Assembly (NCBI GenBank): GCA_027491435.1
Contig: JAOZFG010000004.1
Location: forward strand, 1-64,000
DNA: 64,000 bases
From: Thermoproteota archaeon
GTDB taxonomy: Archaea; Korarchaeota; Korarchaeia; Korarchaeales; Korarchaeaceae
Direction: 5' to 3'
Numbering within the stretch: the stretch's first letter is position 1; every line of letters starts with the position of its first letter. Below are positions 1 through 64,000 of this stretch, one piece after another. The translations under genes and the position numbers were made by a program. The notes below the pieces were generated by a model. The model was not told the DNA's origin and ran no database searches. It saw only the letters and a program-made list of their open reading frames with translations.

Positions 1-252
1 CCTGGCTAACTGAGCCACGGTGGCCTTCCTGGTATCTACCCCATCCACCAAAACCCTGCCCTTCATCTCCCCCTGGTAGAAGTGAGGTATCAGCCCGTTG
101 AGCAGCCTGAGCAAGGTGGACTTACCGCTTCCACTTCTACCGACCACGAGTATAAAATCCCCCTCATTTATCTCCAGACTAACGTCTAGGAGCGACGGTT
201 TTCTGTTCCCTTCGTATGTGAAGCTCACTCCCTCTATTTTCACTAGCGCCAT
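1..252 (-). CDS. ECF-type ABC transporter ATP-binding subunit (EcfA/CbiO family), 3' end cut by the window edge
   Basis: The first 84 codons of an ABC ATPase are present, starting at the ATG at 252. A strand-A motif ([12 protein letters not shown]) is followed by Walker [10 protein letters not shown] at residues 38-46. The text after it, [19 protein letters not shown], is typical of energy-coupling-factor ATPases that power vitamin or metal-ion uptake with an S component and EcfT. The signature motif, Walker B and the C terminus lie outside the window, so the substrate cannot be told. It is transcribed away from eS1 across a 62-bp gap. Confidence 0.85.
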
Positions 253-314
253 CACTCAACCTGAGACACGGTAAAGATTATAATACCACCTGATGTAGGT
301 AGCTGGGATTAGCG

Positions 315-983
315 ATGCCTAGGCGGAGGGCCAAGAGGAAAAGGGTAAGTAAGACTTGGTACCAAGTCTACGCGGACGACATCTTCCCCGGACAATGGAT
401 CGGGGAAACCCCAGCTAACGACCCAGAGTCACTCATTGGGAGAAATGTGGAGGTCGTACTGAGGGACATTACGGGCGACTTCATGCATGAGAAGTACAAG
501 CTCTGGTTCAGGATATACAAGGTCGATGGGGTAAAGGCCTACGCAAGGTTTGAGAAGGAGATGCTCAACAGGGATTACCTGAGAAGCATAGTACAGAGGA
601 GGAGCAGCAGGATTGACGTTATGACCGACAGCAGGACCAGGGATGGACATGACGTGAGGGTGTTCACCATAATAATAACGGCTGTAAGGATAAGGAACAG
701 TCAGAAGCACGCGATAAGGATGAGGGTCGATAACTTGCTTAAACAGGTGATACCTGAACTAACCTTAGAAGACCTGGTCAAATCTTACCTGTTTAACGAG
801 CCCAGACCCATAATCGATGAGATAAAAAGGGTTTCCACTAAAGTGGCCCCTATAAAGTACGTTGAGCTTAGGAAGCTCCTCCTCATGAAGAGAGGAGAGG
901 GGGAAGTGTCTAAACCCGCTCCTGAAGAGGAGGAGTTAGTTGAAGGCAGTGTTGCTGGCGGCGGGGGAGGGGAAGAGGCTTAG
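315..983 (+). CDS. rps3ae: 30S ribosomal protein eS1 (S3Ae)
   Basis: This 222-residue protein matches archaeal eS1, a small-subunit protein near the mRNA exit. It has a basic N terminus (residues 1-13), a central WFRIYKVDG stretch and the family motif RSSRIDVMTDSRTRDG near residues 97-112. The length is usual apart from a Glu/Gly-rich tail. That tail (about the last 15 codons) is encoded in the 44 nt that overlap the next gene in another frame, so its low-complexity sequence is probably shaped by the neighbour's start. The start is the ATG at 315, with an A/T-rich promoter-like stretch around 270-282. Confidence 0.95.
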   Translation: MPRRRAKRKRVSKTWYQVYADDIFPGQWIGETPANDPESLIGRNVEVVLRDITGDFMHEKYKLWFRIYKVDGVKAYARFEKEMLNRDYLRSIVQRRSSRIDVMTDSRTRDGHDVRVFTIIITAVRIRNSQKHAIRMRVDNLLKQVIPELTLEDLVKSYLFNEPRPIIDEIKRVSTKVAPIKYVELRKLLLMKRGEGEVSKPAPEEEELVEGSVAGGGGGEEA

Positions 984-1968
984 GCCTGCCACCCTCTCCA
1001 GGCCGAAACCCTTTCTTCCCATAGCTGGCACTACCTTATTTCACCATAACTTGTCTTGTTTAAGGAGAGCCGGCGTCACAGATTTTCTGGTTGTTGTAAA
1101 CTACATGAAGGACAGGGTTACTAAAATCCTAGAAAGGGATGGGCTCTCTTGGATTGATCAGGGAGAGCCCATGGGGACTGGACATGCCGTGATGGTGACT
1201 AGAGGGACGATGAGCGGGAGATTTTTTGTATCATACTCCGACGTCTACCTCCCCTGCGGGGTCTTTGAGAAGGCCTCAAGGTCTGCCTCCGACTTCGTGG
1301 TGGTCGCGGCAGAAGTGGAGAAGCCCTGGGAGTTCGGTGTCATACTCTTAGAGGGTGGTAAGTTCAAGGGCATCATTGAAAAACCTAGAAAAGGAGAGGA
1401 GCCCAGCAACCTGGTGGTAGCAGGCCTGTTCGTGTTTAACGAATCCATATACGACTACCTAGACAGAATCTCAGTGTCCCCTAGGGGGGAATATGAGCTG
1501 ACCGATGCTATAACTCAAGCTTCCAAAGAAGTTAACGTGGAAGTGATTATCTCCCACAAGTGGGCGGACGCTGGTCGTCCATTCGACTTCTTAAGGGTTC
1601 AGAGGTTCATGATGAATGGGGTCCAGGTGCACGAGACTTCAGAGGTGAGGGGTTCTAAGATAATCCCTCCAGTGATAATAGGGCCTGACGTTAGGGTTGA
1701 GGGCTCGGTACTGGGCCCTTACGTTTACTTGGAAGGGAGTAATGAGGTGATTGACTCCGAGCTTTCAGATGCCGTCGTGATGAAGGGATCTTCTATAAAT
1801 TCATCCACCGTAAAGTGGGCCATAATCTCTGACAATAACTTGGTAGAATCCTCAAAGCTACTTCCAGGGCCTGAGGGATTCTCAGCAGTTACGGCCCCTG
1901 ACATATCACTTGAAGGCTGCACCATGAGCTCGGTTAGGGTCTGGTCGGAGGAAGATTGCTCACCTTGA
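940..1968 (+). CDS. Sugar-phosphate nucleotidyltransferase (GlmU/RfbA-like) with C-terminal left-handed beta-helix
   Basis: The protein has 342 residues. The N-terminal nucleotidyltransferase fold carries the signature LLAAGEGKRLRPAT (residues 5-18) and KPFLPIAGT, which bind the NTP and sugar phosphate. A YSDVYLP stretch supplies the metal-binding Asp, and GEYELTDAI is typical of the family. From about residue 235 hexapeptide-like repeats (VIIGPDVRVEG) indicate a beta-helix. It probably makes an NDP-sugar such as UDP-GlcNAc or dTDP-glucose; the substrate is not determinable here. The TTG start at 940 lies inside eS1, and the 3' end overlaps the convergent GTPase gene by 9 nt. Confidence 0.85.
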   Translation: MKAVLLAAGEGKRLRPATLSRPKPFLPIAGTTLFHHNLSCLRRAGVTDFLVVVNYMKDRVTKILERDGLSWIDQGEPMGTGHAVMVTRGTMSGRFFVSYSDVYLPCGVFEKASRSASDFVVVAAEVEKPWEFGVILLEGGKFKGIIEKPRKGEEPSNLVVAGLFVFNESIYDYLDRISVSPRGEYELTDAITQASKEVNVEVIISHKWADAGRPFDFLRVQRFMMNGVQVHETSEVRGSKIIPPVIIGPDVRVEGSVLGPYVYLEGSNEVIDSELSDAVVMKGSSINSSTVKWAIISDNNLVESSKLLPGPEGFSAVTAPDISLEGCTMSSVRVWSEEDCSP

Positions 1969-3156
1969 GGCCACTATCTTTATCACGTCCCTGTGTTTGA
2001 GCACTGTGTCCAGGGAAATCCTTCTACCAGTTCTAACATCTATTCCAAACAGGGCCTTCTTGGCTATCTCGCTATGTATCTTCTCTGCCAGGTCCAAGAC
2101 GGTGGCCTGCCTCTCTAGGAGTACGGCGTCAGGCAACACGTTTCCATCCTTATCGCTGAGCTTGTTTTCGTTTTCCACCGGGAACACTACCTTCATACCT
2201 AACACGTCAAATACGGCGGTCTCTAGAGCCTTCTGAACACCAGTACCTCCATACCTCTTCAGAACCTTCTCCCTAACCATCTCGAGAACCTTTCTCTGGG
2301 CTGGACTGAGCCTTGACTCGTCCACAACTTCGAAATCCTCATCTCCAGGTTCATACCTTATCAGACCAGCTTTCGCCGCCTTTCTGAGTATAAGCTCAGC
2401 TTCAGAGGAAACTGGTATTACGGGCTCCTCTAGGACTTCCCTCATTCTCTTTATATTCTCCTCAGCTCCCTCAACGTCGGCCTTATTGGCTGCTATGACG
2501 AAGGGCTTAGATACCCTCCTCAACTCCCTGCTGAAGGTTAGGAGGTCGTCATCGCTCCAGTTCACGAACTTCTTATCCTTCAACCCTGTTTCAATTAGCA
2601 CCTTGGCTATATCCTCCCTCCTAATTTCTAGCCCAGATAGAGCCTCACTTAACGCTTCCTCAACGCTAGAACCTGAGAGGATCTTCCCCCTTATCTTACC
2701 GTACCCCCTCCTTATTATCGAGGAGATCCACCTCGCGAACTCCTCCTTAACTATATCCACGTCCCTTATAGGGTCATGGGATCCGGGTGGAACGGGGTTC
2801 CCCTCATCATCTGTGGATCCTGAGGCGTCCACAACCACTATGCTAACGTTGGCCCTTCTAAGGTCGTCTAAAAACTTATTTCCCAAACCCCTGCCTTTAT
2901 GAGCCTCAGGCACTAATCCTGCCACATCTAATAGCTTTATAGGGACGAACCTGTTGATCCCGTTACACCATCCGTACTTAGGGTTACACTTAACCCCGAA
3001 TTCAGTACAAACTGACTTTACCCTGACGTAAGCAACTCCTTCATTGGGGTTTATCGTCACGAAAGGTCTATTTCCCCTCTCAGCCTCCACTAAGGTGGCA
3101 GCGGAGAAAAAGGTAGTCTTTCCCACGTTAGTTTTCCCTACGAGGCCGACCAACAT
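1960..3156 (-). CDS. YchF/OLA1-like GTPase with TGS domain
   Basis: A 398-residue TRAFAC GTPase of the Obg-YchF group (COG0012). G1 is GKTNVGKT at residues 7-14, G3 is [12 protein letters not shown], and G4 is NKAD. The C terminus ([19 protein letters not shown]) is a TGS domain, which in relatives contacts RNA or ribosomes. Archaeal members are thought to act in translation or ribosome-linked stress, but the exact substrate is not known. The ATG start at 3156 is followed at once by the G1 strand, leaving no room for an N-terminal domain. It diverges from the eL15 operon over a 47-bp gap. Confidence 0.93.
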
Positions 3157-3203
3157 CTAGCCATCCCAAACTGCTAACTTTAAAAATCAACCTGGCCGGT
3201 CAT

Positions 3204-3809
3204 GTGGTGAAGGGTGAAACTGTGCTGGCCGGTAGGTACTACGAGAAGCTCATCTGGAGGAGGCGGAAAGAAGACCCCGACCTCATAAAACTCTGGAGGT
3301 CTAGGCTCATAGAGTGGAGGAGACAACCGGCAGTTGTCAGGGTGGATAAGCCAACTAGAATAGATAGGGCGAGGAGCCTAGGCTATAGGGCCAAGCAGGG
3401 TTACGTGGTGGTCAGGGTCAGGGTCAGGAAGGGGGGGAGGAGAAAGGGCAGGCCTAGGTCTGGCAGGAAACCAGCAGGTCTAGGGGTGCTCAAGCTTACC
3501 CCCGGGAAGAGCATAAGGTGGATAGCCGAGGAAAGAGCTGCCAGAAAGTTCCCAAATCTTGAGGTGCTTAACTCCTATTACGTGGCCGAGGACGGGAAGT
3601 ATTACTGGTATGAGGTGATAATGGTAGACCCTCACCATCCGGCGATAAAATCCGACCCTAGGATAAACTGGATCACCAACCCAGCTAACAAGAGGAGGGT
3701 GTTCAGGGGGCTTACAAGCGCTGGGAAGAAGGCTAGAGGCCTTAGGGCCTTCAGAGGCATACCTCCAGTAGTAAAGAGGTTTAAGAGAAAGAGAAGGGAG
3801 AGTAAGTGA
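3204..3809 (+). CDS. rpl15e: 50S ribosomal protein eL15
   Basis: A 201-residue, very basic protein matching archaeal/eukaryotic eL15 over its whole length. Diagnostic stretches are [20 protein letters not shown], the Arg/Gly-rich [11 protein letters not shown] segment and the [16 protein letters not shown] segment. It binds 23S rRNA early in large-subunit assembly. It opens the exosome superoperon, 10 nt before the next gene. The GTG at 3204 (GTG GTG AAG) is taken as start. A TATA-like ctttaaaaat lies around 3177-3186, close enough for a leaderless or very short-leader mRNA. Confidence 0.95.
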
Positions 3810-3819
3810 GTGAATAGAG

Positions 3820-4299
3820 TTGGCTGGCAAGGGAAGAGCCAGGGTCAATTCCCTGGAGATATCCACAATGCTCTATCCCACCGAGGACCCCTCAAGGGTC
3901 CTCTCACTCTTAAAATCCCTATCAGAATCTGATGTAAGGGAGAGTAAATTCACCAGCCATTACGGATATTCATTTAAGGTTCTAACGGTTACTGTCAAGA
4001 AGCCTAAGCAAGCCTCAGAAGAGCTATCGAAGATACTCTCATCAATGGACGATTATGACTTCTCAAGGTTGATCGAAGGGCTGAAGTCCCACTTAGACGG
4101 GAGAACTTTGTTCATCAGGATTGACAAGCAAGAGGCTTATCTTGGGAGGATAAGGTTGTTTGAGAACGACCCAGGTGGCTACATCAGGGTGAAGGCCTCC
4201 CTCTCGACTAACGAGCTGGAGGAGATTAAGAACCTGTTGAAGGAGATGAGGGTTGCAGTATCACGAAGTTCTAGCGGCTTGGAATCAGAGGCTGAGTGA
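3820..4299 (+). CDS. COG1325 RNA-binding protein (exosome-operon protein, PF01877 type)
   Basis: A 159-residue protein starting at TTG 3820. It matches the archaeal COG1325 family, predicted RNA-binding proteins with a ribosomal L5-like fold that nearly always sit beside exosome and RNase P genes. The N-terminal ISTMLYPTEDPSRVL and the later DKQEAYLGRIRLFEND stretch recur in the protein encoded at 39075-39566, so the window holds two paralogues. Its function is not proven; context suggests RNA processing or ribosome biogenesis. It overlaps the Rpp30 gene by 47 nt. Confidence 0.82.
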   Translation: MAGKGRARVNSLEISTMLYPTEDPSRVLSLLKSLSESDVRESKFTSHYGYSFKVLTVTVKKPKQASEELSKILSSMDDYDFSRLIEGLKSHLDGRTLFIRIDKQEAYLGRIRLFENDPGGYIRVKASLSTNELEEIKNLLKEMRVAVSRSSSGLESEAE

Positions 4300-4882
4300 C
4301 AGCCTGGAGAAAGCTAAGAGGCTGGGTTACTCAAGGTTCATAGCCATTACCGACGGAAACGTTACAGTTCCAAGCGTTCCTAACGTCTTCATGGTCAAAC
4401 ACTGTAAGGAATGGAGAGAAGTGGCCAAGAAAGCCAAGAACACCTTCAACTGGGTAGCGGGTCTACCTAAAAAGTTAGGGGAGGCCAGAGACATGTGTAA
4501 CAGTCGGTTAGTGGATATCATAATAATAGACCCGAGGAGGGAACCTTACTTCGATTACGTCTGTGCCAAATACCTGAAGGAAAGGAATGGGGGCGTATTA
4601 ATACCTATCTCATGGTTATTCAGGAGAGAGTCTTTGAGGAACCTTAGATGGACCTCCTTACAGGCTAAAATAGCTTTTAAAACAGCAATACCCGTAATTT
4701 CAGGTTCTCTAGCCGAAAAACCAGAAGAGATCCCCTCTCCAAGGCAGGCCAGGGCTATTCTTACTGAACTGTTGGGGCTATCCGATGGACAAGCCTTGCT
4801 CTCTTTAACCACGTTTCCTAAGTATTTCTTCTCCAAGGAGAGGGCCCTAGCTAGGAAGGGGGCGATAAAGGGTGAAGTTTAA
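4253..4882 (+). CDS. rnp3: RNase P protein component 3 (Rpp30)
   Basis: A 209-residue TIM-barrel-like protein of the Rpp30/RNP3 family. Together with Pop5 and other subunits it supports the RNase P RNA in maturing tRNA 5' ends. Recognisable segments include the barrel strands RFIAITDGNV, DIIIIDPRREP and GVLIPISWLFRR, and the late IPSPRQARAILTELLGL helix. The TTG at 4253 is the likely start, deep inside the preceding gene (47-nt overlap). The 3' end overlaps rnp2 by 11 nt, so translation of the three genes is probably coupled. Confidence 0.85.
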   Translation: MQYHEVLAAWNQRLSDSLEKAKRLGYSRFIAITDGNVTVPSVPNVFMVKHCKEWREVAKKAKNTFNWVAGLPKKLGEARDMCNSRLVDIIIIDPRREPYFDYVCAKYLKERNGGVLIPISWLFRRESLRNLRWTSLQAKIAFKTAIPVISGSLAEKPEEIPSPRQARAILTELLGLSDGQALLSLTTFPKYFFSKERALARKGAIKGEV

Positions 4883-5237
4883 GGTTCCAATCTCACTTAG
4901 ACACAGGAGGAGGTACATATACGTCAGCACCTCAGTTTCCCACAATAGGTTCAGGGAGGAGTTAACCTCCTCTTTAAAGAAACTTTTCGGCGAGGTGGGC
5001 CTTTCCAACACACCGGTGAAGGTTATACAGGATGAGGATGGAATCATACTGAGAACGTATCACGACTCGATGTCTAAACTCTTAGTAGCCATTTATCACA
5101 TGTCTCTAAACGGGATTCAGCTGGAGGTTTGGGGCGTTTCAGGTACCATAAATAAGCTTAGAGAGGGAATAGCTTCTAAAAAGCGGTTAGCTGGAGGTTC
5201 AAAGGTTAGGGGTTCAGAGGACCACGAGAGGGATTAG
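4872..5237 (+). CDS. rnp2: RNase P protein component 2 (Pop5)
   Basis: A 121-residue Pop5/Rpp14 family protein, the partner of Rpp30 in archaeal RNase P. The N terminus (HRRRYIYVSTSV) is the family's first strand, and the middle stretch GIILRTYHDSMSKLLVAI is the conserved core helix/strand. The last 20 residues are charged and probably disordered. The start at 4872 lies within the end of rnp3. A 46-bp gap and a new promoter separate it from psmA, so this sub-operon (eL15 to Pop5) may be a transcription unit of its own. Confidence 0.85.
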   Translation: MKFKVPISLRHRRRYIYVSTSVSHNRFREELTSSLKKLFGEVGLSNTPVKVIQDEDGIILRTYHDSMSKLLVAIYHMSLNGIQLEVWGVSGTINKLREGIASKKRLAGGSKVRGSEDHERD

Positions 5238-5254
5238 GCACTGGGCGCGCATCA

Positions 5255-5265
5255 AGTTAAATAAG
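5255..5265 (+). promoter_or_regulatory. TATA-like box for psmA, probably leaderless
   Basis: The stretch agttaaataag is centred about 24 nt before the psmA ATG at 5284, the usual TATA-to-start-site distance in archaea. No Shine-Dalgarno-like sequence lies between. The psmA-to-pcc1 genes therefore probably have an internal promoter with a leaderless first gene. Confidence 0.55.
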
Positions 5266-5283
5266 GGATGCCCACCTCTACAA

Positions 5284-6033
5284 ATGGACTTCGTAGTAGG
5301 TCCAAGGGGTGGACAAATGTTCCCACAAATGACCGGCTATGATAGAGCCATAACCGTATTCAGCCCTGATGGAAGATTGTTACAGGTTGAGTACGCTTTA
5401 GCGGCTACCAGGAGGACCCCCATAGCTGTGGGGATAAAGTGCAAATCCGGAGTAGTGCTAATGGCGCTCAAGAAGCACGTTTCCCCATTGGCAGCCCCTC
5501 CTGAGAAGATTTACCAGATAGACAGACATGTAGGCGCCATAGCTGCCGGCCTAGTTGGTGACGGCCTGGTGCTGGTTGAGAGAAGTAGGATAGAGGCCCA
5601 GTACAACAAGATCATTTACGGGGAGCCTATAACGGTGAAGAGCCTAGCCAGGAAGATAGCTGTCTTCAAACAACAGTATACCCAGTACGCCGGCTTAAGG
5701 CCATTCGGCGTGATGATGATATTCGGAGGAGTTGACGATCAACCAGAGCTCTACGTTACTCACCCAGGAGGTGCTTTCTTCAGCTACAAAGCCTTTGCCG
5801 TTGGTAAGAACTCAGATAAAGTTAATGAGTCGTTTAAACAGATGTACAATCCTGACATGACTCTGGAGGAGTGCCTAACTTTCATCCTCAAGCTGGTGAT
5901 CCCCCTGGAGGAAGGGGAGGTAACCTCAGATTCGTTTGAAGTGGCCTTCATAGGGGTGGATGATAGGCAGTTTAGGAAGCTATCGCCGGAGGAGATCGCC
6001 CCCTACTTTGAGAAGGCTAAGGGGGGTGAATGA
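5284..6033 (+). CDS. psmA: Proteasome alpha subunit
   Basis: A 249-residue 20S proteasome alpha subunit. The alpha-specific N-terminal helix is plain: GYDRAITVFSPDGRLLQVEYA near residues 18-38, the gate region that docks PAN or other ATPases. This is followed by TPIAVGIK and the usual sandwich core. Alpha rings frame the catalytic beta rings in the cytoplasm. Its position between RNase P and SBDS/exosome genes is the classic archaeal arrangement and links protein and RNA turnover. The gene ends in an ATGA overlap with the SBDS gene. The only beta-type subunit in this window (33460) lacks the usual Thr1. Confidence 0.97.
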   Translation: MDFVVGPRGGQMFPQMTGYDRAITVFSPDGRLLQVEYALAATRRTPIAVGIKCKSGVVLMALKKHVSPLAAPPEKIYQIDRHVGAIAAGLVGDGLVLVERSRIEAQYNKIIYGEPITVKSLARKIAVFKQQYTQYAGLRPFGVMMIFGGVDDQPELYVTHPGGAFFSYKAFAVGKNSDKVNESFKQMYNPDMTLEECLTFILKLVIPLEEGEVTSDSFEVAFIGVDDRQFRKLSPEEIAPYFEKAKGGE

Positions 6034-6713
6034 CCCTGCCTGAGCCTATAATAGCTAGGATTACCCGGAAAGGGAAGAGATACGAGATCTTCGTCTATCC
6101 TAATAAGGCCTATGACTTTCTAGAGGGTAAGAAGGTGGACGTCAGGGACATAGTGGCCGTAGAATTCGTCTTCACTGACGCTAGAAAGGGGATCAAGGCC
6201 TCAGCTTCGGACCTTGAGAAGGCCTTTGGGACGACGGACGTTTACAAGATAACAGAGATAATCCTGAAGGAAGGGGAAGTGCAGCTCACAGCCGAGTATA
6301 GGAAGAAGCTTCAAGAGGAGAAGTTCAGGTGGATAGTTAATTACATCCACAAGAACTTCGTCGACCCACAGACGAACATACCCCATCCAGTATCCAGGAT
6401 AGAGAAGGCCATGAAACAAGCGAAGGTTAAGATAGACCCTCTAAAGGAACCAGAACAACAGGTGAAGGACGTGGTGGAACAGTTAAGGAAAGTACTTCCG
6501 CTTAAGAGCGGAAAGGTGAGAATGAAGGTGACGGTGCCTGCTTCCACGTGGGCCAAGGCAAGGAAACTCTTGGCAGGTCAGGGCGACCTGCTTGAGGAGA
6601 GGTGGTCTGAGGACGGTAGCTCAGTCATCTTCTTGGTTGAAATTCCTGTGGGGTCGCAGATGTTGGTGTTAGAAAGAGTGGGAGAGATGGGAGGACATGT
6701 CGAAATTGTTTAA
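6030..6713 (+). CDS. SBDS/Sdo1 ribosome maturation protein
   Basis: A 227-residue archaeal SBDS orthologue of ordinary three-domain length. The N-terminal domain includes [20 protein letters not shown] and the helix that precedes [12 protein letters not shown]. The central helical domain contains [20 protein letters not shown], and the ferredoxin-like C-terminal domain begins around [10 protein letters not shown]. With EF-2-type GTPases, SBDS releases aIF6 from nascent 50S subunits. It overlaps psmA by 4 nt and rrp4 by 17 nt. Confidence 0.95.
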
Positions 6714-7395
6714 AGGGGAAATATACGTACAGGATAAGGAGGTGGTCGTACCAGGACAGCCTCTGGCGAGGGGGCTCAAACCAGGGAAGAACGTTTACGT
6801 AGACGAGGATAAGGTCATTAGGGCTAAGAAGATAGGCTTGGTCTCCATAAAAGATGACGGGGAAGTTAACGTCGTTCCCCTAGCCGGGGCTTACATGCCT
6901 AAAGAGGGAGACATAGTGATAGGCATAGTGAGCAAGATAAGCGGCTCCACAATACTGGTAGACATAAAGGCTCCCTACCAAGGAGCAATACCCATTCCTA
7001 GGGGGAGGGCCGCTGAGAGGGTTGACATCTTCAAGTACGACTTGAAGCCCGGGGACGTGATCCTGGCCAAGGTCAAGTCATTTGACGGCTCGTCATCCCT
7101 GTTGCTGACCATAGACTTGGAAGGTCTGGGCAAGCTGGAGGGGGGCATAGTCATTGAGGTACAGCCGGCCAAAGTTCCTAGGATAATAGGGAAGAGGCAG
7201 TCCATGCTTAACCTGCTCAAGGAGAAGACTAAGAGCGACATCATAATAGGGAACAATGGAAGGATATGGGTTAAGGCCCCCTCCCATAAGGAGCTGACGG
7301 CCTTAGAAAAGGCCATAAGGGAGATAGAGGAGGAATCTCACGTTTCTGGGTTAAGCGATAGAATATCAAGCCTGTTAGATAGGGAACTCGGTTGA
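6697..7395 (+). CDS. rrp4: Exosome RNA-binding cap protein Rrp4
   Basis: A 232-residue protein with the three Rrp4 domains. An N-terminal L27-like domain ([17 protein letters not shown]) is followed by an S1 domain ([20 protein letters not shown], about residues 68-90) and a KH domain whose [14 protein letters not shown] ... GNNGRIWV segment keeps the RNA-binding GxxG-like loop. It caps the Rrp41/Rrp42 ring and guides RNA into the pore. Its ATG overlaps SBDS by 17 nt, and rrp41 follows 12 nt later. Confidence 0.95.
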
Positions 7396-7407
7396 AGAGG
7401 TGATTTC

Positions 7408-8160
7408 ATGCCCTTATACGTCGAGAAAAAGCCTGAAAGGCTTATAACTGAGGAAGGCGTGAGGACCGACGGAAGGCTCCCACACGAGATCAGGCCAATC
7501 AGGATGACTGTGGGGGTCTTGGAGAGGGCTGATGGCTCCGCCCTCGTTGAATGGGGAGGAAACAGGATTTTAGCTGCCGTATTCGGGCCGAGGGAGGTTC
7601 ACCCAAAACACCTGATGCTCCCGGACAAGGCCTTAGTTAGGGCGAGGTACAACATGGCTCCTTTCTCCACGCCAGAGAGGAGAAGGCCAGGTCCAGACAG
7701 GAGAAGCGTCGAACTGTCTAAAGTCATAAGGGAAGCCCTAAAACCGGCTATATTCGTTGAGAATTACCCAGGAGCGGTGATAGACATCTTCGTGGAGGTG
7801 CTCAGATCAGACGCTGGAACTAGGGTGGCTGGAGTCACAGCCGCCTCTCTAGCATTAGCTCATGCCGGTATAGCTATGAGGGGGTTAGTAGCCGCCTGTG
7901 CCGCCGGAAGGGTAGGGGAATTCGTTGTCTGCGATCCAAATCACGATGAGGACATGTGGGGTGAAGCCGACATGCCCATGGCTATGATGATGGAATCCAG
8001 GAAAATAACCCTCCTCCAAATAGATGGACCGATGACCCCTGAACAATTCGAAGAAGCCCTCAACATGGCTAAGAGGGGGATAGAATTCGTCTACGAGCTA
8101 CAGAAGGAGGCGCTAAAGAGGCCTTACGTGTTGGTGGAGAGGAGAATACGGGGTGTTTAG
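7408..8160 (+). CDS. rrp41: Exosome catalytic subunit Rrp41 (RNase PH fold)
   Basis: A 250-residue RNase PH-type protein, the catalytic half of the archaeal exosome heterohexamer that phosphorolyses RNA 3' ends. The phosphate/RNA-binding segment ARYNMAPFSTPERRRPGPDRRS and the LRSDAGTRVAGVTAASLALA stretch of Rrp41 are intact, as are the acidic residues in CDPNHDEDMWGEADMP. A GGTGATTTC-type ribosome site precedes the ATG. The stop codon abuts the rrp42 ATG with no spacer, consistent with balanced synthesis of the two ring subunits. Confidence 0.97.
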   Translation: MPLYVEKKPERLITEEGVRTDGRLPHEIRPIRMTVGVLERADGSALVEWGGNRILAAVFGPREVHPKHLMLPDKALVRARYNMAPFSTPERRRPGPDRRSVELSKVIREALKPAIFVENYPGAVIDIFVEVLRSDAGTRVAGVTAASLALAHAGIAMRGLVAACAAGRVGEFVVCDPNHDEDMWGEADMPMAMMMESRKITLLQIDGPMTPEQFEEALNMAKRGIEFVYELQKEALKRPYVLVERRIRGV

Positions 8161-8967
8161 ATGTTGGAGTCGGAGTCAGTGGTTAACACCCTGCTCAGGG
8201 ATTACCTTTACGATCTGGTCAAGGAGGGGAAGAGGTTAGATGGTAGGACCTTTGACGAGATAAGGCCCATAGAGGTTAAGGAAGGCACCTTCACCAAATC
8301 AGAGGGAGAGGCCTGGATAAAGCTGGGCAAGACCCAAGTCTTAGTCGGGGTCAAGTTCGACGTGGGAGAGCCATTCCCTGATACCCCGGATAAGGGGGTT
8401 TTAGTCACCAATGCCGAGCTCCTGCCCGTAGCCTCACCGACGTTCGAGCCAGGCCCACCTAACGAGGATGCTATAGAGATATCTAGGGTGGTAGACAGGG
8501 CTATAAGAAGCGCTGATGCCGTTGACCTGAACAACCTGGTAATAAAGGAGGGAGAGCTGGTTTACATGATATTCCTAGACATGTACGTCCTAGACCACGA
8601 CGGAAACCTTGACGACGCGTTGACCATAGCTAGCCTGATAGCCCTAGGGAGGGCCAAGTACCCCAAAGTAATCTATAAAGGTGACGGGGACGTAGAGGTC
8701 TTGGATGAGAAGGAGAGCCTTGTCCTGAAGGACCTTCCCATAAACTTCACGTTCGTCAAGATAGGGGACGCCTTACTTCTAGATCCTGTGTTGGAGGAGG
8801 AGATGGTCGCGGAGGCCTCGATAACCATTGCTATAAATCAGGAGGGTAAGGTGTGCTCAATACAGAAGAGGCACGGGTACTTTACCATGGAAGAGATTAA
8901 AAAGGCAGTTGAGATAGGACGAAGTAAGTGGACCGATGTGGCTAGCGTGATAAGGAGGGAGATATGA
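8161..8967 (+). CDS. rrp42: Exosome ring subunit Rrp42 (RNase PH fold, non-catalytic)
   Basis: A 268-residue RNase PH-fold protein of the Rrp42 class, which pairs with Rrp41 and contributes to RNA binding without its own active site. Typical stretches are GKRLDGRTFDEIRPIEV, VTNAELLPVASPTFEPGPPNEDA and DMYVLDHDGNLDDALTIA. It lacks the Arg-rich catalytic segment seen in the preceding gene. It follows rrp41 directly and overlaps the eL37 gene by 4 nt. Confidence 0.96.
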   Translation: MLESESVVNTLLRDYLYDLVKEGKRLDGRTFDEIRPIEVKEGTFTKSEGEAWIKLGKTQVLVGVKFDVGEPFPDTPDKGVLVTNAELLPVASPTFEPGPPNEDAIEISRVVDRAIRSADAVDLNNLVIKEGELVYMIFLDMYVLDHDGNLDDALTIASLIALGRAKYPKVIYKGDGDVEVLDEKESLVLKDLPINFTFVKIGDALLLDPVLEEEMVAEASITIAINQEGKVCSIQKRHGYFTMEEIKKAVEIGRSKWTDVASVIRREI

Positions 8968-9197
8968 TGCCAAGAGCTCCTAGATCCAAGCTCAGAACTC
9001 CTAGATACGGTCTAAAGATTAGGAGGAGATACGAAGCTGTCCTGAATAAGGCTAAATCAATCTACAAGTGTCCCTACTGTGGAGCTGTCGCCGTGAGAAG
9101 GGTTAGGCTGGGGATATGGCGCTGCAAGAAGTGCGGCATTGAGTTCACCGGAGGGGCCTGGGAACCCTGGACAGCGGTGGCCAAGAGCGTGGAGTGA
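8964..9197 (+). CDS. rpl37ae: 50S ribosomal protein eL37-type zinc-ribbon protein (L37Ae family)
   Basis: A 77-residue protein with a four-cysteine zinc ribbon: C36-x2-C39 and C54-x2-C57, framing CPYCG and CKKCG. The basic N terminus (TPRYGLKIRRRYEAV) and the FTGGAWEPWT ending are hallmarks of L37Ae, a 23S rRNA-binding large-subunit protein. Two tandem ATG codons are available, and the first overlaps the rrp42 stop. In related superoperons rpoP often follows here; in this genome it lies at 60111 instead. Confidence 0.95.
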   Translation: MMPRAPRSKLRTPRYGLKIRRRYEAVLNKAKSIYKCPYCGAVAVRRVRLGIWRCKKCGIEFTGGAWEPWTAVAKSVE

Positions 9198-9200
9198 AAG

Positions 9201-9764
9201 TTGATCCTGATAACTACTACTAGAAGGCCTGCCAGAAGGACTAGGAGCTTCGTGAGGGAGTTGTATCATGTAATCCCAGGAGCTCATAGGGTGAACAGGG
9301 GCAAGAGCTCCATAGAAGATCTTAACGAGCTGGCCCTCTCCAAGGGCCTCTCCAGGCTACTGATCGTCGGGACTAGGGCGGGTAACCCTTCCTTCCTCAT
9401 GTTTTATTCCACAAACCCGCTAAGGCCCTTACTCCTTAACCAGATAATACTGAGGGGCGTCACCCTCAGAAGGGAATTCACTAAGAGGAGGGCTCCATTC
9501 TCCAGGACCATGGGTATCACTTATCAGGGAGACTTAAGGAATTTGGCCAAGGAGCTCGCCAGGGGGTTCTCCCTCTCAGATCCCATTTCGGTTAACAGGG
9601 AGGAGATACCCAACCTGAAGGGTGAGCTCGACCTAGTCTTACACTTAAGCGGTGGAGGGGAAGTTGTGCACTCCACGTTTTACTACGTTTATCCCTTTCA
9701 CGAGGTGGGTCCTAGGATAAGAATAAAGGGATATAAGGTGTTTGAGGGTGAGGATAGTTCTTAG
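9201..9764 (+). CDS. Brix/IMP4-domain ribosome biogenesis protein
   Basis: A 187-residue stand-alone Brix domain, related to eukaryotic IMP4/RPF. The N-terminal ILITTTRRPARRTRSFVREL motif and the internal FYSTNPLRPLLLNQIILRGVT segment are characteristic. Family members bind rRNA during early subunit assembly; the archaeal protein is single-domain as here. It starts at TTG 9201, 3 nt after eL37, and overlaps the Pcc1 gene by 23 nt, so it clearly belongs to the same operon. Confidence 0.9.
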   Translation: MILITTTRRPARRTRSFVRELYHVIPGAHRVNRGKSSIEDLNELALSKGLSRLLIVGTRAGNPSFLMFYSTNPLRPLLLNQIILRGVTLRREFTKRRAPFSRTMGITYQGDLRNLAKELARGFSLSDPISVNREEIPNLKGELDLVLHLSGGGEVVHSTFYYVYPFHEVGPRIRIKGYKVFEGEDSS

Positions 9765-9975
9765 AGTTACGGTTAACTCAGATCCAGACGAGCTAAAGGC
9801 CCTTAAAGCAGCGCTCGAACCGGACTTCAGCGATTGGGATATAAAGCTGAATGATAGCTCCTTAACCTTTATAAAGGAAGAGAAGAGCCCATCAAGGGCT
9901 AAAGCACTTTCAGTGAGTCTGTTCAGGGCAATAGAGTTGTTCTACAGCGTAAGAAGGTTAAAGGATAACCTTTAA
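9742..9975 (+). CDS. pcc1: KEOPS complex subunit Pcc1
   Basis: A 77-residue Pcc1-like protein, normal for this small dimeric KEOPS subunit. KEOPS adds the threonylcarbamoyl group of t6A37 in ANN-decoding tRNAs. The pattern fits: an N-terminal strand (RIVLRVTVNSDPDELKALKAALEPD), a middle strand pair and a C-terminal helix (SRAKALSVSLFRAIELFY). TTG 9742 or GTG 9748 can be the start. The gene closes the superoperon; prefoldin beta, which often follows in other archaea, is absent and tRNA-Val comes next. Confidence 0.85.
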   Translation: MRVRIVLRVTVNSDPDELKALKAALEPDFSDWDIKLNDSSLTFIKEEKSPSRAKALSVSLFRAIELFYSVRRLKDNL

Positions 9976-9999
9976 TATGATGGGTCTCCTTGTGTAGTG

Positions 10000-10072
10000 G
10001 GGCCGGTGGTCTAGCGGCTATGACGCCGCCCTCACACGGCGGAGGTCGGGGGTTCGAGTCCCCCCCGGCCCA
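10000..10072 (+). tRNA. tRNA-Val (anticodon CAC)
   Basis: The cloverleaf is complete: acceptor GGGCCGG/CCGGCCC, anticodon stem CCGCC/GGCGG with loop CTCACAC, and T stem GGGGG/CCCCC around TTCGAGT. There is no intron, and CCA is not encoded (CTA follows). A TATA-like ctttaatatg at 9969-9978 sits about 26 nt upstream. It differs from tRNA-Val(GAC) at 17645 in only four loop positions. The convergent ribK stop codon begins at the next base. Confidence 0.97.
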
Positions 10073-10774
10073 CTAATCCCAGTCCGAAAGGTAGACAGCT
10101 ACAATATCGCCGTCCCTTACCCCTAGTTTTACTCTAAGGCTTTCCCTGTGTATGATCTCCAGAACCTCGTCCCCATAATGTCTCCTCTCAGGGAATATGG
10201 CGTAAGCTCTTATAGCTCCGTTTAACCTGACTGGCAAAACCTCCACGTTACCGAAGGTCCTTCCTCCTTCTACGAACCCGTGTATTATCTTAGGCCTGAC
10301 CCTAACTCTCCACTCCCTTACGAGGGCGTAGTCCTTTGCCTCCTTTATCCTCAAGTTCAGGGTACCCGGGTAGGGCACGTAACCTATGACCTTTTTGAAC
10401 TCTATCGTGTAACCAGGCCGACTCATGTAGTAGGCCCCCTCACCCATGCCAGAGAACACCTCTCCTAAGACTACCTCCTCAGTCCACCTCCTGGACTCTA
10501 TGCTCTCATATACCGACTGAATCAACTGTATGGCCTTCTGGGTCACTATCACGTACTGTACCTTCTTGGATATGGTGGACTTGAGGAAACCCAACTCCTC
10601 AGCTCTAGCTATCCACCTGGACACAGTTGCTCTGGATACGTTGAGGTACTCGCTGATCTCAACGGCCTTCACGGGCTCCTTAGATCCACCCAAAAGTATG
10701 GTAGCGACTATTAAGTGGGTGACATAGGGGTCGAGATTCTCTAACTTACCCACCGCCATCCTTATCCCCTTCAA
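10073..10774 (-). CDS. ribK: CTP-dependent riboflavin kinase with N-terminal winged-helix domain
   Basis: A 233-residue protein. Residues about 15-100 form a winged helix-turn-helix (KAVEISEYLNVSRATVSRWIARAEELGFL), followed by the RibK/DUF120 domain with GMGEGAYYMS and GYVPYPGTLNLRI. Archaeal RibK uses CTP instead of ATP to make FMN. The extra DNA-binding domain suggests a regulator of flavin genes, as described for some archaeal relatives; that part is inference. The TTG 10774 start gives the full domain; ATG 10759 is an alternative. It overlaps the translin gene by 29 nt. Confidence 0.9.
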   Translation of the reverse strand: MKGIRMAVGKLENLDPYVTHLIVATILLGGSKEPVKAVEISEYLNVSRATVSRWIARAEELGFLKSTISKKVQYVIVTQKAIQLIQSVYESIESRRWTEEVVLGEVFSGMGEGAYYMSRPGYTIEFKKVIGYVPYPGTLNLRIKEAKDYALVREWRVRVRPKIIHGFVEGGRTFGNVEVLPVRLNGAIRAYAIFPERRHYGDEVLEIIHRESLRVKLGVRDGDIVAVYLSDWD

Positions 10775-11381
10775 CGCGAGAGCAAGCCAACATGAAGTGG
10801 TACTCAGAGAGGGTCCTATCCAACACTACCCTAATGGCGTCAACCTTCCTCCTCAAGGGCACGAGGGAATCGGGCACGGTGACTCCCTCAAGAAGGTCAT
10901 ATATACCTTCCATGATCCTGATTATCCTATCAAGTTCTTCTTTAGGTACCCCCTTTTTGGATAAATGCAAGAAGGATCTTCTCAGCTCACCCACGACGTC
11001 TGCGAGGGACAGCAGGTAGTCTTTTATGCTCACCCCCAGCCGCTCAGGTTCAGGTAAATTGGAGTCCTTTAAAATTTTAACGTATATCAGGGCTTCCAAA
11101 CATTCCTGTAGGGGGCCTGACATAGCCTGGTACATTGGACACCAGAACACGTCGCTGACATCCCCCTTAATTCCGGATAGCCAGTCGAGTAAATACCTCA
11201 GCGATTCCTCAGCTTTGGCCTCCAATTCATCTAAATTCTCCATTTCCCTAGCTTTATTAATAATCTTCTTACATTCTAAAGTCAGTTTTCTTGATAGGTT
11301 TTCAGCCTCAAACCTCTTTTCGATGACCTCCTCGATGGATCTCAACCCTTCGCTTAAGTCAGGCACTCCTCTAGGGGACAT
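10746..11381 (-). CDS. Translin-family RNA/DNA-binding protein
   Basis: A 211-residue, mostly helical protein matching the archaeal translin family (COG2178). Diagnostic segments are GPLQECLEALIYVKIL, IKDYLLSLADVVGELRRSFLHLSKKG, and the late IYDLLEGVTVPDSLVPLRRKVDAIRVVLDRTL stretch, which carries the conserved LRRKVD. Eukaryotic translin with TRAX forms octameric nucleases; the archaeal role is poorly known. It starts at ATG 11381 and is the first gene of a two-gene unit with ribK. The promoter region is shared with the divergent taw1 gene across only 29 bp. Confidence 0.85.
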   Translation of the reverse strand: MSPRGVPDLSEGLRSIEEVIEKRFEAENLSRKLTLECKKIINKAREMENLDELEAKAEESLRYLLDWLSGIKGDVSDVFWCPMYQAMSGPLQECLEALIYVKILKDSNLPEPERLGVSIKDYLLSLADVVGELRRSFLHLSKKGVPKEELDRIIRIMEGIYDLLEGVTVPDSLVPLRRKVDAIRVVLDRTLSEYHFMLACSRVEGDKDGGG

Positions 11382-11410
11382 TTTTATCCCCTTCCCACTT
11401 TACTATTCGG

Positions 11411-12403
11411 ATGACCATGCTAGCACAAAAAGTTACGGTCCCCCGACACGTTAAGGAGCTCATGGAGAAGCAGGGTTACAAGTTCATACTGAATCACTCG
11501 GCACTAAAGCCATGTTACTGGTTCAGGAAAGCGCTTATGGAGGGCAAGACCTGTTACAAGCACAAGTTCTACGGAATACCCACCTGGAGATGCATCCAGA
11601 TGACGCCTACAGCGTCCTTCTGTAACCTACAATGCCTGTACTGCTGGAGGCTTAACGTTAGTGACGTCTCTCCCAAAGACAGGTGGCAGGAAGTTCCTGA
11701 AGGGAGGGTGTGGGACGACCCTGAAGAGATAGCTGAGGAGAGCATCAGGATACATAGAATGCTAGTCCAGGGATACAAGGGCGTCAAAGTCTTCAGGAGG
11801 GAGTGGGTGTACGAGGCTGAAAACCCGAAACATGCCGCCATATCCTTGACAGGAGAGCCTACGCTTTATCCCTATATAGGGGGTTTAGTGGAAGCCTACT
11901 CTAGGAGGGGGATGACCACCTTCATAGTCACTAACGGGACTCTCCCAGAGAGGTTGGAGAAAATAGAGAAGGAGCCTAGCCAACTTTACGTCACGGTTCC
12001 AGCGCCCAATGAGAAGTTGTATAACATGATAACTAGGCCCCTCTGGCCGGACGCCTGGGAGAGGCTTAACAAGACTTTGTCCCTCCTTCAGTCCTTCAGC
12101 TCGCCGACGGTCATGAGGATTCCTATGATAAAAGGATTTAATATGGATGAATCTAGTCTTAAAGAATTTGCTAAAATAATCCAGAAATATCAACCAACTT
12201 ACGTAGAGCCCAAGGCTTACATGTGGGTCGGGTACTCTAGGAGGAGGTTGACTAGAGAGAACATGCCCACCCACGATGAGGTTAAGGAATTTGCCCTAAA
12301 GTTAGCTGAGCTGACGGGTTATAACGTCCTAGACGAGGCGCCAGAGAGCAGAATAGTGCTCCTTTCCAGGCTTGATAAGGCTATAAGGTTCAGATACGAC
12401 TAG
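11411..12403 (+). CDS. taw1: tRNA 4-demethylwyosine synthase Taw1 (TYW1, radical SAM)
   Basis: A 330-residue radical-SAM enzyme that condenses N1-methylguanosine-37 of tRNA-Phe with pyruvate, the second step of wyosine synthesis. The SAM-cluster cysteines are C71, C75 and C78 (CNLQCLYC). A further Cys-rich part at residues 25-45 (KPCYWFRKAL ... CYKHKFYG) probably helps hold the second cluster known in this family. The ISLTGEPTLYP segment and the WVGYSRRRL stretch are also typical. The next gene follows 8 nt later. Confidence 0.93.
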   Translation: MTMLAQKVTVPRHVKELMEKQGYKFILNHSALKPCYWFRKALMEGKTCYKHKFYGIPTWRCIQMTPTASFCNLQCLYCWRLNVSDVSPKDRWQEVPEGRVWDDPEEIAEESIRIHRMLVQGYKGVKVFRREWVYEAENPKHAAISLTGEPTLYPYIGGLVEAYSRRGMTTFIVTNGTLPERLEKIEKEPSQLYVTVPAPNEKLYNMITRPLWPDAWERLNKTLSLLQSFSSPTVMRIPMIKGFNMDESSLKEFAKIIQKYQPTYVEPKAYMWVGYSRRRLTRENMPTHDEVKEFALKLAELTGYNVLDEAPESRIVLLSRLDKAIRFRYD

Positions 12404-12411
12404 GTGAGATC

Positions 12412-13095
12412 ATGGGAGCAGTCATACTATTGGGAGGATACGTATTTGACAGGGTAGCTGAGGGAGATCTTCACCTGCTTGAGCAGCTAAGGAGCTCCCT
12501 AACTAGATCTAACGAGAAGATAGCCATAGTAGCCGGCGGAGGAAAGGTCGCTAGGAAGTACATAAGCATTGTTGACAGGCTAGGCGGGAACAATTACCTC
12601 AAGGATGAGGTGGGCATACTCGCCACTAGGATTAACGCCCAGCTTGTGGTGGCCGCCTTGGGGGAGATCGCCTTTCCCAAGGTAGTGAAGTCTTATGATG
12701 AAGCTATGGAAGCCTTCTCCCTGGGACTAATTCCGGTGAGCGGGGGGATGACCCCGGCTCAGTCGACCGACGCTGTAGCTTCCATAATGGCTGAGAGGTT
12801 GGGCCTAGACCTTTTGGTGAAGGTCACAGCAACAGACGGCATATACGAAAAAGACCCTATTAAATACCAAGGCTCCGTTAGATACAATAGGCTGACGTAC
12901 GATCAGTTTGAGGAGATACTGATGAAGCAGAGGTATGAACCTGGGAGATATGAGCTGTTCGACCTGCTGGCCCTAAAGGTAATAAGGAGGTCCAAGATTA
13001 GGTTGATAATAACTAAAGGGGACAAGCTGGATAGGCTGTATGAATTGCTGAGCGGTGACCCTAAGGGTTTAGGCAGCCTGGTGGAAGGTGGTTGA
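12412..13095 (+). CDS. pyrH: UMP kinase (archaeal PyrH, amino-acid-kinase fold)
   Basis: A 227-residue amino-acid kinase of the archaeal UMP-kinase type, which phosphorylates UMP to UDP. The N-terminal LLGGYVF, the glycine-rich IVAGGGKVARKYI, the central ISGG-like VSGGMTPAQSTDAVA, and TATDGIYEKDPIKY line the nucleotide sites. The first strand shows LLGG where many PyrH have KLGG/SLGG, a mild oddity. It begins with ATG 12412 after a GGTGAGATC ribosome site and overlaps the next gene by 8 nt. Confidence 0.88.
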   Translation: MGAVILLGGYVFDRVAEGDLHLLEQLRSSLTRSNEKIAIVAGGGKVARKYISIVDRLGGNNYLKDEVGILATRINAQLVVAALGEIAFPKVVKSYDEAMEAFSLGLIPVSGGMTPAQSTDAVASIMAERLGLDLLVKVTATDGIYEKDPIKYQGSVRYNRLTYDQFEEILMKQRYEPGRYELFDLLALKVIRRSKIRLIITKGDKLDRLYELLSGDPKGLGSLVEGG

Positions 13096-13483
13096 CATGT
13101 TAAGAACTGCCGAATCTTGGAGGAGGAGAAGGAAGGCCTACTCCCGGAGGAGAAAGGGTGTCCCAGTAGTGGTTAAGAGGATGTTGATCGAAGCAGTGTA
13201 TGGAGCTTTGTTAGCGGTCTTTACGTTTCCAATATCGCTTTTCATAGCCGAGATGGGGGTCTGGGTATCAATCCTATGGATGCAACCGGAGAGCATGATT
13301 CTAACAAACTTCTACGTGGTGCTCACGGCCATACAAGCCATGTTTTTGCTGATACCCGCATACCATAAACAGCCCATCAGATTACTGGTGGCCGCGTTCA
13401 CCGCCTACATGCTGTGGCTGATGCTGGTGGGAGTAGCGGGGTTCCATCCCATACTCACGGTGTTCGGAGAGCTACCGTATTGA
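13088..13483 (+). CDS. Uncharacterised small membrane protein with basic N terminus
   Basis: I do not recognise a family. The 131-residue product has a strongly basic N terminus (Arg/Lys-rich, residues 13-32) and then about three hydrophobic segments (near 36-56, 74-93 and 97-117). The topology would place the basic end in the cytoplasm. GTG 13088 overlaps pyrH by 8 nt; ATG 13097 is an alternative start. The arrangement suggests co-expression with pyrH, but gives no functional clue. The 12 bp after its stop lead into tRNA-Glu on the other strand. Confidence 0.7.
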   Translation: MVDMLRTAESWRRRRKAYSRRRKGVPVVVKRMLIEAVYGALLAVFTFPISLFIAEMGVWVSILWMQPESMILTNFYVVLTAIQAMFLLIPAYHKQPIRLLVAAFTAYMLWLMLVGVAGFHPILTVFGELPY

Positions 13484-13495
13484 GAAGGAGGATGG

Positions 13496-13570
13496 TGCTC
13501 CGGCCGGGATTTGAACCCGGGTCTGGGGCTCGAGAGGCCCCTATGCTTGGCCGGGCTACACCACCGGAGC
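13496..13570 (-). tRNA. tRNA-Glu (anticodon CTC)
   Basis: On the minus strand the acceptor GCTCCGG/CCGGAGC, the anticodon stem GGGGC/GCCCC with loop CTCTCGA, and the T stem CCGGG/CCCGG around TTCAAAT give a complete cloverleaf without intron. The 3' CCA is encoded just beyond (13495-13493). A TATA-like tatataaatt (13594-13603) is centred about 27 nt upstream of the 5' end. Confidence 0.97.
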
Positions 13571-13593
13571 CCAAGATGGTATGCTGACTGTGA

Positions 13594-13603
13594 TATATAA
13601 ATT
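13594..13603 (-). promoter_or_regulatory. TATA-like box of tRNA-Glu, between divergent genes
   Basis: The A/T-rich block tatataaatt is centred about 27 nt from the 5' end of tRNA-Glu. The same symmetric block lies only about 22 nt from the AK6 ATG at 13620, so it may also help fire in that direction. AK6 has its own GGGTGAG ribosome-binding site. Confidence 0.5.
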
Positions 13604-13619
13604 TTGTTGAGGGTGAGCG

Positions 13620-14171
13620 ATGGGCCTAGAGGGAACCATTCTATTAGTGGGAGCGCCCGCTTCAGGCAAGACGACCTTATGTATGGAGCTGTCCCGTAAA
13701 CTGGGCTGCAAGTGCGTTTCCGTTAGTGAACTGGCTAGAAGAGAGGGTCTAATCTTAGAATACGATGATATGAGGGACACTTGGGTTCTGGATGTGGAGC
13801 GCGTCCGTGATAGGATAAAGGAGCTCTTATCTGAGGATAGGTGTCTCGTAGTGGAAACTATAGACCCTTCGGCAGTCCCCGGCCCTCACGTTGTGGGGAT
13901 AGCCGTCAGGTGTCCGCCTAGAAAGTTAAAGAGGAGGCTGGAGTCCAGGGGTTATAAAGACGTGAAGGTCTGGGAAAACCTGGAATACGAGGCTGTGGAC
14001 GGCCCCCTATACGATTTGCTCAGAGTGATGGATCTGGACAAGGTAATTGAGGTTAACGGATGTTCCGAGGACTTACGAGGGGAAATAGAGTACGTGCTAA
14101 ATAAGATGAGGTATGAGGGAGAGTTCGAGAAGAGGTTCAATTGGACCGACGAGTTCATGGGGATGCTCTAA
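13620..14171 (+). CDS. Adenylate kinase AK6/Fap7-type NTPase
   Basis: A 183-residue P-loop kinase. Walker A is GAPASGKT at residues 11-18, followed by VSVSELARREGLILEYDDMRDTWV, the AK6/Fap7 hallmark. A lid region (ESRGYKDVKVWENLEYE) is also present. In eukaryotes and archaea this family works with uS11 in late small-subunit assembly and has adenylate kinase and ATPase activity. An RBS-like GGGTGAG precedes the ATG. Its stop overlaps the end of the convergent HerA gene by 4 nt. Confidence 0.88.
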   Translation: MGLEGTILLVGAPASGKTTLCMELSRKLGCKCVSVSELARREGLILEYDDMRDTWVLDVERVRDRIKELLSEDRCLVVETIDPSAVPGPHVVGIAVRCPPRKLKRRLESRGYKDVKVWENLEYEAVDGPLYDLLRVMDLDKVIEVNGCSEDLRGEIEYVLNKMRYEGEFEKRFNWTDEFMGML

Positions 14172-15829
14172 CAGCTGAACAGATAGGAGGCGTTCCTCGC
14201 GTAACGGTCTAGGGACTCTGGCTCTAACACCGATTCATCAACGGGCACTATCCTAGCTTTATCCACCCTACCAGTTGATGATATCAAGACCTCCCCCTCT
14301 CTGAGCTTACTTATCTCCTCCAGCAGATCTTTAGACTCAATCAGGAACTTCAATTCCCTCAAGTCCTTTGAGGAGGACATCCTGTGTAAGACTTTAATGC
14401 CTGTGTTTCTCAGGACTCCAGGCGATACTTCGCTAGGCGCCTGCGTCACGACAATCGTTGCCAACCCGAATTTCCTCATCTCCGATAATATTCTATCTGT
14501 AGCGGTCAGTCCAGTGGAGTCCCTATAGCTGGGGAGTACTTTTTCGCTTTCCTCAAACACAACGACTAACCTGGGGTATTTAGAGTGACCCTTACTGAGG
14601 TAAGCGTCCCTCAACCTTTTCAACAGGAAATGGACGAACAGCTGCCTTATCTTGTCGCTCTTAAGGTGACCGAGCTCTATGACCGTTGGAACCATCAACT
14701 CCTCGACGCAGACGTTATCACATGCCAGGTACTTGAAGTCGTCGCTCATCACCACCGGCGTAAGCTTTCTGAGCAGGGAGGCCTTACTTTCCCTCTCCGG
14801 TTGTGACTCCTCCTTATAAGATTCTATCTGTTTAACCAGATCCCTCAAGTTAACTGAACGCCGCTCCCGTAAATTCATCAGGGATTTGGACAGTATGTAA
14901 AATTGAGAGGGAGTTAGCTCTAGAACGTCTGAGAGCATCTCCGACATCAAGTAAACGTCCCCCATCTCCATATCCCCGAGCCTAGACAAGGGGTTAACGC
15001 ACGGGAGGTCGCCCTCTCCCAAGATAACTCCGCCGAGGGAGGCTATAAATCCCCTATACTCCCAATGGAAGTCTAGAACGATGAACGGTATACCCCATAA
15101 CCACAACTCCCAAAGAATTCTTTTAACAGTAGTGGTTTTACCGGAGCCTGTCTGCCCCATTATGGCCGTGTGCTTCGTCATCTCCGCTAAGTCAATCCTC
15201 ACTGGTCTACCTGATGGAGAGACGCCAAGGGTTAGGAAGGGAGGATCTACCTTGCTAACTGGGGATAACTTGACTTCCTTAAAGGAGACTCCAGTTTTAG
15301 GAATCGAATACAGGGATCTCATTATGGAGGTCACTACATCTCTATTGAGCTCCAACTCCTCGAACTTCACACCTGACACGCTAGATATTGCAGACAATCC
15401 AGCCCTGAGAAGGTCGACCCCCCCTTCCCTATAAGGAGCCCATATGAACCCGGCATATGCGCTATCGTCGGAGGAAAGCGCTGTTCTCGGAAGGCTAACC
15501 GCTAATAAGGAGATTCCAACTCCCATGTTCCTGGCCACCTCCTCTATCAAGTCAAATGGGAGGCTTTCCTTGCTCGCCTCCTTTAGGGTGAAGGGGAGCA
15601 CGAGAATCTCCCTGCCCAACCCAAGCTTAACAAGATGTGCTGGTCCCTCTCGGTGACCTTTACCCGGCCTCCTGCGTGAAATTTTCAAGATCAGAGGCAA
15701 CGATAGAGACGCTAGTACAATCGGGTAATTACGATAAACAAATTCTAGAAGGCTTCCCCATCTCTTATAAATTAGAATGCCAGTTAGCAGGAGGAGAAGG
15801 GCTAAAACGAGGTAATCATCCCTCTTCAA
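14168..15829 (-). CDS. Membrane-anchored HerA/FtsK-type ATPase
   Basis: The protein has 553 residues. Two hydrophobic segments (about 7-21 and 36-50) precede a basic linker and a HerA/VirB4-like motor with Walker A GQTGSGKTTT starting at residue 225 and Walker B-like LVVVFEESEK. Other typical motor segments are FIVLDFHWEYRG and ATIVVTQAPSEVSPGVLRNTG. Soluble HerA works with NurA, Mre11 and Rad50 in DNA end resection; none of those genes is near. The membrane anchor suggests DNA or protein pumping at the membrane. TTG 15829 lies 14 nt inside the upstream small gene. Confidence 0.85.
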   Translation of the reverse strand: MKRDDYLVLALLLLLTGILIYKRWGSLLEFVYRNYPIVLASLSLPLILKISRRRPGKGHREGPAHLVKLGLGREILVLPFTLKEASKESLPFDLIEEVARNMGVGISLLAVSLPRTALSSDDSAYAGFIWAPYREGGVDLLRAGLSAISSVSGVKFEELELNRDVVTSIMRSLYSIPKTGVSFKEVKLSPVSKVDPPFLTLGVSPSGRPVRIDLAEMTKHTAIMGQTGSGKTTTVKRILWELWLWGIPFIVLDFHWEYRGFIASLGGVILGEGDLPCVNPLSRLGDMEMGDVYLMSEMLSDVLELTPSQFYILSKSLMNLRERRSVNLRDLVKQIESYKEESQPERESKASLLRKLTPVVMSDDFKYLACDNVCVEELMVPTVIELGHLKSDKIRQLFVHFLLKRLRDAYLSKGHSKYPRLVVVFEESEKVLPSYRDSTGLTATDRILSEMRKFGLATIVVTQAPSEVSPGVLRNTGIKVLHRMSSSKDLRELKFLIESKDLLEEISKLREGEVLISSTGRVDKARIVPVDESVLEPESLDRYARNASYLFSC

Positions 15830-15962
15830 GGCAAATCCTCCTCATTGAAAGAACTTCTTCCTTTAACATGTCAACTTCCTTGGACAGCTCATCTAGTTTG
15901 AAGAAAATGTAAGTTATCTGATTGGCTAAGACCTCCACCTCGAACTTAACGTCCTTCCTCAC
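15816..15962 (-). CDS. 48-residue coiled-coil protein upstream of membrane HerA
   Basis: Starting at GTG 15962, after a GAGGTGA ribosome-binding site that also contains the preceding gene's stop, a 48-codon frame runs to TGA at 15818-15816. The predicted product is charged and heptad-like (FFKLDELSKEVDMLKEEVL), suggesting one coiled coil. It lies between a TFB-like gene (5-nt gap) and the HerA gene (14-nt overlap). The tight spacing, good ribosome site and full coverage of a gap in a dense operon support it as real. No homologous family is recognised. Confidence 0.72.
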   Translation of the reverse strand: MRKDVKFEVEVLANQITYIFFKLDELSKEVDMLKEEVLSMRRICLEEG

Positions 15963-15966
15963 GGTG

Positions 15967-16626
15967 TCACCTCAGTAGGCCAACTATTTTGGCTAGAGAG
16001 GCTCGGCTTACCCCTATTGAATCGGATACAATTTTCTGGGTCACTAGCCTAAGCCCCAGGGACTGGGCGGCTAAGTAGACTAGAGCTCCTGATACTATGA
16101 CGGGACTCCTTCCCATAAGCTCTTTAATCCTCCCCGACTTAATCCTTAAGAGCTTCCTGGACTTCACCCTAATTCTATCTAGAATAAGGTGGCTGGGCAT
16201 CTTCAGATCAGATATTGCCTTGAGGAACTCATCAGATCTACCTAACTTCCAAATGACGTAATTCAGGTAACCCTCCCAGGGTATCGGGGCCCTTATCCCC
16301 AACACAGATTTTATCTCACCTATAGCAGCCACTATCCCTCCAGGCGAGACTTTCCCACTTAAAGCGCTGGAAACATCAGAAATAGAGACTGGAATTCCTA
16401 GATCTCTGCTGACCATAACGACGCTGGCGGCAGCTATGGAAAGACTGCTCTCTCTACCGCTTTTAGACTTATAAGCTAGGATGAGCTCCCTAGCCGAGAT
16501 AAACACGCTTTCAGGTAAATTTAACCTGTCCACTAAGGTCTCCACTGTGCTTTCCCCCTTAAATTTGGGTCTCCTGAGCGGCCAATGGTACTCCTTCATT
16601 TCATAAGTTACCGCTAACTCCGACAT
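15967..16626 (-). CDS. TFB-like cyclin-fold protein without zinc ribbon
   Basis: A 219-residue protein containing two TFIIB-type cyclin repeats. Repeat 1 (about 33-112) has LNLPESVFISARELI, SIAAASVVMVSRDLGIPVSISDVS; repeat 2 (about 140-218) has MGRSPVIVSGALVYLAAQSLGLRLVTQKIVSDSIGVSRASL. It lacks the N-terminal zinc ribbon (no cysteine pairs) and most of the reader region of a true TFB, such as the one at 59087. It may be a minimal or specialised initiation factor, or a DNA-binding adaptor for the HerA motor in the same operon; both are inference. The start is ATG 16626. Confidence 0.75.
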   Translation of the reverse strand: MSELAVTYEMKEYHWPLRRPKFKGESTVETLVDRLNLPESVFISARELILAYKSKSGRESSLSIAAASVVMVSRDLGIPVSISDVSSALSGKVSPGGIVAAIGEIKSVLGIRAPIPWEGYLNYVIWKLGRSDEFLKAISDLKMPSHLILDRIRVKSRKLLRIKSGRIKELMGRSPVIVSGALVYLAAQSLGLRLVTQKIVSDSIGVSRASLAKIVGLLR

Positions 16627-16696
16627 TTTCCCCGAATTAGCGCGCTATATGAATAAAAATAGTATTTCTTACACGCCAGTTAAATAAAACTAATAA

Positions 16697-17029
16697 TTAA
16701 CTAATTCTCCTAACTACTACGTAAACTTCGTCTCCATCGGAGAACTCATCGCAGCCCTCTACAGTCATCCTCAACCACAATCCGTGCATAGAAACCTCTA
16801 AACGACCTTCATCGCACCTGTAGACCACCCCTTTCATCACTATATCTCCATCACCTTCCTCTTCAGACACCACGACCTCAAAGCTACGCCACCCAGACAG
16901 GTCTACCAGACCTCTGGGCAACTCTAGGGACATTTCCCTACCGTCGGCCTCGGCGCTTAACACGTCCACGTTAAACAAAGGGTCTTCTTTAACGGCCTTA
17001 ACGTCCCAAATCTCCTTCAAAACTTTCAC
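16697..17029 (-). CDS. rpoG: DNA-directed RNA polymerase subunit Rpo8 (RPB8 orthologue)
   Basis: A 110-residue protein that lines up with eukaryotic RPB8 along its length. EIWDVKAV matches the RPB8 N-terminal strand (DIFDVKDI), MKGVVYRCDEG matches MYGKVYRIEGD, and EVSMHGLWLRMTVEG matches YVSYGGLLMRLQGD. The end GDEVYVVVRR matches SRVYLLMKK. Archaeal Rpo8 is reported from Crenarchaeota and Korarchaeota. It is somewhat shorter than RPB8, as archaeal versions are. ATG 17029 starts it; a 70-bp A/T-rich gap separates it from the TFB-like gene. Confidence 0.8.
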   Translation of the reverse strand: MKVLKEIWDVKAVKEDPLFNVDVLSAEADGREMSLELPRGLVDLSGWRSFEVVVSEEEGDGDIVMKGVVYRCDEGRLEVSMHGLWLRMTVEGCDEFSDGDEVYVVVRRIS

Positions 17030-17065
17030 CTCCCTCCTGAAAAAGAAGCCCGCAATATAAAGCGT

Positions 17066-17350
17066 TTGTCCTTACTGACGATGCTTGAAGAGGTTCTGCT
17101 GTTTAACGCCAAGTTCAAGTCGCTGGTCAGAGAGTTGTTGGAGGATCCATCCATAGATAAGTTTTGGGATCTGCTCTATGAAGTTGACGCCTTCGCTGAG
17201 AAGATGGCCCATGGCGACTTGAGGGCTTTTATGGAAGAGGCCAAAGTTAAGGGAAGCAGGAGGGACATCTTGTTGTCCACATATACGTTGTCCTCTCTCA
17301 TAGCAGAAAGGGTTAAGGAAGATATAGAAAGGGAGATCAGCCGCCTTTAG
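17066..17350 (+). CDS. Uncharacterised 94-residue helical protein
   Basis: I do not recognise a family. The predicted product is almost entirely helical and acidic, with segments such as LFNAKFKSLVRELLEDPSIDK and ILLSTYTLSSLIAERVKEDI. The start TTG 17066 is 36 bp from the divergent Rpo8 start, so they share a control region. The last 14 nt overlap the convergent PRC-barrel gene. The regular composition and exact fit between neighbours support a real gene. Confidence 0.65.
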   Translation: MSLLTMLEEVLLFNAKFKSLVRELLEDPSIDKFWDLLYEVDAFAEKMAHGDLRAFMEEAKVKGSRRDILLSTYTLSSLIAERVKEDIEREISRL

Positions 17351-17636
17351 TGGCTACGTAAACCTTTAGGTATTTTTCGTCCACAACTATCATCTCTCTT
17401 ATGTACTTTACTGAGGAATACGGTAGGAAGACATTACCCTTCCTGTCCTTTCTAAGTTTCTGGAGTAATGAGTCCGCTGCCCCCCTACTGCTCCTGATGA
17501 CCAAAGAAAGCACCTTCCCAGTGATCTCATCAACGACCAGATCGACGACCTCTCCTAGCATCAAACCCTTATCAGTTATTACGGGCTTTCTAGCCAATCT
17601 AGCCACTGAGTACCTAGCCATCGTTGACACCCTCAA
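17337..17636 (-). CDS. PRC-barrel domain protein
   Basis: A 99-residue single PRC-barrel protein of the widespread archaeal COG1873 type. Segments YSVARLARKPVITDKGLMLG, VVDLVVDEITGKVLSLVI and GNVFLPYSSVKYIREMIVVD follow the family pattern of a six-stranded barrel. PRC-barrels occur in RNA-processing and cell-division proteins; the stand-alone archaeal role is unknown. ATG 17636 or 17621 (MARYSV) may be the start. It lies 5-9 nt downstream of tRNA-Val on the same strand. Confidence 0.85.
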   Translation of the reverse strand: MRVSTMARYSVARLARKPVITDKGLMLGEVVDLVVDEITGKVLSLVIRSSRGAADSLLQKLRKDRKGNVFLPYSSVKYIREMIVVDEKYLKVYVATKGG

Positions 17637-17644
17637 TTTAGTGG

Positions 17645-17717
17645 TGGGCCGGGGGGGACTCGAACCCCCGACCTCCGCCTCGTCAAGGCGGCGTCATAGC
17701 CGCTAGACCACCGGCCC
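17645..17717 (-). tRNA. tRNA-Val (anticodon GAC)
   Basis: Cloverleaf on the minus strand with acceptor GGGCCGG/CCGGCCC, anticodon stem CCGCC/GGCGG with loop TTGACGA, and T stem GGGGG/CCCCC. The 3' CCA is encoded (17644-17642). A minus-strand ATTTATTA at 17740-17747 is about 26 nt upstream. Apart from four anticodon-loop bases it equals tRNA-Val(CAC) at 10000. Confidence 0.97.
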
Positions 17718-17803
17718 AGTTCATGGGACTTGTCGAGGTAATAAATGTTAGCACCCATAATATATAAAGGGTACGTCGAACATAGCTAACGAGTGACACG
17801 CTA

Positions 17804-17864
17804 AGGGGGATCAGAACTCAAGATCGTCCTCATCTTTCAGCGGGCCCTTGACATCATCCCCCCT
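17804..17864 (-). ncRNA. C/D-box guide sRNA (predicted)
   Basis: On the minus strand this intergenic block reads as a compact archaeal box C/D RNA. A terminal stem pairs GGGGGA (5' end) with TCCCCC (3' end). Inside lie box C (GATGATG, around 17852-17858), D' (CTGA, 17840-17837), C' (AGATGAGG, 17835-17828) and D (CTGA, 17814-17811). The two guides are CAAGGGCCCG before D' and GATCTTGAGTT before D. A minus-strand TATTTATC box is centred 24 nt upstream. Applying the five-nucleotide rule, both predicted methylation targets are C residues; I cannot assign target RNAs without a search. Confidence 0.75.
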
Positions 17865-17883
17865 TGTTAAAGTTCCCCAAAAG

Positions 17884-17891
17884 GATAAATA
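17884..17891. promoter_or_regulatory. Divergent TATA-like box for C/D sRNA and the 17913 gene
   Basis: The block gataaata is centred about 24 nt from the sRNA 5' end on the minus strand and 25 nt from the ATG at 17913 on the plus strand. One A/T element could therefore serve both directions, the plus-strand mRNA being leaderless. Confidence 0.5.
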
Positions 17892-17912
17892 GGTTAGCTA
17901 GGTGATGCTCCG

Positions 17913-18263
17913 ATGAATTCGTTGGAAGAATTCATAGCCTCCGTGGTACTAAGGCTCAGGAGAGGAGATCCCCCTCAGGACCTCCTGCAAGAGGTTAAAG
18001 GAGTTAACGTAGAGAGCCAACTTTATGAAGAGATCTTAGAGTCGGTGGCAAAACAACTAGCCAACAGCCTAGACGAGAGGAGTCTTTTTGGCAGGTTAGT
18101 CAAGCTAGACGAGGAAGGGCTTAGGAGGATAAAGGACTCCTCAGATGAGTTTTTGGAATTTGAACCGTTTAAGGGAGTTAAAAGGGTTGAAGTGTTGGAA
18201 TTCTGGTCAAAAGTTCTGAACATAGTCTTAGCCGGGCTTAGAGAGGAGGAATCAAGTGAATGA
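17913..18263 (+). CDS. Uncharacterised 116-residue helical protein
   Basis: No family is recognised. The product is acidic and predicted helical throughout (VVLRLRRGDPPQDLLQEVK, LYEEILESVAKQLANSLDE). The C-terminal half, with RVEVLEFWSKVLNIVLAGL, looks like an amphipathic helix pair. The ATG at 17913 lies 25 nt from a TATA-like element, consistent with leaderless expression. The 3' end overlaps the convergent AAA+ ATPase gene by 12 nt. Confidence 0.65.
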   Translation: MNSLEEFIASVVLRLRRGDPPQDLLQEVKGVNVESQLYEEILESVAKQLANSLDERSLFGRLVKLDEEGLRRIKDSSDEFLEFEPFKGVKRVEVLEFWSKVLNIVLAGLREEESSE

Positions 18264-19379
18264 ATACCTCCCACCGGCCATCTTCCTTACTTTACCCTCC
18301 TCTATGAGCCTATCTAGAACTTCCCTGGCCTCGGATAACTTCATAGAAAGAACTCTAGAAGCTTCTATGAGGGAAAAAGGCCTATCTCCAAAAGAGCTTC
18401 TCAAAGTAGCCTCCTCTGGGTCTTTTATTTCTTCCCCCCCTTTTTCCTCTTCTTCCTCAGTTTCCTCTACAGACTCCCCTTTTTCAGCCGACGATATGAG
18501 GTTGACTATTTTGTCCTCGTCAAGTCTCCCACTTTCCTTTAATTCCCTAGTGAGCATCGCTAGCAAGTTCCTAGCAAGCTTCATCAGCTTACGGGGATTA
18601 CCATCGGCCATCTCATTTAATCTTCTCACTATCTCCTTACTAAAGGGGGCCCTCCTGTCTGGCCTTATACCTTCAACCTTCTCCATGAACTTCTCAAATC
18701 TCTTCTGCAGGATCTTCTCCGCCTCATCGGGCTCTACTTTCCTCATCCTGACTACCTTGTGAGGAGTGTCCCTTAGCAGGGACTTCATGAGGTCATAGGC
18801 AGGCGGTATACAAGCTATCATGATTATGTTCCCCGGGTGCATCCTCTCGTACAACGTCTTCAGGAATTCCGTAAACATCTCAGCGTCCCGTCTAGTACCC
18901 AAGACGACGATGTTCTCTACCTCATCGAGCATTAGTATGGAGTGCTCGTACTTGTTTAACTCCTTAATTATCATACCCTTTAATGACTCAGGGTCATTGG
19001 GAATCTTCTTCTTGAGGGCCTTGAGCGGGCTAACCTTCTTCAACGCCTCGGCAATTCTCTTGAGCGAGGTCTCGAAGTCGTCAACATCAATTTTTACATA
19101 AAAAGCTGGAATATCATCAAATATTTCCTTAACAAGCCTTAATCTATGGGTTTTCCCCATTCCAAACTCTCCTATAAGAAAAATAAATTCCTTTTTATTT
19201 CCGCTGAGGGCCTTATTTATGAGGGAGCCCAAAACCTCATCAACTTTAGTGTCTACATGTACTTCCACAACCCTCTCAAGGCTCTCACTGCTGAGATAGG
19301 AGAAGGGATTAGCCTTGAGCATCCATCTTAGGTATCCAGCCTCAACAACCCTTATGTCGCTTTCATCCGGCAATTTCAA
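18252..19379 (-). CDS. AAA+ ATPase with C-terminal winged-helix-like domain (ORC/STAND-like)
   Basis: A 375-residue AAA+ protein. Walker A is GEFGMGKT at residues 70-77, and Walker B is ILMLDEVEN near 145-153. DGNPRKLMKLARNLLA resembles the sensor-2 region of ORC- and TniB-like ATPases. An acidic Glu-rich linker (about 300-325) leads to a small domain (FSLIEASRVLSMKLSEAREVLDRL) that looks like a winged helix. It is not the canonical Orc1/Cdc6, which lies at 20534. A role in DNA handling or signalling is possible but unproven. The start is TTG 19379. Confidence 0.75.
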   Translation of the reverse strand: MKLPDESDIRVVEAGYLRWMLKANPFSYLSSESLERVVEVHVDTKVDEVLGSLINKALSGNKKEFIFLIGEFGMGKTHRLRLVKEIFDDIPAFYVKIDVDDFETSLKRIAEALKKVSPLKALKKKIPNDPESLKGMIIKELNKYEHSILMLDEVENIVVLGTRRDAEMFTEFLKTLYERMHPGNIIMIACIPPAYDLMKSLLRDTPHKVVRMRKVEPDEAEKILQKRFEKFMEKVEGIRPDRRAPFSKEIVRRLNEMADGNPRKLMKLARNLLAMLTRELKESGRLDEDKIVNLISSAEKGESVEETEEEEEKGGEEIKDPEEATLRSSFGDRPFSLIEASRVLSMKLSEAREVLDRLIEEGKVRKMAGGRYSFT

Positions 19380-19417
19380 GCCCCTCAGCCGAGCCTACTT
19401 ATTATCTCAAGCACGCT

Positions 19418-19426
19418 TATATAATC
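19418..19426 (+). promoter_or_regulatory. TATA-like box for the 19444 surface protein
   Basis: The sequence ttatataat is centred about 23 nt before GTG 19444 and 44 nt before ATG 19465. It supports a transcription start close to 19445. The mRNA would thus be leaderless from GTG 19444 or carry a short leader to ATG 19465. Confidence 0.5.
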
Positions 19427-19443
19427 TCTCCTAAGTTGGTCTA

Positions 19444-20478
19444 GTGGTAACTAGGGTGTTCGTCATGGATGGCAGGACGCTCAGATTCATTTTAATGACG
19501 ATATTGGCTATAGTTATCGTCGCATCACAGATAGATCACCTAAACGGAGCCATAATAACCGAAAAGCCGTACTACACTAAGGCCGATGTGTACGTGATCT
19601 TCCCTACAGAGGATACAGCTAAGCTCACAATTAAGTTCTCTATATACGGAGTACAGGCCAACGATATAGAGGCCTTAATCAATAAGACGGGCGAGGAGAA
19701 CTACACCAAGTCGATCATAGATAACCTTAAGCGCGTGGTAGGTAGGGCTCCCTACATAGGAGGGTCCTACAAATTCTACCCCATCAAAGAAGATGTAAAA
19801 ATAGTTAAGAAAATTTTAGATAAGGAGAAGGAACTTAAGAGAATAGACCTGATTTACAAGGCCGATTTGAGGGCTAGGGAGGGAGCTCCCCAGGAGAGAG
19901 GAGGTAGGAGGGGGCTCATCTATTCAACTAGGGATGATTACACAAACTTATCGCTGTTTTACGCCCTTAGACAATTGGATCTATTAAACCTAACCGTGGT
20001 CCTCCCTCCAGCTTACGTTATATCATACGTAAGGCCTAGGCCCTCGCTCTTGTATCCGGTCAACATGTCAGGTGAGCTCAGAGTGGCCTCCTCCTGGATA
20101 ATTAGGGATCCTTTAGTGGACAGGAGGGAGCACTCATACACGGGCTGGTTTCACTTCGGGATACACAACCTCACCGTCGAGGAGGTTAAAAAGATAGAAG
20201 AAATATACAGAAAGATGATAGAATTAAAGAAAGCTAACGCTATATTGGCTGATAAGGATAAACTTAAGGAGGTAAGCAGGTTCTACGACATGGGCTATAA
20301 TCTACTGATACACAGCCCAGAGAAGTTGGGCTACGGCCCGGATGACGCCCTCAAGCTGATTAGGGAAGCGAGCATACAGCCACTGAGCTTCGATGCTAAC
20401 CTAATCCTGCCGGCAATTGCCCTCTTGATCACCGCAGCAGAGGTTGGAGTCTATCTGTACTTCAAGCGCAAACGCTAG
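19444..20478 (+). CDS. Membrane-anchored extracellular protein of unknown function
   Basis: A 344-residue protein with an N-terminal hydrophobic segment (about 15-29), a large outside domain and a C-terminal anchor (ILPAIALLITAAEVGVYLYF) with a basic tail. The outside part carries several N-x-S/T sequons, typical of glycosylated archaeal surface proteins. No catalytic family is visible; a helical region spans roughly residues 240-300. GTG 19444, or ATG 19465 eight residues after it, starts translation. It is divergent from the AAA+ gene and precedes the Orc1/Cdc6 promoter, but a functional link is not evident. Confidence 0.7.
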   Translation: MVTRVFVMDGRTLRFILMTILAIVIVASQIDHLNGAIITEKPYYTKADVYVIFPTEDTAKLTIKFSIYGVQANDIEALINKTGEENYTKSIIDNLKRVVGRAPYIGGSYKFYPIKEDVKIVKKILDKEKELKRIDLIYKADLRAREGAPQERGGRRGLIYSTRDDYTNLSLFYALRQLDLLNLTVVLPPAYVISYVRPRPSLLYPVNMSGELRVASSWIIRDPLVDRREHSYTGWFHFGIHNLTVEEVKKIEEIYRKMIELKKANAILADKDKLKEVSRFYDMGYNLLIHSPEKLGYGPDDALKLIREASIQPLSFDANLILPAIALLITAAEVGVYLYFKRKR

Positions 20479-20499
20479 CGTCAGAAAACTTTTACATAC

Positions 20500-20520
20500 C
20501 CCCCTACCTCTTATAGGGGG
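20500..20520. repeat. Inverted repeat before orc1/cdc6
   Basis: CCCCCTA (20500-20506) and TAGGGGG (20514-20520) form a perfect 7-bp inverted repeat with a 7-nt spacer, between a TATA-like cttttacata (20489-20498) and the TTG start at 20534. As DNA it could bind a dimeric protein such as Orc1 itself; as RNA it would form a leader hairpin. It is not a full origin-recognition box. Confidence 0.6.
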
Positions 20521-20533
20521 ATAAAGAAATTAT

Positions 20534-21715
20534 TTGGGTAACTCCCTTATAATTGAGGTGCCGGTTTTGCAGGTAATTAGGGACGAGTATAAGTTCTCTG
20601 AGGTGTACACACCTCCTAAGCTTCCCCACAGGGAGAAGGAAGTTGAGCTGCTTGTGAATACGATGAAATCAAGCTACGGTCTTAACGAGGGGCTATACTT
20701 GATAAAGGGGGAGCCTGGGATAGGCAAGACCTCGGTGGCTAGGCTCTCATCCAAGAAGTTAGGAGAGCTTGTCAAGGACTTTAAAGTGATCCACGTGAAC
20801 TGCAGAATATACAGGACGCCCACCTCCGTGATACAGAGAATACTCTCAACGATTCACCCAGGCATTCCGAACAGGGGGCTCTCACTTCAGGAAATGATGA
20901 GCATATTGGAGGATGTACTAAAGGACGAGAAAAATCTCCTGATAGTGTTAGACGAACTCGATTATTTGAAAGAGGGCGAAGACCTCGTATACTCCTTGCT
21001 AAGATCTCATGAAGGGGTCTTGGGAAACCCCTTAACTTTACTGCTAATAGCTAGGTGGGAACCTCCATATCTCATGGAGCCGTCGATAAGGTCCTTTATG
21101 AACATGAGAATACCACTTCAGAAGTACAGCAGAGAACAGCTGGCTTCCATAGTCAAGTATAGGGCTGAAGACGCCCTATACGAGGGCACCTTCGACGACG
21201 AGATAATAGATATGATAGCTGAGTTCTCAGAGCACTCAGGGAACGCTAGAATAGCAATAAGAATGCTTTATCTAGCCGCTAAATTCGCTGAGGATAAGAA
21301 GATGTCCAAAATAACTCCTGAACTGGTGAGAGAAGCCGCTTCCAGCGTGGGCGTGGTGGGAATTGATAACGACATGTTGGCAGCCCTAGATGTACACGAT
21401 AAGGTCATACTGCTGGCGGTGTCTAGGGTCCTCTCTTCCTCATCAAAGGCTTGGGTTAAGATGGGGGACCTGGTTGAGGAGTACACGCTGGCGTGCGAGG
21501 AGTTAGGAATACAGCCATACAAGTACACGGCGATTTGGAAAAGAGTTAGGGAGCTCAGGAAGATAGGCCTATTGGAGACCAAGAAGTCTAAAGAGGGGAT
21601 CAGGGGACAGACAACCTTAGTCTCCCTGGGATCAATACCAGCGGAGAAAATGGCCAAGAAGATAGAGGAGATACTGGCTGAGGAGTTGAGCCCACTACCT
21701 CAAAAACTTAGATAG
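20534..21715 (+). CDS. cdc6: Orc1/Cdc6 replication initiator
   Basis: A 393-residue Orc1/Cdc6 protein with the family signature PPKLPHREKE at 27-36, Walker A GEPGIGKT at 59-66, Walker B LLIVLDELDYL, and a sensor region LLLIARWEPPYL. The AAA+ lid contains HSGNARIAIRMLYLAAKFAE, and a C-terminal winged helix follows (KYTAIWKRVRELRKIGLLET). It binds origins and loads MCM. The start is TTG 20534. The 3' end overlaps the convergent rfcL gene by 21 nt. The only origin-like element nearby is the inverted repeat in its 55-bp upstream gap. Confidence 0.93.
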   Translation: MGNSLIIEVPVLQVIRDEYKFSEVYTPPKLPHREKEVELLVNTMKSSYGLNEGLYLIKGEPGIGKTSVARLSSKKLGELVKDFKVIHVNCRIYRTPTSVIQRILSTIHPGIPNRGLSLQEMMSILEDVLKDEKNLLIVLDELDYLKEGEDLVYSLLRSHEGVLGNPLTLLLIARWEPPYLMEPSIRSFMNMRIPLQKYSREQLASIVKYRAEDALYEGTFDDEIIDMIAEFSEHSGNARIAIRMLYLAAKFAEDKKMSKITPELVREAASSVGVVGIDNDMLAALDVHDKVILLAVSRVLSSSSKAWVKMGDLVEEYTLACEELGIQPYKYTAIWKRVRELRKIGLLETKKSKEGIRGQTTLVSLGSIPAEKMAKKIEEILAEELSPLPQKLR

Positions 21716-22945
21716 CTGCTCTACCCCCACGAGGCTCTCCAATAAATCCACAAGCTCATCTGGATCCATCCTCAGCTCCTCAGCTACCCTCTTGGCTAGC
21801 TTCTTCCCCCTCCTGGCGTCAATTAGTATTAGAGGAACTATTTCCCGCCTCACGGTCCTAGTTGAGAGGTGTAATCTCTCAGCCATGCTCTTTAGAACCT
21901 CCTTAGCGGCAGCTCTCTCAACCTTAGTTTGTGCTAGGGTCTTCACCAGCTCGGGGAACTTAAATCTGACCCCCTTGGGCTTCGTCACCTTTGACGCACA
22001 GACGCCCACCGTCATCAACTCTATGTAGTAAACGAACAACCCCCAGTTATTGGTCCTTACAATCCTGCTCTTCACCAAATCGGCCAAGGAAAGGTACTCG
22101 TATGCCTGAACCAGCTCCTTGCCTGAGTAGGCGTAAGGCACGTTCTCCTCAATCCACCTCAACAACAGGTCAGGGTCCACATCCGAGTTCATGGCATCTA
22201 TCCTAGTCAGGGCGCAGTTGGTGCCGTAGAACACCGATGTTAGCACATCGAATACGTCTTTCTCAACGTCCCTCTTAGCAAACCCTTTACCGAACACCTT
22301 GGCTAAGTCGGAGGTGCCCTTCACTAGGGCTTCTAGGTCATTTATCGCCGCCCTCAAGTCTCCCTGCGAGTTTTTGGCTATTAGAGCCAAGATTGAGTCG
22401 GGAACCTTGACTCCCTCCTTCCTGCATATGTCCCTCAGGACAGACACGACCGTGGCCTGTCTGAGTCTATAGAACTTGACCATTAACGACATGTTCCTTA
22501 TCTCATACATGTGCCTCTCGTAAGCGTCGTTGGCAGTCATTATCACAGGAGCTTCTCCAGAGGACACTATCTTCTTGACTAAGGATGCCAAGGCAGAACC
22601 TTCCTGCCTCGGGATGGCATCAACTTCATCCAGTATTATGAGCCTAGGCTTCATCGTGAGCAGGGACGGAGCCCTCAGGTTCTGAAGTATCTTCTCCAGG
22701 TGCTCCCTGTCCCTCATGTCGCTAGCGTTGATCTCAACGGGCTCATAGCCCAAGTCATGAGCTATGGCGTAAGCGGCCGAGGTTTTCCCGGAACCCGGCG
22801 GACCAACTAACAGCAGGGCCTTAACCTTCTTTCCAGCCTTTACGTCCTCCATCCACTTTCGTATCTCTTGTAAAGCTTTGTTTTGCCCCCTAATTTCCCT
22901 CAAGCTTTTAGGCCTGTATTTCTCGGTCCAAGGTATGTCAGCCAT
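21695..22945 (-). CDS. rfcL: Replication factor C large subunit
   Basis: A 416-residue clamp-loader large subunit. N-terminal PWTEKYRPKSLREIRGQNKAL is followed by Walker A GPPGSGKTS, Walker B LIILDEVDAI, and the sensor MTANDAYE; the last differs from the small subunit's LACNYSSK. The collar and a basic C terminus without a clear PIP box end the protein. With RfcS it loads PCNA. It starts 8 nt inside the rfcS end (ATG 22945), so the two are co-translated. Confidence 0.95.
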   Translation of the reverse strand: MADIPWTEKYRPKSLREIRGQNKALQEIRKWMEDVKAGKKVKALLLVGPPGSGKTSAAYAIAHDLGYEPVEINASDMRDREHLEKILQNLRAPSLLTMKPRLIILDEVDAIPRQEGSALASLVKKIVSSGEAPVIMTANDAYERHMYEIRNMSLMVKFYRLRQATVVSVLRDICRKEGVKVPDSILALIAKNSQGDLRAAINDLEALVKGTSDLAKVFGKGFAKRDVEKDVFDVLTSVFYGTNCALTRIDAMNSDVDPDLLLRWIEENVPYAYSGKELVQAYEYLSLADLVKSRIVRTNNWGLFVYYIELMTVGVCASKVTKPKGVRFKFPELVKTLAQTKVERAAAKEVLKSMAERLHLSTRTVRREIVPLILIDARRGKKLAKRVAEELRMDPDELVDLLESLVGVEQLSKFLR

Positions 22946-23921
22946 GCTTTGACCCCATCTCTACAAGTTTCGCCAGAAATGCCGCCAGCTGTATATCCCC
23001 ATGGGCACCCTCTGTTATCCTGTAATCTAACTCGCTCATGAAAGCTATCAATTGAGCTTTAGCCCTATCATCCAAGTCCTTGCTGCTGAGTATCTCCCTA
23101 TGCATCTGCTTTATCACGTCTTGGGCCGACATTCCGTAATTAATCATGAGGCTCCTCAAGATCTCCCTAGCCTTAACGAAGTTTCCTTTCAAGGCCGTGT
23201 TTATCATTCCCTTTATCTCCTCTGGATGGGCCAGGCCGGCCACCCTGTAGACGACCTTAGAGTTAATCTCATCGCTCATAGCGGCTGCGGTCTGCATTAT
23301 GTTGATGGCCTTCCTGAGGTCGCCTTCAGCTACGTACACTATGGCTGAGATGCCATCCTCAGTGTATTTCACACCCTCGTTTCTGGCTATCATCTCTATT
23401 CTCTCTTTTATTGCCTTATCCGGTATTGGGCCAAATCTGAAAACGGCAGTCCTTGACTGTATTGGCTCAATTATCTTCGAAGAGTAGTTACAGGCCAAGA
23501 CGAACCTAGTGGTTCTGGAGTACATCTCCATGATCCTCCTTAAGGCATGCTGAGCATCCGCCGTCAGGCTATCCGCCTCATCCAAGTGAATTATCTTGAA
23601 GGGGACATCCCCCAGCGGGGCCGTCCTGGCGAAGTCCTTTATCTTGGTCCTAATAGTATCTATGCCCCTCTCATCACTGGCGTTTAACTCCAAGTAGTTC
23701 GCTCTCACGAGCTCCTCAGAGCCGTAGATGTCGTGAGCCAACGCTAAGGCTGCAGTGGTCTTGCCCGTGCCGGCGGGCCCGGCGAACAGCAGGTGTGGCA
23801 TGGACTTTCTTTTTACGAATCCCTTGAGGGCCTTTATTACCTCTTCCTGATCGACTATCTCATCTAGGGTTTTAGGCCTGTATTTCTCCACCCATAACTC
23901 AAACGTCAACCTAACACCCAT
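22938..23921 (-). CDS. rfcS: Replication factor C small subunit
   Basis: Starting at ATG 23921 the product has 327 residues ([19 protein letters not shown]), the normal length. The open frame extends 26 codons further, but those residues match no RFC and run into the rpoN promoter. Walker A is GPAGTGKTT, Walker B HLDEADSL, the SRC-type arginine finger segment follows [13 protein letters not shown], and the sensor is LACNYSSK. Four copies join one RfcL in the archaeal clamp loader. It shares a short divergent promoter region with rpoN. Confidence 0.95.
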
Positions 23922-23976
23922 GCATATATCAGTTAGACTTTTAATAACCATGCCGACCCGAGAAGTCTGGAGAGAT

Positions 23977-24180
23977 ATGTTCCCAGTGCGGTGCTTCACC
24001 TGTGGAAGTGTTATAGGAGATAAGTGGGAGGAGTTCTCCCAAAGAGTGGCTCACGGGGAGGATCCAGGTAAGGTGCTGGACTCCCTGGGAGTTAAGAGGT
24101 ACTGCTGCCGGAGGATGTTCCTGAGCCACGTTGAATTGGCTGATATAGAGCTAGCTTTCTCTCCTGTTATAGAGGGGTGA
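23977..24180 (+). CDS. rpoN: RNA polymerase subunit Rpo10 (RpoN)
   Basis: From ATG 23977 the product has 67 residues. It has the Rpo10 zinc bundle: C6-F-T-C9 ([13 protein letters not shown]) and the adjacent pair C43-C44 (KRYCCRRM). The ATG follows a GGAGAG ribosome-binding site 2 nt upstream. In-frame ATGs at 23950 and 23920 would add residues with no counterpart in the family. A TATA-like ttttaata (23939-23946) is a suitable promoter. It is followed 5 nt later by rpsB, the usual archaeal neighbour. Confidence 0.95.
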
Positions 24181-24185
24181 GTTGA

Positions 24186-24830
24186 TTGAGCTATGACGAA
24201 TCCGTGATACCCCCTGTAGAGGATAAAGATCTCCTAATTCCAAAGCAGAAGTATTTGTCCGCGGGCGTACACGTGGGCACTAGAATTAGGACCAAGGACA
24301 TGGGCAAGTTCATATACAAGGTGAGGTCTGACGGGCTCTGCATGATCGACATCAAGAAGACCGACGAGAGGATAAGGATAGCCGGTAAATTCCTAGCTAG
24401 GTTCGAGCCCTCCAAGATACTCGCTGTCTCAGCTAGGATATACGGTTTCAAACCCGTCAGGAAGTTCGCAGAGTATGTCGGGGCCACTCAGGTGACCGGG
24501 AGGATCCTACCAGGGACTCTAACAAACCCACAGGCGCCCCTTCACTTGGAGCCTGACGTGGTCCTGCTGTCTGATCCGAGGGTCGATAAGCAGATACACG
24601 TAGAAGCCATGAGGATGGGAATTCCTGTGGTGGCTTTGGTTGACGCTGACAACACCTTATCCTACATAGACCTGGCTATACCGGCCAATAACAAAGGAAG
24701 AAGGTCTTTAGCCCTAATATACTGGCTTCTCACCAGGGAAATCTTGAGAAACAGGGGGGAGCTTGGTCCTGACGAGGATCTGCCTGAGAGCTACGATGAA
24801 TTCGCCACTAGAATTATGGGCCTGAGATGA
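24186..24830 (+). CDS. rpsB: 30S ribosomal protein uS2
   Basis: A 214-residue archaeal uS2. Family stretches are [42 protein letters not shown], the central [16 protein letters not shown] and, near the end, [18 protein letters not shown]. It binds the 30S platform late in assembly. TTG 24186, behind a GAGGGGTGA ribosome site, starts it. The rpoK and enolase genes that often precede uS2 in archaea are missing here; rpoN lies directly upstream and MEMO directly downstream. Confidence 0.95.
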
Positions 24831-24840
24831 AGGTGGTCAG

Positions 24841-25683
24841 TTGAGGGTGAGGAGGCCAGCCGTCGCTGGCACCTTCTATCCAGCTGATCCTAGCGATCTA
24901 CTCAACATGATCAACCAATTATTTGTGGATGTTGGCTATCAGGGGATACCCTCTCCTTCTGAAGGATTTCGGGCCATAAAGGGGCTGATGTCTCCCCACG
25001 CCGGCTACATATACTCCGGCAGAACCGCTGCAGCTGGTTATGGAAGGTTGGCCTCCGACGGATACCCCGAAACTTTCGTGATTATAGGCCCTAACCACAC
25101 CGGTCTCGGGGCTTCAATTTCCATATCGTCTGCAGATTACTGGGAAACTCCTTTAGGTAAAGTTGAAGTTGACAAGGAGCTGGCAGAAGAAATGGTGAAC
25201 TCTTTCGATGGAGCCTCATACGACGACCTGGCTCACATGGCTGAACACTCAGTCGAGGTGCAGGTTCCTTTCATACAGGTTATATGGCCCAATTCCAAAA
25301 TAGTACCCATAGTAATGGCTCTCCAGGATCCCATATACGCCGACGGATTGGCCAGATCTATAGTCAAGGCCTCGAAGGTTCTATCTAGGGACGTGGTGGT
25401 TATAGCATCATCAGACATGTCCCATTACCTGTCTGAAAGGGAGGCTAACTTAAGGGACAGAGCGGCGTTAAACGCCATACTGGAAATGGACGTGGAGAAG
25501 TTGTTTAGAACTATAGTAGAGATGGACGTGAGCATGTGCGGCCCTGGTCCCGTGGCTACGGCAATATACTTCTCAAAGCTCATGGGCGCCAACAGGGCTG
25601 AACTGGTGAGGTATTCTACGAGTGCTGAGACTAGCGGTGACTACGAACATGTTGTAGGCTACGCGTCGGTGGTGTTCTTATAG
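24841..25683 (+). CDS. MEMO-family protein
   Basis: A 280-residue MEMO (COG1355) protein, structurally related to extradiol dioxygenases. It has the family start RRPAVAGTFYPADPSDL, the metal-region LMSPHAGYIYSGRTAAAGY, IIGPNHTGLG, AEHSVEVQVPFIQ and DMSHYLSE. In archaea the gene usually sits among mevalonate or ribosomal genes, as here next to the IPP isomerase; the biochemical role is unsettled. Its stop TAG shares a base with the GTG of the next gene, giving tight translational coupling. Confidence 0.9.
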   Translation: MRVRRPAVAGTFYPADPSDLLNMINQLFVDVGYQGIPSPSEGFRAIKGLMSPHAGYIYSGRTAAAGYGRLASDGYPETFVIIGPNHTGLGASISISSADYWETPLGKVEVDKELAEEMVNSFDGASYDDLAHMAEHSVEVQVPFIQVIWPNSKIVPIVMALQDPIYADGLARSIVKASKVLSRDVVVIASSDMSHYLSEREANLRDRAALNAILEMDVEKLFRTIVEMDVSMCGPGPVATAIYFSKLMGANRAELVRYSTSAETSGDYEHVVGYASVVFL

Positions 25684-26759
25684 TGGATAAAGAGCTTACA
25701 GAGCCGAGAAAACTGGATCACATAAGGATAGCTCTAGAGGAAATAGTTGACATGTCCAAGGAGGAGAGGTGGTTTGATAGCGTAGAGCTACTACATAACC
25801 CCTTACCTGACAGCTCCTTTGACGAAGTAGACCTCACAACTGAGTTCTTAGGCCATAAAGTTTCAGCTCCAATTCTGATAGAAGGGATGACTGGAGGTCA
25901 CAAGGCGGCCAAGAGGATAAACGAGGAACTGGCGAAAGCCGCGTCTAGGTTCGGAGTTCCCATAGGGGTGGGCAGCCAGAGAGCAGCCTTAGAAAAGGGC
26001 GAACTAGCTCACACCTACAGGGTAGTTAGAGAAATAGCTGACAACGTTCCTGTGATAGCTAACTTGGGAATCTCCCACGTGTTAGGTTCTAATGGCGTTG
26101 ATAACGCGAAAAGGGCCGTTGACATGATTGAAGCAGATGCCATAGCCATACACCTAAACCCTCTACAGGAGGTGATACAGCCGGAAGGGGATCGTGACCT
26201 AAGAGACGGGCTCATTTCAATAAGGGACCTAGTCAGGGAGCTAGACGTGCCCGTAATAGTTAAGGAGGTGGGCTCGGGGATAGGACCTGGTGTAGCTAAG
26301 CTGTTGGATTACGTTGGGGTATATGCCATAGACGTGGCTGGCTCTGGAGGGACTAGCTGGGCGCTTATAGAGGGAGAAAGAGCTCCAGACCGTTCAAAGG
26401 AGAGAACTGCCTCTAATGTCTACAAGAAGTGGGGGATCCCAACCCCAGCAGCTATTCTATCCGTAAGTGAGGCGATCGAAAGGGCTAAATTAATAGGATC
26501 AGGGGGAGTCAGAAACGGTCTGGATGCTGCCAAGTGTATCGCCTTAGGGGCGGACATGGCCGGGGCTGCGAGGCCCTTCTTGAAGGCCGCAGTGGAGGGA
26601 AAGCATGAGGCTGTAGTCTCCCTGCTTAATGATTATTCATATCAACTGAAGATAGCCGTTTTCCTTTCGGGGGCCAAAAGCATACCTCAATTTAGAAAGA
26701 TGAAGAACTACCTGCTCCTTGAACCCCTGGCCAGCTGGGTTAGAAGGCTTCTCATATGA
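25683..26759 (+). CDS. fni: Type 2 isopentenyl-diphosphate delta-isomerase
   Basis: A 358-residue FMN-dependent isomerase (TIM barrel) interconverting IPP and DMAPP for the archaeal lipid pathway. The N terminus has RKLDHIRIALEE, then LIEGMTGGHKAAKRINEELA, GVGSQRAAL, and HLNPLQEVIQPEGDRDL, with the catalytic Gln region. The flavin-phosphate loop is AGSGGTSWALIE plus GSGGVRNGLDAAKCIALGA. The start is GTG 25683, overlapping MEMO by one base. The rest of the mevalonate pathway is not in this window. Confidence 0.94.
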   Translation: MDKELTEPRKLDHIRIALEEIVDMSKEERWFDSVELLHNPLPDSSFDEVDLTTEFLGHKVSAPILIEGMTGGHKAAKRINEELAKAASRFGVPIGVGSQRAALEKGELAHTYRVVREIADNVPVIANLGISHVLGSNGVDNAKRAVDMIEADAIAIHLNPLQEVIQPEGDRDLRDGLISIRDLVRELDVPVIVKEVGSGIGPGVAKLLDYVGVYAIDVAGSGGTSWALIEGERAPDRSKERTASNVYKKWGIPTPAAILSVSEAIERAKLIGSGGVRNGLDAAKCIALGADMAGAARPFLKAAVEGKHEAVVSLLNDYSYQLKIAVFLSGAKSIPQFRKMKNYLLLEPLASWVRRLLI

Positions 26760-26769
26760 CGTTAAAATC

Positions 26770-26778
26770 TTTATATAT
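26770..26778 (+). promoter_or_regulatory. TATA-like box for the eL8 gene
   Basis: The sequence tttatatat lies about 34 nt before the eL8 ATG at 26808, directly after the end of fni. It implies a transcript start near 26800 with a leader of under ten bases. Confidence 0.55.
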
Positions 26779-26807
26779 GGAGGTCGAGGGTTTCAAGGGG
26801 ATGACGG

Positions 26808-27197
26808 ATGACGGCCGGTGGAAAGCCCTTCTACGTGAAGTTTGACGTACCCGACGACCTCGTCCCTAAGATATATGAGTTGATTCAGACCGTCAGGGAG
26901 ACTGGTGGAAAGATAAGAAAGGGCGTCAATGAGACCACTAAATCCGTGGAGAGGGGAGAGGCTCTCTTCGTTGTCATAGCCGAGGACGTCAACCCTCCAG
27001 AGATCGTCGCACACCTGCCAATGCTCTGCGACGACAAGGGGGTGCCCTACGCTTACGTGCCTAGCAAGGAAGAACTAGGTAAGGCGGCTGGAATAGAAGT
27101 TGCCGCCTCTTCCGTAGCCGTTGTAGATCCGGGACAGGCCAAGAGCTTCTTGGAGAGTTTGGTGGACAAGATAAAGGAGATAAGAGGGTCCTCTTAA
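26808..27197 (+). CDS. rpl7ae: 50S ribosomal protein eL8 (L7Ae)
   Basis: A 129-residue L7Ae. The K-turn-binding signature is complete: KIRKGVNETTKSVERGEALFVVIAEDVNPPEIVAHLP. The LPMLCDDKGVPYAYVPSKEELG segment and the hydrophobic C-terminal helix complete the family profile. Besides the ribosome, L7Ae binds box C/D and H/ACA RNAs and RNase P, so it is a likely partner of the sRNA at 17804. The second of two ATGs, 26808, is chosen. It leads the L7Ae-S28e-L24e-aIF5B cluster. Confidence 0.96.
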   Translation: MTAGGKPFYVKFDVPDDLVPKIYELIQTVRETGGKIRKGVNETTKSVERGEALFVVIAEDVNPPEIVAHLPMLCDDKGVPYAYVPSKEELGKAAGIEVAASSVAVVDPGQAKSFLESLVDKIKEIRGSS

Positions 27198-27206
27198 GGA
27201 CTCACC

Positions 27207-27215
27207 TTTTTAAAT
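27207..27215 (+). promoter_or_regulatory. TATA-like box for rps28e, probably leaderless
   Basis: The stretch tttttaaat is centred 28 nt before GTG 27239, with no Shine-Dalgarno-like sequence immediately ahead of the start. The position is right for transcription beginning at or next to the start codon. Confidence 0.5.
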
Positions 27216-27238
27216 CCACATAGTCTCTGGGAAGACGG

Positions 27239-27466
27239 GTGTATAGGTTGCCCGAAGAGGAAGATAAGGCGTACCCGGCCGAAGTAGTTGAGATCATAGG
27301 CAGAACTGGAGTGGCTGGAGACGTCATACAGGTCAGGGCTAAGATTTTAGTGGGGAAGGACAAAGGAAGGGTTCTCACGAGGAACGTGAAGGGACCAGTG
27401 AAGGTAGGGGACATACTGCTCCTCAGGGAGACCGAGATGGAAGCTAGGAAGCTCAAGCCCAGGTAG
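27239..27466 (+). CDS. rps28e: 30S ribosomal protein eS28
   Basis: A 75-residue eS28. The [22 protein letters not shown] core and the C-terminal [17 protein letters not shown] block are the family signature of this OB-like small-subunit protein. The GTG at 27239 fits a leaderless transcript. It is followed 10 nt later by eL24, the invariant archaeal arrangement. Confidence 0.95.
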
Positions 27467-27476
27467 AGGTGATTAG

Positions 27477-27674
27477 ATGTCCTTCATGTTAAGGAAATGT
27501 GCTTTCTGTGGGAAGGAGATAGAGCCGGGATACGGCTGGATGTACGTGAAGACGGATGGGACGATACTTTACTTTTGCTCCTCTAAATGTGCTAAGAACT
27601 ACCTAAAGCTAGGCAGAAATCCTAAGAAGGTTAAGTGGGTAAGAAAAATGAAAGCCCAGGAGGCGAGCCGGTGA
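27477..27674 (+). CDS. rpl24e: 50S ribosomal protein eL24
   Basis: A 65-residue eL24 with the zinc-binding pairs [13 protein letters not shown] (C8, C11 region) and [22 protein letters not shown]. It contributes to a bridge between the subunits. ATG 27477 follows a GAGGTGATT ribosome-binding site. A nucleoside diphosphate kinase gene that often sits between eL24 and aIF5B in archaea is absent; the aIF5B gene follows after 4 nt. Confidence 0.95.
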
Positions 27675-27678
27675 TCGC

Positions 27679-29475
27679 TTGGAGAATATGAGGAGGTTCA
27701 GACAGCCGTTAGTAGCGGTTTTAGGTCATGTAGACTCAGGTAAGACGACCCTTCTCGACTACATCAGGAGGACCCGGGTTGCAGCGAAGGAACCCGGGTC
27801 CATAACTCAACACGTTGGGGCCTCAGAGATACCCACCGATGTTATATACAAGATATGCAAGCCGGTGATGGAGGCTTTGGGCTTAAAGTTCGAGATAAAG
27901 ACAGGGGGTTTGCTTTTCATAGACCTACCAGGGCATGAGGTGTTCACTAACCTGAGGAAGCGAGGAGGGTCAGTAGCTGACATAGCCATACTGGTCATAG
28001 ACATAAATGGGGGAGTTCAGCCTCAGACCGTCGAATCCATAAACATTTTGAAGGAAAGGAAGGTGCCCTTCATTATCGCTTTGAACAAAATTGACACGAT
28101 ATACGGTTGGAAGTCTGAGGAGGGAAGGCCCTTCATAATCGCCGAGAAAGAACAGTCTCCCTCAGTAATAGCTGAGCTCGAGAAGAAGTTGTACAGGGTG
28201 GTGGATCAGCTTGCCTCTTACGGAATCATAGCCGACAGGTACGATAGGATTGCCGATTTTACCAAGACGTTTGCCATAGTGCCCACCAGCGCCGTGACTG
28301 GAGAAGGGATACCAGACCTCCTCACCGTACTGATAGGGCTAGTTCAGAGGTACATGTTAGATCGGCTAGAAATAAAGTTGGAGGAAGGTAGGGGGAGCGT
28401 GCTGGAAGTTAAGCAGCAGCCCGGGCTTGGCACAGTCTTGACAGCCATTATATACGATGGAACCCTAAGAAAAGATGACACCATAGTAGTTGCAGGGGCT
28501 AGAGGGCCTGTGGTCACCAAGGTAAGGGCTCTCCTAGTACCGGAGCCCCTTCAAGAGATGAGGATGACCAAGAAGTTCAAGAGGATCGATGAAGTCTCGG
28601 CGGCAGCTGGAGTGATGATATCCGCCCCCAACTTGGACGATGTGCTTCCGGGCTCGCCCCTTTACGTGGTCAGAGATCCCTCTAAAGTAGAGCAGGTTAA
28701 GGAGGAGGTCAGGAAGGAGATTCAAGGCATTATAATAAACACGGATAAAGTGGGGGTCATAGTTAAGGCTGATACTTTGGGCTCACTGGAGGCCTTAATC
28801 GCCCAGCTATCCAAGGAGGGCATTCCCATAAGGAGGGCTGACATAGGGGACGTGAGCAAAACTGACGTGTTCGAGGCTACCGTGATAAAGTCTAAAGACC
28901 ATAGGTACGCCGCCATACTCGCCTTCAACGTTAAGGTTCCGGAAGACATAGAGAGGGAAGCCCAATCCAGGGGCATCCTAATCTTCAGGGACGTGATAAT
29001 CTACCAGCTGATTGACTCGTTCAAGAAATATCTAGAGGAGCTGAAGAGGAGGGAAGTGGAGAAGATACTGGCTAAATCTGTGTTCCCCGCCGAACTATTA
29101 GTCCTGGAGGGTTTCGTCTTCAGGAGGAGCGAACCGGCCATAATAGGGGTGGAGGTGCTGGCCGGGAGGATAAAGCCAGGGTATCCCCTCATTAACGAGA
29201 GGGGGAAGAGGGTAGGTCAAATTTTAGACATACAGCACGAGGGTAGGAGGCTAAGGGAAGCTAAGGCAGGTGACAGGGTAGCCATTTCAGTTAAAGGGGG
29301 TGTGGTGGGCAGGAACATAAAAGAGGGCAGAAAACTTTACACAGACGTCACCGAAGTTTACGATGAAAAAACCAGGGACGTGTACTTCGGTCACATGACT
29401 GATGAAGAGAAGGAGCTCTATAAAAAGATAATAAATATAAAGTACCAGCTGGGGCAGGGACAAACCACTTTTTAA
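27679..29475 (+). CDS. infB: Translation initiation factor aIF5B
   Basis: A 598-residue archaeal aIF5B. G1 is GHVDSGKT at 16-23, G3 DLPGHE, and G4 NKID. The switch 1 region includes GSITQHVGASEIP. Domain II begins around GRGSVLEVKQQPGLGT, domain III around VIVKADTLGSLEALI, and domain IV carries the KPGYPLI segment. It joins ribosomal subunits. TTG 27679 starts it 4 nt after eL24. No intein is present, unlike some archaeal homologues. Confidence 0.96.
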   Translation: MENMRRFRQPLVAVLGHVDSGKTTLLDYIRRTRVAAKEPGSITQHVGASEIPTDVIYKICKPVMEALGLKFEIKTGGLLFIDLPGHEVFTNLRKRGGSVADIAILVIDINGGVQPQTVESINILKERKVPFIIALNKIDTIYGWKSEEGRPFIIAEKEQSPSVIAELEKKLYRVVDQLASYGIIADRYDRIADFTKTFAIVPTSAVTGEGIPDLLTVLIGLVQRYMLDRLEIKLEEGRGSVLEVKQQPGLGTVLTAIIYDGTLRKDDTIVVAGARGPVVTKVRALLVPEPLQEMRMTKKFKRIDEVSAAAGVMISAPNLDDVLPGSPLYVVRDPSKVEQVKEEVRKEIQGIIINTDKVGVIVKADTLGSLEALIAQLSKEGIPIRRADIGDVSKTDVFEATVIKSKDHRYAAILAFNVKVPEDIEREAQSRGILIFRDVIIYQLIDSFKKYLEELKRREVEKILAKSVFPAELLVLEGFVFRRSEPAIIGVEVLAGRIKPGYPLINERGKRVGQILDIQHEGRRLREAKAGDRVAISVKGGVVGRNIKEGRKLYTDVTEVYDEKTRDVYFGHMTDEEKELYKKIINIKYQLGQGQTTF

Positions 29476-29523
29476 TGCGTCCACCTTTTTAATTCCCGAA
29501 CAGTTGGGAGTCAAGGTGATCCC

Positions 29524-29952
29524 ATGTCAAGTAGAAGGAGGAGAGCTGTAGAGGAAGAGGTATTGATACTGGACGTCAGCGACCCTTCTACCGGAAAGAC
29601 TTACCACGTGAAGCTCCCCAAAGATAACATCAAGCTGTTCATAGGGAAGAAGCTAGGTGACGTGGTACCAGGCGACCCGCTGGGCTTTAACGGTTACAGC
29701 TTCAAGATAACAGGGGGCTCTGACAAGGACGGTTTTCCTATGCACCCCTCCCTCCAATCGACTGGTAAGAAGAAGATACTGCTTTCAGGACCTCCCGGCT
29801 TTCACCCAAGGAGAAAGGGTGAGAGAAGAGCTAAGACTGTAAGGGGAGCTATAATATCGGATGCAATTAAACAGATAAACCTCAAGATAATAGAGAAGGG
29901 CGAGAAAGATCTAGAGGAACTCTTGAAGAGGGAAGAGGAGGACAATCAGTAA
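29524..29952 (+). CDS. rps6e: 30S ribosomal protein eS6
   Basis: A 142-residue eS6 of archaeal length (no long eukaryotic kinase-target tail). Diagnostic parts are FIGKKLGDVVPGD, FKITGGSDKDGFPMHPSLQ and the basic PGFHPRRKGERRAKTVRG. ATG 29524 has an AAGGTGATC ribosome-binding site. A T-rich TATA-like cttttt-aatt lies near 29484-29494. It is followed by aIF2-gamma 10 nt later. Confidence 0.95.
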   Translation: MSSRRRRAVEEEVLILDVSDPSTGKTYHVKLPKDNIKLFIGKKLGDVVPGDPLGFNGYSFKITGGSDKDGFPMHPSLQSTGKKKILLSGPPGFHPRRKGERRAKTVRGAIISDAIKQINLKIIEKGEKDLEELLKREEEDNQ

Positions 29953-29962
29953 GGTGGGTTAA

Positions 29963-31219
29963 TTGGAACCGCTTCAACCTGAGATGAATATTGGAACTGC
30001 CGGTCACGTGGATCACGGTAAGTCCACGCTAGTTCAGGCTCTAACTGGCGTATGGCCTGAGCGCCACAGCGAGGAGCTGAGGAGGGGTATAACTATAAAA
30101 CTCGGGTACGCGAACGCTGACCTGAGGAAGTGTAAGTCCTGTGAGGACGATGATCCCAACTGCTACACCACCTTTGAGAGGTGTCCCATTGACGGTGGAG
30201 ACACCGTGCTGCTGAGGAAGGTGTCCTTTGTAGACTGTCCAGGACATGATACCCTCATGGCTACCATGCTTGCCGGCTCAACCTTGATGGACGCAGCATT
30301 ACTGGTAATAGCAGCAAATGAACCCGCTCCACAACCCCAGACTAGAGAACACCTTTTCGCGCTGAAGATAATGGAAGTCAAACAGATAATCGTGGTTCAA
30401 ACCAAGATAGAGCTCGTAAGCTTCGAAGATGCTGTAAAAAATTATGAACAAATAACGGAGTTCCTCAAGGAGAACTGGGGTGAAGTGCCCCCTATAATTC
30501 CGGTGTCAGCGCTACACGGGGTTAACATAGGCTATCTTATAAGGGAGATGGTCAAGAGGTTCAAGCCTCCAATCAGGGATCCAAATAAAGAGCCTCTTAT
30601 GTACGTGGCCAGGTCTTTCGACGTAAATAAACCGGGTACTAGGCCAGAAGACCTAAAGGGCGGCGTACTTGGCGGAACTATCGTGCAGGGCAGGTTCAGG
30701 GTTGGTGATGAGATAGAGATAAGGCCAGGCGTGCCTAGAGCAGGTAAATTCGTCCCCCTAACCACTAAGATAGTGAGCCTCAGGAGTGAAAACACCCCAT
30801 TAGAGGAGGCTTATCCGGGAGGGCTTATAGGTGTGGGCACACTCCTCGACCCAGCCATAACTAAGGCGGATAACTTGGTAGGGGCAGTGGTTGGAATGCC
30901 CGGAAGTCTACCACCCACCTGGAGGGAGCTGGACGTCGAGGCCCACTTCTTCAAGAAGATAGTGGGAACTAGGGAGGAGATGGACGTTAAAAAGCCGAGT
31001 AAGGGAGAGTTCATCCAGCTTAACGTGGGAACTGCCACCATCCCAGCGATCCTGAAGGACATAGTTGACGAGGGCGAAGTGACTAACCTGTCCCTCCTGT
31101 TGAAGATACCGGCTGTGGCCAAAGAGGGTCAGAGGGTGGCCATTTCGACAAGAATAGGCAACAGGTGGAGGCTGGTTGGGTACGGACACATAAGGGGAGG
31201 GATGGAGTATTCCTACTGA
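29963..31219 (+). CDS. Translation initiation factor aIF2 gamma subunit
   Basis: A 418-residue aIF2-gamma, the GTPase that carries initiator tRNA. G1 is GHVDHGKST at 14-22, the zinc knuckle is CKSCEDDDPNC ... CP, G3 is DCPGHD, and G4-like segment is VQTKIELV (QTK in place of NKxD, normal in this subunit). Domains II and III end in GYGHIRGG. The start TTG 29963 lies behind an AAGGTGGG ribosome site. Alpha and beta subunits are not in this window. Confidence 0.96.
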   Translation: MEPLQPEMNIGTAGHVDHGKSTLVQALTGVWPERHSEELRRGITIKLGYANADLRKCKSCEDDDPNCYTTFERCPIDGGDTVLLRKVSFVDCPGHDTLMATMLAGSTLMDAALLVIAANEPAPQPQTREHLFALKIMEVKQIIVVQTKIELVSFEDAVKNYEQITEFLKENWGEVPPIIPVSALHGVNIGYLIREMVKRFKPPIRDPNKEPLMYVARSFDVNKPGTRPEDLKGGVLGGTIVQGRFRVGDEIEIRPGVPRAGKFVPLTTKIVSLRSENTPLEEAYPGGLIGVGTLLDPAITKADNLVGAVVGMPGSLPPTWRELDVEAHFFKKIVGTREEMDVKKPSKGEFIQLNVGTATIPAILKDIVDEGEVTNLSLLLKIPAVAKEGQRVAISTRIGNRWRLVGYGHIRGGMEYSY

Positions 31220-31257
31220 GCGAAAGGTTTTTAGATCTACTATATTCATCTAGCCTA

Positions 31258-31331
31258 GCGGCCGTGGTCTAGCCTGGACAGGATGCCGGCCCTCCAAGCC
31301 GGCGACCCGGGTTCAAATCCCGGCGGCCGCA
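31258..31331 (+). tRNA. tRNA-Gly (anticodon TCC)
   Basis: Acceptor GCGGCCG/CGGCCGC, anticodon stem CCGGC/GCCGG with loop CCTCCAA, T stem CCGGG/CCCGG around TTCAAAT. The 3' CCA is encoded (31332-31334). Position 33, normally T, is C. A TATA-like ggtttttagat lies about 29 nt upstream. No intron. Confidence 0.95.
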
Positions 31332-31352
31332 CCACTTTTCAGGTGCCTTATC

Positions 31353-31694
31353 ATGTCGAGCGAGGACTGGGAAGAGCTTGAGAGGTTAGTTAAGGAGATC
31401 GCCAGGAAGAGCGGCTATAAATATGATAAATCTATTAACTTAATCGCCGAACTAACCATAGCTTTTTTAAGATCAATCATAGATGGCAAGAGGAAATACA
31501 GAGTGATAATGGAGAGGCTAGGGGATAAGGCGGAGTGGATGACAGTGGCCTTTACCGCCAAGAAGATACCTGCGTGCAAGCACCCTTGCGCATTTTCAGG
31601 TAACCTAGAAACGGTGCTCTCCCTCTACGGGTTCGGTAACATGAATTACATGACCCTGCTTAAAATGATGAGGAAGGTACCCGATGAGATATAG
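31353..31694 (+). CDS. Uncharacterised 113-residue protein
   Basis: No family is recognised. The product is mainly helical, with basic and acidic segments (DWEELERLVKEIARKSGYKY), and contains a two-cysteine stretch ACKHPCAFSG near residue 75 that could bind a metal. The ATG at 31353 is 18 nt after the tRNA-Gly CCA. The last 11 nt overlap the start of the surface peptidase gene, so the two are probably co-translated. Confidence 0.65.
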   Translation: MSSEDWEELERLVKEIARKSGYKYDKSINLIAELTIAFLRSIIDGKRKYRVIMERLGDKAEWMTVAFTAKKIPACKHPCAFSGNLETVLSLYGFGNMNYMTLLKMMRKVPDEI

Positions 31695-33330
31695 TCACCT
31701 AGCCCTTATAGCCCTATTAGTTCTACCACTCTTTAACTCGAGTGCAATTCAAGGGATTAACCTTCAAGTGTTTTTAGCTCAGGATAAGGAGACTCTAATA
31801 TATTCCCTACTCAACTACAGAAAGGGAACTAGAATAATTTACAGAAGGTTGAACCCAGCCTTAAATGGGGAGGTTAAGTTAGAAAAACCTAAAATTCCAG
31901 GGGATATACCTAAGGATTTACTCAATCTAGAAGGCAATAAGTTGACCCTAATCGTCTGGCGATTAAGCGAGACCAAGCGTTTCAACGAGAGCCTGGACGT
32001 CCTTTACAGAGAAGCCTTATCAGAATTAAAGGAGCCTAGAGAGGTGGCTATCTTGTTTTACTCTTCAGACGGTTGGGAGTACTCATTACTGGCCTCTTAC
32101 ATGGCTTTAATTAAGGGAGGAAAGCCTGTTGACCTCACGTACTTTGAAGACAATTTAACTGATGTTTTGAGGGGCTCCAAGTACTTGGTGCTGGTCACAC
32201 CCCCCATCCATAAGGCTAACTTGGGTAGAGTTAAGCGGCTGATACGCCTGGCATCGTCGTTCGATGAGGACCCATACATAGACGTACCCTACGGAATAAT
32301 GACCGGCCTTTCGGTGAGCGATGTATACAATATGGTTCTGCTGTCTGACCTCTACGCTAGAGAAAGGGAGATGGGAGGGATCTCCCTATACGACTCCATC
32401 CCGCTGTTGAATAAACTCTCCTATATAGCTAGATCTGCCGGTCTTATCGTTAAAACTTTAAAATCAGATCCGCAGAACAGGAACATAAGTTATGCAGATC
32501 TGAGGGGGTTTATGGAGGGGCGCTCCGGCATACTCTACGTGAACCTCCATGGAAACCCACAGGCTATGGCTCTAACTCAGACGGGTCCCCTTGTACTAGA
32601 CTACTCCAACGTTCCGAACCTTAAAGGAGCTGTAGTTCTAACATTCTCATGTAACACGCTTAAATTCGAGGAAATAGAAGATCCTACAGCGTCCATAGCC
32701 TACAACTTCGTGGCTAAGGGTGCGTCAGCTTATGTCGGTTCCAATAGGCTAGAATACCTCTACGGCAGGGAAGTAGGTACCAGCTATCCCGACATGTTGC
32801 TCCTCCTCACTCTCAGGATGAACTATACGTTAGGAGAGGCCGTCATGATACTGAACAACATGCACATTAGGGAGCTCATGATGAAGGGGGTGAATAACAT
32901 AGATGCGGCCTACGAAGTTCTAATTGGCGACCCAACTCTAAGGCTTTTCAGGGGGAAGAGAGCTCTAATTGAGGTCAGCCTCATAAGCCCCAACGAGTTT
33001 AAGGCAGTTCTGAAGGAGGAGCTCCCCTCCATCTACTTAAGCTTCGACACAAGGGTTAACTGGGACTCTATCAAGCCAAGAGTTGAGGTGAAAGGCTTAC
33101 CTTCAGTCTACGTAGCTTGGTATTCTGAGAAAGCAGGAGAAAAATCCCGTGTTCACATCTACCTAACCACATCCCTTTATGACTACCTCGGGAACTTAGA
33201 TCCTACTAACTTAATTTTTGTAAAAATAATTGAGGAAAGTCCAATAATTAATGTTCTACCATATGCTATAATACTCATTACGGTATTGTTAGTTGGGTTA
33301 AAAGTGAGTAGGGACGACCTTAAAAGTTAA
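31684..33330 (+). CDS. Gingipain-like (C25-type) surface cysteine peptidase
   Basis: A 548-residue secreted protein. A signal peptide (about 5-20) and a C-terminal membrane anchor (VLPYAIILITVLLVGL) frame the outside portion. The central domain looks like clan CD peptidases of the gingipain family: LYVNLHGNP with candidate catalytic H289, VVLTFSCNT with C323, then ASAYVGSNRLEYLYG, and IGDPTLRLF, which is typical at the end of C25 catalytic domains. A C-terminal beta domain follows. Several N-x-S/T sequons suit a glycosylated surface protein. Enzyme activity is inferred. Confidence 0.75.
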   Translation: MRYSHLALIALLVLPLFNSSAIQGINLQVFLAQDKETLIYSLLNYRKGTRIIYRRLNPALNGEVKLEKPKIPGDIPKDLLNLEGNKLTLIVWRLSETKRFNESLDVLYREALSELKEPREVAILFYSSDGWEYSLLASYMALIKGGKPVDLTYFEDNLTDVLRGSKYLVLVTPPIHKANLGRVKRLIRLASSFDEDPYIDVPYGIMTGLSVSDVYNMVLLSDLYAREREMGGISLYDSIPLLNKLSYIARSAGLIVKTLKSDPQNRNISYADLRGFMEGRSGILYVNLHGNPQAMALTQTGPLVLDYSNVPNLKGAVVLTFSCNTLKFEEIEDPTASIAYNFVAKGASAYVGSNRLEYLYGREVGTSYPDMLLLLTLRMNYTLGEAVMILNNMHIRELMMKGVNNIDAAYEVLIGDPTLRLFRGKRALIEVSLISPNEFKAVLKEELPSIYLSFDTRVNWDSIKPRVEVKGLPSVYVAWYSEKAGEKSRVHIYLTTSLYDYLGNLDPTNLIFVKIIEESPIINVLPYAIILITVLLVGLKVSRDDLKS

Positions 33331-33357
33331 ATAAGGGGAGGGGTTTACTTGAACTGA

Positions 33358-33431
33358 GCCCCGGTAGCTCAGCTGGTCAGAGCGCCGCCTTGGTAAGGCG
33401 GAGGTCGCGGGTTCGAATCCCGCCCGGGGCT
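33358..33431 (+). tRNA. tRNA-Thr (anticodon GGT)
   Basis: Acceptor GCCCCGG/CCGGGGC, anticodon stem CCGCC/GGCGG with loop TTGGTAA, T stem GCGGG/CCCGC around TTCGAAT, discriminator T. CCA is not encoded. An A/T-rich ttaaataagg (33327-33336) lies about 26 nt before the 5' end. No intron. Confidence 0.96.
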
Positions 33432-33459
33432 CTCTTAAATTGAGTATGGGGTGTAAATT

Positions 33460-34062
33460 TTGGTTTTAGCCACGGCCCTCGGAGTAAAGTATAAGGAGGG
33501 AGTTGTGCTAGCTGCTGATAGGAGAGTAGCCTATGGCACGTTTATCTTAAGCAAGGCTGCTCGTAAGGTATTTTCAATCAACGATAAGGTGGGAATTTCC
33601 ACCGCCGGTCTACCCGGCGATTTTCAGGAGCTCGTAGATGCCATCAAATATAACATCTTTATGTATGAAATGGATGCTGAGAAGAAAGCCTCACCAACAA
33701 ACGTGGCAAAATTATTAAGCCTACTGCTCTATCAGGGCAGGTTCAGGGGCATCTACTACGCTGAGCTGATAGTCGGGGGAATTGAAGGCGGAGTTCCAAA
33801 AATATACGTGTTAGATCCAGCTGGCGGTCTCCTGGAGGAAGATTACGTGGCTGTAGGAACTGGAGCTCAAGTAGCAACTGGGATACTCGAGAGGTGGTAT
33901 AAGAGAGACATGGATAAGGCCGAGGCTGAAGACTTAGCAGTTAAGGCCATGAAAGAGGCGATAGAAAGGGATGCCCTCTCGGGAGATGGCATCGACCTCC
34001 TGATTATTGATAAATCCGGTAAGGAGGAGAAGTACGTACCCCTGAGATCAGTCTTGCAATGA
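33460..34062 (+). CDS. psmB: Proteasome beta-type subunit, apparently without the Thr1 nucleophile
   Basis: A 200-residue 20S beta-type subunit resembling the crenarchaeal ATAIG-type paralogue. The expected N-terminal TTTxG reads ATALG (residues 4-8), so the position of the catalytic threonine is alanine if aligned on the conserved glycine. D17- and K33-equivalents (AADRR, RKVF) and the SGDGID segment remain. An in-frame stop at 33454 limits any longer propeptide, and the TTG 33460 start leaves only three residues before ATALG. It probably forms mixed rings with a catalytic beta subunit elsewhere. It abuts tRNA-Thr. Confidence 0.9.
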   Translation: MVLATALGVKYKEGVVLAADRRVAYGTFILSKAARKVFSINDKVGISTAGLPGDFQELVDAIKYNIFMYEMDAEKKASPTNVAKLLSLLLYQGRFRGIYYAELIVGGIEGGVPKIYVLDPAGGLLEEDYVAVGTGAQVATGILERWYKRDMDKAEAEDLAVKAMKEAIERDALSGDGIDLLIIDKSGKEEKYVPLRSVLQ

Positions 34063-34075
34063 GGGGGGGATTTGA

Positions 34076-35194
34076 ATAGATATAGACGAGGGAAGGCTTA
34101 AATCAATTCTGATAGACCTGGTAGGCATAAAGAGCTTCAGGGGCATGGAGGGGGAGGTTGTCTATTACTTAATGGGTAAGCTTTCAAAGTACTCCAGCAG
34201 GATACAGCATCAGCCTGTAAAGGACTGTGCAGGTAATGTAGTAGCCTACCTTAACGGTGATACAAAGGAATCCATACTATTCCTGGCCCATATGGATACA
34301 TTTGAGATATTCTCCAACTGGAAGAGGAACCCTTGGGGTGAGATAGAGGGGGACCGCCTCTACGGACTGGGCGCGTACGACGCCAAAGCCGGATTGGCAG
34401 CCATGGTAGAGGCCTTCATTACTCTGAATTCTATGAATCCGAGGCCTTCCCTCATCCTAGCCGCTGTCTGTGACGCTGAGGGGTTTAGCAGAGGCGCTTA
34501 CGAGCTGGTTAAGAGTGGTGTCCTGTCCAATGTGAAAGCGGCGATAGTGTCTGGCCCTACTAACATGAAAGTTATGAGAGGAGCTTACGGGAGGTTCGTC
34601 TTCGACGTGGACGTTAAGGGAGCAGCGGCTATAGGTACTGAGGAGGCGGGAATAAACGCTATAATAGAGGCGGCGAAGATAATACTTTGGGCTGTGAAGA
34701 TACCCAAACTTGACGGCATTGGCGGCAGCGTTGCTCCCCTTAACGTGAAGTCTCCCGAGCTTATAATCGCCCACCCTGACAGGTGTATGATCAGGCTTGA
34801 CAGGCACTACCCACCCGGTCAGGAGCCGGGCGTGGTTAGGAGGAAGTTCACTAACCTACTCAGGAAAACGCCTGAGCTGGCCGCTAAGGTGACTGTGAAT
34901 CTAATGAAAAGGCCCACTCCATTCATGGAACCCTTCGAGCTACCTGAGGACCACGAGTGGGTCGTTAAAGTAGCTGAAGCCGTAAAAGAGATTACTGGGG
35001 AAACTCCCAAGCTGGAGGTCTACCGTACGGTGTCAGACGCCAATTACCTCTACACTTTAGGCAACGTACCAGCTGTCATACTGGGGCCTAGAGGAGGGAA
35101 CCACCACTCATCGGACGAGTTCGTCGAACTGAGCAGTGTGTATGATTTAGCCAGATCTTTGGTCTCCTTAACCTCATCCGAACTTGAGGAGTGA
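34076..35194 (+). CDS. M20-family metallopeptidase (ArgE/DapE/LysK-like), unusual start
   Basis: A zinc aminoacyl-amidohydrolase of the M20 family: LAHMDTFEIF (metal His/Asp), LYGLGAYDAKAGLAAM (second Asp), VCDAEGF in place of the usual EEG, and a late GGNHHSSDEFVELS with a metal His. The first ATG (34145) gives 349 residues but cuts the conserved first helix. In frame upstream the sequence reads LKSILIDLVGIKSFRGME, matching the family N terminus. No ATG, GTG or TTG lies in that extension; ATA 34076, behind a GAGGGGGGGA ribosome site, is the best candidate start. The coordinates given include this extension. Confidence 0.78.
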   Translation: MDIDEGRLKSILIDLVGIKSFRGMEGEVVYYLMGKLSKYSSRIQHQPVKDCAGNVVAYLNGDTKESILFLAHMDTFEIFSNWKRNPWGEIEGDRLYGLGAYDAKAGLAAMVEAFITLNSMNPRPSLILAAVCDAEGFSRGAYELVKSGVLSNVKAAIVSGPTNMKVMRGAYGRFVFDVDVKGAAAIGTEEAGINAIIEAAKIILWAVKIPKLDGIGGSVAPLNVKSPELIIAHPDRCMIRLDRHYPPGQEPGVVRRKFTNLLRKTPELAAKVTVNLMKRPTPFMEPFELPEDHEWVVKVAEAVKEITGETPKLEVYRTVSDANYLYTLGNVPAVILGPRGGNHHSSDEFVELSSVYDLARSLVSLTSSELEE

Positions 35195-35208
35195 AGGGAG
35201 AAGAGTAG

Positions 35209-36318
35209 ATGTCGTCTGACGTCCTCTTAGGGATTCTATCATTTTGGGCGGTTCTCTACCTAATAACCCTTCCCCTAAGGTCCAAAGGGGTTAAAGTTTC
35301 CCTCTTTTACGTGGAGGTATCAACTAAGCCTGAAAGGTTGCCTGGAGTCTCCTTACTCACCAAGCGGGTAGGGCGTTTAACTAAGTACAGTCCAGCTATT
35401 TTGGTCGCCTTGATGTTTCTCTCAGCTTACTTCCTGTTTGACGTAACCTTTAGGTCCCTGATGAAACCCTCAGAAGCCACTCCGGCAGTGGTGCCAGTGA
35501 TACCAGGGGTTACGGTCTCGTTAGACGTTCCTATCCTCCTTTCTATATTCCTAACTTTATTTCCTCACGAGCTTGGACACGTCATATCCTCTCTAAAAAA
35601 CGGAATTTCTGTAAAAAGAATATCGTTTTTCATGCTATTTATAATCCCCGGGGCTTTTGTAGAACCAGATGAGCCAGCCATGAAAAGCTTGAATTGGAGA
35701 AGGAGGGTGGACATCTTCTCGTCAGGCGTATTAATGAACGTGCTTGTAGCAATTTTGGCTGCCTTACTGACTATAGGCATGTTCCCTGGATTTCCCAACA
35801 ACCCTTCAGGGGTATACGTGATAGAAGTTCAGAAGGGAGGGCCATCATATGGAATCCTGCCTAATCACGTTGTGATAACATCAATTGATCAATACGAAGT
35901 GAGGAACTTGGAGGACCTGCACGAGGCCCTTAAGAAGTACTCCCCAGGCGACGTAGTAACTATTAAGACGAATCGAGGGAACTTTAGGGTAAAGCTAGGT
36001 AAAAGTCCATATAAGGAGGGAATGCCCTGGATAGGGATAAAGCTCTCCCCATTCCCGTACTACAAGCCCCTAGTTCCTTTACCTCCCAACCTGTCCCTGG
36101 AGATCCTAAGGACTCTGATCCTCATCTCATTATTCAACATAAGCGTTGGAGGGCTCAACTCTTTGCCAATGTATCCACTGGATGGATATCATGTGGCTAA
36201 AGAGCTTCTAATCAAAAAGATAGGGAATGAGGACGTGGTTAAGGGCATACTGTGGTCATCTAGCATGCTATTTCTGTTATTGCTTGTGTACAACGCCCTG
36301 TTATTCTTCATAAGGTGA
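35209..36318 (+). CDS. Site-2 protease family membrane metallopeptidase (M50) with PDZ domain
   Basis: A 369-residue membrane zinc peptidase. The metal site HELGH lies at 120-124 within a transmembrane segment, and the partner Asp is D325 in PMYPLDGYH. A PDZ-like domain (GGPSYGILPNHVVITSIDQYEVRNLEDLHEALKKYS) sits between them at about 203-265. There are about six hydrophobic segments. Site-2 proteases cut membrane-bound regulators; an obvious partner would be a membrane transcription factor such as the protein at 40031, but that is inference. The start is ATG 35209. Confidence 0.88.
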   Translation: MSSDVLLGILSFWAVLYLITLPLRSKGVKVSLFYVEVSTKPERLPGVSLLTKRVGRLTKYSPAILVALMFLSAYFLFDVTFRSLMKPSEATPAVVPVIPGVTVSLDVPILLSIFLTLFPHELGHVISSLKNGISVKRISFFMLFIIPGAFVEPDEPAMKSLNWRRRVDIFSSGVLMNVLVAILAALLTIGMFPGFPNNPSGVYVIEVQKGGPSYGILPNHVVITSIDQYEVRNLEDLHEALKKYSPGDVVTIKTNRGNFRVKLGKSPYKEGMPWIGIKLSPFPYYKPLVPLPPNLSLEILRTLILISLFNISVGGLNSLPMYPLDGYHVAKELLIKKIGNEDVVKGILWSSSMLFLLLLVYNALLFFIR

Positions 36319-37325
36319 CTCTGATGACTAACCCCTACAAAGAGGCTTCCCCACCACTGAGAACGGATAAGCTAATAGATCTGGCCTTCAGAAGGGCCTT
36401 TAAGAGAAAACACAGTGTTAAGGGATCGAATATAGTTGAAATAGCTAGGGAGAGGGAGATAGCCAGAATAAGGTCCATGACTGACACTGTCGTTAGCAGG
36501 CTCCTAAACGTAGTCAAGTCCTTCCCAACGGTGGACAACTTACATCCCTTTTACAAGGAGCTGGCTCACGTGTTGGTTGACGTGGACAAGCTTAGAAAGT
36601 CCTTGGCAGCCGCTCAGTGGGCGGCCCAGACAATAAGCAGAGTCTCCAAGGTCTATATAAGGAGAATTGCCAGATCAGACGATCCAGACGTTATGGCTAA
36701 GCTTAGAAAGGAGTTTACCGGCAGGTTCTCATCGATACTTAAGCAAGTTTCAGAGAACATAGACTACTTGGCGGGCTCGGTGAACACCCTGAAGGATTTG
36801 CCAGACATTGACACGAACTTGCCCACGGTGGTCTTAGCAGGCATGCCAAATACAGGTAAGAGTACGATAATAAGGCATCTTTCATCGGCTGAGCCAGAGA
36901 TAGCGCCTTATCCATTCACCACGAAGGGCCTAGTGGTGGGCCATAGCGAGTTTCCAGGCGTAGGTAAGGTTCAGTTTATAGACACTCCTGGCCTCCTGGA
37001 CAGGCCACTGGCTAAGAGGAACTGGATAGAGAGGCAGGCCATACTAGCCCTTAGGTACTTAGGACGGCTTATCGTTTACGTTTTCGACCCGACGGAAACC
37101 TGTGGTTACACCGTGGAGAGTCAACTTTCCCTCTACAGGGAGATCTTAGAAGAGTTTGAGGTATCAGTGGTTAAAGTCGCAAATAAATCCGATATTTCGG
37201 AATTATTTTACAAAAAATTACATAAAATTGTTAGGGAGGCCGGGGACGTCATCGAAATGTCCGCCGAGCTCGGGGAGGGGGTTGACGAACTGAGGAGAGC
37301 CATATGGAGAGAGTTAAGAAAATAG
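36315..37325 (+). CDS. NOG1-type GTPase (Obg family)
   Basis: A 336-residue GTPase with the NOG1 N-terminal helical domain (YKEASPPLRTDKLIDLAFRRAFKR) and a G domain: G1 is AGMPNTGKST, G2/G3 DTPGLLDRPLAKRN and G4 NKSD. Eukaryotic NOG1 acts in 60S assembly; the archaeal protein is the single-domain counterpart. It overlaps the preceding protease gene by 4 nt and the next gene by 22 nt, indicating one operon. Confidence 0.9.
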   Translation: MTLMTNPYKEASPPLRTDKLIDLAFRRAFKRKHSVKGSNIVEIAREREIARIRSMTDTVVSRLLNVVKSFPTVDNLHPFYKELAHVLVDVDKLRKSLAAAQWAAQTISRVSKVYIRRIARSDDPDVMAKLRKEFTGRFSSILKQVSENIDYLAGSVNTLKDLPDIDTNLPTVVLAGMPNTGKSTIIRHLSSAEPEIAPYPFTTKGLVVGHSEFPGVGKVQFIDTPGLLDRPLAKRNWIERQAILALRYLGRLIVYVFDPTETCGYTVESQLSLYREILEEFEVSVVKVANKSDISELFYKKLHKIVREAGDVIEMSAELGEGVDELRRAIWRELRK

Positions 37326-38200
37326 CCTTCTTACTAGTTAAGGGGAGCGAGTTACCTAAGCTGGAAGTGAGCAGCTTACTGTCCAGGAAGGGCGGTAAAG
37401 TGATCTTCTCAGGTGATTTGGTAATAGCTGAAGCCCCTCACACACAATTTCATGAACTAGCCCTGGTGAAACTCGTTGGAGAGGTCCTACAAATATTTAA
37501 TAATATATCAGAAATAAACATAAAATTAAATGGAACATTCAGAGTTAGAGTCAAAAAGATGGTGAAGATTAGCGAGCCCTCTCCTAGTATTGAGAGAAGG
37601 GTCGCCGTTCGCATAATGGAAGTTAATCCGGGCATTAAAGTAGACCTTAAACGCCCGACAAACGACCTGCTTTTGATCATAACTGAAGAGTTCTCCGTGA
37701 TAATTAGGAAACTGTATGAGATCGACAGGTCTTGGTTCATCTTGAAGGACGTCTTCTTTAAACCATACAGAGAGGGACCTTTAGACTCCGAGACCTCTAG
37801 GGCCATCCTCAACTTGCTGGGGGTAACTCCTGGGTCCAGTGTGCTGATAACATCTAACTCCCCACAAGTGGCTCATGAGGTTATAGAGCTAGGGGCGTCC
37901 CCCTATCTATACGTAGACAGGCCTAAAGACGTCCATAACTCTTTAATTAAAGCAGGAGACGTAGACATGTTCACCGTGCTAAAGCGCATAGAGGGAAGCT
38001 ACGACTTCTTAATTTCCGAAAAGGTTAACGAAGAAGTCCTCTCATTGATAGACTCAGAGGGATTTGGTATGTGGGCCCTGATCTCCCAAAGTAAGCTAAA
38101 ATTAAATGCCTACCAGCGACACCTCCAGATCAAGATAAGGGGTAAGCCCATCAACTTGTACGTGGGTGGTCATGATGAGGATAAAATTCCTAGGCACTAG
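37304..38200 (+). CDS. THUMP/Trm11-like protein with eroded methyltransferase site
   Basis: A 298-residue protein resembling Trm11/TrmG10 tRNA guanine-N2 methyltransferases. The N terminus (LLVKGSELPKLEVSSLLSRKGG) and a THUMP domain (FRVRVKKM ... RRVAVRIMEVN, VDLKRPTNDLLLIIT, about 83-130) are followed by LYEIDRSWFILKDVFFKPYREGPLDSETSRAILNLLGV, which matches the linker and first motif region. The SAM-binding DPFCGTGG reads ITSNSPQVA, and no DPPYG catalytic motif is seen. It is probably an RNA-binding non-enzyme, perhaps a Trm112-like or NOG1 partner. Confidence 0.72.
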   Translation: MERVKKIAFLLVKGSELPKLEVSSLLSRKGGKVIFSGDLVIAEAPHTQFHELALVKLVGEVLQIFNNISEINIKLNGTFRVRVKKMVKISEPSPSIERRVAVRIMEVNPGIKVDLKRPTNDLLLIITEEFSVIIRKLYEIDRSWFILKDVFFKPYREGPLDSETSRAILNLLGVTPGSSVLITSNSPQVAHEVIELGASPYLYVDRPKDVHNSLIKAGDVDMFTVLKRIEGSYDFLISEKVNEEVLSLIDSEGFGMWALISQSKLKLNAYQRHLQIKIRGKPINLYVGGHDEDKIPRH

Positions 38201-39086
38201 CTCAGCTGTACCTACTAGTGAGAGGGGGCTTTCAGCGATACTTGTCAAGGTCAGCAGGGATACAATACTCATGGATTGTGGTGACGGCACTCAAAGGCAA
38301 ATGATAAGGTCTAGGGAGAGCCCAGTGAGAATAAACAAGATATTCATCACACACCTGCACGGCGATCACTTCTTCGGCCTGTTCTCCCTTTTACAGTCGT
38401 TAAACATATTGAAGAAGAGGGACGATCTAGAGATATACGCCCCGGAGGGTCTCCAGGATCTGATTCATAAGGTTAACGAGATCACCATGTCTAGGGAGAG
38501 CCCCTTTGACATACACTTCTTTTCCATAAAATCAGATAAAGAATACGAGTTTTCAGGATATAAAGTTAAATTCTTTAAAGTAGATCACGCCGGCTTTGAG
38601 ACGTATGGGGTCAGAATAGAGGAGTCTCAGAAACCCGGAAGATTTGATCCGGAGAAAGCCGATGAATTGGGCGTTCCTGTGATAATGAGGGGGCTTCTTC
38701 AGAAAGGATTTTCGATAAAATTGCCCGACGGCAGGATAGTTAGGCCAGAAGACGTCATGGGCCCTCCCAGGAGGGGGGCGGTAGTAGTCTACTCATCTGA
38801 TACCCGTCCCACAGATAGCGTCGTCAGGGAGTCCAGGGGAGCTGACCTCCTAATCCACGAAGCCACTTACCTCGACGACCTTAAAGACAGGGCTATAGCT
38901 ACCGGACATAGCACTGCGTTGGAAGCGGGTAGGGTGGCTAGAGAAGCCGGTGTCAAGAAACTCGTGCTAACTCACTTCAGCGCCAGGTACAGAAAAGACG
39001 ACATGCCTAAGTTCTTGGAGGAAGCATTCCAGGAGTTTAAGGGAGAGGTGAAGACAGCAGAAGACTTTATGACGTTAGACGTTTGA
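38175..39086 (+). CDS. rnz: tRNase Z (RNase Z, tRNA 3' endonuclease)
   Basis: From ATG 38175 the product has 303 residues; GTG 38166 and ATG 38172 lie just ahead. The metallo-beta-lactamase site THLHGDHFFGL provides the metal ligands, with the later YSSDTRPT, HEATYLDD and LTHFSARY segments. The tRNase Z-specific exosite runs around KPGRFDPEKADELGVP. It removes tRNA 3' trailers, relevant because three of the seven tRNA genes here encode CCA and four do not. It overlaps the previous gene and the convergent UPF0201 gene (12 nt). Confidence 0.94.
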   Translation: MRIKFLGTSSAVPTSERGLSAILVKVSRDTILMDCGDGTQRQMIRSRESPVRINKIFITHLHGDHFFGLFSLLQSLNILKKRDDLEIYAPEGLQDLIHKVNEITMSRESPFDIHFFSIKSDKEYEFSGYKVKFFKVDHAGFETYGVRIEESQKPGRFDPEKADELGVPVIMRGLLQKGFSIKLPDGRIVRPEDVMGPPRRGAVVVYSSDTRPTDSVVRESRGADLLIHEATYLDDLKDRAIATGHSTALEAGRVAREAGVKKLVLTHFSARYRKDDMPKFLEEAFQEFKGEVKTAEDFMTLDV

Positions 39087-39566
39087 TTCTTCCAACCTCT
39101 TACCGTATATGAGCTCCTGAGTGGAAGCTTCTCTGACTATCCTGCCCTTCTCGGTTCGGGGAGTTAACCAGTCGGCCAAGACAAAGGGATCCCCTTCATA
39201 CCTTATCTTCAACCTTATCGTGCCTAAAGGGGACATGGCGTCATCATCACACAACCTAACCTTCCCCACATAAGCTGCCTGCTTGTGAAAGAGCAATGTC
39301 TTAAGCCTACCTCTGGATGTTATGAGTAATGATCTAGCGGTGTCCAAGACCCTGTTGTTTCTAAACGAGCTTCTAAGCTTTATCAGGCTCTCATATCCCT
39401 CCTTCCTCACCACCACCTCCTTAATAACGTCCCCATATACCTCCACGTCCTCTTCCCTGAAGGGTATGATTGTCTGCATCGCTTTGATGACCTTGCCCTC
39501 ATCCTCAGTAGGGTAGACTAGGGCAGACATCTCTACCTCAATGAGAAGTTCCTTATCTCCCCCCAA
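39075..39566 (-). CDS. UPF0201/COG1931-type RNA-binding protein
   Basis: A 163-residue protein of the UPF0201 family, predicted RNA-binding with an L5-like fold. Its ALVYPTEDEGKVIKAM start and the later LLFHKQAAYVGKVRLCDDD segment resemble the COG1325 protein at 3820 (MLYPTEDPSRVL, DKQEAYLGRIRLFEND), so the two are paralogues. The first 34 nt of this gene overlap the end of the Toprim gene, suggesting coupled translation. Function is unknown. Confidence 0.82.
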   Translation of the reverse strand: MGGDKELLIEVEMSALVYPTEDEGKVIKAMQTIIPFREEDVEVYGDVIKEVVVRKEGYESLIKLRSSFRNNRVLDTARSLLITSRGRLKTLLFHKQAAYVGKVRLCDDDAMSPLGTIRLKIRYEGDPFVLADWLTPRTEKGRIVREASTQELIYGKRLEESNV

Positions 39567-39946
39567 TGCCCAACCCTCTTCCTCACGAAATTATAGCTCT
39601 CTTCCACTCTTGGGGGTAGGCCTATGCGCCTATAACCTTTTCTAACACGTTCTACAACTTTAGCTCCTTTAGATTGTAGTTCACTTTTCAACATATTATG
39701 TATTTTAATTCCTTCATCATCAAAATCTGTTAATAATATAAAGATATATCCAATAAGATCACTCCTTGATATGATTAAAGATTTAATCTCATTTACGGTT
39801 ATTATGTTACCATATACACCAAGATTTCTCAGAGAAGACAAATCATTCCTCCCCTCTACCACCAATATGGCGCCTGACCTCAAGAGCTCATTGACTTCGT
39901 TGATCCAGGATACTAAGGCCTCAACGTCCAACTTATATTTCGTCAT
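39533..39946 (-). CDS. Small Toprim-domain protein (COG1658-like)
   Basis: A 137-residue protein with a stand-alone Toprim domain. The catalytic Glu is in LVVEGRNDLSSL, and the acidic DxD-type motif in LLTDFDDEGIKIH. These match small archaeal primase/RNase M5-like Toprim proteins. Such proteins may nick or process nucleic acids; the archaeal family is uncharacterised. The C-terminal half (RIGLPPRVEESYNF) is basic. It is the first gene of a two-gene unit with UPF0201. Confidence 0.85.
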   Translation of the reverse strand: MTKYKLDVEALVSWINEVNELLRSGAILVVEGRNDLSSLRNLGVYGNIITVNEIKSLIISRSDLIGYIFILLTDFDDEGIKIHNMLKSELQSKGAKVVERVRKGYRRIGLPPRVEESYNFVRKRVGHWGEIRNFSLR

Positions 39947-40030
39947 TCTCCCAATTATGCTAGAGTCGAAGTATTCTTAATATAAGGCCCTTGACCTTAC
40001 ACGCGAAAGGGTCCTGCTGGAGGGGCCTAA

Positions 40031-41164
40031 ATGAGAATAGCATGTGTACTAGCCATAGCGCTGGCCGTTTTGCTACTAATGCCGCTACAGGCCGTAGTCT
40101 CATCACCTAAAGCTCAAACTCAGGCGGTTATCACAAATTTATTAATCCAAATGGAGTTGTTTGAAAATTCCACGGCCAACGTGGTGATAAAAGCAACCCT
40201 GACAGTAGATAAGAATTACACTGGTGAGATTAAGTCAATTGTTTTTCCTGTTGTTCCGTTAGGGCGTTATATGATGCTAGGACACATAGGTATAGCAAGA
40301 TATTTTAACATTTCATCCAATATAGAGTTGGAGAAGGTGGAGTATGAGGCGTTTGCAGAGGCCCTCTTGGTCAAGTTCAGAGAACCTGTCAAGCCCGGAT
40401 CAACGATCACTTTTAGATTCTTCTTCAGTTTAAAGCCTGATACGGTATTGTCCAGGGTAAAGGGCTCCAATAACTTCTATACATTCGCTTACATGTTCTA
40501 CAAACCTAACGTTACGGTAATCTCCGAAAAAGCCGCCATGAAGGTCTTCCTCCCACCAAGTTCGGCGGTTTACAGGACCAAAAGCGACAACTTGTTACTT
40601 CAGAACGATCCACTGTCTAGAAGACTTGTCGCTGTATGGAAGCCCTTTGGGGCCCCTTCAGGGGATGGCTGGAACTTTCAGCTGGAGTTCTTCCTGAATC
40701 CGGGATCGCTTAACAACAACATAACGGTGATAACCCCTTCGGGCGATAACGAGAGGGAGAAGCAACCGAACATCACTCTGTTAGAATTGACGCTTATCGT
40801 CCTAGTTAGTAATTCGGTCACCGGAGGCCTTGTCTACCTGGTGTTAAGGAGGAAGTTACCCCCTGAACCAGGTAAGTGGACGGACGAGGGGAACGACGTA
40901 ACCGAGGACGACATACTTAGGGCTTACGATTTACTCGAAAAATTTGATAAGGACGAGGAGACTATAATTAAAGTTATAGCCGAAAGGGGCGGTAGAATAG
41001 AGCAAAAGGAACTTCCAGACCTGACAGGATTCTCAAAGAGCAAGGTTTCAAGGGTTCTGAAGAGGCTCGATTCCTTAGGGGCCGTTAGGAGGGTCTCCTC
41101 AGGTAAGACCAAGATAGTCGAGCTAAACCCAGCCATACTGACCGTGCTCAATAAGGGGCAGTGA
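40031..41164 (+). CDS. Membrane-anchored winged-helix transcription regulator (COG2512-like)
   Basis: A 377-residue protein: signal peptide (about 3-24), a large outside beta domain (25-250) with several N-x-S/T sequons, one transmembrane helix (ELTLIVLVSNSVTGGLVYLVL, about 253-275), a linker and a C-terminal winged helix (GGRIEQKELPDLTGFSKSKVSRVLKRLDSLGAVRRV). This architecture is that of archaeal membrane-tethered regulators, which may sense the cell surface and release or present the DNA-binding part inside. A site-2 protease is encoded at 35209. The start is ATG 40031. Confidence 0.83.
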   Translation: MRIACVLAIALAVLLLMPLQAVVSSPKAQTQAVITNLLIQMELFENSTANVVIKATLTVDKNYTGEIKSIVFPVVPLGRYMMLGHIGIARYFNISSNIELEKVEYEAFAEALLVKFREPVKPGSTITFRFFFSLKPDTVLSRVKGSNNFYTFAYMFYKPNVTVISEKAAMKVFLPPSSAVYRTKSDNLLLQNDPLSRRLVAVWKPFGAPSGDGWNFQLEFFLNPGSLNNNITVITPSGDNEREKQPNITLLELTLIVLVSNSVTGGLVYLVLRRKLPPEPGKWTDEGNDVTEDDILRAYDLLEKFDKDEETIIKVIAERGGRIEQKELPDLTGFSKSKVSRVLKRLDSLGAVRRVSSGKTKIVELNPAILTVLNKGQ

Positions 41165-41165
41165 G

Positions 41166-41250
41166 TGCGGGGGGTGGGATTTGAACCCACGCACCCCTAA
41201 GGGAGCGGATCTTGAGTCCGCCGCCTTTGACCTGGCTCGGCCACCCCCGC
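41166..41250 (-). tRNA. tRNA-Leu (anticodon CAA)
   Basis: Type II tRNA of 85 nt with a long variable arm. Acceptor GCGGGGG/CCCCCGC, anticodon stem GCGGA/TCCGC with loop CTCAAGA, variable stem around CTCCCTTAGGGGTG, T stem GTGGG/CCCAC. CCA is not encoded. A TATA-like TTTTAAAATC on the minus strand about 27 nt upstream lies within the end of the NAD kinase gene. Confidence 0.97.
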
Positions 41251-41276
41251 CCTGCTATCTACTCCCTTGACCGATT

Positions 41277-42143
41277 TTAAAACTTTAGTTCCTTTGATGG
41301 GGTAAGGCCAGTTTCAAGGTAATTCATTATACCGGTTAACGGTTTTGGAGACATTCTTCTGACTATCCTTCTGTAAAAGTTGCTTGGATCTTCGGACATT
41401 CGGACGAATTTAGCACTAATCTCTGGAGCGACCCTTACCTTTATCGGGGGGCTAACCTTAACCGGGTTAAGTCCATCAGAAACCATGTAAACCTCAGATG
41501 AGGGATCCCAAACTTCAACGATCGATTCCTCTGGAATGACCAGGGATTTGAAGAAGACTTGAAGGCTAGGTGGCCAGGGGGCCACCATGGAGACTATCAT
41601 GCCCCTAACCCTGGGATCGAGTACCGGTCCCTCTGTGGCCAGAGAGTAGGCGAGAGACCCTGTGGGAGTCGATATTAACAGTCCGTCGCATATACACTCA
41701 TTGACAGGAGTTCCATCTACACCAAACCCTATCCTAGACGACTTACCTATCTTCCCAGACCTAATTAAGAACTCGTTTAGAGCGATCAGATTAACTGGCT
41801 CTACCGTCTCCAATACCAAAGCCATCTCCACCCAGTACTCTCCTGTAGTGAGCTTGTGTAGGGAGAGATCCACCTTACTCCTCTCCACCTCCATGAGCGT
41901 GCCGAAGGTGCCGTTAACCACCCCGAGCAGCGGATACTCTCCATGAGTTAAGTGAAAAGCTCTTAGTAGGGTTCCGTCGCCTCCCACAACTACTAAGACG
42001 TCTGGGGCGTCATTAAGATCTATGATCCTAATTCCGTGTTTTTTTGCCAATGCTTTTAACTCATTAGCCAACTTCCTGGCCTTTGGGTTGGTATTGTTGT
42101 ACATTAGAGATATGGCGTTCGCTGGCCTTCCCTTTTCCATCAT
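41277..42143 (-). CDS. nadK: NAD(+) kinase
   Basis: A 288-residue NAD kinase. The catalytic GGDGTLLRAFH motif lies at about 53-63, and the NAD-binding regions NEFLIR, NECICDGLLISTPTGSLAYSLATEGP and VAPWPPSLQ follow. It phosphorylates NAD to NADP in the cytoplasm. ATG 42143 is preceded by another ATG-rich region at 42140. It is separated from the GINS gene by a 64-bp divergent promoter region. Confidence 0.95.
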   Translation of the reverse strand: MMEKGRPANAISLMYNNTNPKARKLANELKALAKKHGIRIIDLNDAPDVLVVVGGDGTLLRAFHLTHGEYPLLGVVNGTFGTLMEVERSKVDLSLHKLTTGEYWVEMALVLETVEPVNLIALNEFLIRSGKIGKSSRIGFGVDGTPVNECICDGLLISTPTGSLAYSLATEGPVLDPRVRGMIVSMVAPWPPSLQVFFKSLVIPEESIVEVWDPSSEVYMVSDGLNPVKVSPPIKVRVAPEISAKFVRMSEDPSNFYRRIVRRMSPKPLTGIMNYLETGLTPSKELKF

Positions 42144-42207
42144 GTTTATACCCCGTTCATCAAGCTAATAACTTGGGCAGTATTTAATTAAGCGATGGTG
42201 GGCGGTT

Positions 42208-42696
42208 TTGATCTCCAGGAGGACATCTAAAATACTGAGCTGGTCATGTGATGTTAAAATAATACCGAAAATAGACGTGTCTTCCGAAATATTGGGGATA
42301 AGGTTGTACAGGGACGTCGAAACGGAGGTTCCCAATTGGGTAGCCGAGGTTCTAATAAGGGAGGGCTTAGCTGACCCCGTCCCTCCCGAAGAAGACATCG
42401 GGAAACTTTTATTTAAGGAAAAAACCAGCATAACCTTATCCAAAGTTCCGTGTAATCTATATCAAATTATAAGGAAAGCTCTCATTGAAGGTGATGAGCT
42501 TAAGGAGAGAGACGCCAAGGAGCTCGTCAACAGAAGGCTTCACAAGATACTGACCTACTTGAGGATGTCTTTAATGCTGGAGGACCGGACTCCACCCAAA
42601 AACATACTACCAGAAGAGATGGTACTATACAAATTCTTGAGGGAGGCTATATTAGCCTGGCTCGACTCGTTTGTCGGGGAGAGAGGAGGAAAATGA
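42208..42696 (+). CDS. GINS complex subunit (Gins23-like)
   Basis: A 162-residue protein resembling archaeal Gins23. The N-terminal B-like domain has VPNWVAEVLIREGLADPVPPEE, and the helical A-like domain runs from about residue 80 to the end (LVNRRLHKILTYLRMSLM). It is encoded directly before MCM, the usual position of an archaeal GINS gene, with a 4-nt overlap. GINS joins MCM and Cdc45/RecJ in the replicative helicase. The start is TTG 42208. Sequence conservation is low, so the subtype assignment rests partly on position. Confidence 0.78.
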   Translation: MISRRTSKILSWSCDVKIIPKIDVSSEILGIRLYRDVETEVPNWVAEVLIREGLADPVPPEEDIGKLLFKEKTSITLSKVPCNLYQIIRKALIEGDELKERDAKELVNRRLHKILTYLRMSLMLEDRTPPKNILPEEMVLYKFLREAILAWLDSFVGERGGK

Positions 42697-45600
42697 GCGT
42701 AGCCGAATCTCTAAGGCCGGATGAGCTCGAAAGAAGATATAAGGAATTCATACTAAACTTCGTTGATAATGATGGCGAAGCCATATATCGCAAAAAGGTA
42801 GCCGACTTACTCGAGGAGAAAAGAAGGTCCTTATCTATAGATTGGTGGCACCTATACTCCACTTCATCTACCAGGGACTTGGCGGAGGACTTAATAGTCC
42901 ACCCCTCCACACACGTGGAGGCCGCCTCTAAGGCCCTGAGGTCCATAGTGATGGAGCAGTTAGGGGACCTCATATCGGAAGATCCATACAAATTATACAC
43001 GAAAATGCAATTTCACGTCAGATTTTACAATCTACCCTCCGAAATAACCATCAGGGAACTGTCTAAGTACAGCGTCGGACGACTAGTTGAGATAGAGGGT
43101 ATAGTGACTAGGACTTCGGACATATACGACATGCTGGTGAAAGCCGTCTACGTCTGTAACGTTTGTGGAAATGAAGAAGTCATAGATGTGGCTAAGGTAG
43201 GTAAATTCAAACCCCCTGATAAGTGCAGCGTATGTGGGGCAGAGAGGTCATTCAGGTTTGACCCCGAAAAAAGCGAGTTCATTAGATGGCAGGTGATAAG
43301 GGTTCAAGAGAGGCCAGAAGACCTTCCCCCTGGAATGATGCCAAAGCACGTTGATGCCATCCTCTATGACGACTTGGTAGACGAAGTAAAGCCCGGCGAC
43401 AGGGTCAAGCTCTCGGCCATTATTAAGCTGATGCCCGCCCGCGTGAAGGAAGATAAGACGGCTATGGGCCCCATATTCAAGAGATATCTGGAAATAGTTC
43501 ATATAGAGGTTCCGAATAAGGTTTACGAGAAGTTGGAGATAACTCCAGAGGATGAGGAGAGGATATTTGAACTATCCAAGAGGAGCGACCTAGAAGACCT
43601 CATAATAAAGTCGATAGCCCCGTCGATTCACGGGTGGGAACACGTCAAGAGAGCCATAGCTTACTCGCTCTTTGGCGGCAATCCTCAAGTGCTTCCAGAC
43701 GGTACTAAGGTGAGAGGGGAGATCAACATACTGCTGGTCGGAGATCCGGGCGTGGCCAAATGCATTTCCGGAGGGGAATACGTGATCACGGAAAAGGGCC
43801 TGATTTCGGCAGAAGACTTGTTCTCTTCATCCCCTGGTGACTTAAAAGAGTTAGATGACGGGGTGGCGAAGGAGGTCTCCTTCAAAGTGCTATCCCTAAA
43901 TGGTGAGGGGGAATTAGCTTGGACCAAGGCGAGAGCCATAGCTAAGAGGAGGCCCCTCACAGGGATGGTGGAAGTCCTAACTGATAGGGGCCTAAAGCTA
44001 AAGGTAACGACGACCCATCCTTTCCTAACTATAAGGGAAGGGAGATTGGTGTACGTAAGCGCCCAAGATCTGAAGAAGGGGGACTACATAGCCTCCATAG
44101 GTTACTTCAAGAGCTTAAATGGAGAAGAGGGGTCCCCTGAGGAGGAGGGCCTGTCCGCCCTCCTGGGGTTCTTAATAACCTCTAGGGTAAAGCACAACAG
44201 CTTCTACCTAACAATTAATGAAGAAGCTGCGGATTATCTGGAAAAAATTATAGATAAACTGAGGAAATTCGGGTATAAATTTAAGATAAGTAGGAGGAGG
44301 GAAGGGACCCGGTGTAAAGTAACTGTCCACTTACAGTCAGGTCACGAGCTGTCGCGTTTCCTCTCCTCATCGAACAGGTATAACAGAGCCATCCCGCTGG
44401 ATCTGCTACTTAAAAATAAAAGAAATGCATATAATTTCGTTAAGTCTCTAATAATATCTGCTGGTAAGAGGAGAAGACGTTCGATAATTCTACCTTCATT
44501 CGGTAGGAAGGGGGCTTTACAGATCTATATTGTTTCATCCTTCTTGGGGCTGCTCCCCAAGTTGGAGAGGGCCGGGTCTCTGTATAGGGTCAAGTTTTCT
44601 CTGAAGGGCGATGGTCTAGACATATCCAGCATAAGGTCAATCGACGATTCCAAGATCCCTGGGATAGGTGAAGCCATAAGAAGTGTCAGGAGAGCCTTAG
44701 GGCTCAGTCACAGGGACCTAGGCGTGAGCAGGTCCCAGCTCTCCCGGATTGAGCGAAATCTGTCCACACCTAGCAGGTCATTTATAGTAAACTTCCTTAA
44801 TAAAGTAATGGTAACATCCAAAGAAATTAAAGATTTAAAGGGAGAATTAATAACAATCATGGCAGCCAGCTCGCCATCCATCGTCTGGGATAAAGTGGTG
44901 GAGGTGAAGAGCGCCCCTGAGGAGAGCTGGGTGTATGACGTGGAGGTGAGAAATTACAACAACTTCGCGGCGTCCGGTTTAATAGTGCACAACAGTCAGC
45001 TCCTTAAATACGTCGCTCAGATATCGCCTAGAGGCCTTTACACAACTGGTAAGGGGTCAACGGCGGCCGGGTTAACGGCAGCAGTTGTAAGGGACTCCTC
45101 TACAGGGGGATGGACCTTAGAGGCAGGGGCACTCGTTCTAGCCGATAGGGGGGTTGCCTGTATCGACGAGTTTGACAAGATGAGCGAAGATGACAGGAGG
45201 GCCATTCACGAGGCCATGGAGCAACAGACTATATCTATAGCAAAGGCAGGCATAGTGGCCACGCTCAACGCCAGGACCACCGTAATTGCTGCATCCAACC
45301 CTAAGAAAGGTAGGTACGACCCCTACGAAAGTGTTGCAGACAACATAAACCTGCCCCCGACCATACTGTCCAGGTTTGACCTAGTCTTCATAATGAGGGA
45401 CATACCTGATAAGATGAGGGACAAGAGCATAGCTGAGCATATACTGGACACTAGGAGAGGCAAAAATCCCGAAGCGAAACCCCCGATAGAGATTGAGTTG
45501 CTTAAGAAGTATATAGCCTACGCAAAACAAAACATCAGGCCTATCCTGACTGAGGAGGCCGCAGATGAGATAATGAAGTTTTACATAGAGATGAGAGAGA

Positions 45601-46061
45601 AGAGCGGGAAGATCTCCAGCGAGGAGGGGATAATAGGCGAGACCATAGCGATAACCCCTAGACAGCTTGAGGCCCTCATCAGACTGAGTGAGGCCAGGGC
45701 TAAGTTACATCTAAGGAATGAGGTCACCGCTAACGACGCCAAGGCGGCCATAGAGCTTATGATGCACATGCTCTCTCAGGTAGGCTACGATTTCGCCTCT
45801 GGAGCCTATGATATAACGGGCTTCATGACAGGGGTCTCTTACTCTAAAGTTAAGAGAAAAGAGCTCCTCGTTAAGATAATAAACGAGTTATCCGATCAGT
45901 TCGAAGACGGGCTAATAGACAGGGACGTTCTCGTCAAGGAGGCTTCGGAAAGGTTATCTCTGCCAGGCGAGGTAGTGGAACAAATGCTAGGGGAGCTAAA
46001 GGGCGACGGTGTGATATATGAGCCTGAACCCGGAAGAGTAAAGCTTCTGGAGAGGGAGTAA
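42693..46061 (+). CDS. mcm: MCM replicative helicase with intein in the P loop
   Basis: An 1122-residue precursor. The MCM part has a zinc finger (C155, C158, C178, C181), the OB domain and the AAA+ module, whose Walker A GDPGVAK ends at residue 356. An intein (residues 357-767) interrupts it and is followed by SQLLKYVAQISPRG. Walker B IDEFDKM, sensor 1 AASNPKKGRYD, and the arginine finger LSRFDLVF come later, then a C-terminal winged helix. The spliced protein would have 711 residues, ordinary for MCM. Helicase activity needs intein removal because the ATP site is split. Confidence 0.96.
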   Translation: MSVAESLRPDELERRYKEFILNFVDNDGEAIYRKKVADLLEEKRRSLSIDWWHLYSTSSTRDLAEDLIVHPSTHVEAASKALRSIVMEQLGDLISEDPYKLYTKMQFHVRFYNLPSEITIRELSKYSVGRLVEIEGIVTRTSDIYDMLVKAVYVCNVCGNEEVIDVAKVGKFKPPDKCSVCGAERSFRFDPEKSEFIRWQVIRVQERPEDLPPGMMPKHVDAILYDDLVDEVKPGDRVKLSAIIKLMPARVKEDKTAMGPIFKRYLEIVHIEVPNKVYEKLEITPEDEERIFELSKRSDLEDLIIKSIAPSIHGWEHVKRAIAYSLFGGNPQVLPDGTKVRGEINILLVGDPGVAKCISGGEYVITEKGLISAEDLFSSSPGDLKELDDGVAKEVSFKVLSLNGEGELAWTKARAIAKRRPLTGMVEVLTDRGLKLKVTTTHPFLTIREGRLVYVSAQDLKKGDYIASIGYFKSLNGEEGSPEEEGLSALLGFLITSRVKHNSFYLTINEEAADYLEKIIDKLRKFGYKFKISRRREGTRCKVTVHLQSGHELSRFLSSSNRYNRAIPLDLLLKNKRNAYNFVKSLIISAGKRRRRSIILPSFGRKGALQIYIVSSFLGLLPKLERAGSLYRVKFSLKGDGLDISSIRSIDDSKIPGIGEAIRSVRRALGLSHRDLGVSRSQLSRIERNLSTPSRSFIVNFLNKVMVTSKEIKDLKGELITIMAASSPSIVWDKVVEVKSAPEESWVYDVEVRNYNNFAASGLIVHNSQLLKYVAQISPRGLYTTGKGSTAAGLTAAVVRDSSTGGWTLEAGALVLADRGVACIDEFDKMSEDDRRAIHEAMEQQTISIAKAGIVATLNARTTVIAASNPKKGRYDPYESVADNINLPPTILSRFDLVFIMRDIPDKMRDKSIAEHILDTRRGKNPEAKPPIEIELLKKYIAYAKQNIRPILTEEAADEIMKFYIEMREKSGKISSEEGIIGETIAITPRQLEALIRLSEARAKLHLRNEVTANDAKAAIELMMHMLSQVGYDFASGAYDITGFMTGVSYSKVKRKELLVKIINELSDQFEDGLIDRDVLVKEASERLSLPGEVVEQMLGELKGDGVIYEPEPGRVKLLERE
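43761..44993 (+). other. Intein within MCM Walker A
   Basis: A 411-residue intein lies between Lys356 and the Ser that completes GDPGVAKS. It begins with Cys1 (CISGGEYVITEKG), has the block-B type TTHPF segment, and ends in ASGLIVHN with +1 Ser. The two LAGLIDADG positions read LLGFLITSRVK (131-141) and VKSLIISAGKR (227-237), without the catalytic acids. A helix-turn-helix-like stretch (ALGLSHRDLGVSRSQLSRI, about 312-330) lies near the C-terminal half. Splicing appears intact; homing-endonuclease activity is probably lost. Confidence 0.93.
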
Positions 46062-46062
46062 C

Positions 46063-48171
46063 TTGTCTCTAGAGCTAGTAGCTCCTTTACTGGAAAGGCT
46101 AGGGGTTAAGGAGCTATATCCCACTCAGAGAGAGATCCTGGAGAGGGGCTTGATTGATTCGGGGAACTTTGTACTGGCAGCGCCCACAGCTTCCGGAAAA
46201 ACGCTCGTTGCGGAAATGATAATGTACAGAGAGCTCGTTAAAGGGGGAAAGGTAATATACTTATCCCCTCTTAGGGCGTTAGCTTCAGAGAAGTATGAGG
46301 AATTCAGCTCTATATTCGAACATCCTGTTAGGCTCTCCATAGGGGATTACGACTCGTCTGAGAAACCCCTATCTAAGTACGACGTCATAGTGATGACTTA
46401 CGAGAAGTTTGACTCGCTAATAAGACACTCCCCTAAGTGGTTAGACGACGTCTCCCTGCTGGTAATGGACGAAATACATTATGTGGGGGACCCTCACAGG
46501 GGTCCAGCTATAGAGATGTCCATATCTACCTTCATGACGGATCACCCGAGTTCTAGGAGGGTGGCCTTAAGCGCTACCATCTCCAACTTGGAGGAGATCA
46601 GTGAATGGCTCAGAGCGGTTCCGATAAAGGTTGAGTGGAGGCCTGTACCCCTAAGGGTGGGCGTATACGTACCGGGAGGATTGCTCTACAGGGATGGCTC
46701 TTTTGAGAGCTTAGGTCCAGGAGAGCCGACCTTATCAATAACCCAGAGGAGCCTGTCCAACGGAGGTCAAGTCATAATATTCTATAATAGGCGCTCAGAT
46801 ACGATATCAGCGGCCAGTAAACTGGCTCAAAAGTTAAAAATAAGCACGGATAGTGTTAGGGCCTTCGAGCTGTCCGAGAGGATAAAGTCGACGGATCCCG
46901 GGTCTAAGTTGGTATCCAAGCTAGCTGAATTAGTCAAGTCAGGAGTTGCCTTCCACCACGCCGGTCTCAGCCATGAGGCCAGGAGGATCGTTGAAGTCGG
47001 GTTTAGGGAGGGGACGATAAAGGTGATAACAGCGACGCCGACTCTGGCAGCCGGAGTCAACCTACCGGCCAGGACTGTGATAATAAGGTCTTACATGAGG
47101 TATGACAGGCATTTGGGCAGGATGGCCCCTATTTCCGTTATGGAGTTTTGGCAAATGGCGGGGAGGGCGGGAAGGCCTAGGTTCGACGAGTATGGTGAGG
47201 CTTTTCTGATATCCAAAAGTCCCGAAGAGGCCGACGAGTTATTCAGAATGTACGTCAACTCTGAGCCTGAACCCGTTAAATCTTCTCTACAAGAGTTCAG
47301 TAATTTATTGTCCCACATACTCGCACTGATATCGGTTAAAGGGCCCATAACCCTGGAGGGCATAATTGAAGTGTTTAACAGGACCCTCCTGGCGGTGCAG
47401 GGGGGTGTAGAGAGAGTAAAGGATGTCATACCTAGAGCGATAAATGAACTAGAAGCCGATGAGTTCGTGAGACACGATAATAACTTTTATGAGCCTACCA
47501 AGGTTGGAAAGAGAGTATCTGAACTCTACATAGATCCTAAGACAGCTAAGCTGATGATAAAAGCCCTCAATAAGGTGGAATACGTGGAAGAGAGGCCCGT
47601 ACTCCTGTTTATCTCCACACTGCAGGAGATGCCTAGGGTCTCTCTGTCCAGGTCAAGAGCAGATTTCCTGGAGGAAGAAGCCGATTCCACAGAATTACTC
47701 ATCCCCCTGTACGATTTGCCCATCTCAACCTTAAGGGAGCTGCTACAAGCCATGAAATCCGCTCTATCTCTTGAGATGTGGATAGAGGAGGAACCCGAAG
47801 GTAGGATAGAGGAGAGGGTTGGGGTGGAGCCTGGGGATCTTAGGGTGATAGTGGACACCGCTACCTGGCTAACTTACTCCTTCTCTGAAATAGCTAGGAT
47901 TTTAGGCTATGATAACTCCTCTAAAATCCTAAAGAAGCTAGCTAAGAGGATAAAACACGGGATAAGAGAGGAGCTCATAGAGTTAGTTCAAATAGAGGGG
48001 GTAGGAAGGAGGAGGGCCAGGGTCTTGTTTGAAGCTGGATATCAGACGATTAAAGACCTATGTGAAGCTGACCCCGCGAGCTTGGCCGGCCTTCCCCTTA
48101 TAGGGGTTAAGCTAGCTGAGAAGATTGTCGAAGGGGCGAGGTCGATGTGCCATGCCGGTTCATCCAATTGA
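46063..48171 (+). CDS. hel308: Hel308-type DNA helicase
   Basis: A 702-residue Ski2-like superfamily 2 helicase. Q-motif region YPTQREIL, Walker A LAAPTASGKTLVAEM, DEIH box VMDEIHYVGDPHRGP, motif III LSATISNLEE, motif VI QMAGRAGRPRFDEYGEA are intact. The C-terminal helix-hairpin-helix (VQIEGVGRRRARVLFEAGY) is typical of Hel308. It unwinds lagging-strand forks during repair. TTG 46063 starts it 1 nt after MCM, so it is likely co-transcribed with the replicative helicase. Confidence 0.95.
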   Translation: MSLELVAPLLERLGVKELYPTQREILERGLIDSGNFVLAAPTASGKTLVAEMIMYRELVKGGKVIYLSPLRALASEKYEEFSSIFEHPVRLSIGDYDSSEKPLSKYDVIVMTYEKFDSLIRHSPKWLDDVSLLVMDEIHYVGDPHRGPAIEMSISTFMTDHPSSRRVALSATISNLEEISEWLRAVPIKVEWRPVPLRVGVYVPGGLLYRDGSFESLGPGEPTLSITQRSLSNGGQVIIFYNRRSDTISAASKLAQKLKISTDSVRAFELSERIKSTDPGSKLVSKLAELVKSGVAFHHAGLSHEARRIVEVGFREGTIKVITATPTLAAGVNLPARTVIIRSYMRYDRHLGRMAPISVMEFWQMAGRAGRPRFDEYGEAFLISKSPEEADELFRMYVNSEPEPVKSSLQEFSNLLSHILALISVKGPITLEGIIEVFNRTLLAVQGGVERVKDVIPRAINELEADEFVRHDNNFYEPTKVGKRVSELYIDPKTAKLMIKALNKVEYVEERPVLLFISTLQEMPRVSLSRSRADFLEEEADSTELLIPLYDLPISTLRELLQAMKSALSLEMWIEEEPEGRIEERVGVEPGDLRVIVDTATWLTYSFSEIARILGYDNSSKILKKLAKRIKHGIREELIELVQIEGVGRRRARVLFEAGYQTIKDLCEADPASLAGLPLIGVKLAEKIVEGARSMCHAGSSN

Positions 48172-49519
48172 TTACAGGTATGGGAGCGATGAGATTAGAA
48201 GAATCTTCGACGTGGAGAACCGGATTAAGCTGATGGCCAGAGTAGAGGCGGCACTAGCCCAGGCTCAAGCAGAACTAGGAATAATCCCTCATGAGGCGGC
48301 CGAAGAGATAAGAAAAGCCGCTGAGCAGGTCACCTACGAAGAGGTCAAGGAGGTAGAGAGGGTCATAGGTCATGAAACCATGGCGCTGGTGAAGGTGTTG
48401 TCGAAGAAGTCAGGAGAGTACGGGAAATACGTCCACTTGGGGGCTACCTCGAACGATATACTGGACACGGCGATGGCCATTCAGATAAAGGATGCCGGTT
48501 GCGTCCTAGTAAGGAAAGCCCTCGATCTCCTAAAGGTCATCGTGAAAAGGGGACGAGAATCCTATGATGTCGTTCAGCTAGGCAGGACTCACGGTATGGC
48601 AGCAGACCCAATAACTTTCGGCTTTAAGATGGCCTATTGGTCTTACATGATCCGAAACTCCATAGGTAGGCTAGTTGAGGCCGTTAAGGCCGCATCCAAG
48701 GGCAAGATGTCGGGGGCTGTAGGAACAATGGCAGCTTTCTCCCTCTTGTGCAGGGACCCGAGGAGGATTCAAAGCAGAGTGATGGAAATTCTAGGGATTG
48801 AAGCTGCCGACGTATCTACACAGATAGTGCCCAGAGACGGACTAGCCCAATTAATAACCTCGATTGCGATATTCTCCTCGGTCTTGGACGCCATAGCTAA
48901 TGAGATAAGGAACCTGCAGAGGGTTGAAATAGGTGAAGTACAAGAGCCATTCAGAGCAGAGTCACAAGTTGGATCGAGCACGATGCCCCATAAGAGGAAC
49001 CCGGTCATGAGCGAGAAGGTATGCGGTCTAGCTAAAGTGATCAGGGGGTTAGTCCTAACCTCCTTAGAGAATGTAGTGCTTGAACATGAGAGAGATCTTA
49101 CCAACAGCTCCGCGGAGAGGTGCATGTTACCGGAGGTAATGCTACTCTTCGACGAACAACTAACTACCTTGACTAAGGTGATAAAGGGACTCAAAATTAA
49201 CGAGGATAAAATGAGGGAAAACCTGATAAAATTCGGTGAGATGGCCACAGCCGAGAGGGTTATGATGGAACTTTTTAGGAAAGGCTTGGGCAGACAAGAG
49301 GCACATGAATTAGTGAGACGTGCCGCCATGAGGGCCTACGAATCAGGTAAGTCATTTAAGGATTCGTTGCTTGAGGAGAAGGTGGTATCGAAGTACTTGG
49401 ATGAAGAGAGGCTGAGGAAGCTCACAGACCCGACAAATTATCTAGGGATCAGCAAGGAGATTGCCCTAGAGGAGTTCGAGAGGGCGGACGAATTCATCAA
49501 GGGTGTTTCATGTGAATGA
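48152..49519 (+). CDS. purB: Adenylosuccinate lyase
   Basis: From ATG 48152 the protein has 455 residues (MPVHPIDYRYGSDEIRRIF, the usual start). A longer frame to 48125 adds nine residues with no family match and deepens the overlap with hel308. The fumarase/aspartase signature GSSTMPHKRNPV, the HLGATSNDILDT segment with its catalytic His, and GRTHGMAADP are all present. It acts twice in purine synthesis. The 3' end overlaps the aCPSF2 gene by 17 nt. Confidence 0.95.
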   Translation: MPVHPIDYRYGSDEIRRIFDVENRIKLMARVEAALAQAQAELGIIPHEAAEEIRKAAEQVTYEEVKEVERVIGHETMALVKVLSKKSGEYGKYVHLGATSNDILDTAMAIQIKDAGCVLVRKALDLLKVIVKRGRESYDVVQLGRTHGMAADPITFGFKMAYWSYMIRNSIGRLVEAVKAASKGKMSGAVGTMAAFSLLCRDPRRIQSRVMEILGIEAADVSTQIVPRDGLAQLITSIAIFSSVLDAIANEIRNLQRVEIGEVQEPFRAESQVGSSTMPHKRNPVMSEKVCGLAKVIRGLVLTSLENVVLEHERDLTNSSAERCMLPEVMLLFDEQLTTLTKVIKGLKINEDKMRENLIKFGEMATAERVMMELFRKGLGRQEAHELVRRAAMRAYESGKSFKDSLLEEKVVSKYLDEERLRKLTDPTNYLGISKEIALEEFERADEFIKGVSCE

Positions 49520-50840
49520 CGGACTGTACTTGAGGTTTTTGGGCGCCGCTAGAGAAGTCGGCAGATCTAGCGTGGAGCTCTATTACCGCGGTACCAGGGT
49601 AATCCTGGACTCTGGGGTGAACTTAGGGGCTTCCTTGGAAGACCGATTTCCAGTGGACCCGGAAGGGCCAGTGGATGCAGTTTTACTGACTCATGCCCAC
49701 CTAGATCACTCCGGATACACCCCTAAGCTGGTTAAGGAGAACGATTGCCCAATATACGCCACTCCCCCCACTAGAGACGTCTCAGAGATACTGTTGATAG
49801 ATTACCTGAACCTTTACCCCAAGGAAGAGGGCAAGCCTTTTGAGCACAGGGACATAATGGCTCTAAGGAAGAAGGAGAAGCTCATCCAATACTATGCTCC
49901 CTCTCAGGTGGGCGACGTCGAATTCATTCCATTCAGCGCAGGTCACGTTCTAGGCTCAGCTATGTTCCTGATAAAGACTGACCATGGGAATATACTTTAC
50001 ACAGGAGATATAAACACAACTGGCACTAGGACGCTTAGGGGGGCCGACACCAACCTTCCGGAAGTGAACTACTTGATAATAGAGTCCACCTACGGCGGGA
50101 ACCAGGACATCCACCCATCTAGGAAGAAGGTAGAGAAGCAGTTTGTGGAGAACATAAGGGAGACGTTGTTATCTGGAGGCGTGGTTATCATACCAGCATT
50201 TGCCTTGGGAAGGGCTCAGGAGGTTATTCTGACGCTAATCCACTACCTGGAGTCGGGTAAACTTCCAGAAGTTCCCATCTTCGTCGATGGGATGATAAGG
50301 GAGGTAAGCAAGATATACTCCCTATACTGGTCCTGGTTGCGCCCCGAGCTACAAAGGAGGGTAAGACAGAGCAAGAGGAGCGTATTTGACCACAAGGCCA
50401 TAGAAGAGGTGAGGAACAGAGACGAGATCCTGGAGCTCACAGAACCCTTCATAGTGGTTACTACCTCGGGCATGCTTCAAGGGGGGCCAGTGATCATATA
50501 TCTGAAGAAGTTCGCAGGGGATAAGAGAAACCTGATCTATCTTACCGGTTATCAGGTTAAGGGGACGAGGGGGAGGATGCTCCTGGACGGGATTAGGGAG
50601 ATACCCCTGTCGGATGACGAGAAGATAGTGGTAGAGGCCAGGGTGGAGTTCGCCGACTTCTCCGCTCACTCAGATCAATCAGGCCTATTAGGATTCATAT
50701 CTAAGCTTAAAGGACTTAAAGAGGTTATTCTAGTCCACGGAGAGTATTCCAAGATGATAGACCTCAGGGAGAAACTCAGGAGGAGGGGGATAGCCACCTT
50801 CATACCCTCCATAGGGGAAAAGGTATACCTCAACTACTAA
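49503..50840 (+). CDS. Beta-CASP ribonuclease, aCPSF2-like
   Basis: A 445-residue metallo-beta-lactamase/beta-CASP protein. Motif 2 is HAHLDH (TPKLVKENDCPIY follows), with GHVLGSAMF, YTGDINTTGTRTL, and beta-CASP segments PAFALGRAQEVI, VTTSGMLQGGPV, FADFSAHSDQSGLLGF and LVHGEYSKM. It lacks N-terminal KH domains, so it is aCPSF2 rather than aCPSF1. Archaeal members act as endo- or 5'-3' exonucleases in mRNA decay or rRNA maturation. The start GTG 49503 lies inside the purB end. Confidence 0.88.
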   Translation: MFHVNDGLYLRFLGAAREVGRSSVELYYRGTRVILDSGVNLGASLEDRFPVDPEGPVDAVLLTHAHLDHSGYTPKLVKENDCPIYATPPTRDVSEILLIDYLNLYPKEEGKPFEHRDIMALRKKEKLIQYYAPSQVGDVEFIPFSAGHVLGSAMFLIKTDHGNILYTGDINTTGTRTLRGADTNLPEVNYLIIESTYGGNQDIHPSRKKVEKQFVENIRETLLSGGVVIIPAFALGRAQEVILTLIHYLESGKLPEVPIFVDGMIREVSKIYSLYWSWLRPELQRRVRQSKRSVFDHKAIEEVRNRDEILELTEPFIVVTTSGMLQGGPVIIYLKKFAGDKRNLIYLTGYQVKGTRGRMLLDGIREIPLSDDEKIVVEARVEFADFSAHSDQSGLLGFISKLKGLKEVILVHGEYSKMIDLREKLRRRGIATFIPSIGEKVYLNY

Positions 50841-50902
50841 CCACTTATTACGTCTGGAACCCTTGCATTTTATCGTGAGAGGAGGGTTCAACACGAGAGA
50901 GA

Positions 50903-51556
50903 ATGATAATAGAAACTAGGAAGAACGGGTTCCTCCAGAAATTATTCGGTGGACTGTTCAAGAAGAGTAAGAAGATAAGGCTGGGGATCTACGGACCGGT
51001 CAACTCAGGGAAGACCACCTTGGCTAATAGGATATGCATGGACTTCGTCGGGGAGAAGCTGGGTACAGTTAGCAGGATACCACACGAAACTAGGAGCGTT
51101 AACGTAAAGGAAAATGTAGTACTTAGGCTGAAAAACGGGAACACCCTCACAATGGACGTGATAGACACCCCTGGAATAGCCACCAGGATAACTTACAGGA
51201 CCTTCCTCAGGTACGGCTTCAAGAAGGAGGAAGCCATGAGGAGGGCCTCTGAAGCCGCTAAGGGGGTTGTAGAGGCCATAAGGTCTATGGATCAAGTTGA
51301 TATGGCTCTTTTAGTTATAGACTCGTCTAAAGATCCAACCTCTCAGATAAACTGGGTCATAGCAGGGAACTTAAAGGCTAAAGGGGTGCCTCACATAATA
51401 GTCGCGAATAAGATAGATTTACCCTACTCCAAGCCCAGGAGAGTTTCCTTGGCCTTTCCGGACACCCCAGTAGTTCCTATATCCGCCCTTCTTGGAGATA
51501 ACATGGAGTTGCTTTACAGGGAGATTTACGAGATGGCCACGAGGGGAAGGAGATGA
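50903..51556 (+). CDS. Era-like GTPase
   Basis: A 217-residue small GTPase. After a basic N-terminal part (residues 7-25), G1 is GPVNSGKT at 31-38, G3 DVIDTPGIATRI, G4 NKID, and G5 PISALLG. Archaeal genomes commonly pair this protein with a zinc-ribbon gene; here that gene overlaps it by 4 nt. The family's role is unknown, but its Era relatives act in ribosome assembly. There is no KH domain, unlike bacterial Era. The start is ATG 50903. Confidence 0.87.
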   Translation: MIIETRKNGFLQKLFGGLFKKSKKIRLGIYGPVNSGKTTLANRICMDFVGEKLGTVSRIPHETRSVNVKENVVLRLKNGNTLTMDVIDTPGIATRITYRTFLRYGFKKEEAMRRASEAAKGVVEAIRSMDQVDMALLVIDSSKDPTSQINWVIAGNLKAKGVPHIIVANKIDLPYSKPRRVSLAFPDTPVVPISALLGDNMELLYREIYEMATRGRR

Positions 51557-51885
51557 TAAGAACCCTAATGATCTGCAGGTCCTGTGGCTATAGCATGGAG
51601 ATATCCATAGACAACACCCCAGAAGTCTGTCCCAGATGTGGATCAACTAGGCTGGAAATATTGGCCTATAGGAGCATAAACATGGAAGATCTCTTTGAAG
51701 AGTCACAGGAAGAAGCCTCAGGAGAAAGGCCTCTACTAGCTGAAGATGAGCATGTGTTCATAACTAAAGTTTCGGAGGGGGAGTGGGAAGTCGATCTAGG
51801 TAAGGTTTTCTCGGATGACGTCTCAATAGCCGAGCTTGAGCCCGGGGAGTATGAGATAGTGTTCTATAAGATTAAGAGGATTTAA
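51553..51885 (+). CDS. Zinc-ribbon protein partner of Era-like GTPase
   Basis: A 110-residue protein with a zinc ribbon at the N terminus: C-R-S-C-G (about 8-12) and C-P-R-C-G (about 27-31). An acidic linker (MEDLFEESQEEASGE) precedes a small C-terminal domain (DLGKVFSDDVSIAELEPGEYEIVFY). Its 4-nt overlap with the Era-like gene and its family pairing suggest the two work together, possibly on RNA. The 3' end overlaps the convergent trmI gene by 4 nt. Confidence 0.8.
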   Translation: MIRTLMICRSCGYSMEISIDNTPEVCPRCGSTRLEILAYRSINMEDLFEESQEEASGERPLLAEDEHVFITKVSEGEWEVDLGKVFSDDVSIAELEPGEYEIVFYKIKRI

Positions 51886-52694
51886 GAAAGTTTCCTTCCT
51901 ATTATGATGAAGCCCGTGTGAGCTATCATTCTGGGCATAGGCCTCGTCCTCTTCTCATTAACCTCATACTGTCTATCCAGTATCTCGTGCACCTCAATAA
52001 GTCCGAAATCAAGCTCTCTGGCCTTCAGGACAGTTTTAGGGATCTGCTCACAAGATGGGACGAATGCGACGAAGGTCCCGCCGTCCTTCAAGGCCTCTCT
52101 TACGACTGCCAAGAACTCCCAAGGGTCTGGAACGTCCATGATCACGCAATCCAAATCCCTCTCGTCAATTCCCTGCTTGGCATCCCTGAGTTTAAACTCC
52201 ACGTTCTTAACACCTAGTTTTTCTAGGTTGGACTTAGCAACGCGCAGGGATTTCTCACTTATGTCGTAGGTCACCAACTTGTTCTTCACTAGAAACGTGG
52301 CTAAAACCAAGGTCATGGCCCCAGAGCCAGTCCCTATCTCCACAACCTTGCTGTCAGGCCTTATTCCACACTTTACTAGGATGAATCCGGAGTCCTTAGG
52401 GTAGATTATCTGGGTACCCCTGCCTATCTTCTCTATTAGGTCAGATAGGCTGGGTTTGTGGACTTCAACTGGGATTCCCTTATTAGTCTCTATAACAGTT
52501 CCCCAGTTCCTTCCGATGAGCTTGTTTAGATCAACAGTACCCTTATGAGTGTGGAAAACCTTACCAGACTTAACCTTAACTAGGAACTTTTTAGGCCTCC
52601 CTCTCTTGTCGTAGAGCGTGAGGAGGGCAAGGTCGCCCTCCTGAATGGGCAATAAAAACACCTCACAGAAGGGCTTTAGCGACCTTAGCTGCAA
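51882..52694 (-). CDS. trmI: tRNA (adenine-N1)-methyltransferase TrmI
   Basis: A 270-residue SAM-dependent methyltransferase that modifies A57/A58 in archaeal tRNA. The N-terminal beta domain is followed by IYPKDSGFILVKCGIRPDSKVVEIGTGSGAMTLVL, the SAM-binding motif I, and DVPDPWEFL, the motif IV of this family. Like Taw1 and TgtA, it fits life at high temperature. It begins inside the geranylgeranyl reductase gene end (32-nt overlap), so the two are translationally coupled. The start at 52694 is the first in-frame start codon. Confidence 0.92.
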   Translation of the reverse strand: MQLRSLKPFCEVFLLPIQEGDLALLTLYDKRGRPKKFLVKVKSGKVFHTHKGTVDLNKLIGRNWGTVIETNKGIPVEVHKPSLSDLIEKIGRGTQIIYPKDSGFILVKCGIRPDSKVVEIGTGSGAMTLVLATFLVKNKLVTYDISEKSLRVAKSNLEKLGVKNVEFKLRDAKQGIDERDLDCVIMDVPDPWEFLAVVREALKDGGTFVAFVPSCEQIPKTVLKARELDFGLIEVHEILDRQYEVNEKRTRPMPRMIAHTGFIIIGRKLS

Positions 52695-53811
52695 GTACTG
52701 GATGCTTTAACAATTTCTTAGCCACTGACTTTATATCTATGCCATTAGCTAGTCTTATTACGTCCTCGTAATCTAGGACTTCAGCTAACTTGTTCAGGTC
52801 GTCATCGCCTAGCTTCTCAAAGACCCTCATAGCCTTCAAGCTATCGTTTATCCTCTTCACCCAATCGTCGTACTTCTCTAGGAATCTCCTCTCCAGGAAT
52901 TCCTTTGAAAGGTCGCCCCTCTCTATTCCCTCTGACACAGTCTCAGCCGCCTTTATGCCGGCAGCTATTGATGAGTGGATGCCCGCCCCGGTAAACGGGA
53001 TAACGGTTCCAGCTGCATCTCCGATGATTAAAACTCCATCCTTACTTATCTCCTTTGACATTCCTCCTATGGGAACCGCTGACCCGCCTACCCCTATGAC
53101 CTTGGCCTTGGAGAAGAGTTCAGGCCTATCCTTTATGAACTTATCCAGATAAACCTTGGGGGCTCCAGGCCTGACCCCTATACCAACGTTAGCTATTTCC
53201 TCGTCCTTAGGGAATATCCAAGCGTAGCCTCCCGGGGCCATAGATCCTACATAGATGTGGCCCGTTTTATAGGAGTCCAGCTCAACGCCGACCATCTTGT
53301 ACTGGAACACCGGTATGAGCTCGGTCTTATTGTCGATCCCAGCAGTCTTAGCTACCACCGAGTTGTACCCGTCGGCACCGATCACCGCCTTCGCTCTTAT
53401 TACCTCTCCCTTTACCGTCTTTACTCCGACAATCCTGCTGTTTTCCATGACCACGGATTCCACTCTCTCCCCTACTCTGATCTCGGCTCCTGCTTTGACG
53501 GCTATCTTTGCCATCTCCTGTAGGAATAAGTCCTTATTTATGGCATATCCGTGCAGGGGAATCTCAACGTACTTGCCAGAGGGGGCGTACACCCTCATGT
53601 TAAGCTCGTTACTAACGACCCCTGCCTTCTCAGGAACCCCTGCCGTCTGAAAGGTTTCCTTACTCACGCCCTCGCCGCAAGGCTTCCAAGCCTTTATTTC
53701 CTGATAAGCTTCTAGTATGACCACATTCCTTCCAAGCTCAGCTAACCTCTTACCGGCAGCGAGCCCCCCAGGCCCAGCGCCCACGACAACGGCATCCAAC
53801 GACTCAGCCAT
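52663..53811 (-). CDS. Geranylgeranyl reductase family flavoprotein
   Basis: From ATG 53811 the protein has 382 residues (MAESLDAVVVGAGPGGLAAG). A longer frame from 53865 adds 18 residues with no flavoprotein match. The FAD-binding GxGxxG (VVVGAGPGGLAAGKRL), ILEAYQEIKAWKPCGEGVS, and IIGDAAGTVIPFTGAGIHSSIAAG motifs are typical. It saturates geranylgeranyl chains of archaeal membrane lipids. A TATA-like minus-strand GATATACTTAA around 53836-53846 lies about 28 nt upstream, supporting the shorter start. Confidence 0.92.
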   Translation of the reverse strand: MAESLDAVVVGAGPGGLAAGKRLAELGRNVVILEAYQEIKAWKPCGEGVSKETFQTAGVPEKAGVVSNELNMRVYAPSGKYVEIPLHGYAINKDLFLQEMAKIAVKAGAEIRVGERVESVVMENSRIVGVKTVKGEVIRAKAVIGADGYNSVVAKTAGIDNKTELIPVFQYKMVGVELDSYKTGHIYVGSMAPGGYAWIFPKDEEIANVGIGVRPGAPKVYLDKFIKDRPELFSKAKVIGVGGSAVPIGGMSKEISKDGVLIIGDAAGTVIPFTGAGIHSSIAAGIKAAETVSEGIERGDLSKEFLERRFLEKYDDWVKRINDSLKAMRVFEKLGDDDLNKLAEVLDYEDVIRLANGIDIKSVAKKLLKHPVLAAKVAKALL

Positions 53812-53954
53812 ATTAGCACCAATGGAAACTATTGTGTTAAGTATATCAGCTTTCCTTCCCATCAATTCGTCATATGACGAATTAAAGGAGCTCAGAGTTC
53901 TTCCATCGAGTAAAGTTTTAAATTCGTGAAATATTACGATACCTAGGGGGATTT

Positions 53955-54000
53955 CCCCTCGTCGTCATTCACCGGCCCCGGGCCGGATGACGGCGAAAGG
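53955..54000 (+). repeat. Long GC-rich hairpin next to the 54000 start
   Basis: The stem pairs 53961-53968 (GTCGTCAT) with 53987-53994 (ATGACGGC, one G-T pair), extended by C60-G95 and T59-A96. After a three-base bulge the stem CCGGCC (53972-53977)/GGCCGG (53981-53986) closes on CCG. The 3' side ends 4 nt before the GTG of the winged-helix gene. A TATA-like ttttaaatt around 53913-53921 would put this hairpin in the leader of that mRNA. Confidence 0.7.
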
Positions 54001-54245
54001 TGAAAAAATTGAGGGCGATCATGGAAGCTCATCTACGAATTCTTAAGAAGCTCGAAAAGGCCGGTAAAGATGGTGTAGTGGCCTCGGAACTAGTGCCAGA
54101 CAGGGTCGCCAGGGAATTTGTACTGAAATACCTTGCCAGTAATGGTCTAATTGCTAGAAGGAGGAGGTTCAGGGGAGAAAGGATCTTTATTACATCAAAG
54201 GGATTAAACTTATTGAGATCATTTGAGAGCTCCCGAAATCTATAA
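54000..54245 (+). CDS. Small winged-helix DNA-binding protein
   Basis: An 81-residue winged helix-turn-helix: MEAHLRILKKLEKAGKDGVVASELV forms the first helices, AREFVLKYLASNGLIARRRRF the recognition helix and first wing strand, and GERIFITSKGLNLLRSF the wing and last helix. The very basic wing (ARRRRFRGER) suits DNA binding. GTG 54000 is used here, but ATG 54021 is possible. It sits directly before tgtA (15-nt gap) and after the structured leader, so it may be autoregulated or control lipid or tRNA-modification genes nearby. Confidence 0.75.
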   Translation: MKKLRAIMEAHLRILKKLEKAGKDGVVASELVPDRVAREFVLKYLASNGLIARRRRFRGERIFITSKGLNLLRSFESSRNL

Positions 54246-54260
54246 TCTCCCTTTTTTCCT

Positions 54261-56021
54261 TTGGGTGATTACGTGTTCAGAGTCAGGAGATGGGACGCTT
54301 CAGCGAGGTTAGGGGAGCTTCAAACGAAGTCGGGCATTTTGAAGACTCCTGCATTCTTTCCAGTTTACAACCCCAACAAGCCCGTGGTTAGTTTGAGGGA
54401 AATGGAGGAGATGGGGGTTGACGCTATAATAACTAATTCCTACATAATATACAGAAATAAAGAGCTGAGGGAGGAGGTCTTGGAGAAGGGAATACATGAA
54501 GCATTGGGATTTGATGGAATAATATTTACCGATTCAGGGGCCTATCAACTCTACCGATATGGGCGCGTTGAGGTGAGCAACAAGGAAATTATGGAGTTTC
54601 AACACAAGATAGGCTCCGACATAGCCTCTATACTCGACGTGCCCATGGCAAGTGACGCTACTAGGGCCGAGGTAGAAAAGGGGGTTGAAATAACTGTAAG
54701 GAACGCTAAGGAGTGGTATGAGCTGAGAGATGAGTTAAGGCCGACTCTCTGGGTTGGCACACCTCAAGGGTCAACATATGAAGACCTAGTCACTAAATCA
54801 GCGAAGTTGATAAGGGAGCTGGACTTCGACTACAACGGCGTGGGCTCGCTAAAGGTAGGGCTGGAGAAATACGATTTTTGGACACAAGCCAGGCACTTCA
54901 TGATCATAAGGAGAATACTAAAGGCTGGTAAACCATTCCACTTCTGGGGAATTGGTCATCCATCGACTTTCGCTTTTTTCGTTGCGTTAGGCGCTGACTC
55001 GTTTGACTCCGCATCCTACGCGCTCTACGCCAAGGAGGGCAGGTACATGACCCCTGAAGGGACTCTTTCACTGGAGGATCTCGATGAATTTCCCTGTAGT
55101 TGTCCAGTCTGCAGTAAATACACGCCAAAGGAGGTGAAATCTCTTCCCAGAGACGAGAGGGAGAGGCTTCTGGCCAAGCACAACCTGTACGTTATGCTGT
55201 CCGAGATGAAGAAGGTTAGAGAGGCCATCAGGGGAGAATGGCTTTGGGAACTCGTTCAAGAAAAGGCTAGGTTTCACCCCAAGCTACTACACGCGTTGTT
55301 AGAGTCGCTCAAGGACAGCAACTACTTCCTCCTAAGGGAGCCAGAAACCAAATCCTCTGGGCTATTTTACTCCGGCCCCGAGACTGAACTAAGGCCAGAG
55401 GTTGTAAGAGCTAGATATAAGCTGAAAAGGGTGAAGATAAAGCAAGAAACGTTTTACAGAAAGCTTTACGGAGAAGTCCCCGTAGGCCTTAGGTACACTT
55501 ATCCCTTCGGTCAAACGATCTACCCCGGAGAGGAAGACCCCCCCTTAAGCCCGGACGATTCGAGCATTATAGAGGCGGTCTTGAGGTACCACGTGGGTGA
55601 TAAATTCTATGAAAGCATAGAGGGAGAGCTTAGCCTGAAGAGGTCTAAAAGGACGGGCATGCCCAGGGAGATACTATTAAACGGGGAGAGCATCGGGTCC
55701 ATAAGGTCCAGCGATGGGATGTACGTCCCAAACCTAAAGGGGGCTAGCCTGATACTGAAGTACACCTCCCCTCCCAAGATGAGGGTCATAGTGAAGGGAG
55801 CTTTCTCTAAGGCAGTGGCCAAGGGAACGACGGTCTTCGTAAAATTCGTAAAAGACCTAGATCCAGAGATAAGGCCCAAGAGCGAGGTGGTAGTGGTAAG
55901 CGAGAAGGATGAGTTGCTCGCCACGGGCAGGGCCATACTGCCGGCTAGCGAGTACAAGGATTACGATCCAAATCACCCGTTCGTCCTGATTAGGAGACAT
56001 GTTTTACCTAGAGAGGGGTGA
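54261..56021 (+). CDS. tgtA: Archaeosine tRNA-guanine transglycosylase
   Basis: A 586-residue full-length ArcTGT that inserts preQ0 at G15 of archaeal tRNAs. The TIM-barrel catalytic region has FTDSGAYQLYRYG and the DVPMASDATRAE segment with the nucleophilic Asp region; the zinc site CSCPVCSKYTP plus LAKHNLYV follows. Domains C1/C2 run to about 500, and a C-terminal PUA domain starts near VIVKGAFSKAVAKGTTVFVKF. The start is TTG 54261. It overlaps the convergent dephospho-CoA kinase gene by 14 nt. Confidence 0.95.
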   Translation: MGDYVFRVRRWDASARLGELQTKSGILKTPAFFPVYNPNKPVVSLREMEEMGVDAIITNSYIIYRNKELREEVLEKGIHEALGFDGIIFTDSGAYQLYRYGRVEVSNKEIMEFQHKIGSDIASILDVPMASDATRAEVEKGVEITVRNAKEWYELRDELRPTLWVGTPQGSTYEDLVTKSAKLIRELDFDYNGVGSLKVGLEKYDFWTQARHFMIIRRILKAGKPFHFWGIGHPSTFAFFVALGADSFDSASYALYAKEGRYMTPEGTLSLEDLDEFPCSCPVCSKYTPKEVKSLPRDERERLLAKHNLYVMLSEMKKVREAIRGEWLWELVQEKARFHPKLLHALLESLKDSNYFLLREPETKSSGLFYSGPETELRPEVVRARYKLKRVKIKQETFYRKLYGEVPVGLRYTYPFGQTIYPGEEDPPLSPDDSSIIEAVLRYHVGDKFYESIEGELSLKRSKRTGMPREILLNGESIGSIRSSDGMYVPNLKGASLILKYTSPPKMRVIVKGAFSKAVAKGTTVFVKFVKDLDPEIRPKSEVVVVSEKDELLATGRAILPASEYKDYDPNHPFVLIRRHVLPREG

Positions 56022-56556
56022 AACCCCTCAACAGAAGGCCTAAGGCCTCTCTCTTAACATCCTCCTCCACTCTCACAACAACAGCACCTTCATTCGGTTG
56101 TCCGTAAATTAGAGTGGAGCCCAAAGGTGCGAATATCACCGCTGGAAATCCGAGCAGATCCTCCTCACCCTGTACGAGGAGCGCCGTCTTTAGGCCCATT
56201 CTGGCCAGGTCTATAGAGGCCCTAATCGAGACCCAAGCTTCCCTTGTTATCGTGCCTGCTGGGTTAAAGGTTGACAACATGAGCCTGCCCCTAAATAACC
56301 TTTCTCCGTAGCTAACGGCGGACCTCCTTTCCACCAGATCTACCACAATTACGTCTGGGTCAAACCCCCTGGCTATGGCTTCGAGGGATACCCTATCCCC
56401 CACAGTTATAAGAAAGCCCTCTATATCTTTAATATCCTTCATGATAGGGCCTTTAGGTCTAGATATTTCATCTTTATAATCCGGATTCATTCTAAGATCA
56501 ACCAGTAAATCCAGCGAGAGATCGAGAACGTTATATAGCTCGTCCATGGTCATCAC
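56008..56556 (-). CDS. GTP-dependent dephospho-CoA kinase (DPCK, DUF359)
   Basis: A 182-residue protein matching the archaeal DUF359 family, shown in Thermococcus to be a GTP-dependent dephospho-CoA kinase, unrelated to bacterial CoaE. Family stretches are ITVGDRVSLEAIARGFDPDVIVVDLVERR, the NPAGTITREAWVSI region, LLVQGEEDLLGFPAVIF and LIYGQPNEGAVVV. GTG 56556, ATG 56553 and ATG 56547 are possible starts. It diverges from the radical-SAM gene with about 11 bp between the start codons. Confidence 0.85.
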   Translation of the reverse strand: MMTMDELYNVLDLSLDLLVDLRMNPDYKDEISRPKGPIMKDIKDIEGFLITVGDRVSLEAIARGFDPDVIVVDLVERRSAVSYGERLFRGRLMLSTFNPAGTITREAWVSIRASIDLARMGLKTALLVQGEEDLLGFPAVIFAPLGSTLIYGQPNEGAVVVRVEEDVKREALGLLLRGFTPL

Positions 56557-56567
56557 ATGGATTTTTG

Positions 56568-58121
56568 ATGGGCAAGATTCTAATACTAGACGCTTTGGCT
56601 GCAGGAAAAGGGGCTAAGAGGTCTGCCATAGACGTCATAGGTGCTGGGCCAAGGACCATAGCGGGAGTGCTCGAATCCCACGGAGTCGAGTACAGGGTAG
56701 CCCGAATCGAAGAATACCTGAACAAGCCCCACAAGTTTGATGGGTACACCGCCCTTCTAGTAAGCGCTATGACCATGGACCTACCATCGGTTAAGAGGGC
56801 CTCCAAGAGGTTCAGGGGGATTAAAGTAGTTGGGGGGCCTATAACCTCGGATCCTCTTGTAGTTCCAAGGGCTGGCTTTGACTTGGGCGTGTGGGGGGAA
56901 GGAGAAAGAGCCCTAGATGAGTTGGTGAAGAGAGGGTTCCTAGAAGGCCTCAGCGAGGACGTGTCAAACCTGGAAAACGTAATTACCAGGGACGGATCCC
57001 TCTCAAAGACCAGGCACTTAACCAAGGAGGAGTACAACAGATATAAACCATCCTCCGTGGCCGTCACCTTCTACAGAAATCCCAGCTACAAAATAGCTAG
57101 GATATACGTGGAAGTGGTCAGGAGCTGCTCTAACTTTAATAGGCCCAAAATAAGGGCGAAGGAGTCGATGTGTCTCATCTGCAACGCTTGCTACGAGCTC
57201 GACCTAAGGAAGAGGCTAATATGCCCACAAGGAATCCCTCCAGGTTGCGGATACTGCTCAATTCCAAGCGTTTATGGCCCACCTAAGTCCCGAAACCTGA
57301 CAATCTTACTGGAAGAGGTAGAAAGCCTGATCAGTTTAGGGGTTAAAAGGCTAGTTCTGAGCGGAGCTGACTTCCTGGAGTACGAACGGGAGTCCCTGGT
57401 TAAAGGCCCCCTAACTCATCCCTCAAATCCGAGACCCAATTTGGAGGCCATAGAGGAGCTGTTATCCTCAATATTCTCCTTAGATGCCGTCTCTAATGGG
57501 GAAGTAAGCATTGAGGTGGAAAATGTAAAGCCATGCTTGGTCGATAAAGAGGTAGCTGATCTGCTGGGGAAGTACTTGGCGGACTCCACTATACACATAG
57601 GTGTAGAGACTGGAGACCCCCATCACGCAGAATTGATCGGCAGGCCGTGCGGCCCGGATAAATCCTTAGAGGCTATAAAGTTGCTTAAGGAGGCTGGGCT
57701 GAGGCCTTATGCATACTTTATCCATAGTCTGCCAGGCCAGACCAAATTAGTTGCTGAGAGAACAATGCACGCTATGAAAAAGGCTTATGAACTTGGGGCA
57801 GAGAAGATAACAGTATACAGGTTCTCTCCGCTGCCTGGGTCAGCATTCCATAAAGAGAGGGTTGTGTACGACGATAACTCTAGAAAAATAGCCAAGTTGG
57901 CCATGACGTTAAACAGAAGACGGAAGGAGGAAATGGTAGGTAAAATCGTGGAGGTGCTGGTGTCCCCCTCCTTGAGGGGCAGAGGGTATTACGGCTATCC
58001 CCTGAGGGGAGGGCCTGCTATACGGATTATCACCAAAAGGAAGCTGAGGGCTGGCGATAAGCTAAGGATAAGGGTGGTGGGCGTATTATCAGATAGGCTC
58101 CTCCTCGGGAAGTTGGATTGA
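56568..58121 (+). CDS. Radical-SAM protein with B12-like N-terminal and TRAM C-terminal domains
   Basis: A 517-residue radical-SAM protein of the archaeal COG1031 type. N-terminal sequence (LVSAMTMDLPSVKRASKRFRGIKVVGG) resembles a cobalamin-binding fold. The cluster-like Cys-rich region includes SMCLICNACYELDLRKR and the GCGYCSIP loop. The C terminus (KIVEVLVSPSLRGR ... DKLRIRVVGVLSDRLLLGKL) resembles a TRAM RNA-binding domain, as in tRNA methylthiotransferases. This suggests an RNA-modifying enzyme; the substrate is unknown. ATG 56568 is used; TTG 56565 adds one residue. Confidence 0.8.
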   Translation: MGKILILDALAAGKGAKRSAIDVIGAGPRTIAGVLESHGVEYRVARIEEYLNKPHKFDGYTALLVSAMTMDLPSVKRASKRFRGIKVVGGPITSDPLVVPRAGFDLGVWGEGERALDELVKRGFLEGLSEDVSNLENVITRDGSLSKTRHLTKEEYNRYKPSSVAVTFYRNPSYKIARIYVEVVRSCSNFNRPKIRAKESMCLICNACYELDLRKRLICPQGIPPGCGYCSIPSVYGPPKSRNLTILLEEVESLISLGVKRLVLSGADFLEYERESLVKGPLTHPSNPRPNLEAIEELLSSIFSLDAVSNGEVSIEVENVKPCLVDKEVADLLGKYLADSTIHIGVETGDPHHAELIGRPCGPDKSLEAIKLLKEAGLRPYAYFIHSLPGQTKLVAERTMHAMKKAYELGAEKITVYRFSPLPGSAFHKERVVYDDNSRKIAKLAMTLNRRRKEEMVGKIVEVLVSPSLRGRGYYGYPLRGGPAIRIITKRKLRAGDKLRIRVVGVLSDRLLLGKLD

Positions 58122-58124
58122 ATG

Positions 58125-58198
58125 TGGGGCCGCCGGGATTTGAACCCGGGACCACCAGCGCCCCAGGCTGGCATCCTACCAAGCTAGACCACGGCCCC
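58125..58198 (-). tRNA. tRNA-Pro (anticodon GGG)
   Basis: Acceptor GGGGCCG/CGGCCCC, anticodon stem CCAGC/GCTGG with loop CTGGGGC, T stem CCGGG/CCCGG around TTCAAAT. CCA is not encoded, and no intron is seen. A minus-strand TTTAAAAAG box is centred near 58222, about 24 nt from the 5' end. Confidence 0.96.
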
Positions 58199-58295
58199 CT
58201 GGTAGAGGGATCTACCTCACTTTTTAAACACTCACTAATATTTATTAGCTAACAAAGTTAACAAAATTTTTAGAGGGTAATGATGGATCCCATCG

Positions 58296-59003
58296 ATGGA
58301 CCTAAAGATCTCCGTAGTGGTTCCCACATATAACGAGGAAGAAACAATCGGAAGGTGTCTTAACGCTTTACTTAAGCAGGGAATTCATGAGATAATAGTT
58401 GTTGACGGTGGCAGCTCAGATAGGACTGTGGAAATAGCGGAGGAATTAGCAACTAAAGTGGTCTCATCAGAGGAATATGACTCAGTATCCAAGGCCAGGA
58501 AGGAGGGTATAAGGTTGGCTACAGGAGATGTGATAGCCTTTGTCGATGCGGACACTGTCGTCTCCACCACTTGGAGGAAAGGGGTAATAGAAGCTTTCTC
58601 AGACGAGGAGGTCGTAGCAGCTACGGGACCCGCCTACCCGCTCGAGGGAGGGGGGCTCTTAATAAACTTGGGTTACATAATTTCCTACGATTACCTAGTT
58701 AGATTAACCTTACTAATAGGAAGACCCCATTTTATGGGATTTAACTCAGCTTATAGGCATGAAATTATAAGGAATATTGACATTCCTGAGGTTAAGGTCT
58801 CTGAGGACGCCCTGATGTCGATGGCCGCTTACCCAATGGGTAAGATGGTGTTCAATCATAAGATGTCCGTCTACACGTCTTATAGGAGGATAAAGAAAAG
58901 GGGCTGGTCGGAAGCCCTCTTTTACCTGCTCTACAATGGTGTGAAGGTTACCCTGACCGGCAGGCCGTTTCACGAGTACGTGAAGGTCAGCAAGTCGAAA
59001 TAA
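58296..59003 (+). CDS. Family 2 glycosyltransferase
   Basis: A 235-residue GT-A enzyme. SVVVPTYNEEETIGRCLNALLKQ is the nucleotide-sugar-binding start, VVDGGSSDRTVEIAEEL and FVDADTVV (DxD) provide the metal site, and VSEDALMSMAAYPMGK corresponds to the acceptor-side ED motif. No transmembrane segments are evident apart from moderately hydrophobic stretches. It probably transfers a sugar for cell-surface or protein glycosylation, fitting the N-glycosylation sequons of nearby surface proteins. The start is ATG 58296, with a 97-bp A/T-rich upstream gap. Confidence 0.87.
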   Translation: MDLKISVVVPTYNEEETIGRCLNALLKQGIHEIIVVDGGSSDRTVEIAEELATKVVSSEEYDSVSKARKEGIRLATGDVIAFVDADTVVSTTWRKGVIEAFSDEEVVAATGPAYPLEGGGLLINLGYIISYDYLVRLTLLIGRPHFMGFNSAYRHEIIRNIDIPEVKVSEDALMSMAAYPMGKMVFNHKMSVYTSYRRIKKRGWSEALFYLLYNGVKVTLTGRPFHEYVKVSKSK

Positions 59004-59027
59004 GTTCGATAAAAGTTATACGTAACA

Positions 59028-59036
59028 TTTATATAC
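59028..59036 (+). promoter_or_regulatory. TATA-like box for tfb
   Basis: The sequence tttatatac lies about 55 nt before the proposed CTG start of TFB at 59087. Transcription would begin near 59058, leaving a leader of about 28 nt that includes the GGGGTGGTGGG ribosome-binding-like stretch. Confidence 0.5.
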
Positions 59037-59086
59037 ATGGACTGTGTAGGTGCTTTCGACGATCTATTAAAGGGGTGGTGGGCTAA

Positions 59087-60070
59087 CTGGCTGAGAAGGT
59101 AGACTCCTCCTCGGGAGAGTATGAAGAGGAGATTAGGTGTCCTAGGTGTGGTAGCACTAATATAGCCGAGGATCCCGATACTGGAAGTTTAGTGTGTCAA
59201 GACTGTGGCCTCATTATAGACGCTTCATCCCTAGACCTTTCCAAGGACTGGAGGGCCTTTGACGCTGAAGAGTACATAGACAGGTCTAGGGCTGGAGCTC
59301 CGGTCACTCCCCTCAGGCCGAGTTATGGTCTAGACACTGACATAACCCTTAGAAGGGGAATAAGCAAGAAGATGGTAAACCAACTCAAGAGGACACAGAA
59401 ACACGTGGCAGACTCCAGGGAGAAGACCGTAGAACCCGCACTAAGGAAGATAAGGGATGCTGCCGAGGCGTTAAACCTTCCTCAAGAGACCGTAGAGGAC
59501 GCCGCTACGCTCTACAGGATGGCTGCCAGGGCCGGATTGGTCAAGGGCAGGAGCATGGACGCCATGGTGGCAGCTACCATATACGCCGCCTGCAGGAGGA
59601 CTGACGTGCCAAGGACACTAGAAGAGGTGTCTCAGTACTTCTCCCTAGAGGAGAAGGAGGTAGGGAGGAGCTTCAGGTTCCTGTTCAGAAAATTAGGGAT
59701 AAAGATACCTCCCCCCAAACCGGAGAACTTCGTCTACCTGATATGCTCCAAGCTAAACCTGCCTGAAGAAATAGCCACACAGGCCATCAGGATAATAAGA
59801 ATAGCCAGAGAAAATGGGGCTACCATGGGTAGGGAGCCTGTAGGCGTTGCAGCCGCTGCGGTGTACATGGCCTGTCAGGAGTTCGGCATACACAGGACTC
59901 AGAGGGAACTCGCTCAGGCGGCTAACGTGACAGAAGTCACCGTTAGGAACAGGTACAAAGAGCTGTTGAACAAAGCTAGGAAAAAATGGCTCGAAGAGCT
60001 CTCAGAAGAGAAGATAAAGATGATAAAAGAGAGAATTTCAAGCAAAATGGGCACCTCTACGGAGACCTAA
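59087..60070 (+). CDS. tfb: Transcription initiation factor TFB, probably with a CTG start
   Basis: A 327-residue TFIIB orthologue. The zinc ribbon is C18/C21 and C37/C40 (CPRCG ... CQDCG), then the B-reader segment with SKDWRAFDAEEY, and two cyclin repeats (LNLPQETVEDAATLYRMAARAGLVKG and the second around ATMGREPVGVAAAAVYMACQEFG) with the HTH AQAANVTEVTVRNRYKEL. The first canonical start codon in frame, GTG 59192, would remove the ribbon's first half. In frame upstream, after the TAA at 59084, the only start-like codon is CTG 59087, behind a GGGGTGGTGGG ribosome site. Confidence 0.93.
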   Translation: MAEKVDSSSGEYEEEIRCPRCGSTNIAEDPDTGSLVCQDCGLIIDASSLDLSKDWRAFDAEEYIDRSRAGAPVTPLRPSYGLDTDITLRRGISKKMVNQLKRTQKHVADSREKTVEPALRKIRDAAEALNLPQETVEDAATLYRMAARAGLVKGRSMDAMVAATIYAACRRTDVPRTLEEVSQYFSLEEKEVGRSFRFLFRKLGIKIPPPKPENFVYLICSKLNLPEEIATQAIRIIRIARENGATMGREPVGVAAAAVYMACQEFGIHRTQRELAQAANVTEVTVRNRYKELLNKARKKWLEELSEEKIKMIKERISSKMGTSTET

Positions 60071-60110
60071 ACTTTTTTATTGCCGCAGCCCGGCCAACTG
60101 AAGGGGAACC

Positions 60111-60254
60111 ATGTACAAGTGCCTCAGGTGCGGTTACGTCTTCACCAAGAAGGAGATGGAAGATTACTTCAAGGATTTCAAGTGCCCTAGATGTGGGTAC
60201 CGAATACTGATGAAGGTTAGGAGCGAGGAGCCTAAGGTGGTAAAGGCGATCTAA
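60111..60254 (+). CDS. rpoP: RNA polymerase subunit Rpo12 (RpoP)
   Basis: A 47-residue zinc-ribbon protein: C4-x2-C7 (YKCLRCG) and C25-x2-C28 (FKCPRCGYRIL), then the basic, conserved VRSEEPKVVKAI tail. It matches archaeal Rpo12, which contacts Rpo2 and Rpo3 in the polymerase. The ATG 60111 follows a short AAGGGG ribosome site. A TATA-like acttttttatt lies at 60071-60081. The next gene starts 1 nt after its stop. In many archaea rpoP belongs to the exosome superoperon; here it is near TFB and TBP. Confidence 0.95.
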   Translation: MYKCLRCGYVFTKKEMEDYFKDFKCPRCGYRILMKVRSEEPKVVKAI

Positions 60255-60255
60255 A

Positions 60256-60822
60256 TTGGAGGAGGCAGAGGAGACCCCCAACAAGTGGTTGGTTAAGGAG
60301 ATCGGCTGGTTCCTGATAGCCCTAGCCGTGCTCTTCGTCTTTATAAAGGTTGGATTACCGCTAATCTTGGGTGTCGAATCCCCGCTTACCGTGGTCACCT
60401 CAAGTTCAATGGAGCCAACTTACAACAAGGGAGACCTACTCATAGTGGTGAAGGCAGATCCTCAGAAGCTTAAGGTTGGTGACGTAATCGTCTTCAACGC
60501 CCCTTGGTCCTCCAAGCCGGTAGTTCATAGGATAGTCAGGATAGAGAATAGGGGAGGGGTTCTCCGATTCTACACTAAGGGGGATAATAACATAGTTCCT
60601 GATCCGGGTTACAGGACGCCTAACGACCTGTATGGGGTGGTTATCTTCCACGTGCCCTTTGTGGGCCAGATCCTGGATTTCACCAAGACCTTAGTCGGCA
60701 GGGCGATCATTATCTCTTTAATAGCTTTTGCCTTTATATACGATTACATAAAGAAGAGGCTTGAGTGGGAGAGTAAAAAGTATACTGTAAAAAGCGAACA
60801 AAGACAGGATGATTTGACCTAA
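60256..60822 (+). CDS. Type I signal peptidase (archaeal/ER type)
   Basis: A 188-residue membrane serine peptidase. One hydrophobic helix (about 17-38) is followed by VVTSSSMEPTYNKGDLLIVV with catalytic Ser51 and then PVVHRIVRI with His91, the Ser-His archaeal/ER arrangement that lacks the bacterial Lys. TKGDNNIVPDPGY is the box E-like Asp region. A second hydrophobic segment (about 149-166) anchors the C terminus. It removes signal peptides from the secreted proteins encoded in this window. TTG 60256 is the start. Confidence 0.92.
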   Translation: MEEAEETPNKWLVKEIGWFLIALAVLFVFIKVGLPLILGVESPLTVVTSSSMEPTYNKGDLLIVVKADPQKLKVGDVIVFNAPWSSKPVVHRIVRIENRGGVLRFYTKGDNNIVPDPGYRTPNDLYGVVIFHVPFVGQILDFTKTLVGRAIIISLIAFAFIYDYIKKRLEWESKKYTVKSEQRQDDLT

Positions 60823-60850
60823 ACTGGGGAGCTAGTATCCATCAGGTACC

Positions 60851-60862
60851 CTTTTTATATAC
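60851..60862 (+). promoter_or_regulatory. TATA box for tbp
   Basis: The stretch ctttttatatac is centred about 32 nt before the TBP ATG at 60889, implying a short leader. TBP would thus drive its own gene from a strong TATA element. Confidence 0.6.
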
Positions 60863-60888
60863 CCGCAGGTCATTACCAGGGGACTTAA

Positions 60889-61497
60889 ATGTCTAACTCG
60901 GAGCCAGAGCACTCGGATGAGGTCGAAGAGCTCCTTAAAAAACTTCCTGAACCGGAGATTAATATACAAAATGTTGTATCATCAGCAGATATAAAACAGA
61001 AACTTGATCTTAAGGAGATATCCAGGAAAATAAAGAAGTCTAGGTATGATCCGGATAAGTTTCCCGGCCTAGTCCTCAAGTTAGAACAGCCTAAGGCAGC
61101 TCTCCTCTTGTTTAGTAGCGGTAAATTTGTCTGTACTGGCACTAAATCGGTTGAAGAATCTGCAAAGGCCATAATGGCTGCCATAGAGACCCTGAAGAAG
61201 CATGGGATACCCATAACTAGGAAGCCCCTGATCAAGGCCGAGAACATAGTGGCCTCCGCTAAACTTCACGTTAAGGTGAACATAGAGAAGCTAGCCTTAG
61301 ACCTGCCAAATACCCTTTATGAACCTGAGCAGTTTCCGGGTCTCATATTCAGGATGAAAGACCCCGACGTGGTTTTCTTGATATTCGCATCAGGAAGCTT
61401 AGTTTGTACAGGGGCCAAGAAGGAAGCGGACGTAAAAAAGGCGGTATACAAGCTCAGGAGGATTCTAGCTGAAGGCGGCTACCTTATGCTTGATTAA
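60889..61497 (+). CDS. tbp: TATA-box binding protein TBP
   Basis: A 202-residue TBP made of two direct repeats (about 23-110 and 115-200). Each carries the saddle motif: RYDPDKFPGLVLKLEQPKAALLLFSSGKFVCTGTK region in repeat 1 and LYEPEQFPGLIFRMKDPDVVFLIFASGSLVCTGAK region in repeat 2. An acidic N-terminal extension of about 20 residues precedes repeat 1. The ATG 60889 follows an AGGGGACTT site. It lies in a transcription-factor block with tfb and rpoP. Confidence 0.96.
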   Translation: MSNSEPEHSDEVEELLKKLPEPEINIQNVVSSADIKQKLDLKEISRKIKKSRYDPDKFPGLVLKLEQPKAALLLFSSGKFVCTGTKSVEESAKAIMAAIETLKKHGIPITRKPLIKAENIVASAKLHVKVNIEKLALDLPNTLYEPEQFPGLIFRMKDPDVVFLIFASGSLVCTGAKKEADVKKAVYKLRRILAEGGYLMLD

Positions 61498-61559
61498 TGG
61501 TAGCGGCTTTCAATTCAATTTTTTATTGGGAACCTCCGGAACTCCAATGGTGATTTCTC

Positions 61560-62657
61560 ATGGTAAAGACTACAATCTCCGTTATAAAGGCGGATATAGG
61601 GGGTTTAGCAGGCCACCACGTAGTCCACCCCAGGCTTAAGGAAGTATCTGTAGCAGAACTTACTGCCGCCAAGAAGGACGGGCTCATAGAGGACTTCTAC
61701 GTGACTGCTGTAGGTGATGACCTGCAACTGATCATGACTCATAGGAAGGGAGTAGATAACCCTGAAATACACGAACTGGCCTGGAACGTCTTCAGCAAGG
61801 GCACAGAAGTTGCTAAACAACTTGGTCTATACGGGGCAGGTCAGGACCTATTGAAGGACGCTTTCTCAGGTAACTTAAAGGGGATGGGCCCTGGAGTGGC
61901 CGAGATGGAGTTTGAAGAAAGGCCATCCGATCCAGTGATAGTGTTCATGGCCGATAAAACGGAACCTGGGGCGTTTAACCTGCCTATCTTCAGGACCTTT
62001 GCCGACCCCTTTAATACGGCGGGCCTAGTCATAGATCCCCGGCTTCATGAAGGATTCATTTTCGAAATAATGGACGTGTTTGAGGACAAAGTGGTGGAGA
62101 TGTCCTCTCCTGAGGAGATGTACGATATATTAGCCCTAATAGGCACTACTGGAAGGTACGTCATCAGGAGGGTCTTTAGGAAGTCTGACAGGGAAATAGC
62201 AGCGGTGGTCAGCACCACAAGGCTTAGCCTAATAGCCGGTAAATACGTGGGTAAGGACGATCCAGTCGCCATAGTTAGGGCTCAAAGCGGTTTTCCAGCG
62301 CTAGGTGAAGTATTAGAGCCCTATACTCTCCCCCACCTGGTGGCTGGGTGGATGAGAGGGTCGCACAATGGCCCCTTAATGCCTGTGGGGGAGAAGGACG
62401 CTAGGCCAACTAGGTTCGACGGTCCTCCCAGAGTGATAGCCCTAGGATTCCAGATAAAGAACTCTAAGCTTATAGGACCCAGCGATCTCTTCTCAGATGT
62501 GGCCTTTGATGAGGCCAGAAGGCTGGCAAACGTAATAGCTGACTACATGAGGAGACATGGGCCTTTCATGCCTCACAGGCTTGGGCCCGAGGAGATGGAG
62601 TATACAACCCTACCTAAGGTCCTAGAGAAAATAAAGGAAAGGTTGAAAGAAGCCTAA
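61560..62657 (+). CDS. fbp: Bifunctional fructose-1,6-bisphosphate aldolase/phosphatase
   Basis: A 365-residue FBPA/P of archaeal type V. Its highly conserved start (VKTTISVIKADIGGLAGHHVVHP), the GAGQDLLKDAFSGNLKGMGPG and EFEERPSDPVIVFMADKTEPGAFNLP blocks, and the late GSHNGPLMPV and ALGFQI segments are all intact. It makes fructose-6-phosphate from triose phosphates, a one-way gluconeogenic step in thermophilic archaea. ATG 61560 follows GGTGATTTCTC. Its end overlaps tpiA by 4 nt. Confidence 0.96.
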   Translation: MVKTTISVIKADIGGLAGHHVVHPRLKEVSVAELTAAKKDGLIEDFYVTAVGDDLQLIMTHRKGVDNPEIHELAWNVFSKGTEVAKQLGLYGAGQDLLKDAFSGNLKGMGPGVAEMEFEERPSDPVIVFMADKTEPGAFNLPIFRTFADPFNTAGLVIDPRLHEGFIFEIMDVFEDKVVEMSSPEEMYDILALIGTTGRYVIRRVFRKSDREIAAVVSTTRLSLIAGKYVGKDDPVAIVRAQSGFPALGEVLEPYTLPHLVAGWMRGSHNGPLMPVGEKDARPTRFDGPPRVIALGFQIKNSKLIGPSDLFSDVAFDEARRLANVIADYMRRHGPFMPHRLGPEEMEYTTLPKVLEKIKERLKEA

Positions 62658-63349
62658 ATTTTTACGAAAGGCTCGACTAATTCCTCAATTTTTCTTAATG
62701 GATTAGAGCTCTTTGCAACAGCTGAAGCCACTAGAACGCCATAACTTCCTAACCTAACGGCGGCTGAGACGTCCTCTTCACTGGTAATTCCGGCCCCACA
62801 CAAGACCTTGACGCTAGGATTCACGTCCATAACTGCTTTAACACTTTCAGTAATCACTTCTGGCTTTGCCCTAGATACAGGAATGCCCGTCCCTATAAGC
62901 TCCGGTGGTTCTATCGCCACTGCGTCAGGACCAAAAACTGCTACAGAGGCGCTCTCTTCAGGAGTAGGCGCGCAGACCACCGAAGTAAGGCCAGCTTTTT
63001 TTAAAAGGTCCACAGAGGCCTTTATGTCTTTTAACATCAATTGCCTCTCAGAATGGTTAATTATTGATCCTCGGGCGCCTACAAATTTAATTAGTTCCGG
63101 GGAAATGTGTCCTGTGTGCGCTCCAGGATCCACCGGATCTACGTGTTGAGCGAATATAGGCAAGTCTGTTCTAGAGGCCAGAAAGGTTAGATCGATAAGG
63201 TTGGGAGCTATGCCTATAAGAACGCCCGTTTCCTTCCAGACCCTCTCGGCCTGCCTTACAATGCCTAAAGCCCTCTCACCTACGGCCTGGGGGTAAGCCT
63301 TTAGGTTTATCAAGAGCCTAGGAACCTGCATAGGTTTGGGATCTACCAC
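62654..63349 (-). CDS. tpiA: Triosephosphate isomerase
   Basis: A 231-residue archaeal-type TPI, shorter than bacterial forms. LLINLKAYPQA carries the Asn/Lys pair, FVGARGSIINHSERQLML the catalytic His, and AIEPPELIGTG the catalytic Glu with the phosphate loop. The final LCGAGITSEEDVSAAVRLGSYGVLVASAV binds phosphate. It supplies triose phosphates to the convergent FBPA/P gene, whose end it overlaps by 4 nt. ATG 63349 or the internal ATG 63331 can start it. Confidence 0.94.
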   Translation of the reverse strand: MVDPKPMQVPRLLINLKAYPQAVGERALGIVRQAERVWKETGVLIGIAPNLIDLTFLASRTDLPIFAQHVDPVDPGAHTGHISPELIKFVGARGSIINHSERQLMLKDIKASVDLLKKAGLTSVVCAPTPEESASVAVFGPDAVAIEPPELIGTGIPVSRAKPEVITESVKAVMDVNPSVKVLCGAGITSEEDVSAAVRLGSYGVLVASAVAKSSNPLRKIEELVEPFVKI

Positions 63350-63370
63350 AAATTTAATAAGGTGATTGGC

Positions 63371-64000
63371 TTGAGGATTAGGCCGGAATGCTTTTATTGT
63401 ATTTTCAGGGTCTTGAACAAAGAAGCCAGGCTTTTCAACTTGGATGGCGTGAACTTTGCCAAAAAATTCTTGAAGGAGGCTGCAAAGACCATAGATTCAG
63501 TGGTCACGCCGGCTGACATTGCTTACTTAAGGGAGTCCGTCCTCAAGGAAATACTCAACGAGGAAGACCCCTTCAAAGAGATAAAAAAAGAGAGATTGAG
63601 GAAGGTCTCCAAAGAGATAGCCCCAATTATAGAAAGGGAGCTAAAAAATCTGCCTGAGGGCTTCCACAGGTTTAGGTGGCTGGCCCTGAATGCAGCGTCC
63701 ATCAACGGGTACGAAGTCCCGTTGCACAGCGAGGGACCCGTAGAAACTTTTATCAACACCGTGAAAAAGGGATTGGCCATAGATAACACAGAAGAAGCCT
63801 TTGACATCCTCACTAGAACCTCTAGAGGGGAGTACGTGGTATACATACTCGATAACGCCCACGAATTCCCGGTGGACAGGTTGCTGATTAGGTACGTCAT
63901 GGGCTTAGGGAAGTCGGTTTACGTCTTCGCAAGAGGCAAGCCCGTGGCCGATGATATAACAAAAAGGGAAGTGCTCGAGCTGGATCCTGGACTAGAGGTC
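63371..64000 (+). CDS. DUF89/ARMT1-like metal-dependent phosphatase, 3' end beyond the window
   Basis: The first 210 codons are present, starting at TTG 63371 behind an AAGGTGA ribosome site; GTG 63362 is a possible earlier start. The PECFYC motif near the N terminus and YVVYILDNAHEFPVDRLLI, with the metal-binding DN and D, are the family signature. DUF89 proteins are cobalt- or manganese-dependent phosphatases proposed to clear damaged sugar phosphates. That fits the neighbourhood of TPI and FBPA/P. The catalytic C terminus is not seen. Confidence 0.82.
   Translation, partial: MRIRPECFYCIFRVLNKEARLFNLDGVNFAKKFLKEAAKTIDSVVTPADIAYLRESVLKEILNEEDPFKEIKKERLRKVSKEIAPIIERELKNLPEGFHRFRWLALNAASINGYEVPLHSEGPVETFINTVKKGLAIDNTEEAFDILTRTSRGEYVVYILDNAHEFPVDRLLIRYVMGLGKSVYVFARGKPVADDITKREVLELDPGLEV

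Follow-up and report, generated by a model that had tools for sequence, protein, structure and literature searches.

A TFB paralog and a CedD-like membrane ATPase form a conserved gene group beside rpo8 in Korarchaeia

In Sulfolobales, CedD was described in 2025 as a DNA-import ATPase encoded by SiRe_1715 (PMC11868833), and SiRe_1717 encodes Tfb3 (PMC10470591), which coregulates the Ced, Ups and HerA operons (PMC9905601). Parts of a wider linkage were known beforehand: Koonin et al. reported that rpoG of a korarchaeote adjoins a TFB gene (PMC2234397), and Makarova et al. described an Rpb8-TFIIB (arCOG05559)-T4P ATPase operon in Thermoproteales (PMC4858521). In the available portions of the literature found, no paper unites rpo8, a TFB paralog, a pilus module and CedD as one locus, and the korarchaeal CedD-like ATPase considered here is not reported.

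This ATPase is encoded in a window of 64,000 nucleotides, which is the whole stretch of korarchaeal DNA that was analysed. Three genes, named T, C and H in the following, were found on the minus strand at the coordinates that an initial annotation of the sequence had assigned to them (Table 1). The 14-nt overlap of C and H was likewise recovered, while the gap between T and C measured 4 nt and not 5 nt. Shine-Dalgarno-like sequences are located ahead of the starts of T, C and H, with AGGAGG before the TTG start of H. The conserved gene upstream of T, which encodes Rpo8 (R), had been overlooked.

Table 1. Features of the T-C-H locus and of related genes in the window.
Feature	Position	Strand	Description
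AAA_18 (adenylate-kinase-like) gene	13620..14171	+	Pfam AAA_18 5.3e-20; convergent; synteny anchor outside the operon
H	14168..15829	-	CedD/HerA/VirB4-type ATPase, 553 aa
Walker A (P-loop GQTGSGKTTT) of H, residues 225-234	15128..15157	-	invariant across alignment A3
Pair of hydrophobic helices at the N-terminus of H, residues 3-33 and 35-51	15677..15823	-	secondary structure of the model
C	15816..15962	-	48-aa coiled-coil-like protein, conserved core NQIxYLFFKLDE
C-terminal helix-turn-helix of T, residues ~196-219	15970..16041	-	profile columns 173-243; helices in the model
T	15967..16626	-	TFB-like, 219 aa, two cyclin repeats, without zinc ribbon, B-reader and linker
T-C-H promoter region	16627..16696	-	TATA-like TTTTATTTAA and block AAGAAA..ATTAATATT; 14 korarchaeal upstream regions aligned
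R	16697..17029	-	RNA polymerase subunit Rpo8/RpoG, 110 aa; adjoins T upstream, same strand
Canonical TFB of the same genome	59192..60070	+	ORF as picked; true start possibly further upstream

Co-occurrence of the genes in related genomes had been proposed as a check of the annotation, and in 24 of 26 Korarchaeia genomes, which belong to three families (f1, f2 and G025 as a deep member of f3), T and H were found side by side. In both exceptions (G004 and G010) the contig ends inside H, and the contiguity is complete among the testable genomes (24/24). C sits between T and H genus-wide, and diverged homologs are present in g5 and f2; four loci (L051, L052, L053 and L055) have no separate C and a direct overlap of T and H. 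The dN/dS values of C, which range from 0.06 to 0.2, show purifying selection, as for T.

The assignment of T as a TFB-like protein was confirmed by a TFIIB repeat match (E = 1.2e-7) in the absence of a ribbon match, and its predicted structure consists of two cyclin folds of five helices each, which match the cores of TFIIB/TFB. Its description as ribbon-less holds for the T of the window and for some lineages, but not for most relatives, which encode the N-terminal zinc ribbon within the same gene. A significant ribbon match was obtained for 13 of the 23 aligned T members, and the ribbon state changes about four times on the tree: it was lost in the window lineage, in G019 and in two branches, G009-G012 and G016/G018/G020. 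About 20 residues separate the ribbon from the first cyclin repeat in the ribbon-bearing relatives, and the B-reader/B-linker is absent from all T members. The helix-turn-helix of the second repeat is the BRE-recognition element of TFBs. This element is retained among T members, and the corresponding columns align with canonical TFBs as well as with the TFBs of T4P loci.

Over its full length, T aligns with TFB paralogs located by rpo8 or pilus genes in other Thermoproteota (E = 1.2e-33). The alignment with TFB3 of Sulfolobaceae covers the ribbon only and TFB3 is without the helix-turn-helix that T keeps; support for T as a TFB3 ortholog does not extend beyond the ribbon. A reading of T as an ordinary TFB whose ribbon would lie in another gene was rejected, because no ribbon remnant is present upstream of T, the ribbon of the relatives lies inside T, and the genome contains a separate full TFB. 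The latter, with repeats scoring 87 and 75 bits, and T are the only TFIIB matches in the genome. A second TFB-like paralog was observed less than 2 kb from a T2SSE (pilus) ATPase in G020 (L064:7713-8636) and in G016 (L065:7763-8386), where the copy carries in-frame stops.

H has a DUF87 match (1.4e-17), and its best family match is the CedD model NF053655 (E = 8.2e-48), although its score of 163.3 bits is below the curated cut-off of 600 bits. The two N-terminal membrane segments that had been noticed earlier were recovered as predicted helices before the ATPase domain, and a hydrophobic N-terminus is present in every member of the H alignment (A3). H thus has the layout of CedD, in which N-terminal membrane helices are followed by a C-terminal HerA/VirB4-type ATPase. 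The predicted fold of H matches both HerA (4d2i) and VirB4 (4ag6); the best E-value was obtained with Sulfolobus HerA 4d2i and the best superposition with the VirB4 ATPase domain (TM 0.70, rmsd 4.8). In an ATPase tree of 74 rows, in which some deep korarchaeal rows are unstable, H groups with CedD and the CedD-like proteins; this placement is moderately supported (SH-aLRT 86) and separates H from CedB, from canonical HerA and from most of the remaining HerA-like rows.

H is closest to CedD, and a canonical NurA-HerA-Mre11-Rad50 operon of the same genome is located away from H on contig C2. The Pfam HAS-barrel, which is present in the canonical HerA of the genome, was not found in H, and the identification of H with the canonical HerA-NurA repair motor was rejected on these grounds. 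The reported absence of NurA, Mre11 and Rad50 among the neighbours of the H locus was correct. CedB was not found in 11 Korarchaeia genomes, where every match of the CedB model was H itself (E = 1e-8 to 1e-18). No pilus genes are located at the korarchaeal T-C-H locus, and in the Korarchaeia genomes searched pilus-type ATPases occur only elsewhere. A contig scan with a P-loop pattern derived from the CedD alignment (A4) was discarded, since mostly unrelated ATPases were returned. Elsewhere in the window genome, an intein-splicing domain is matched by a HerA-like ATPase (L071:5128-7650, G000:C17) whose neighbour is a second NurA-domain gene.

Rpo8 precedes T in every testable Korarchaeia genome except G024. 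Searches with the Rpo8 profile (A2) gave eukaryotic Rpb8 (5e-14) and archaeal Rpo8 (5.5e-9), with nearly the whole profile covered, and Pfam RpbG is matched by 17 of the 19 members of the Rpo8 alignment. The eukaryotic match of this korarchaeal profile is the better of the two. The gap between Rpo8 and T contains a promoter that is kept in 14 genomes and consists of a BRE-like TGAAA, a TATA-like TTTTATTTA and the block AAGAAA..ATTAATATT; the BRE-like TGAAA is present in the relatives, and the window copy has lost the GAAA. Conservation of this promoter indicates that T-C-H are probably transcribed as a unit of their own. The block AAGAAA..ATTAATATT follows the TATA box of T at a distance of about 19 nt (window positions 16627-16720 and relatives) and is palindromic (AAATATTAATATTT) in several relatives. 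It may be an operator or a start-site element.

For comparison, 44 loci outside Korarchaeota, 40 of them around CedD-family matches in other Thermoproteota and four from the Rpo8 search, were analysed by local profile search within 8 kb. Rpo8 and/or a TFB paralog was detected at this distance from the CedD-like gene in 29 of the 44 loci; as a rough chance expectation, a 1.5-Mb genome with two or three TFB genes would have one of them at no more than 8 kb from any particular gene in about 3% of cases. In all ten Sulfolobaceae loci a TFB paralog with a ribbon occupies the TFB3 position at 1.7-5.5 kb from CedD, and in nine of them Rpo8 is located within 7 kb of CedD. In L157, a Sulfolobaceae locus that was checked, CedD and the TFB paralog are separated by a thermosome gene; the large ORFs beside the CedD-like genes in L157, L160 and L161, considered as secretion ATPases, proved to be thermosomes. 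The CedD-like gene is directly preceded by Rpo8 in f28, in three f54 loci and in f62. In G027, which belongs to another class of the phylum, the next gene downstream of Rpo8 encodes a CedD-like ATPase, without an intervening TFB (L169:4499-6813).

A further group of loci (f118, f120, f128, f145, f153 and f158), termed T4P-type, encodes on one strand and in this order a TFB paralog, a T2SSE-type ATPase, which was confirmed with Pfam where loci were scanned, membrane proteins and the CedD-like protein. Most of these loci have a gene for a one-helix pilin-like protein before the CedD-like gene, and some encode a small coiled-coil protein. An AAA_18 gene also flanks the CedD-like gene in L239, and similar ORFs are present in L226, L231, L232, L236 and L238. 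The arrangement of T-C-H does not stand alone: many Thermoproteota likewise carry TFB genes linked to rpo8 or to CedD, and such linkages have in part been published (PMC2234397 and PMC4858521).

Among the described systems, CedD (NF053655) resembles H in its membrane helices, its alpha/beta N-terminal domain, its C-terminal HerA/VirB4-type ATPase and the position of its gene near Rpo8 and a TFB paralog. It differs in that H stays below the family cut-off and in that the CedB partner was not found in the Korarchaeia searched. TFB3 (SiRe_1717), the DNA-damage regulator of Sulfolobales, is like T a TFB paralog that has diverged, lacks the B-reader and is encoded close to CedD and Rpo8, but it has kept the ribbon and lost the C-terminal helix-turn-helix (PMC2246294), whereas the reverse is true for T of the window. 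The Thermoproteales operon (PMC4858521) likewise combines rpo8, a TFB homolog and an ATPase of the FtsK-HerA superfamily; it encodes a secretion ATPase and a membrane protein, whereas the korarchaeal locus encodes a CedD/VirB4-like ATPase and a coiled-coil protein. The codirectional rpoG-TFB pair of the korarchaeote is probably the same locus as Rpo8-T, and the text available for PMC2234397 is silent on the coiled-coil and HerA/CedD-like genes downstream, on the losses of the ribbon and on conservation across the class.

Gene order, protein families, conservation and promoter of T-C-H are direct observations. With somewhat better than even confidence, T-C-H is regarded as a korarchaeal, reduced version of an old thermoproteotal Rpo8/TFB/CedD DNA-exchange locus beside rpo8. 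This assignment is favoured by the best curated match of H and its position in the tree, by the missing HAS-barrel together with a canonical HerA operon elsewhere, by the frequency of Rpo8/TFB at CedD-like loci including all those of Sulfolobaceae and the gene order of the T4P-type loci, by the end-to-end alignment of T with the TFBs of T4P loci, and by the published identities of SiRe_1715 and SiRe_1717. Against it stand the low score of H and the only moderately supported branch joining it with CedD, the lack of CedB in the 11 genomes searched and of pilus genes at the korarchaeal locus, and the restriction of the T/TFB3 alignment to the ribbon, with TFB3 being without the helix-turn-helix of T. 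Homology and linkage point to T as probably a regulator and to H as probably a DNA-moving ATPase at the membrane. Of the three functions guessed initially, which also included chromosome segregation and transcription at the membrane, DNA transfer is the best, H being closest to CedD.

As a mechanism we infer that T-C-H would be expressed from its own promoter and that T, as a diverged TFB in which the helix-turn-helix of the second repeat is intact, would bind promoter DNA, probably with TBP. By analogy with TFB3 in Sulfolobales, T could tune how strongly T-C-H, and perhaps further exchange genes, are transcribed. In ribbon-bearing lineages direct recruitment of RNA polymerase by T is conceivable; where the ribbon is lost, as in the window, T would act via promoter binding or competition. 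H would be a hexameric CedD/VirB4-like ATPase that is anchored by its two N-terminal helices and moves DNA, possibly as import, across or at the cytoplasmic membrane, and C is a probable oligomerisation partner of H or T at the membrane face.

The same gene neighbourhood could also be inherited synteny of Rpo8, Lsm, the TFB paralog, the CedD-like ATPase, the AAA_18 kinase and the thermosome with no common function, T and H doing unrelated jobs. Housekeeping genes for Lsm, archaeosine transglycosylase and the thermosome do recur at these loci, which is consistent with such anchoring; T, C and H, however, overlap or abut, have a common promoter and are contiguous in all testable Korarchaeia genomes, and the T4P-type loci keep their set from TFB to the pilin-like and CedD-like proteins on one strand, so that mere synteny appears unlikely. 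It is quite unlikely that H serves DNA repair or chromosome segregation as a HerA-type motor brought to the membrane. The DUF87 domain and the best E-value among the fold matches would agree with such a motor, but H is without HAS-barrel and NurA neighbour, the canonical operon is located elsewhere, VirB4 superposes better, and the CedD model is the best family match.

The initial annotation had further envisaged T as a structural adaptor that binds DNA and passes it through C to the membrane pump H. C is indeed located between T and H and overlaps H, and T of the window has the DNA-binding helix-turn-helix without the RNA-polymerase-binding ribbon. The ribbon is nevertheless kept by most relatives, pointing to work with RNA polymerase, and T and H overlap directly in the four loci without a separate C; such an adaptor is considered very unlikely. 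An operon of a regulator and a motor accounts for the facts with fewer assumptions than a physical T-C-H adaptor complex. Only a very slim chance is given to T being a promoter-binding factor tethered via C to a membrane DNA translocase, by which DNA exchange at the membrane would be directly coupled to transcription by RNA polymerase, whose subunit Rpo8 is encoded by the adjoining gene.

The reading of T-C-H as a reduced DNA-exchange locus extends the linkage of a CedD-type motor with a TFB paralog from Thermoproteota to Korarchaeia. The combined loci suggest one ancestral DNA-exchange locus that united a type IV pilus-like module and CedD with rpo8 and a TFB paralog, and of which Sulfolobales, with TFB3, Ced and Ups, and Korarchaeia would retain different parts. 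Such an ancestry would offer an evolutionary reason for the regulation of DNA exchange by a TFB paralog in Sulfolobales, and it names the genes to test.
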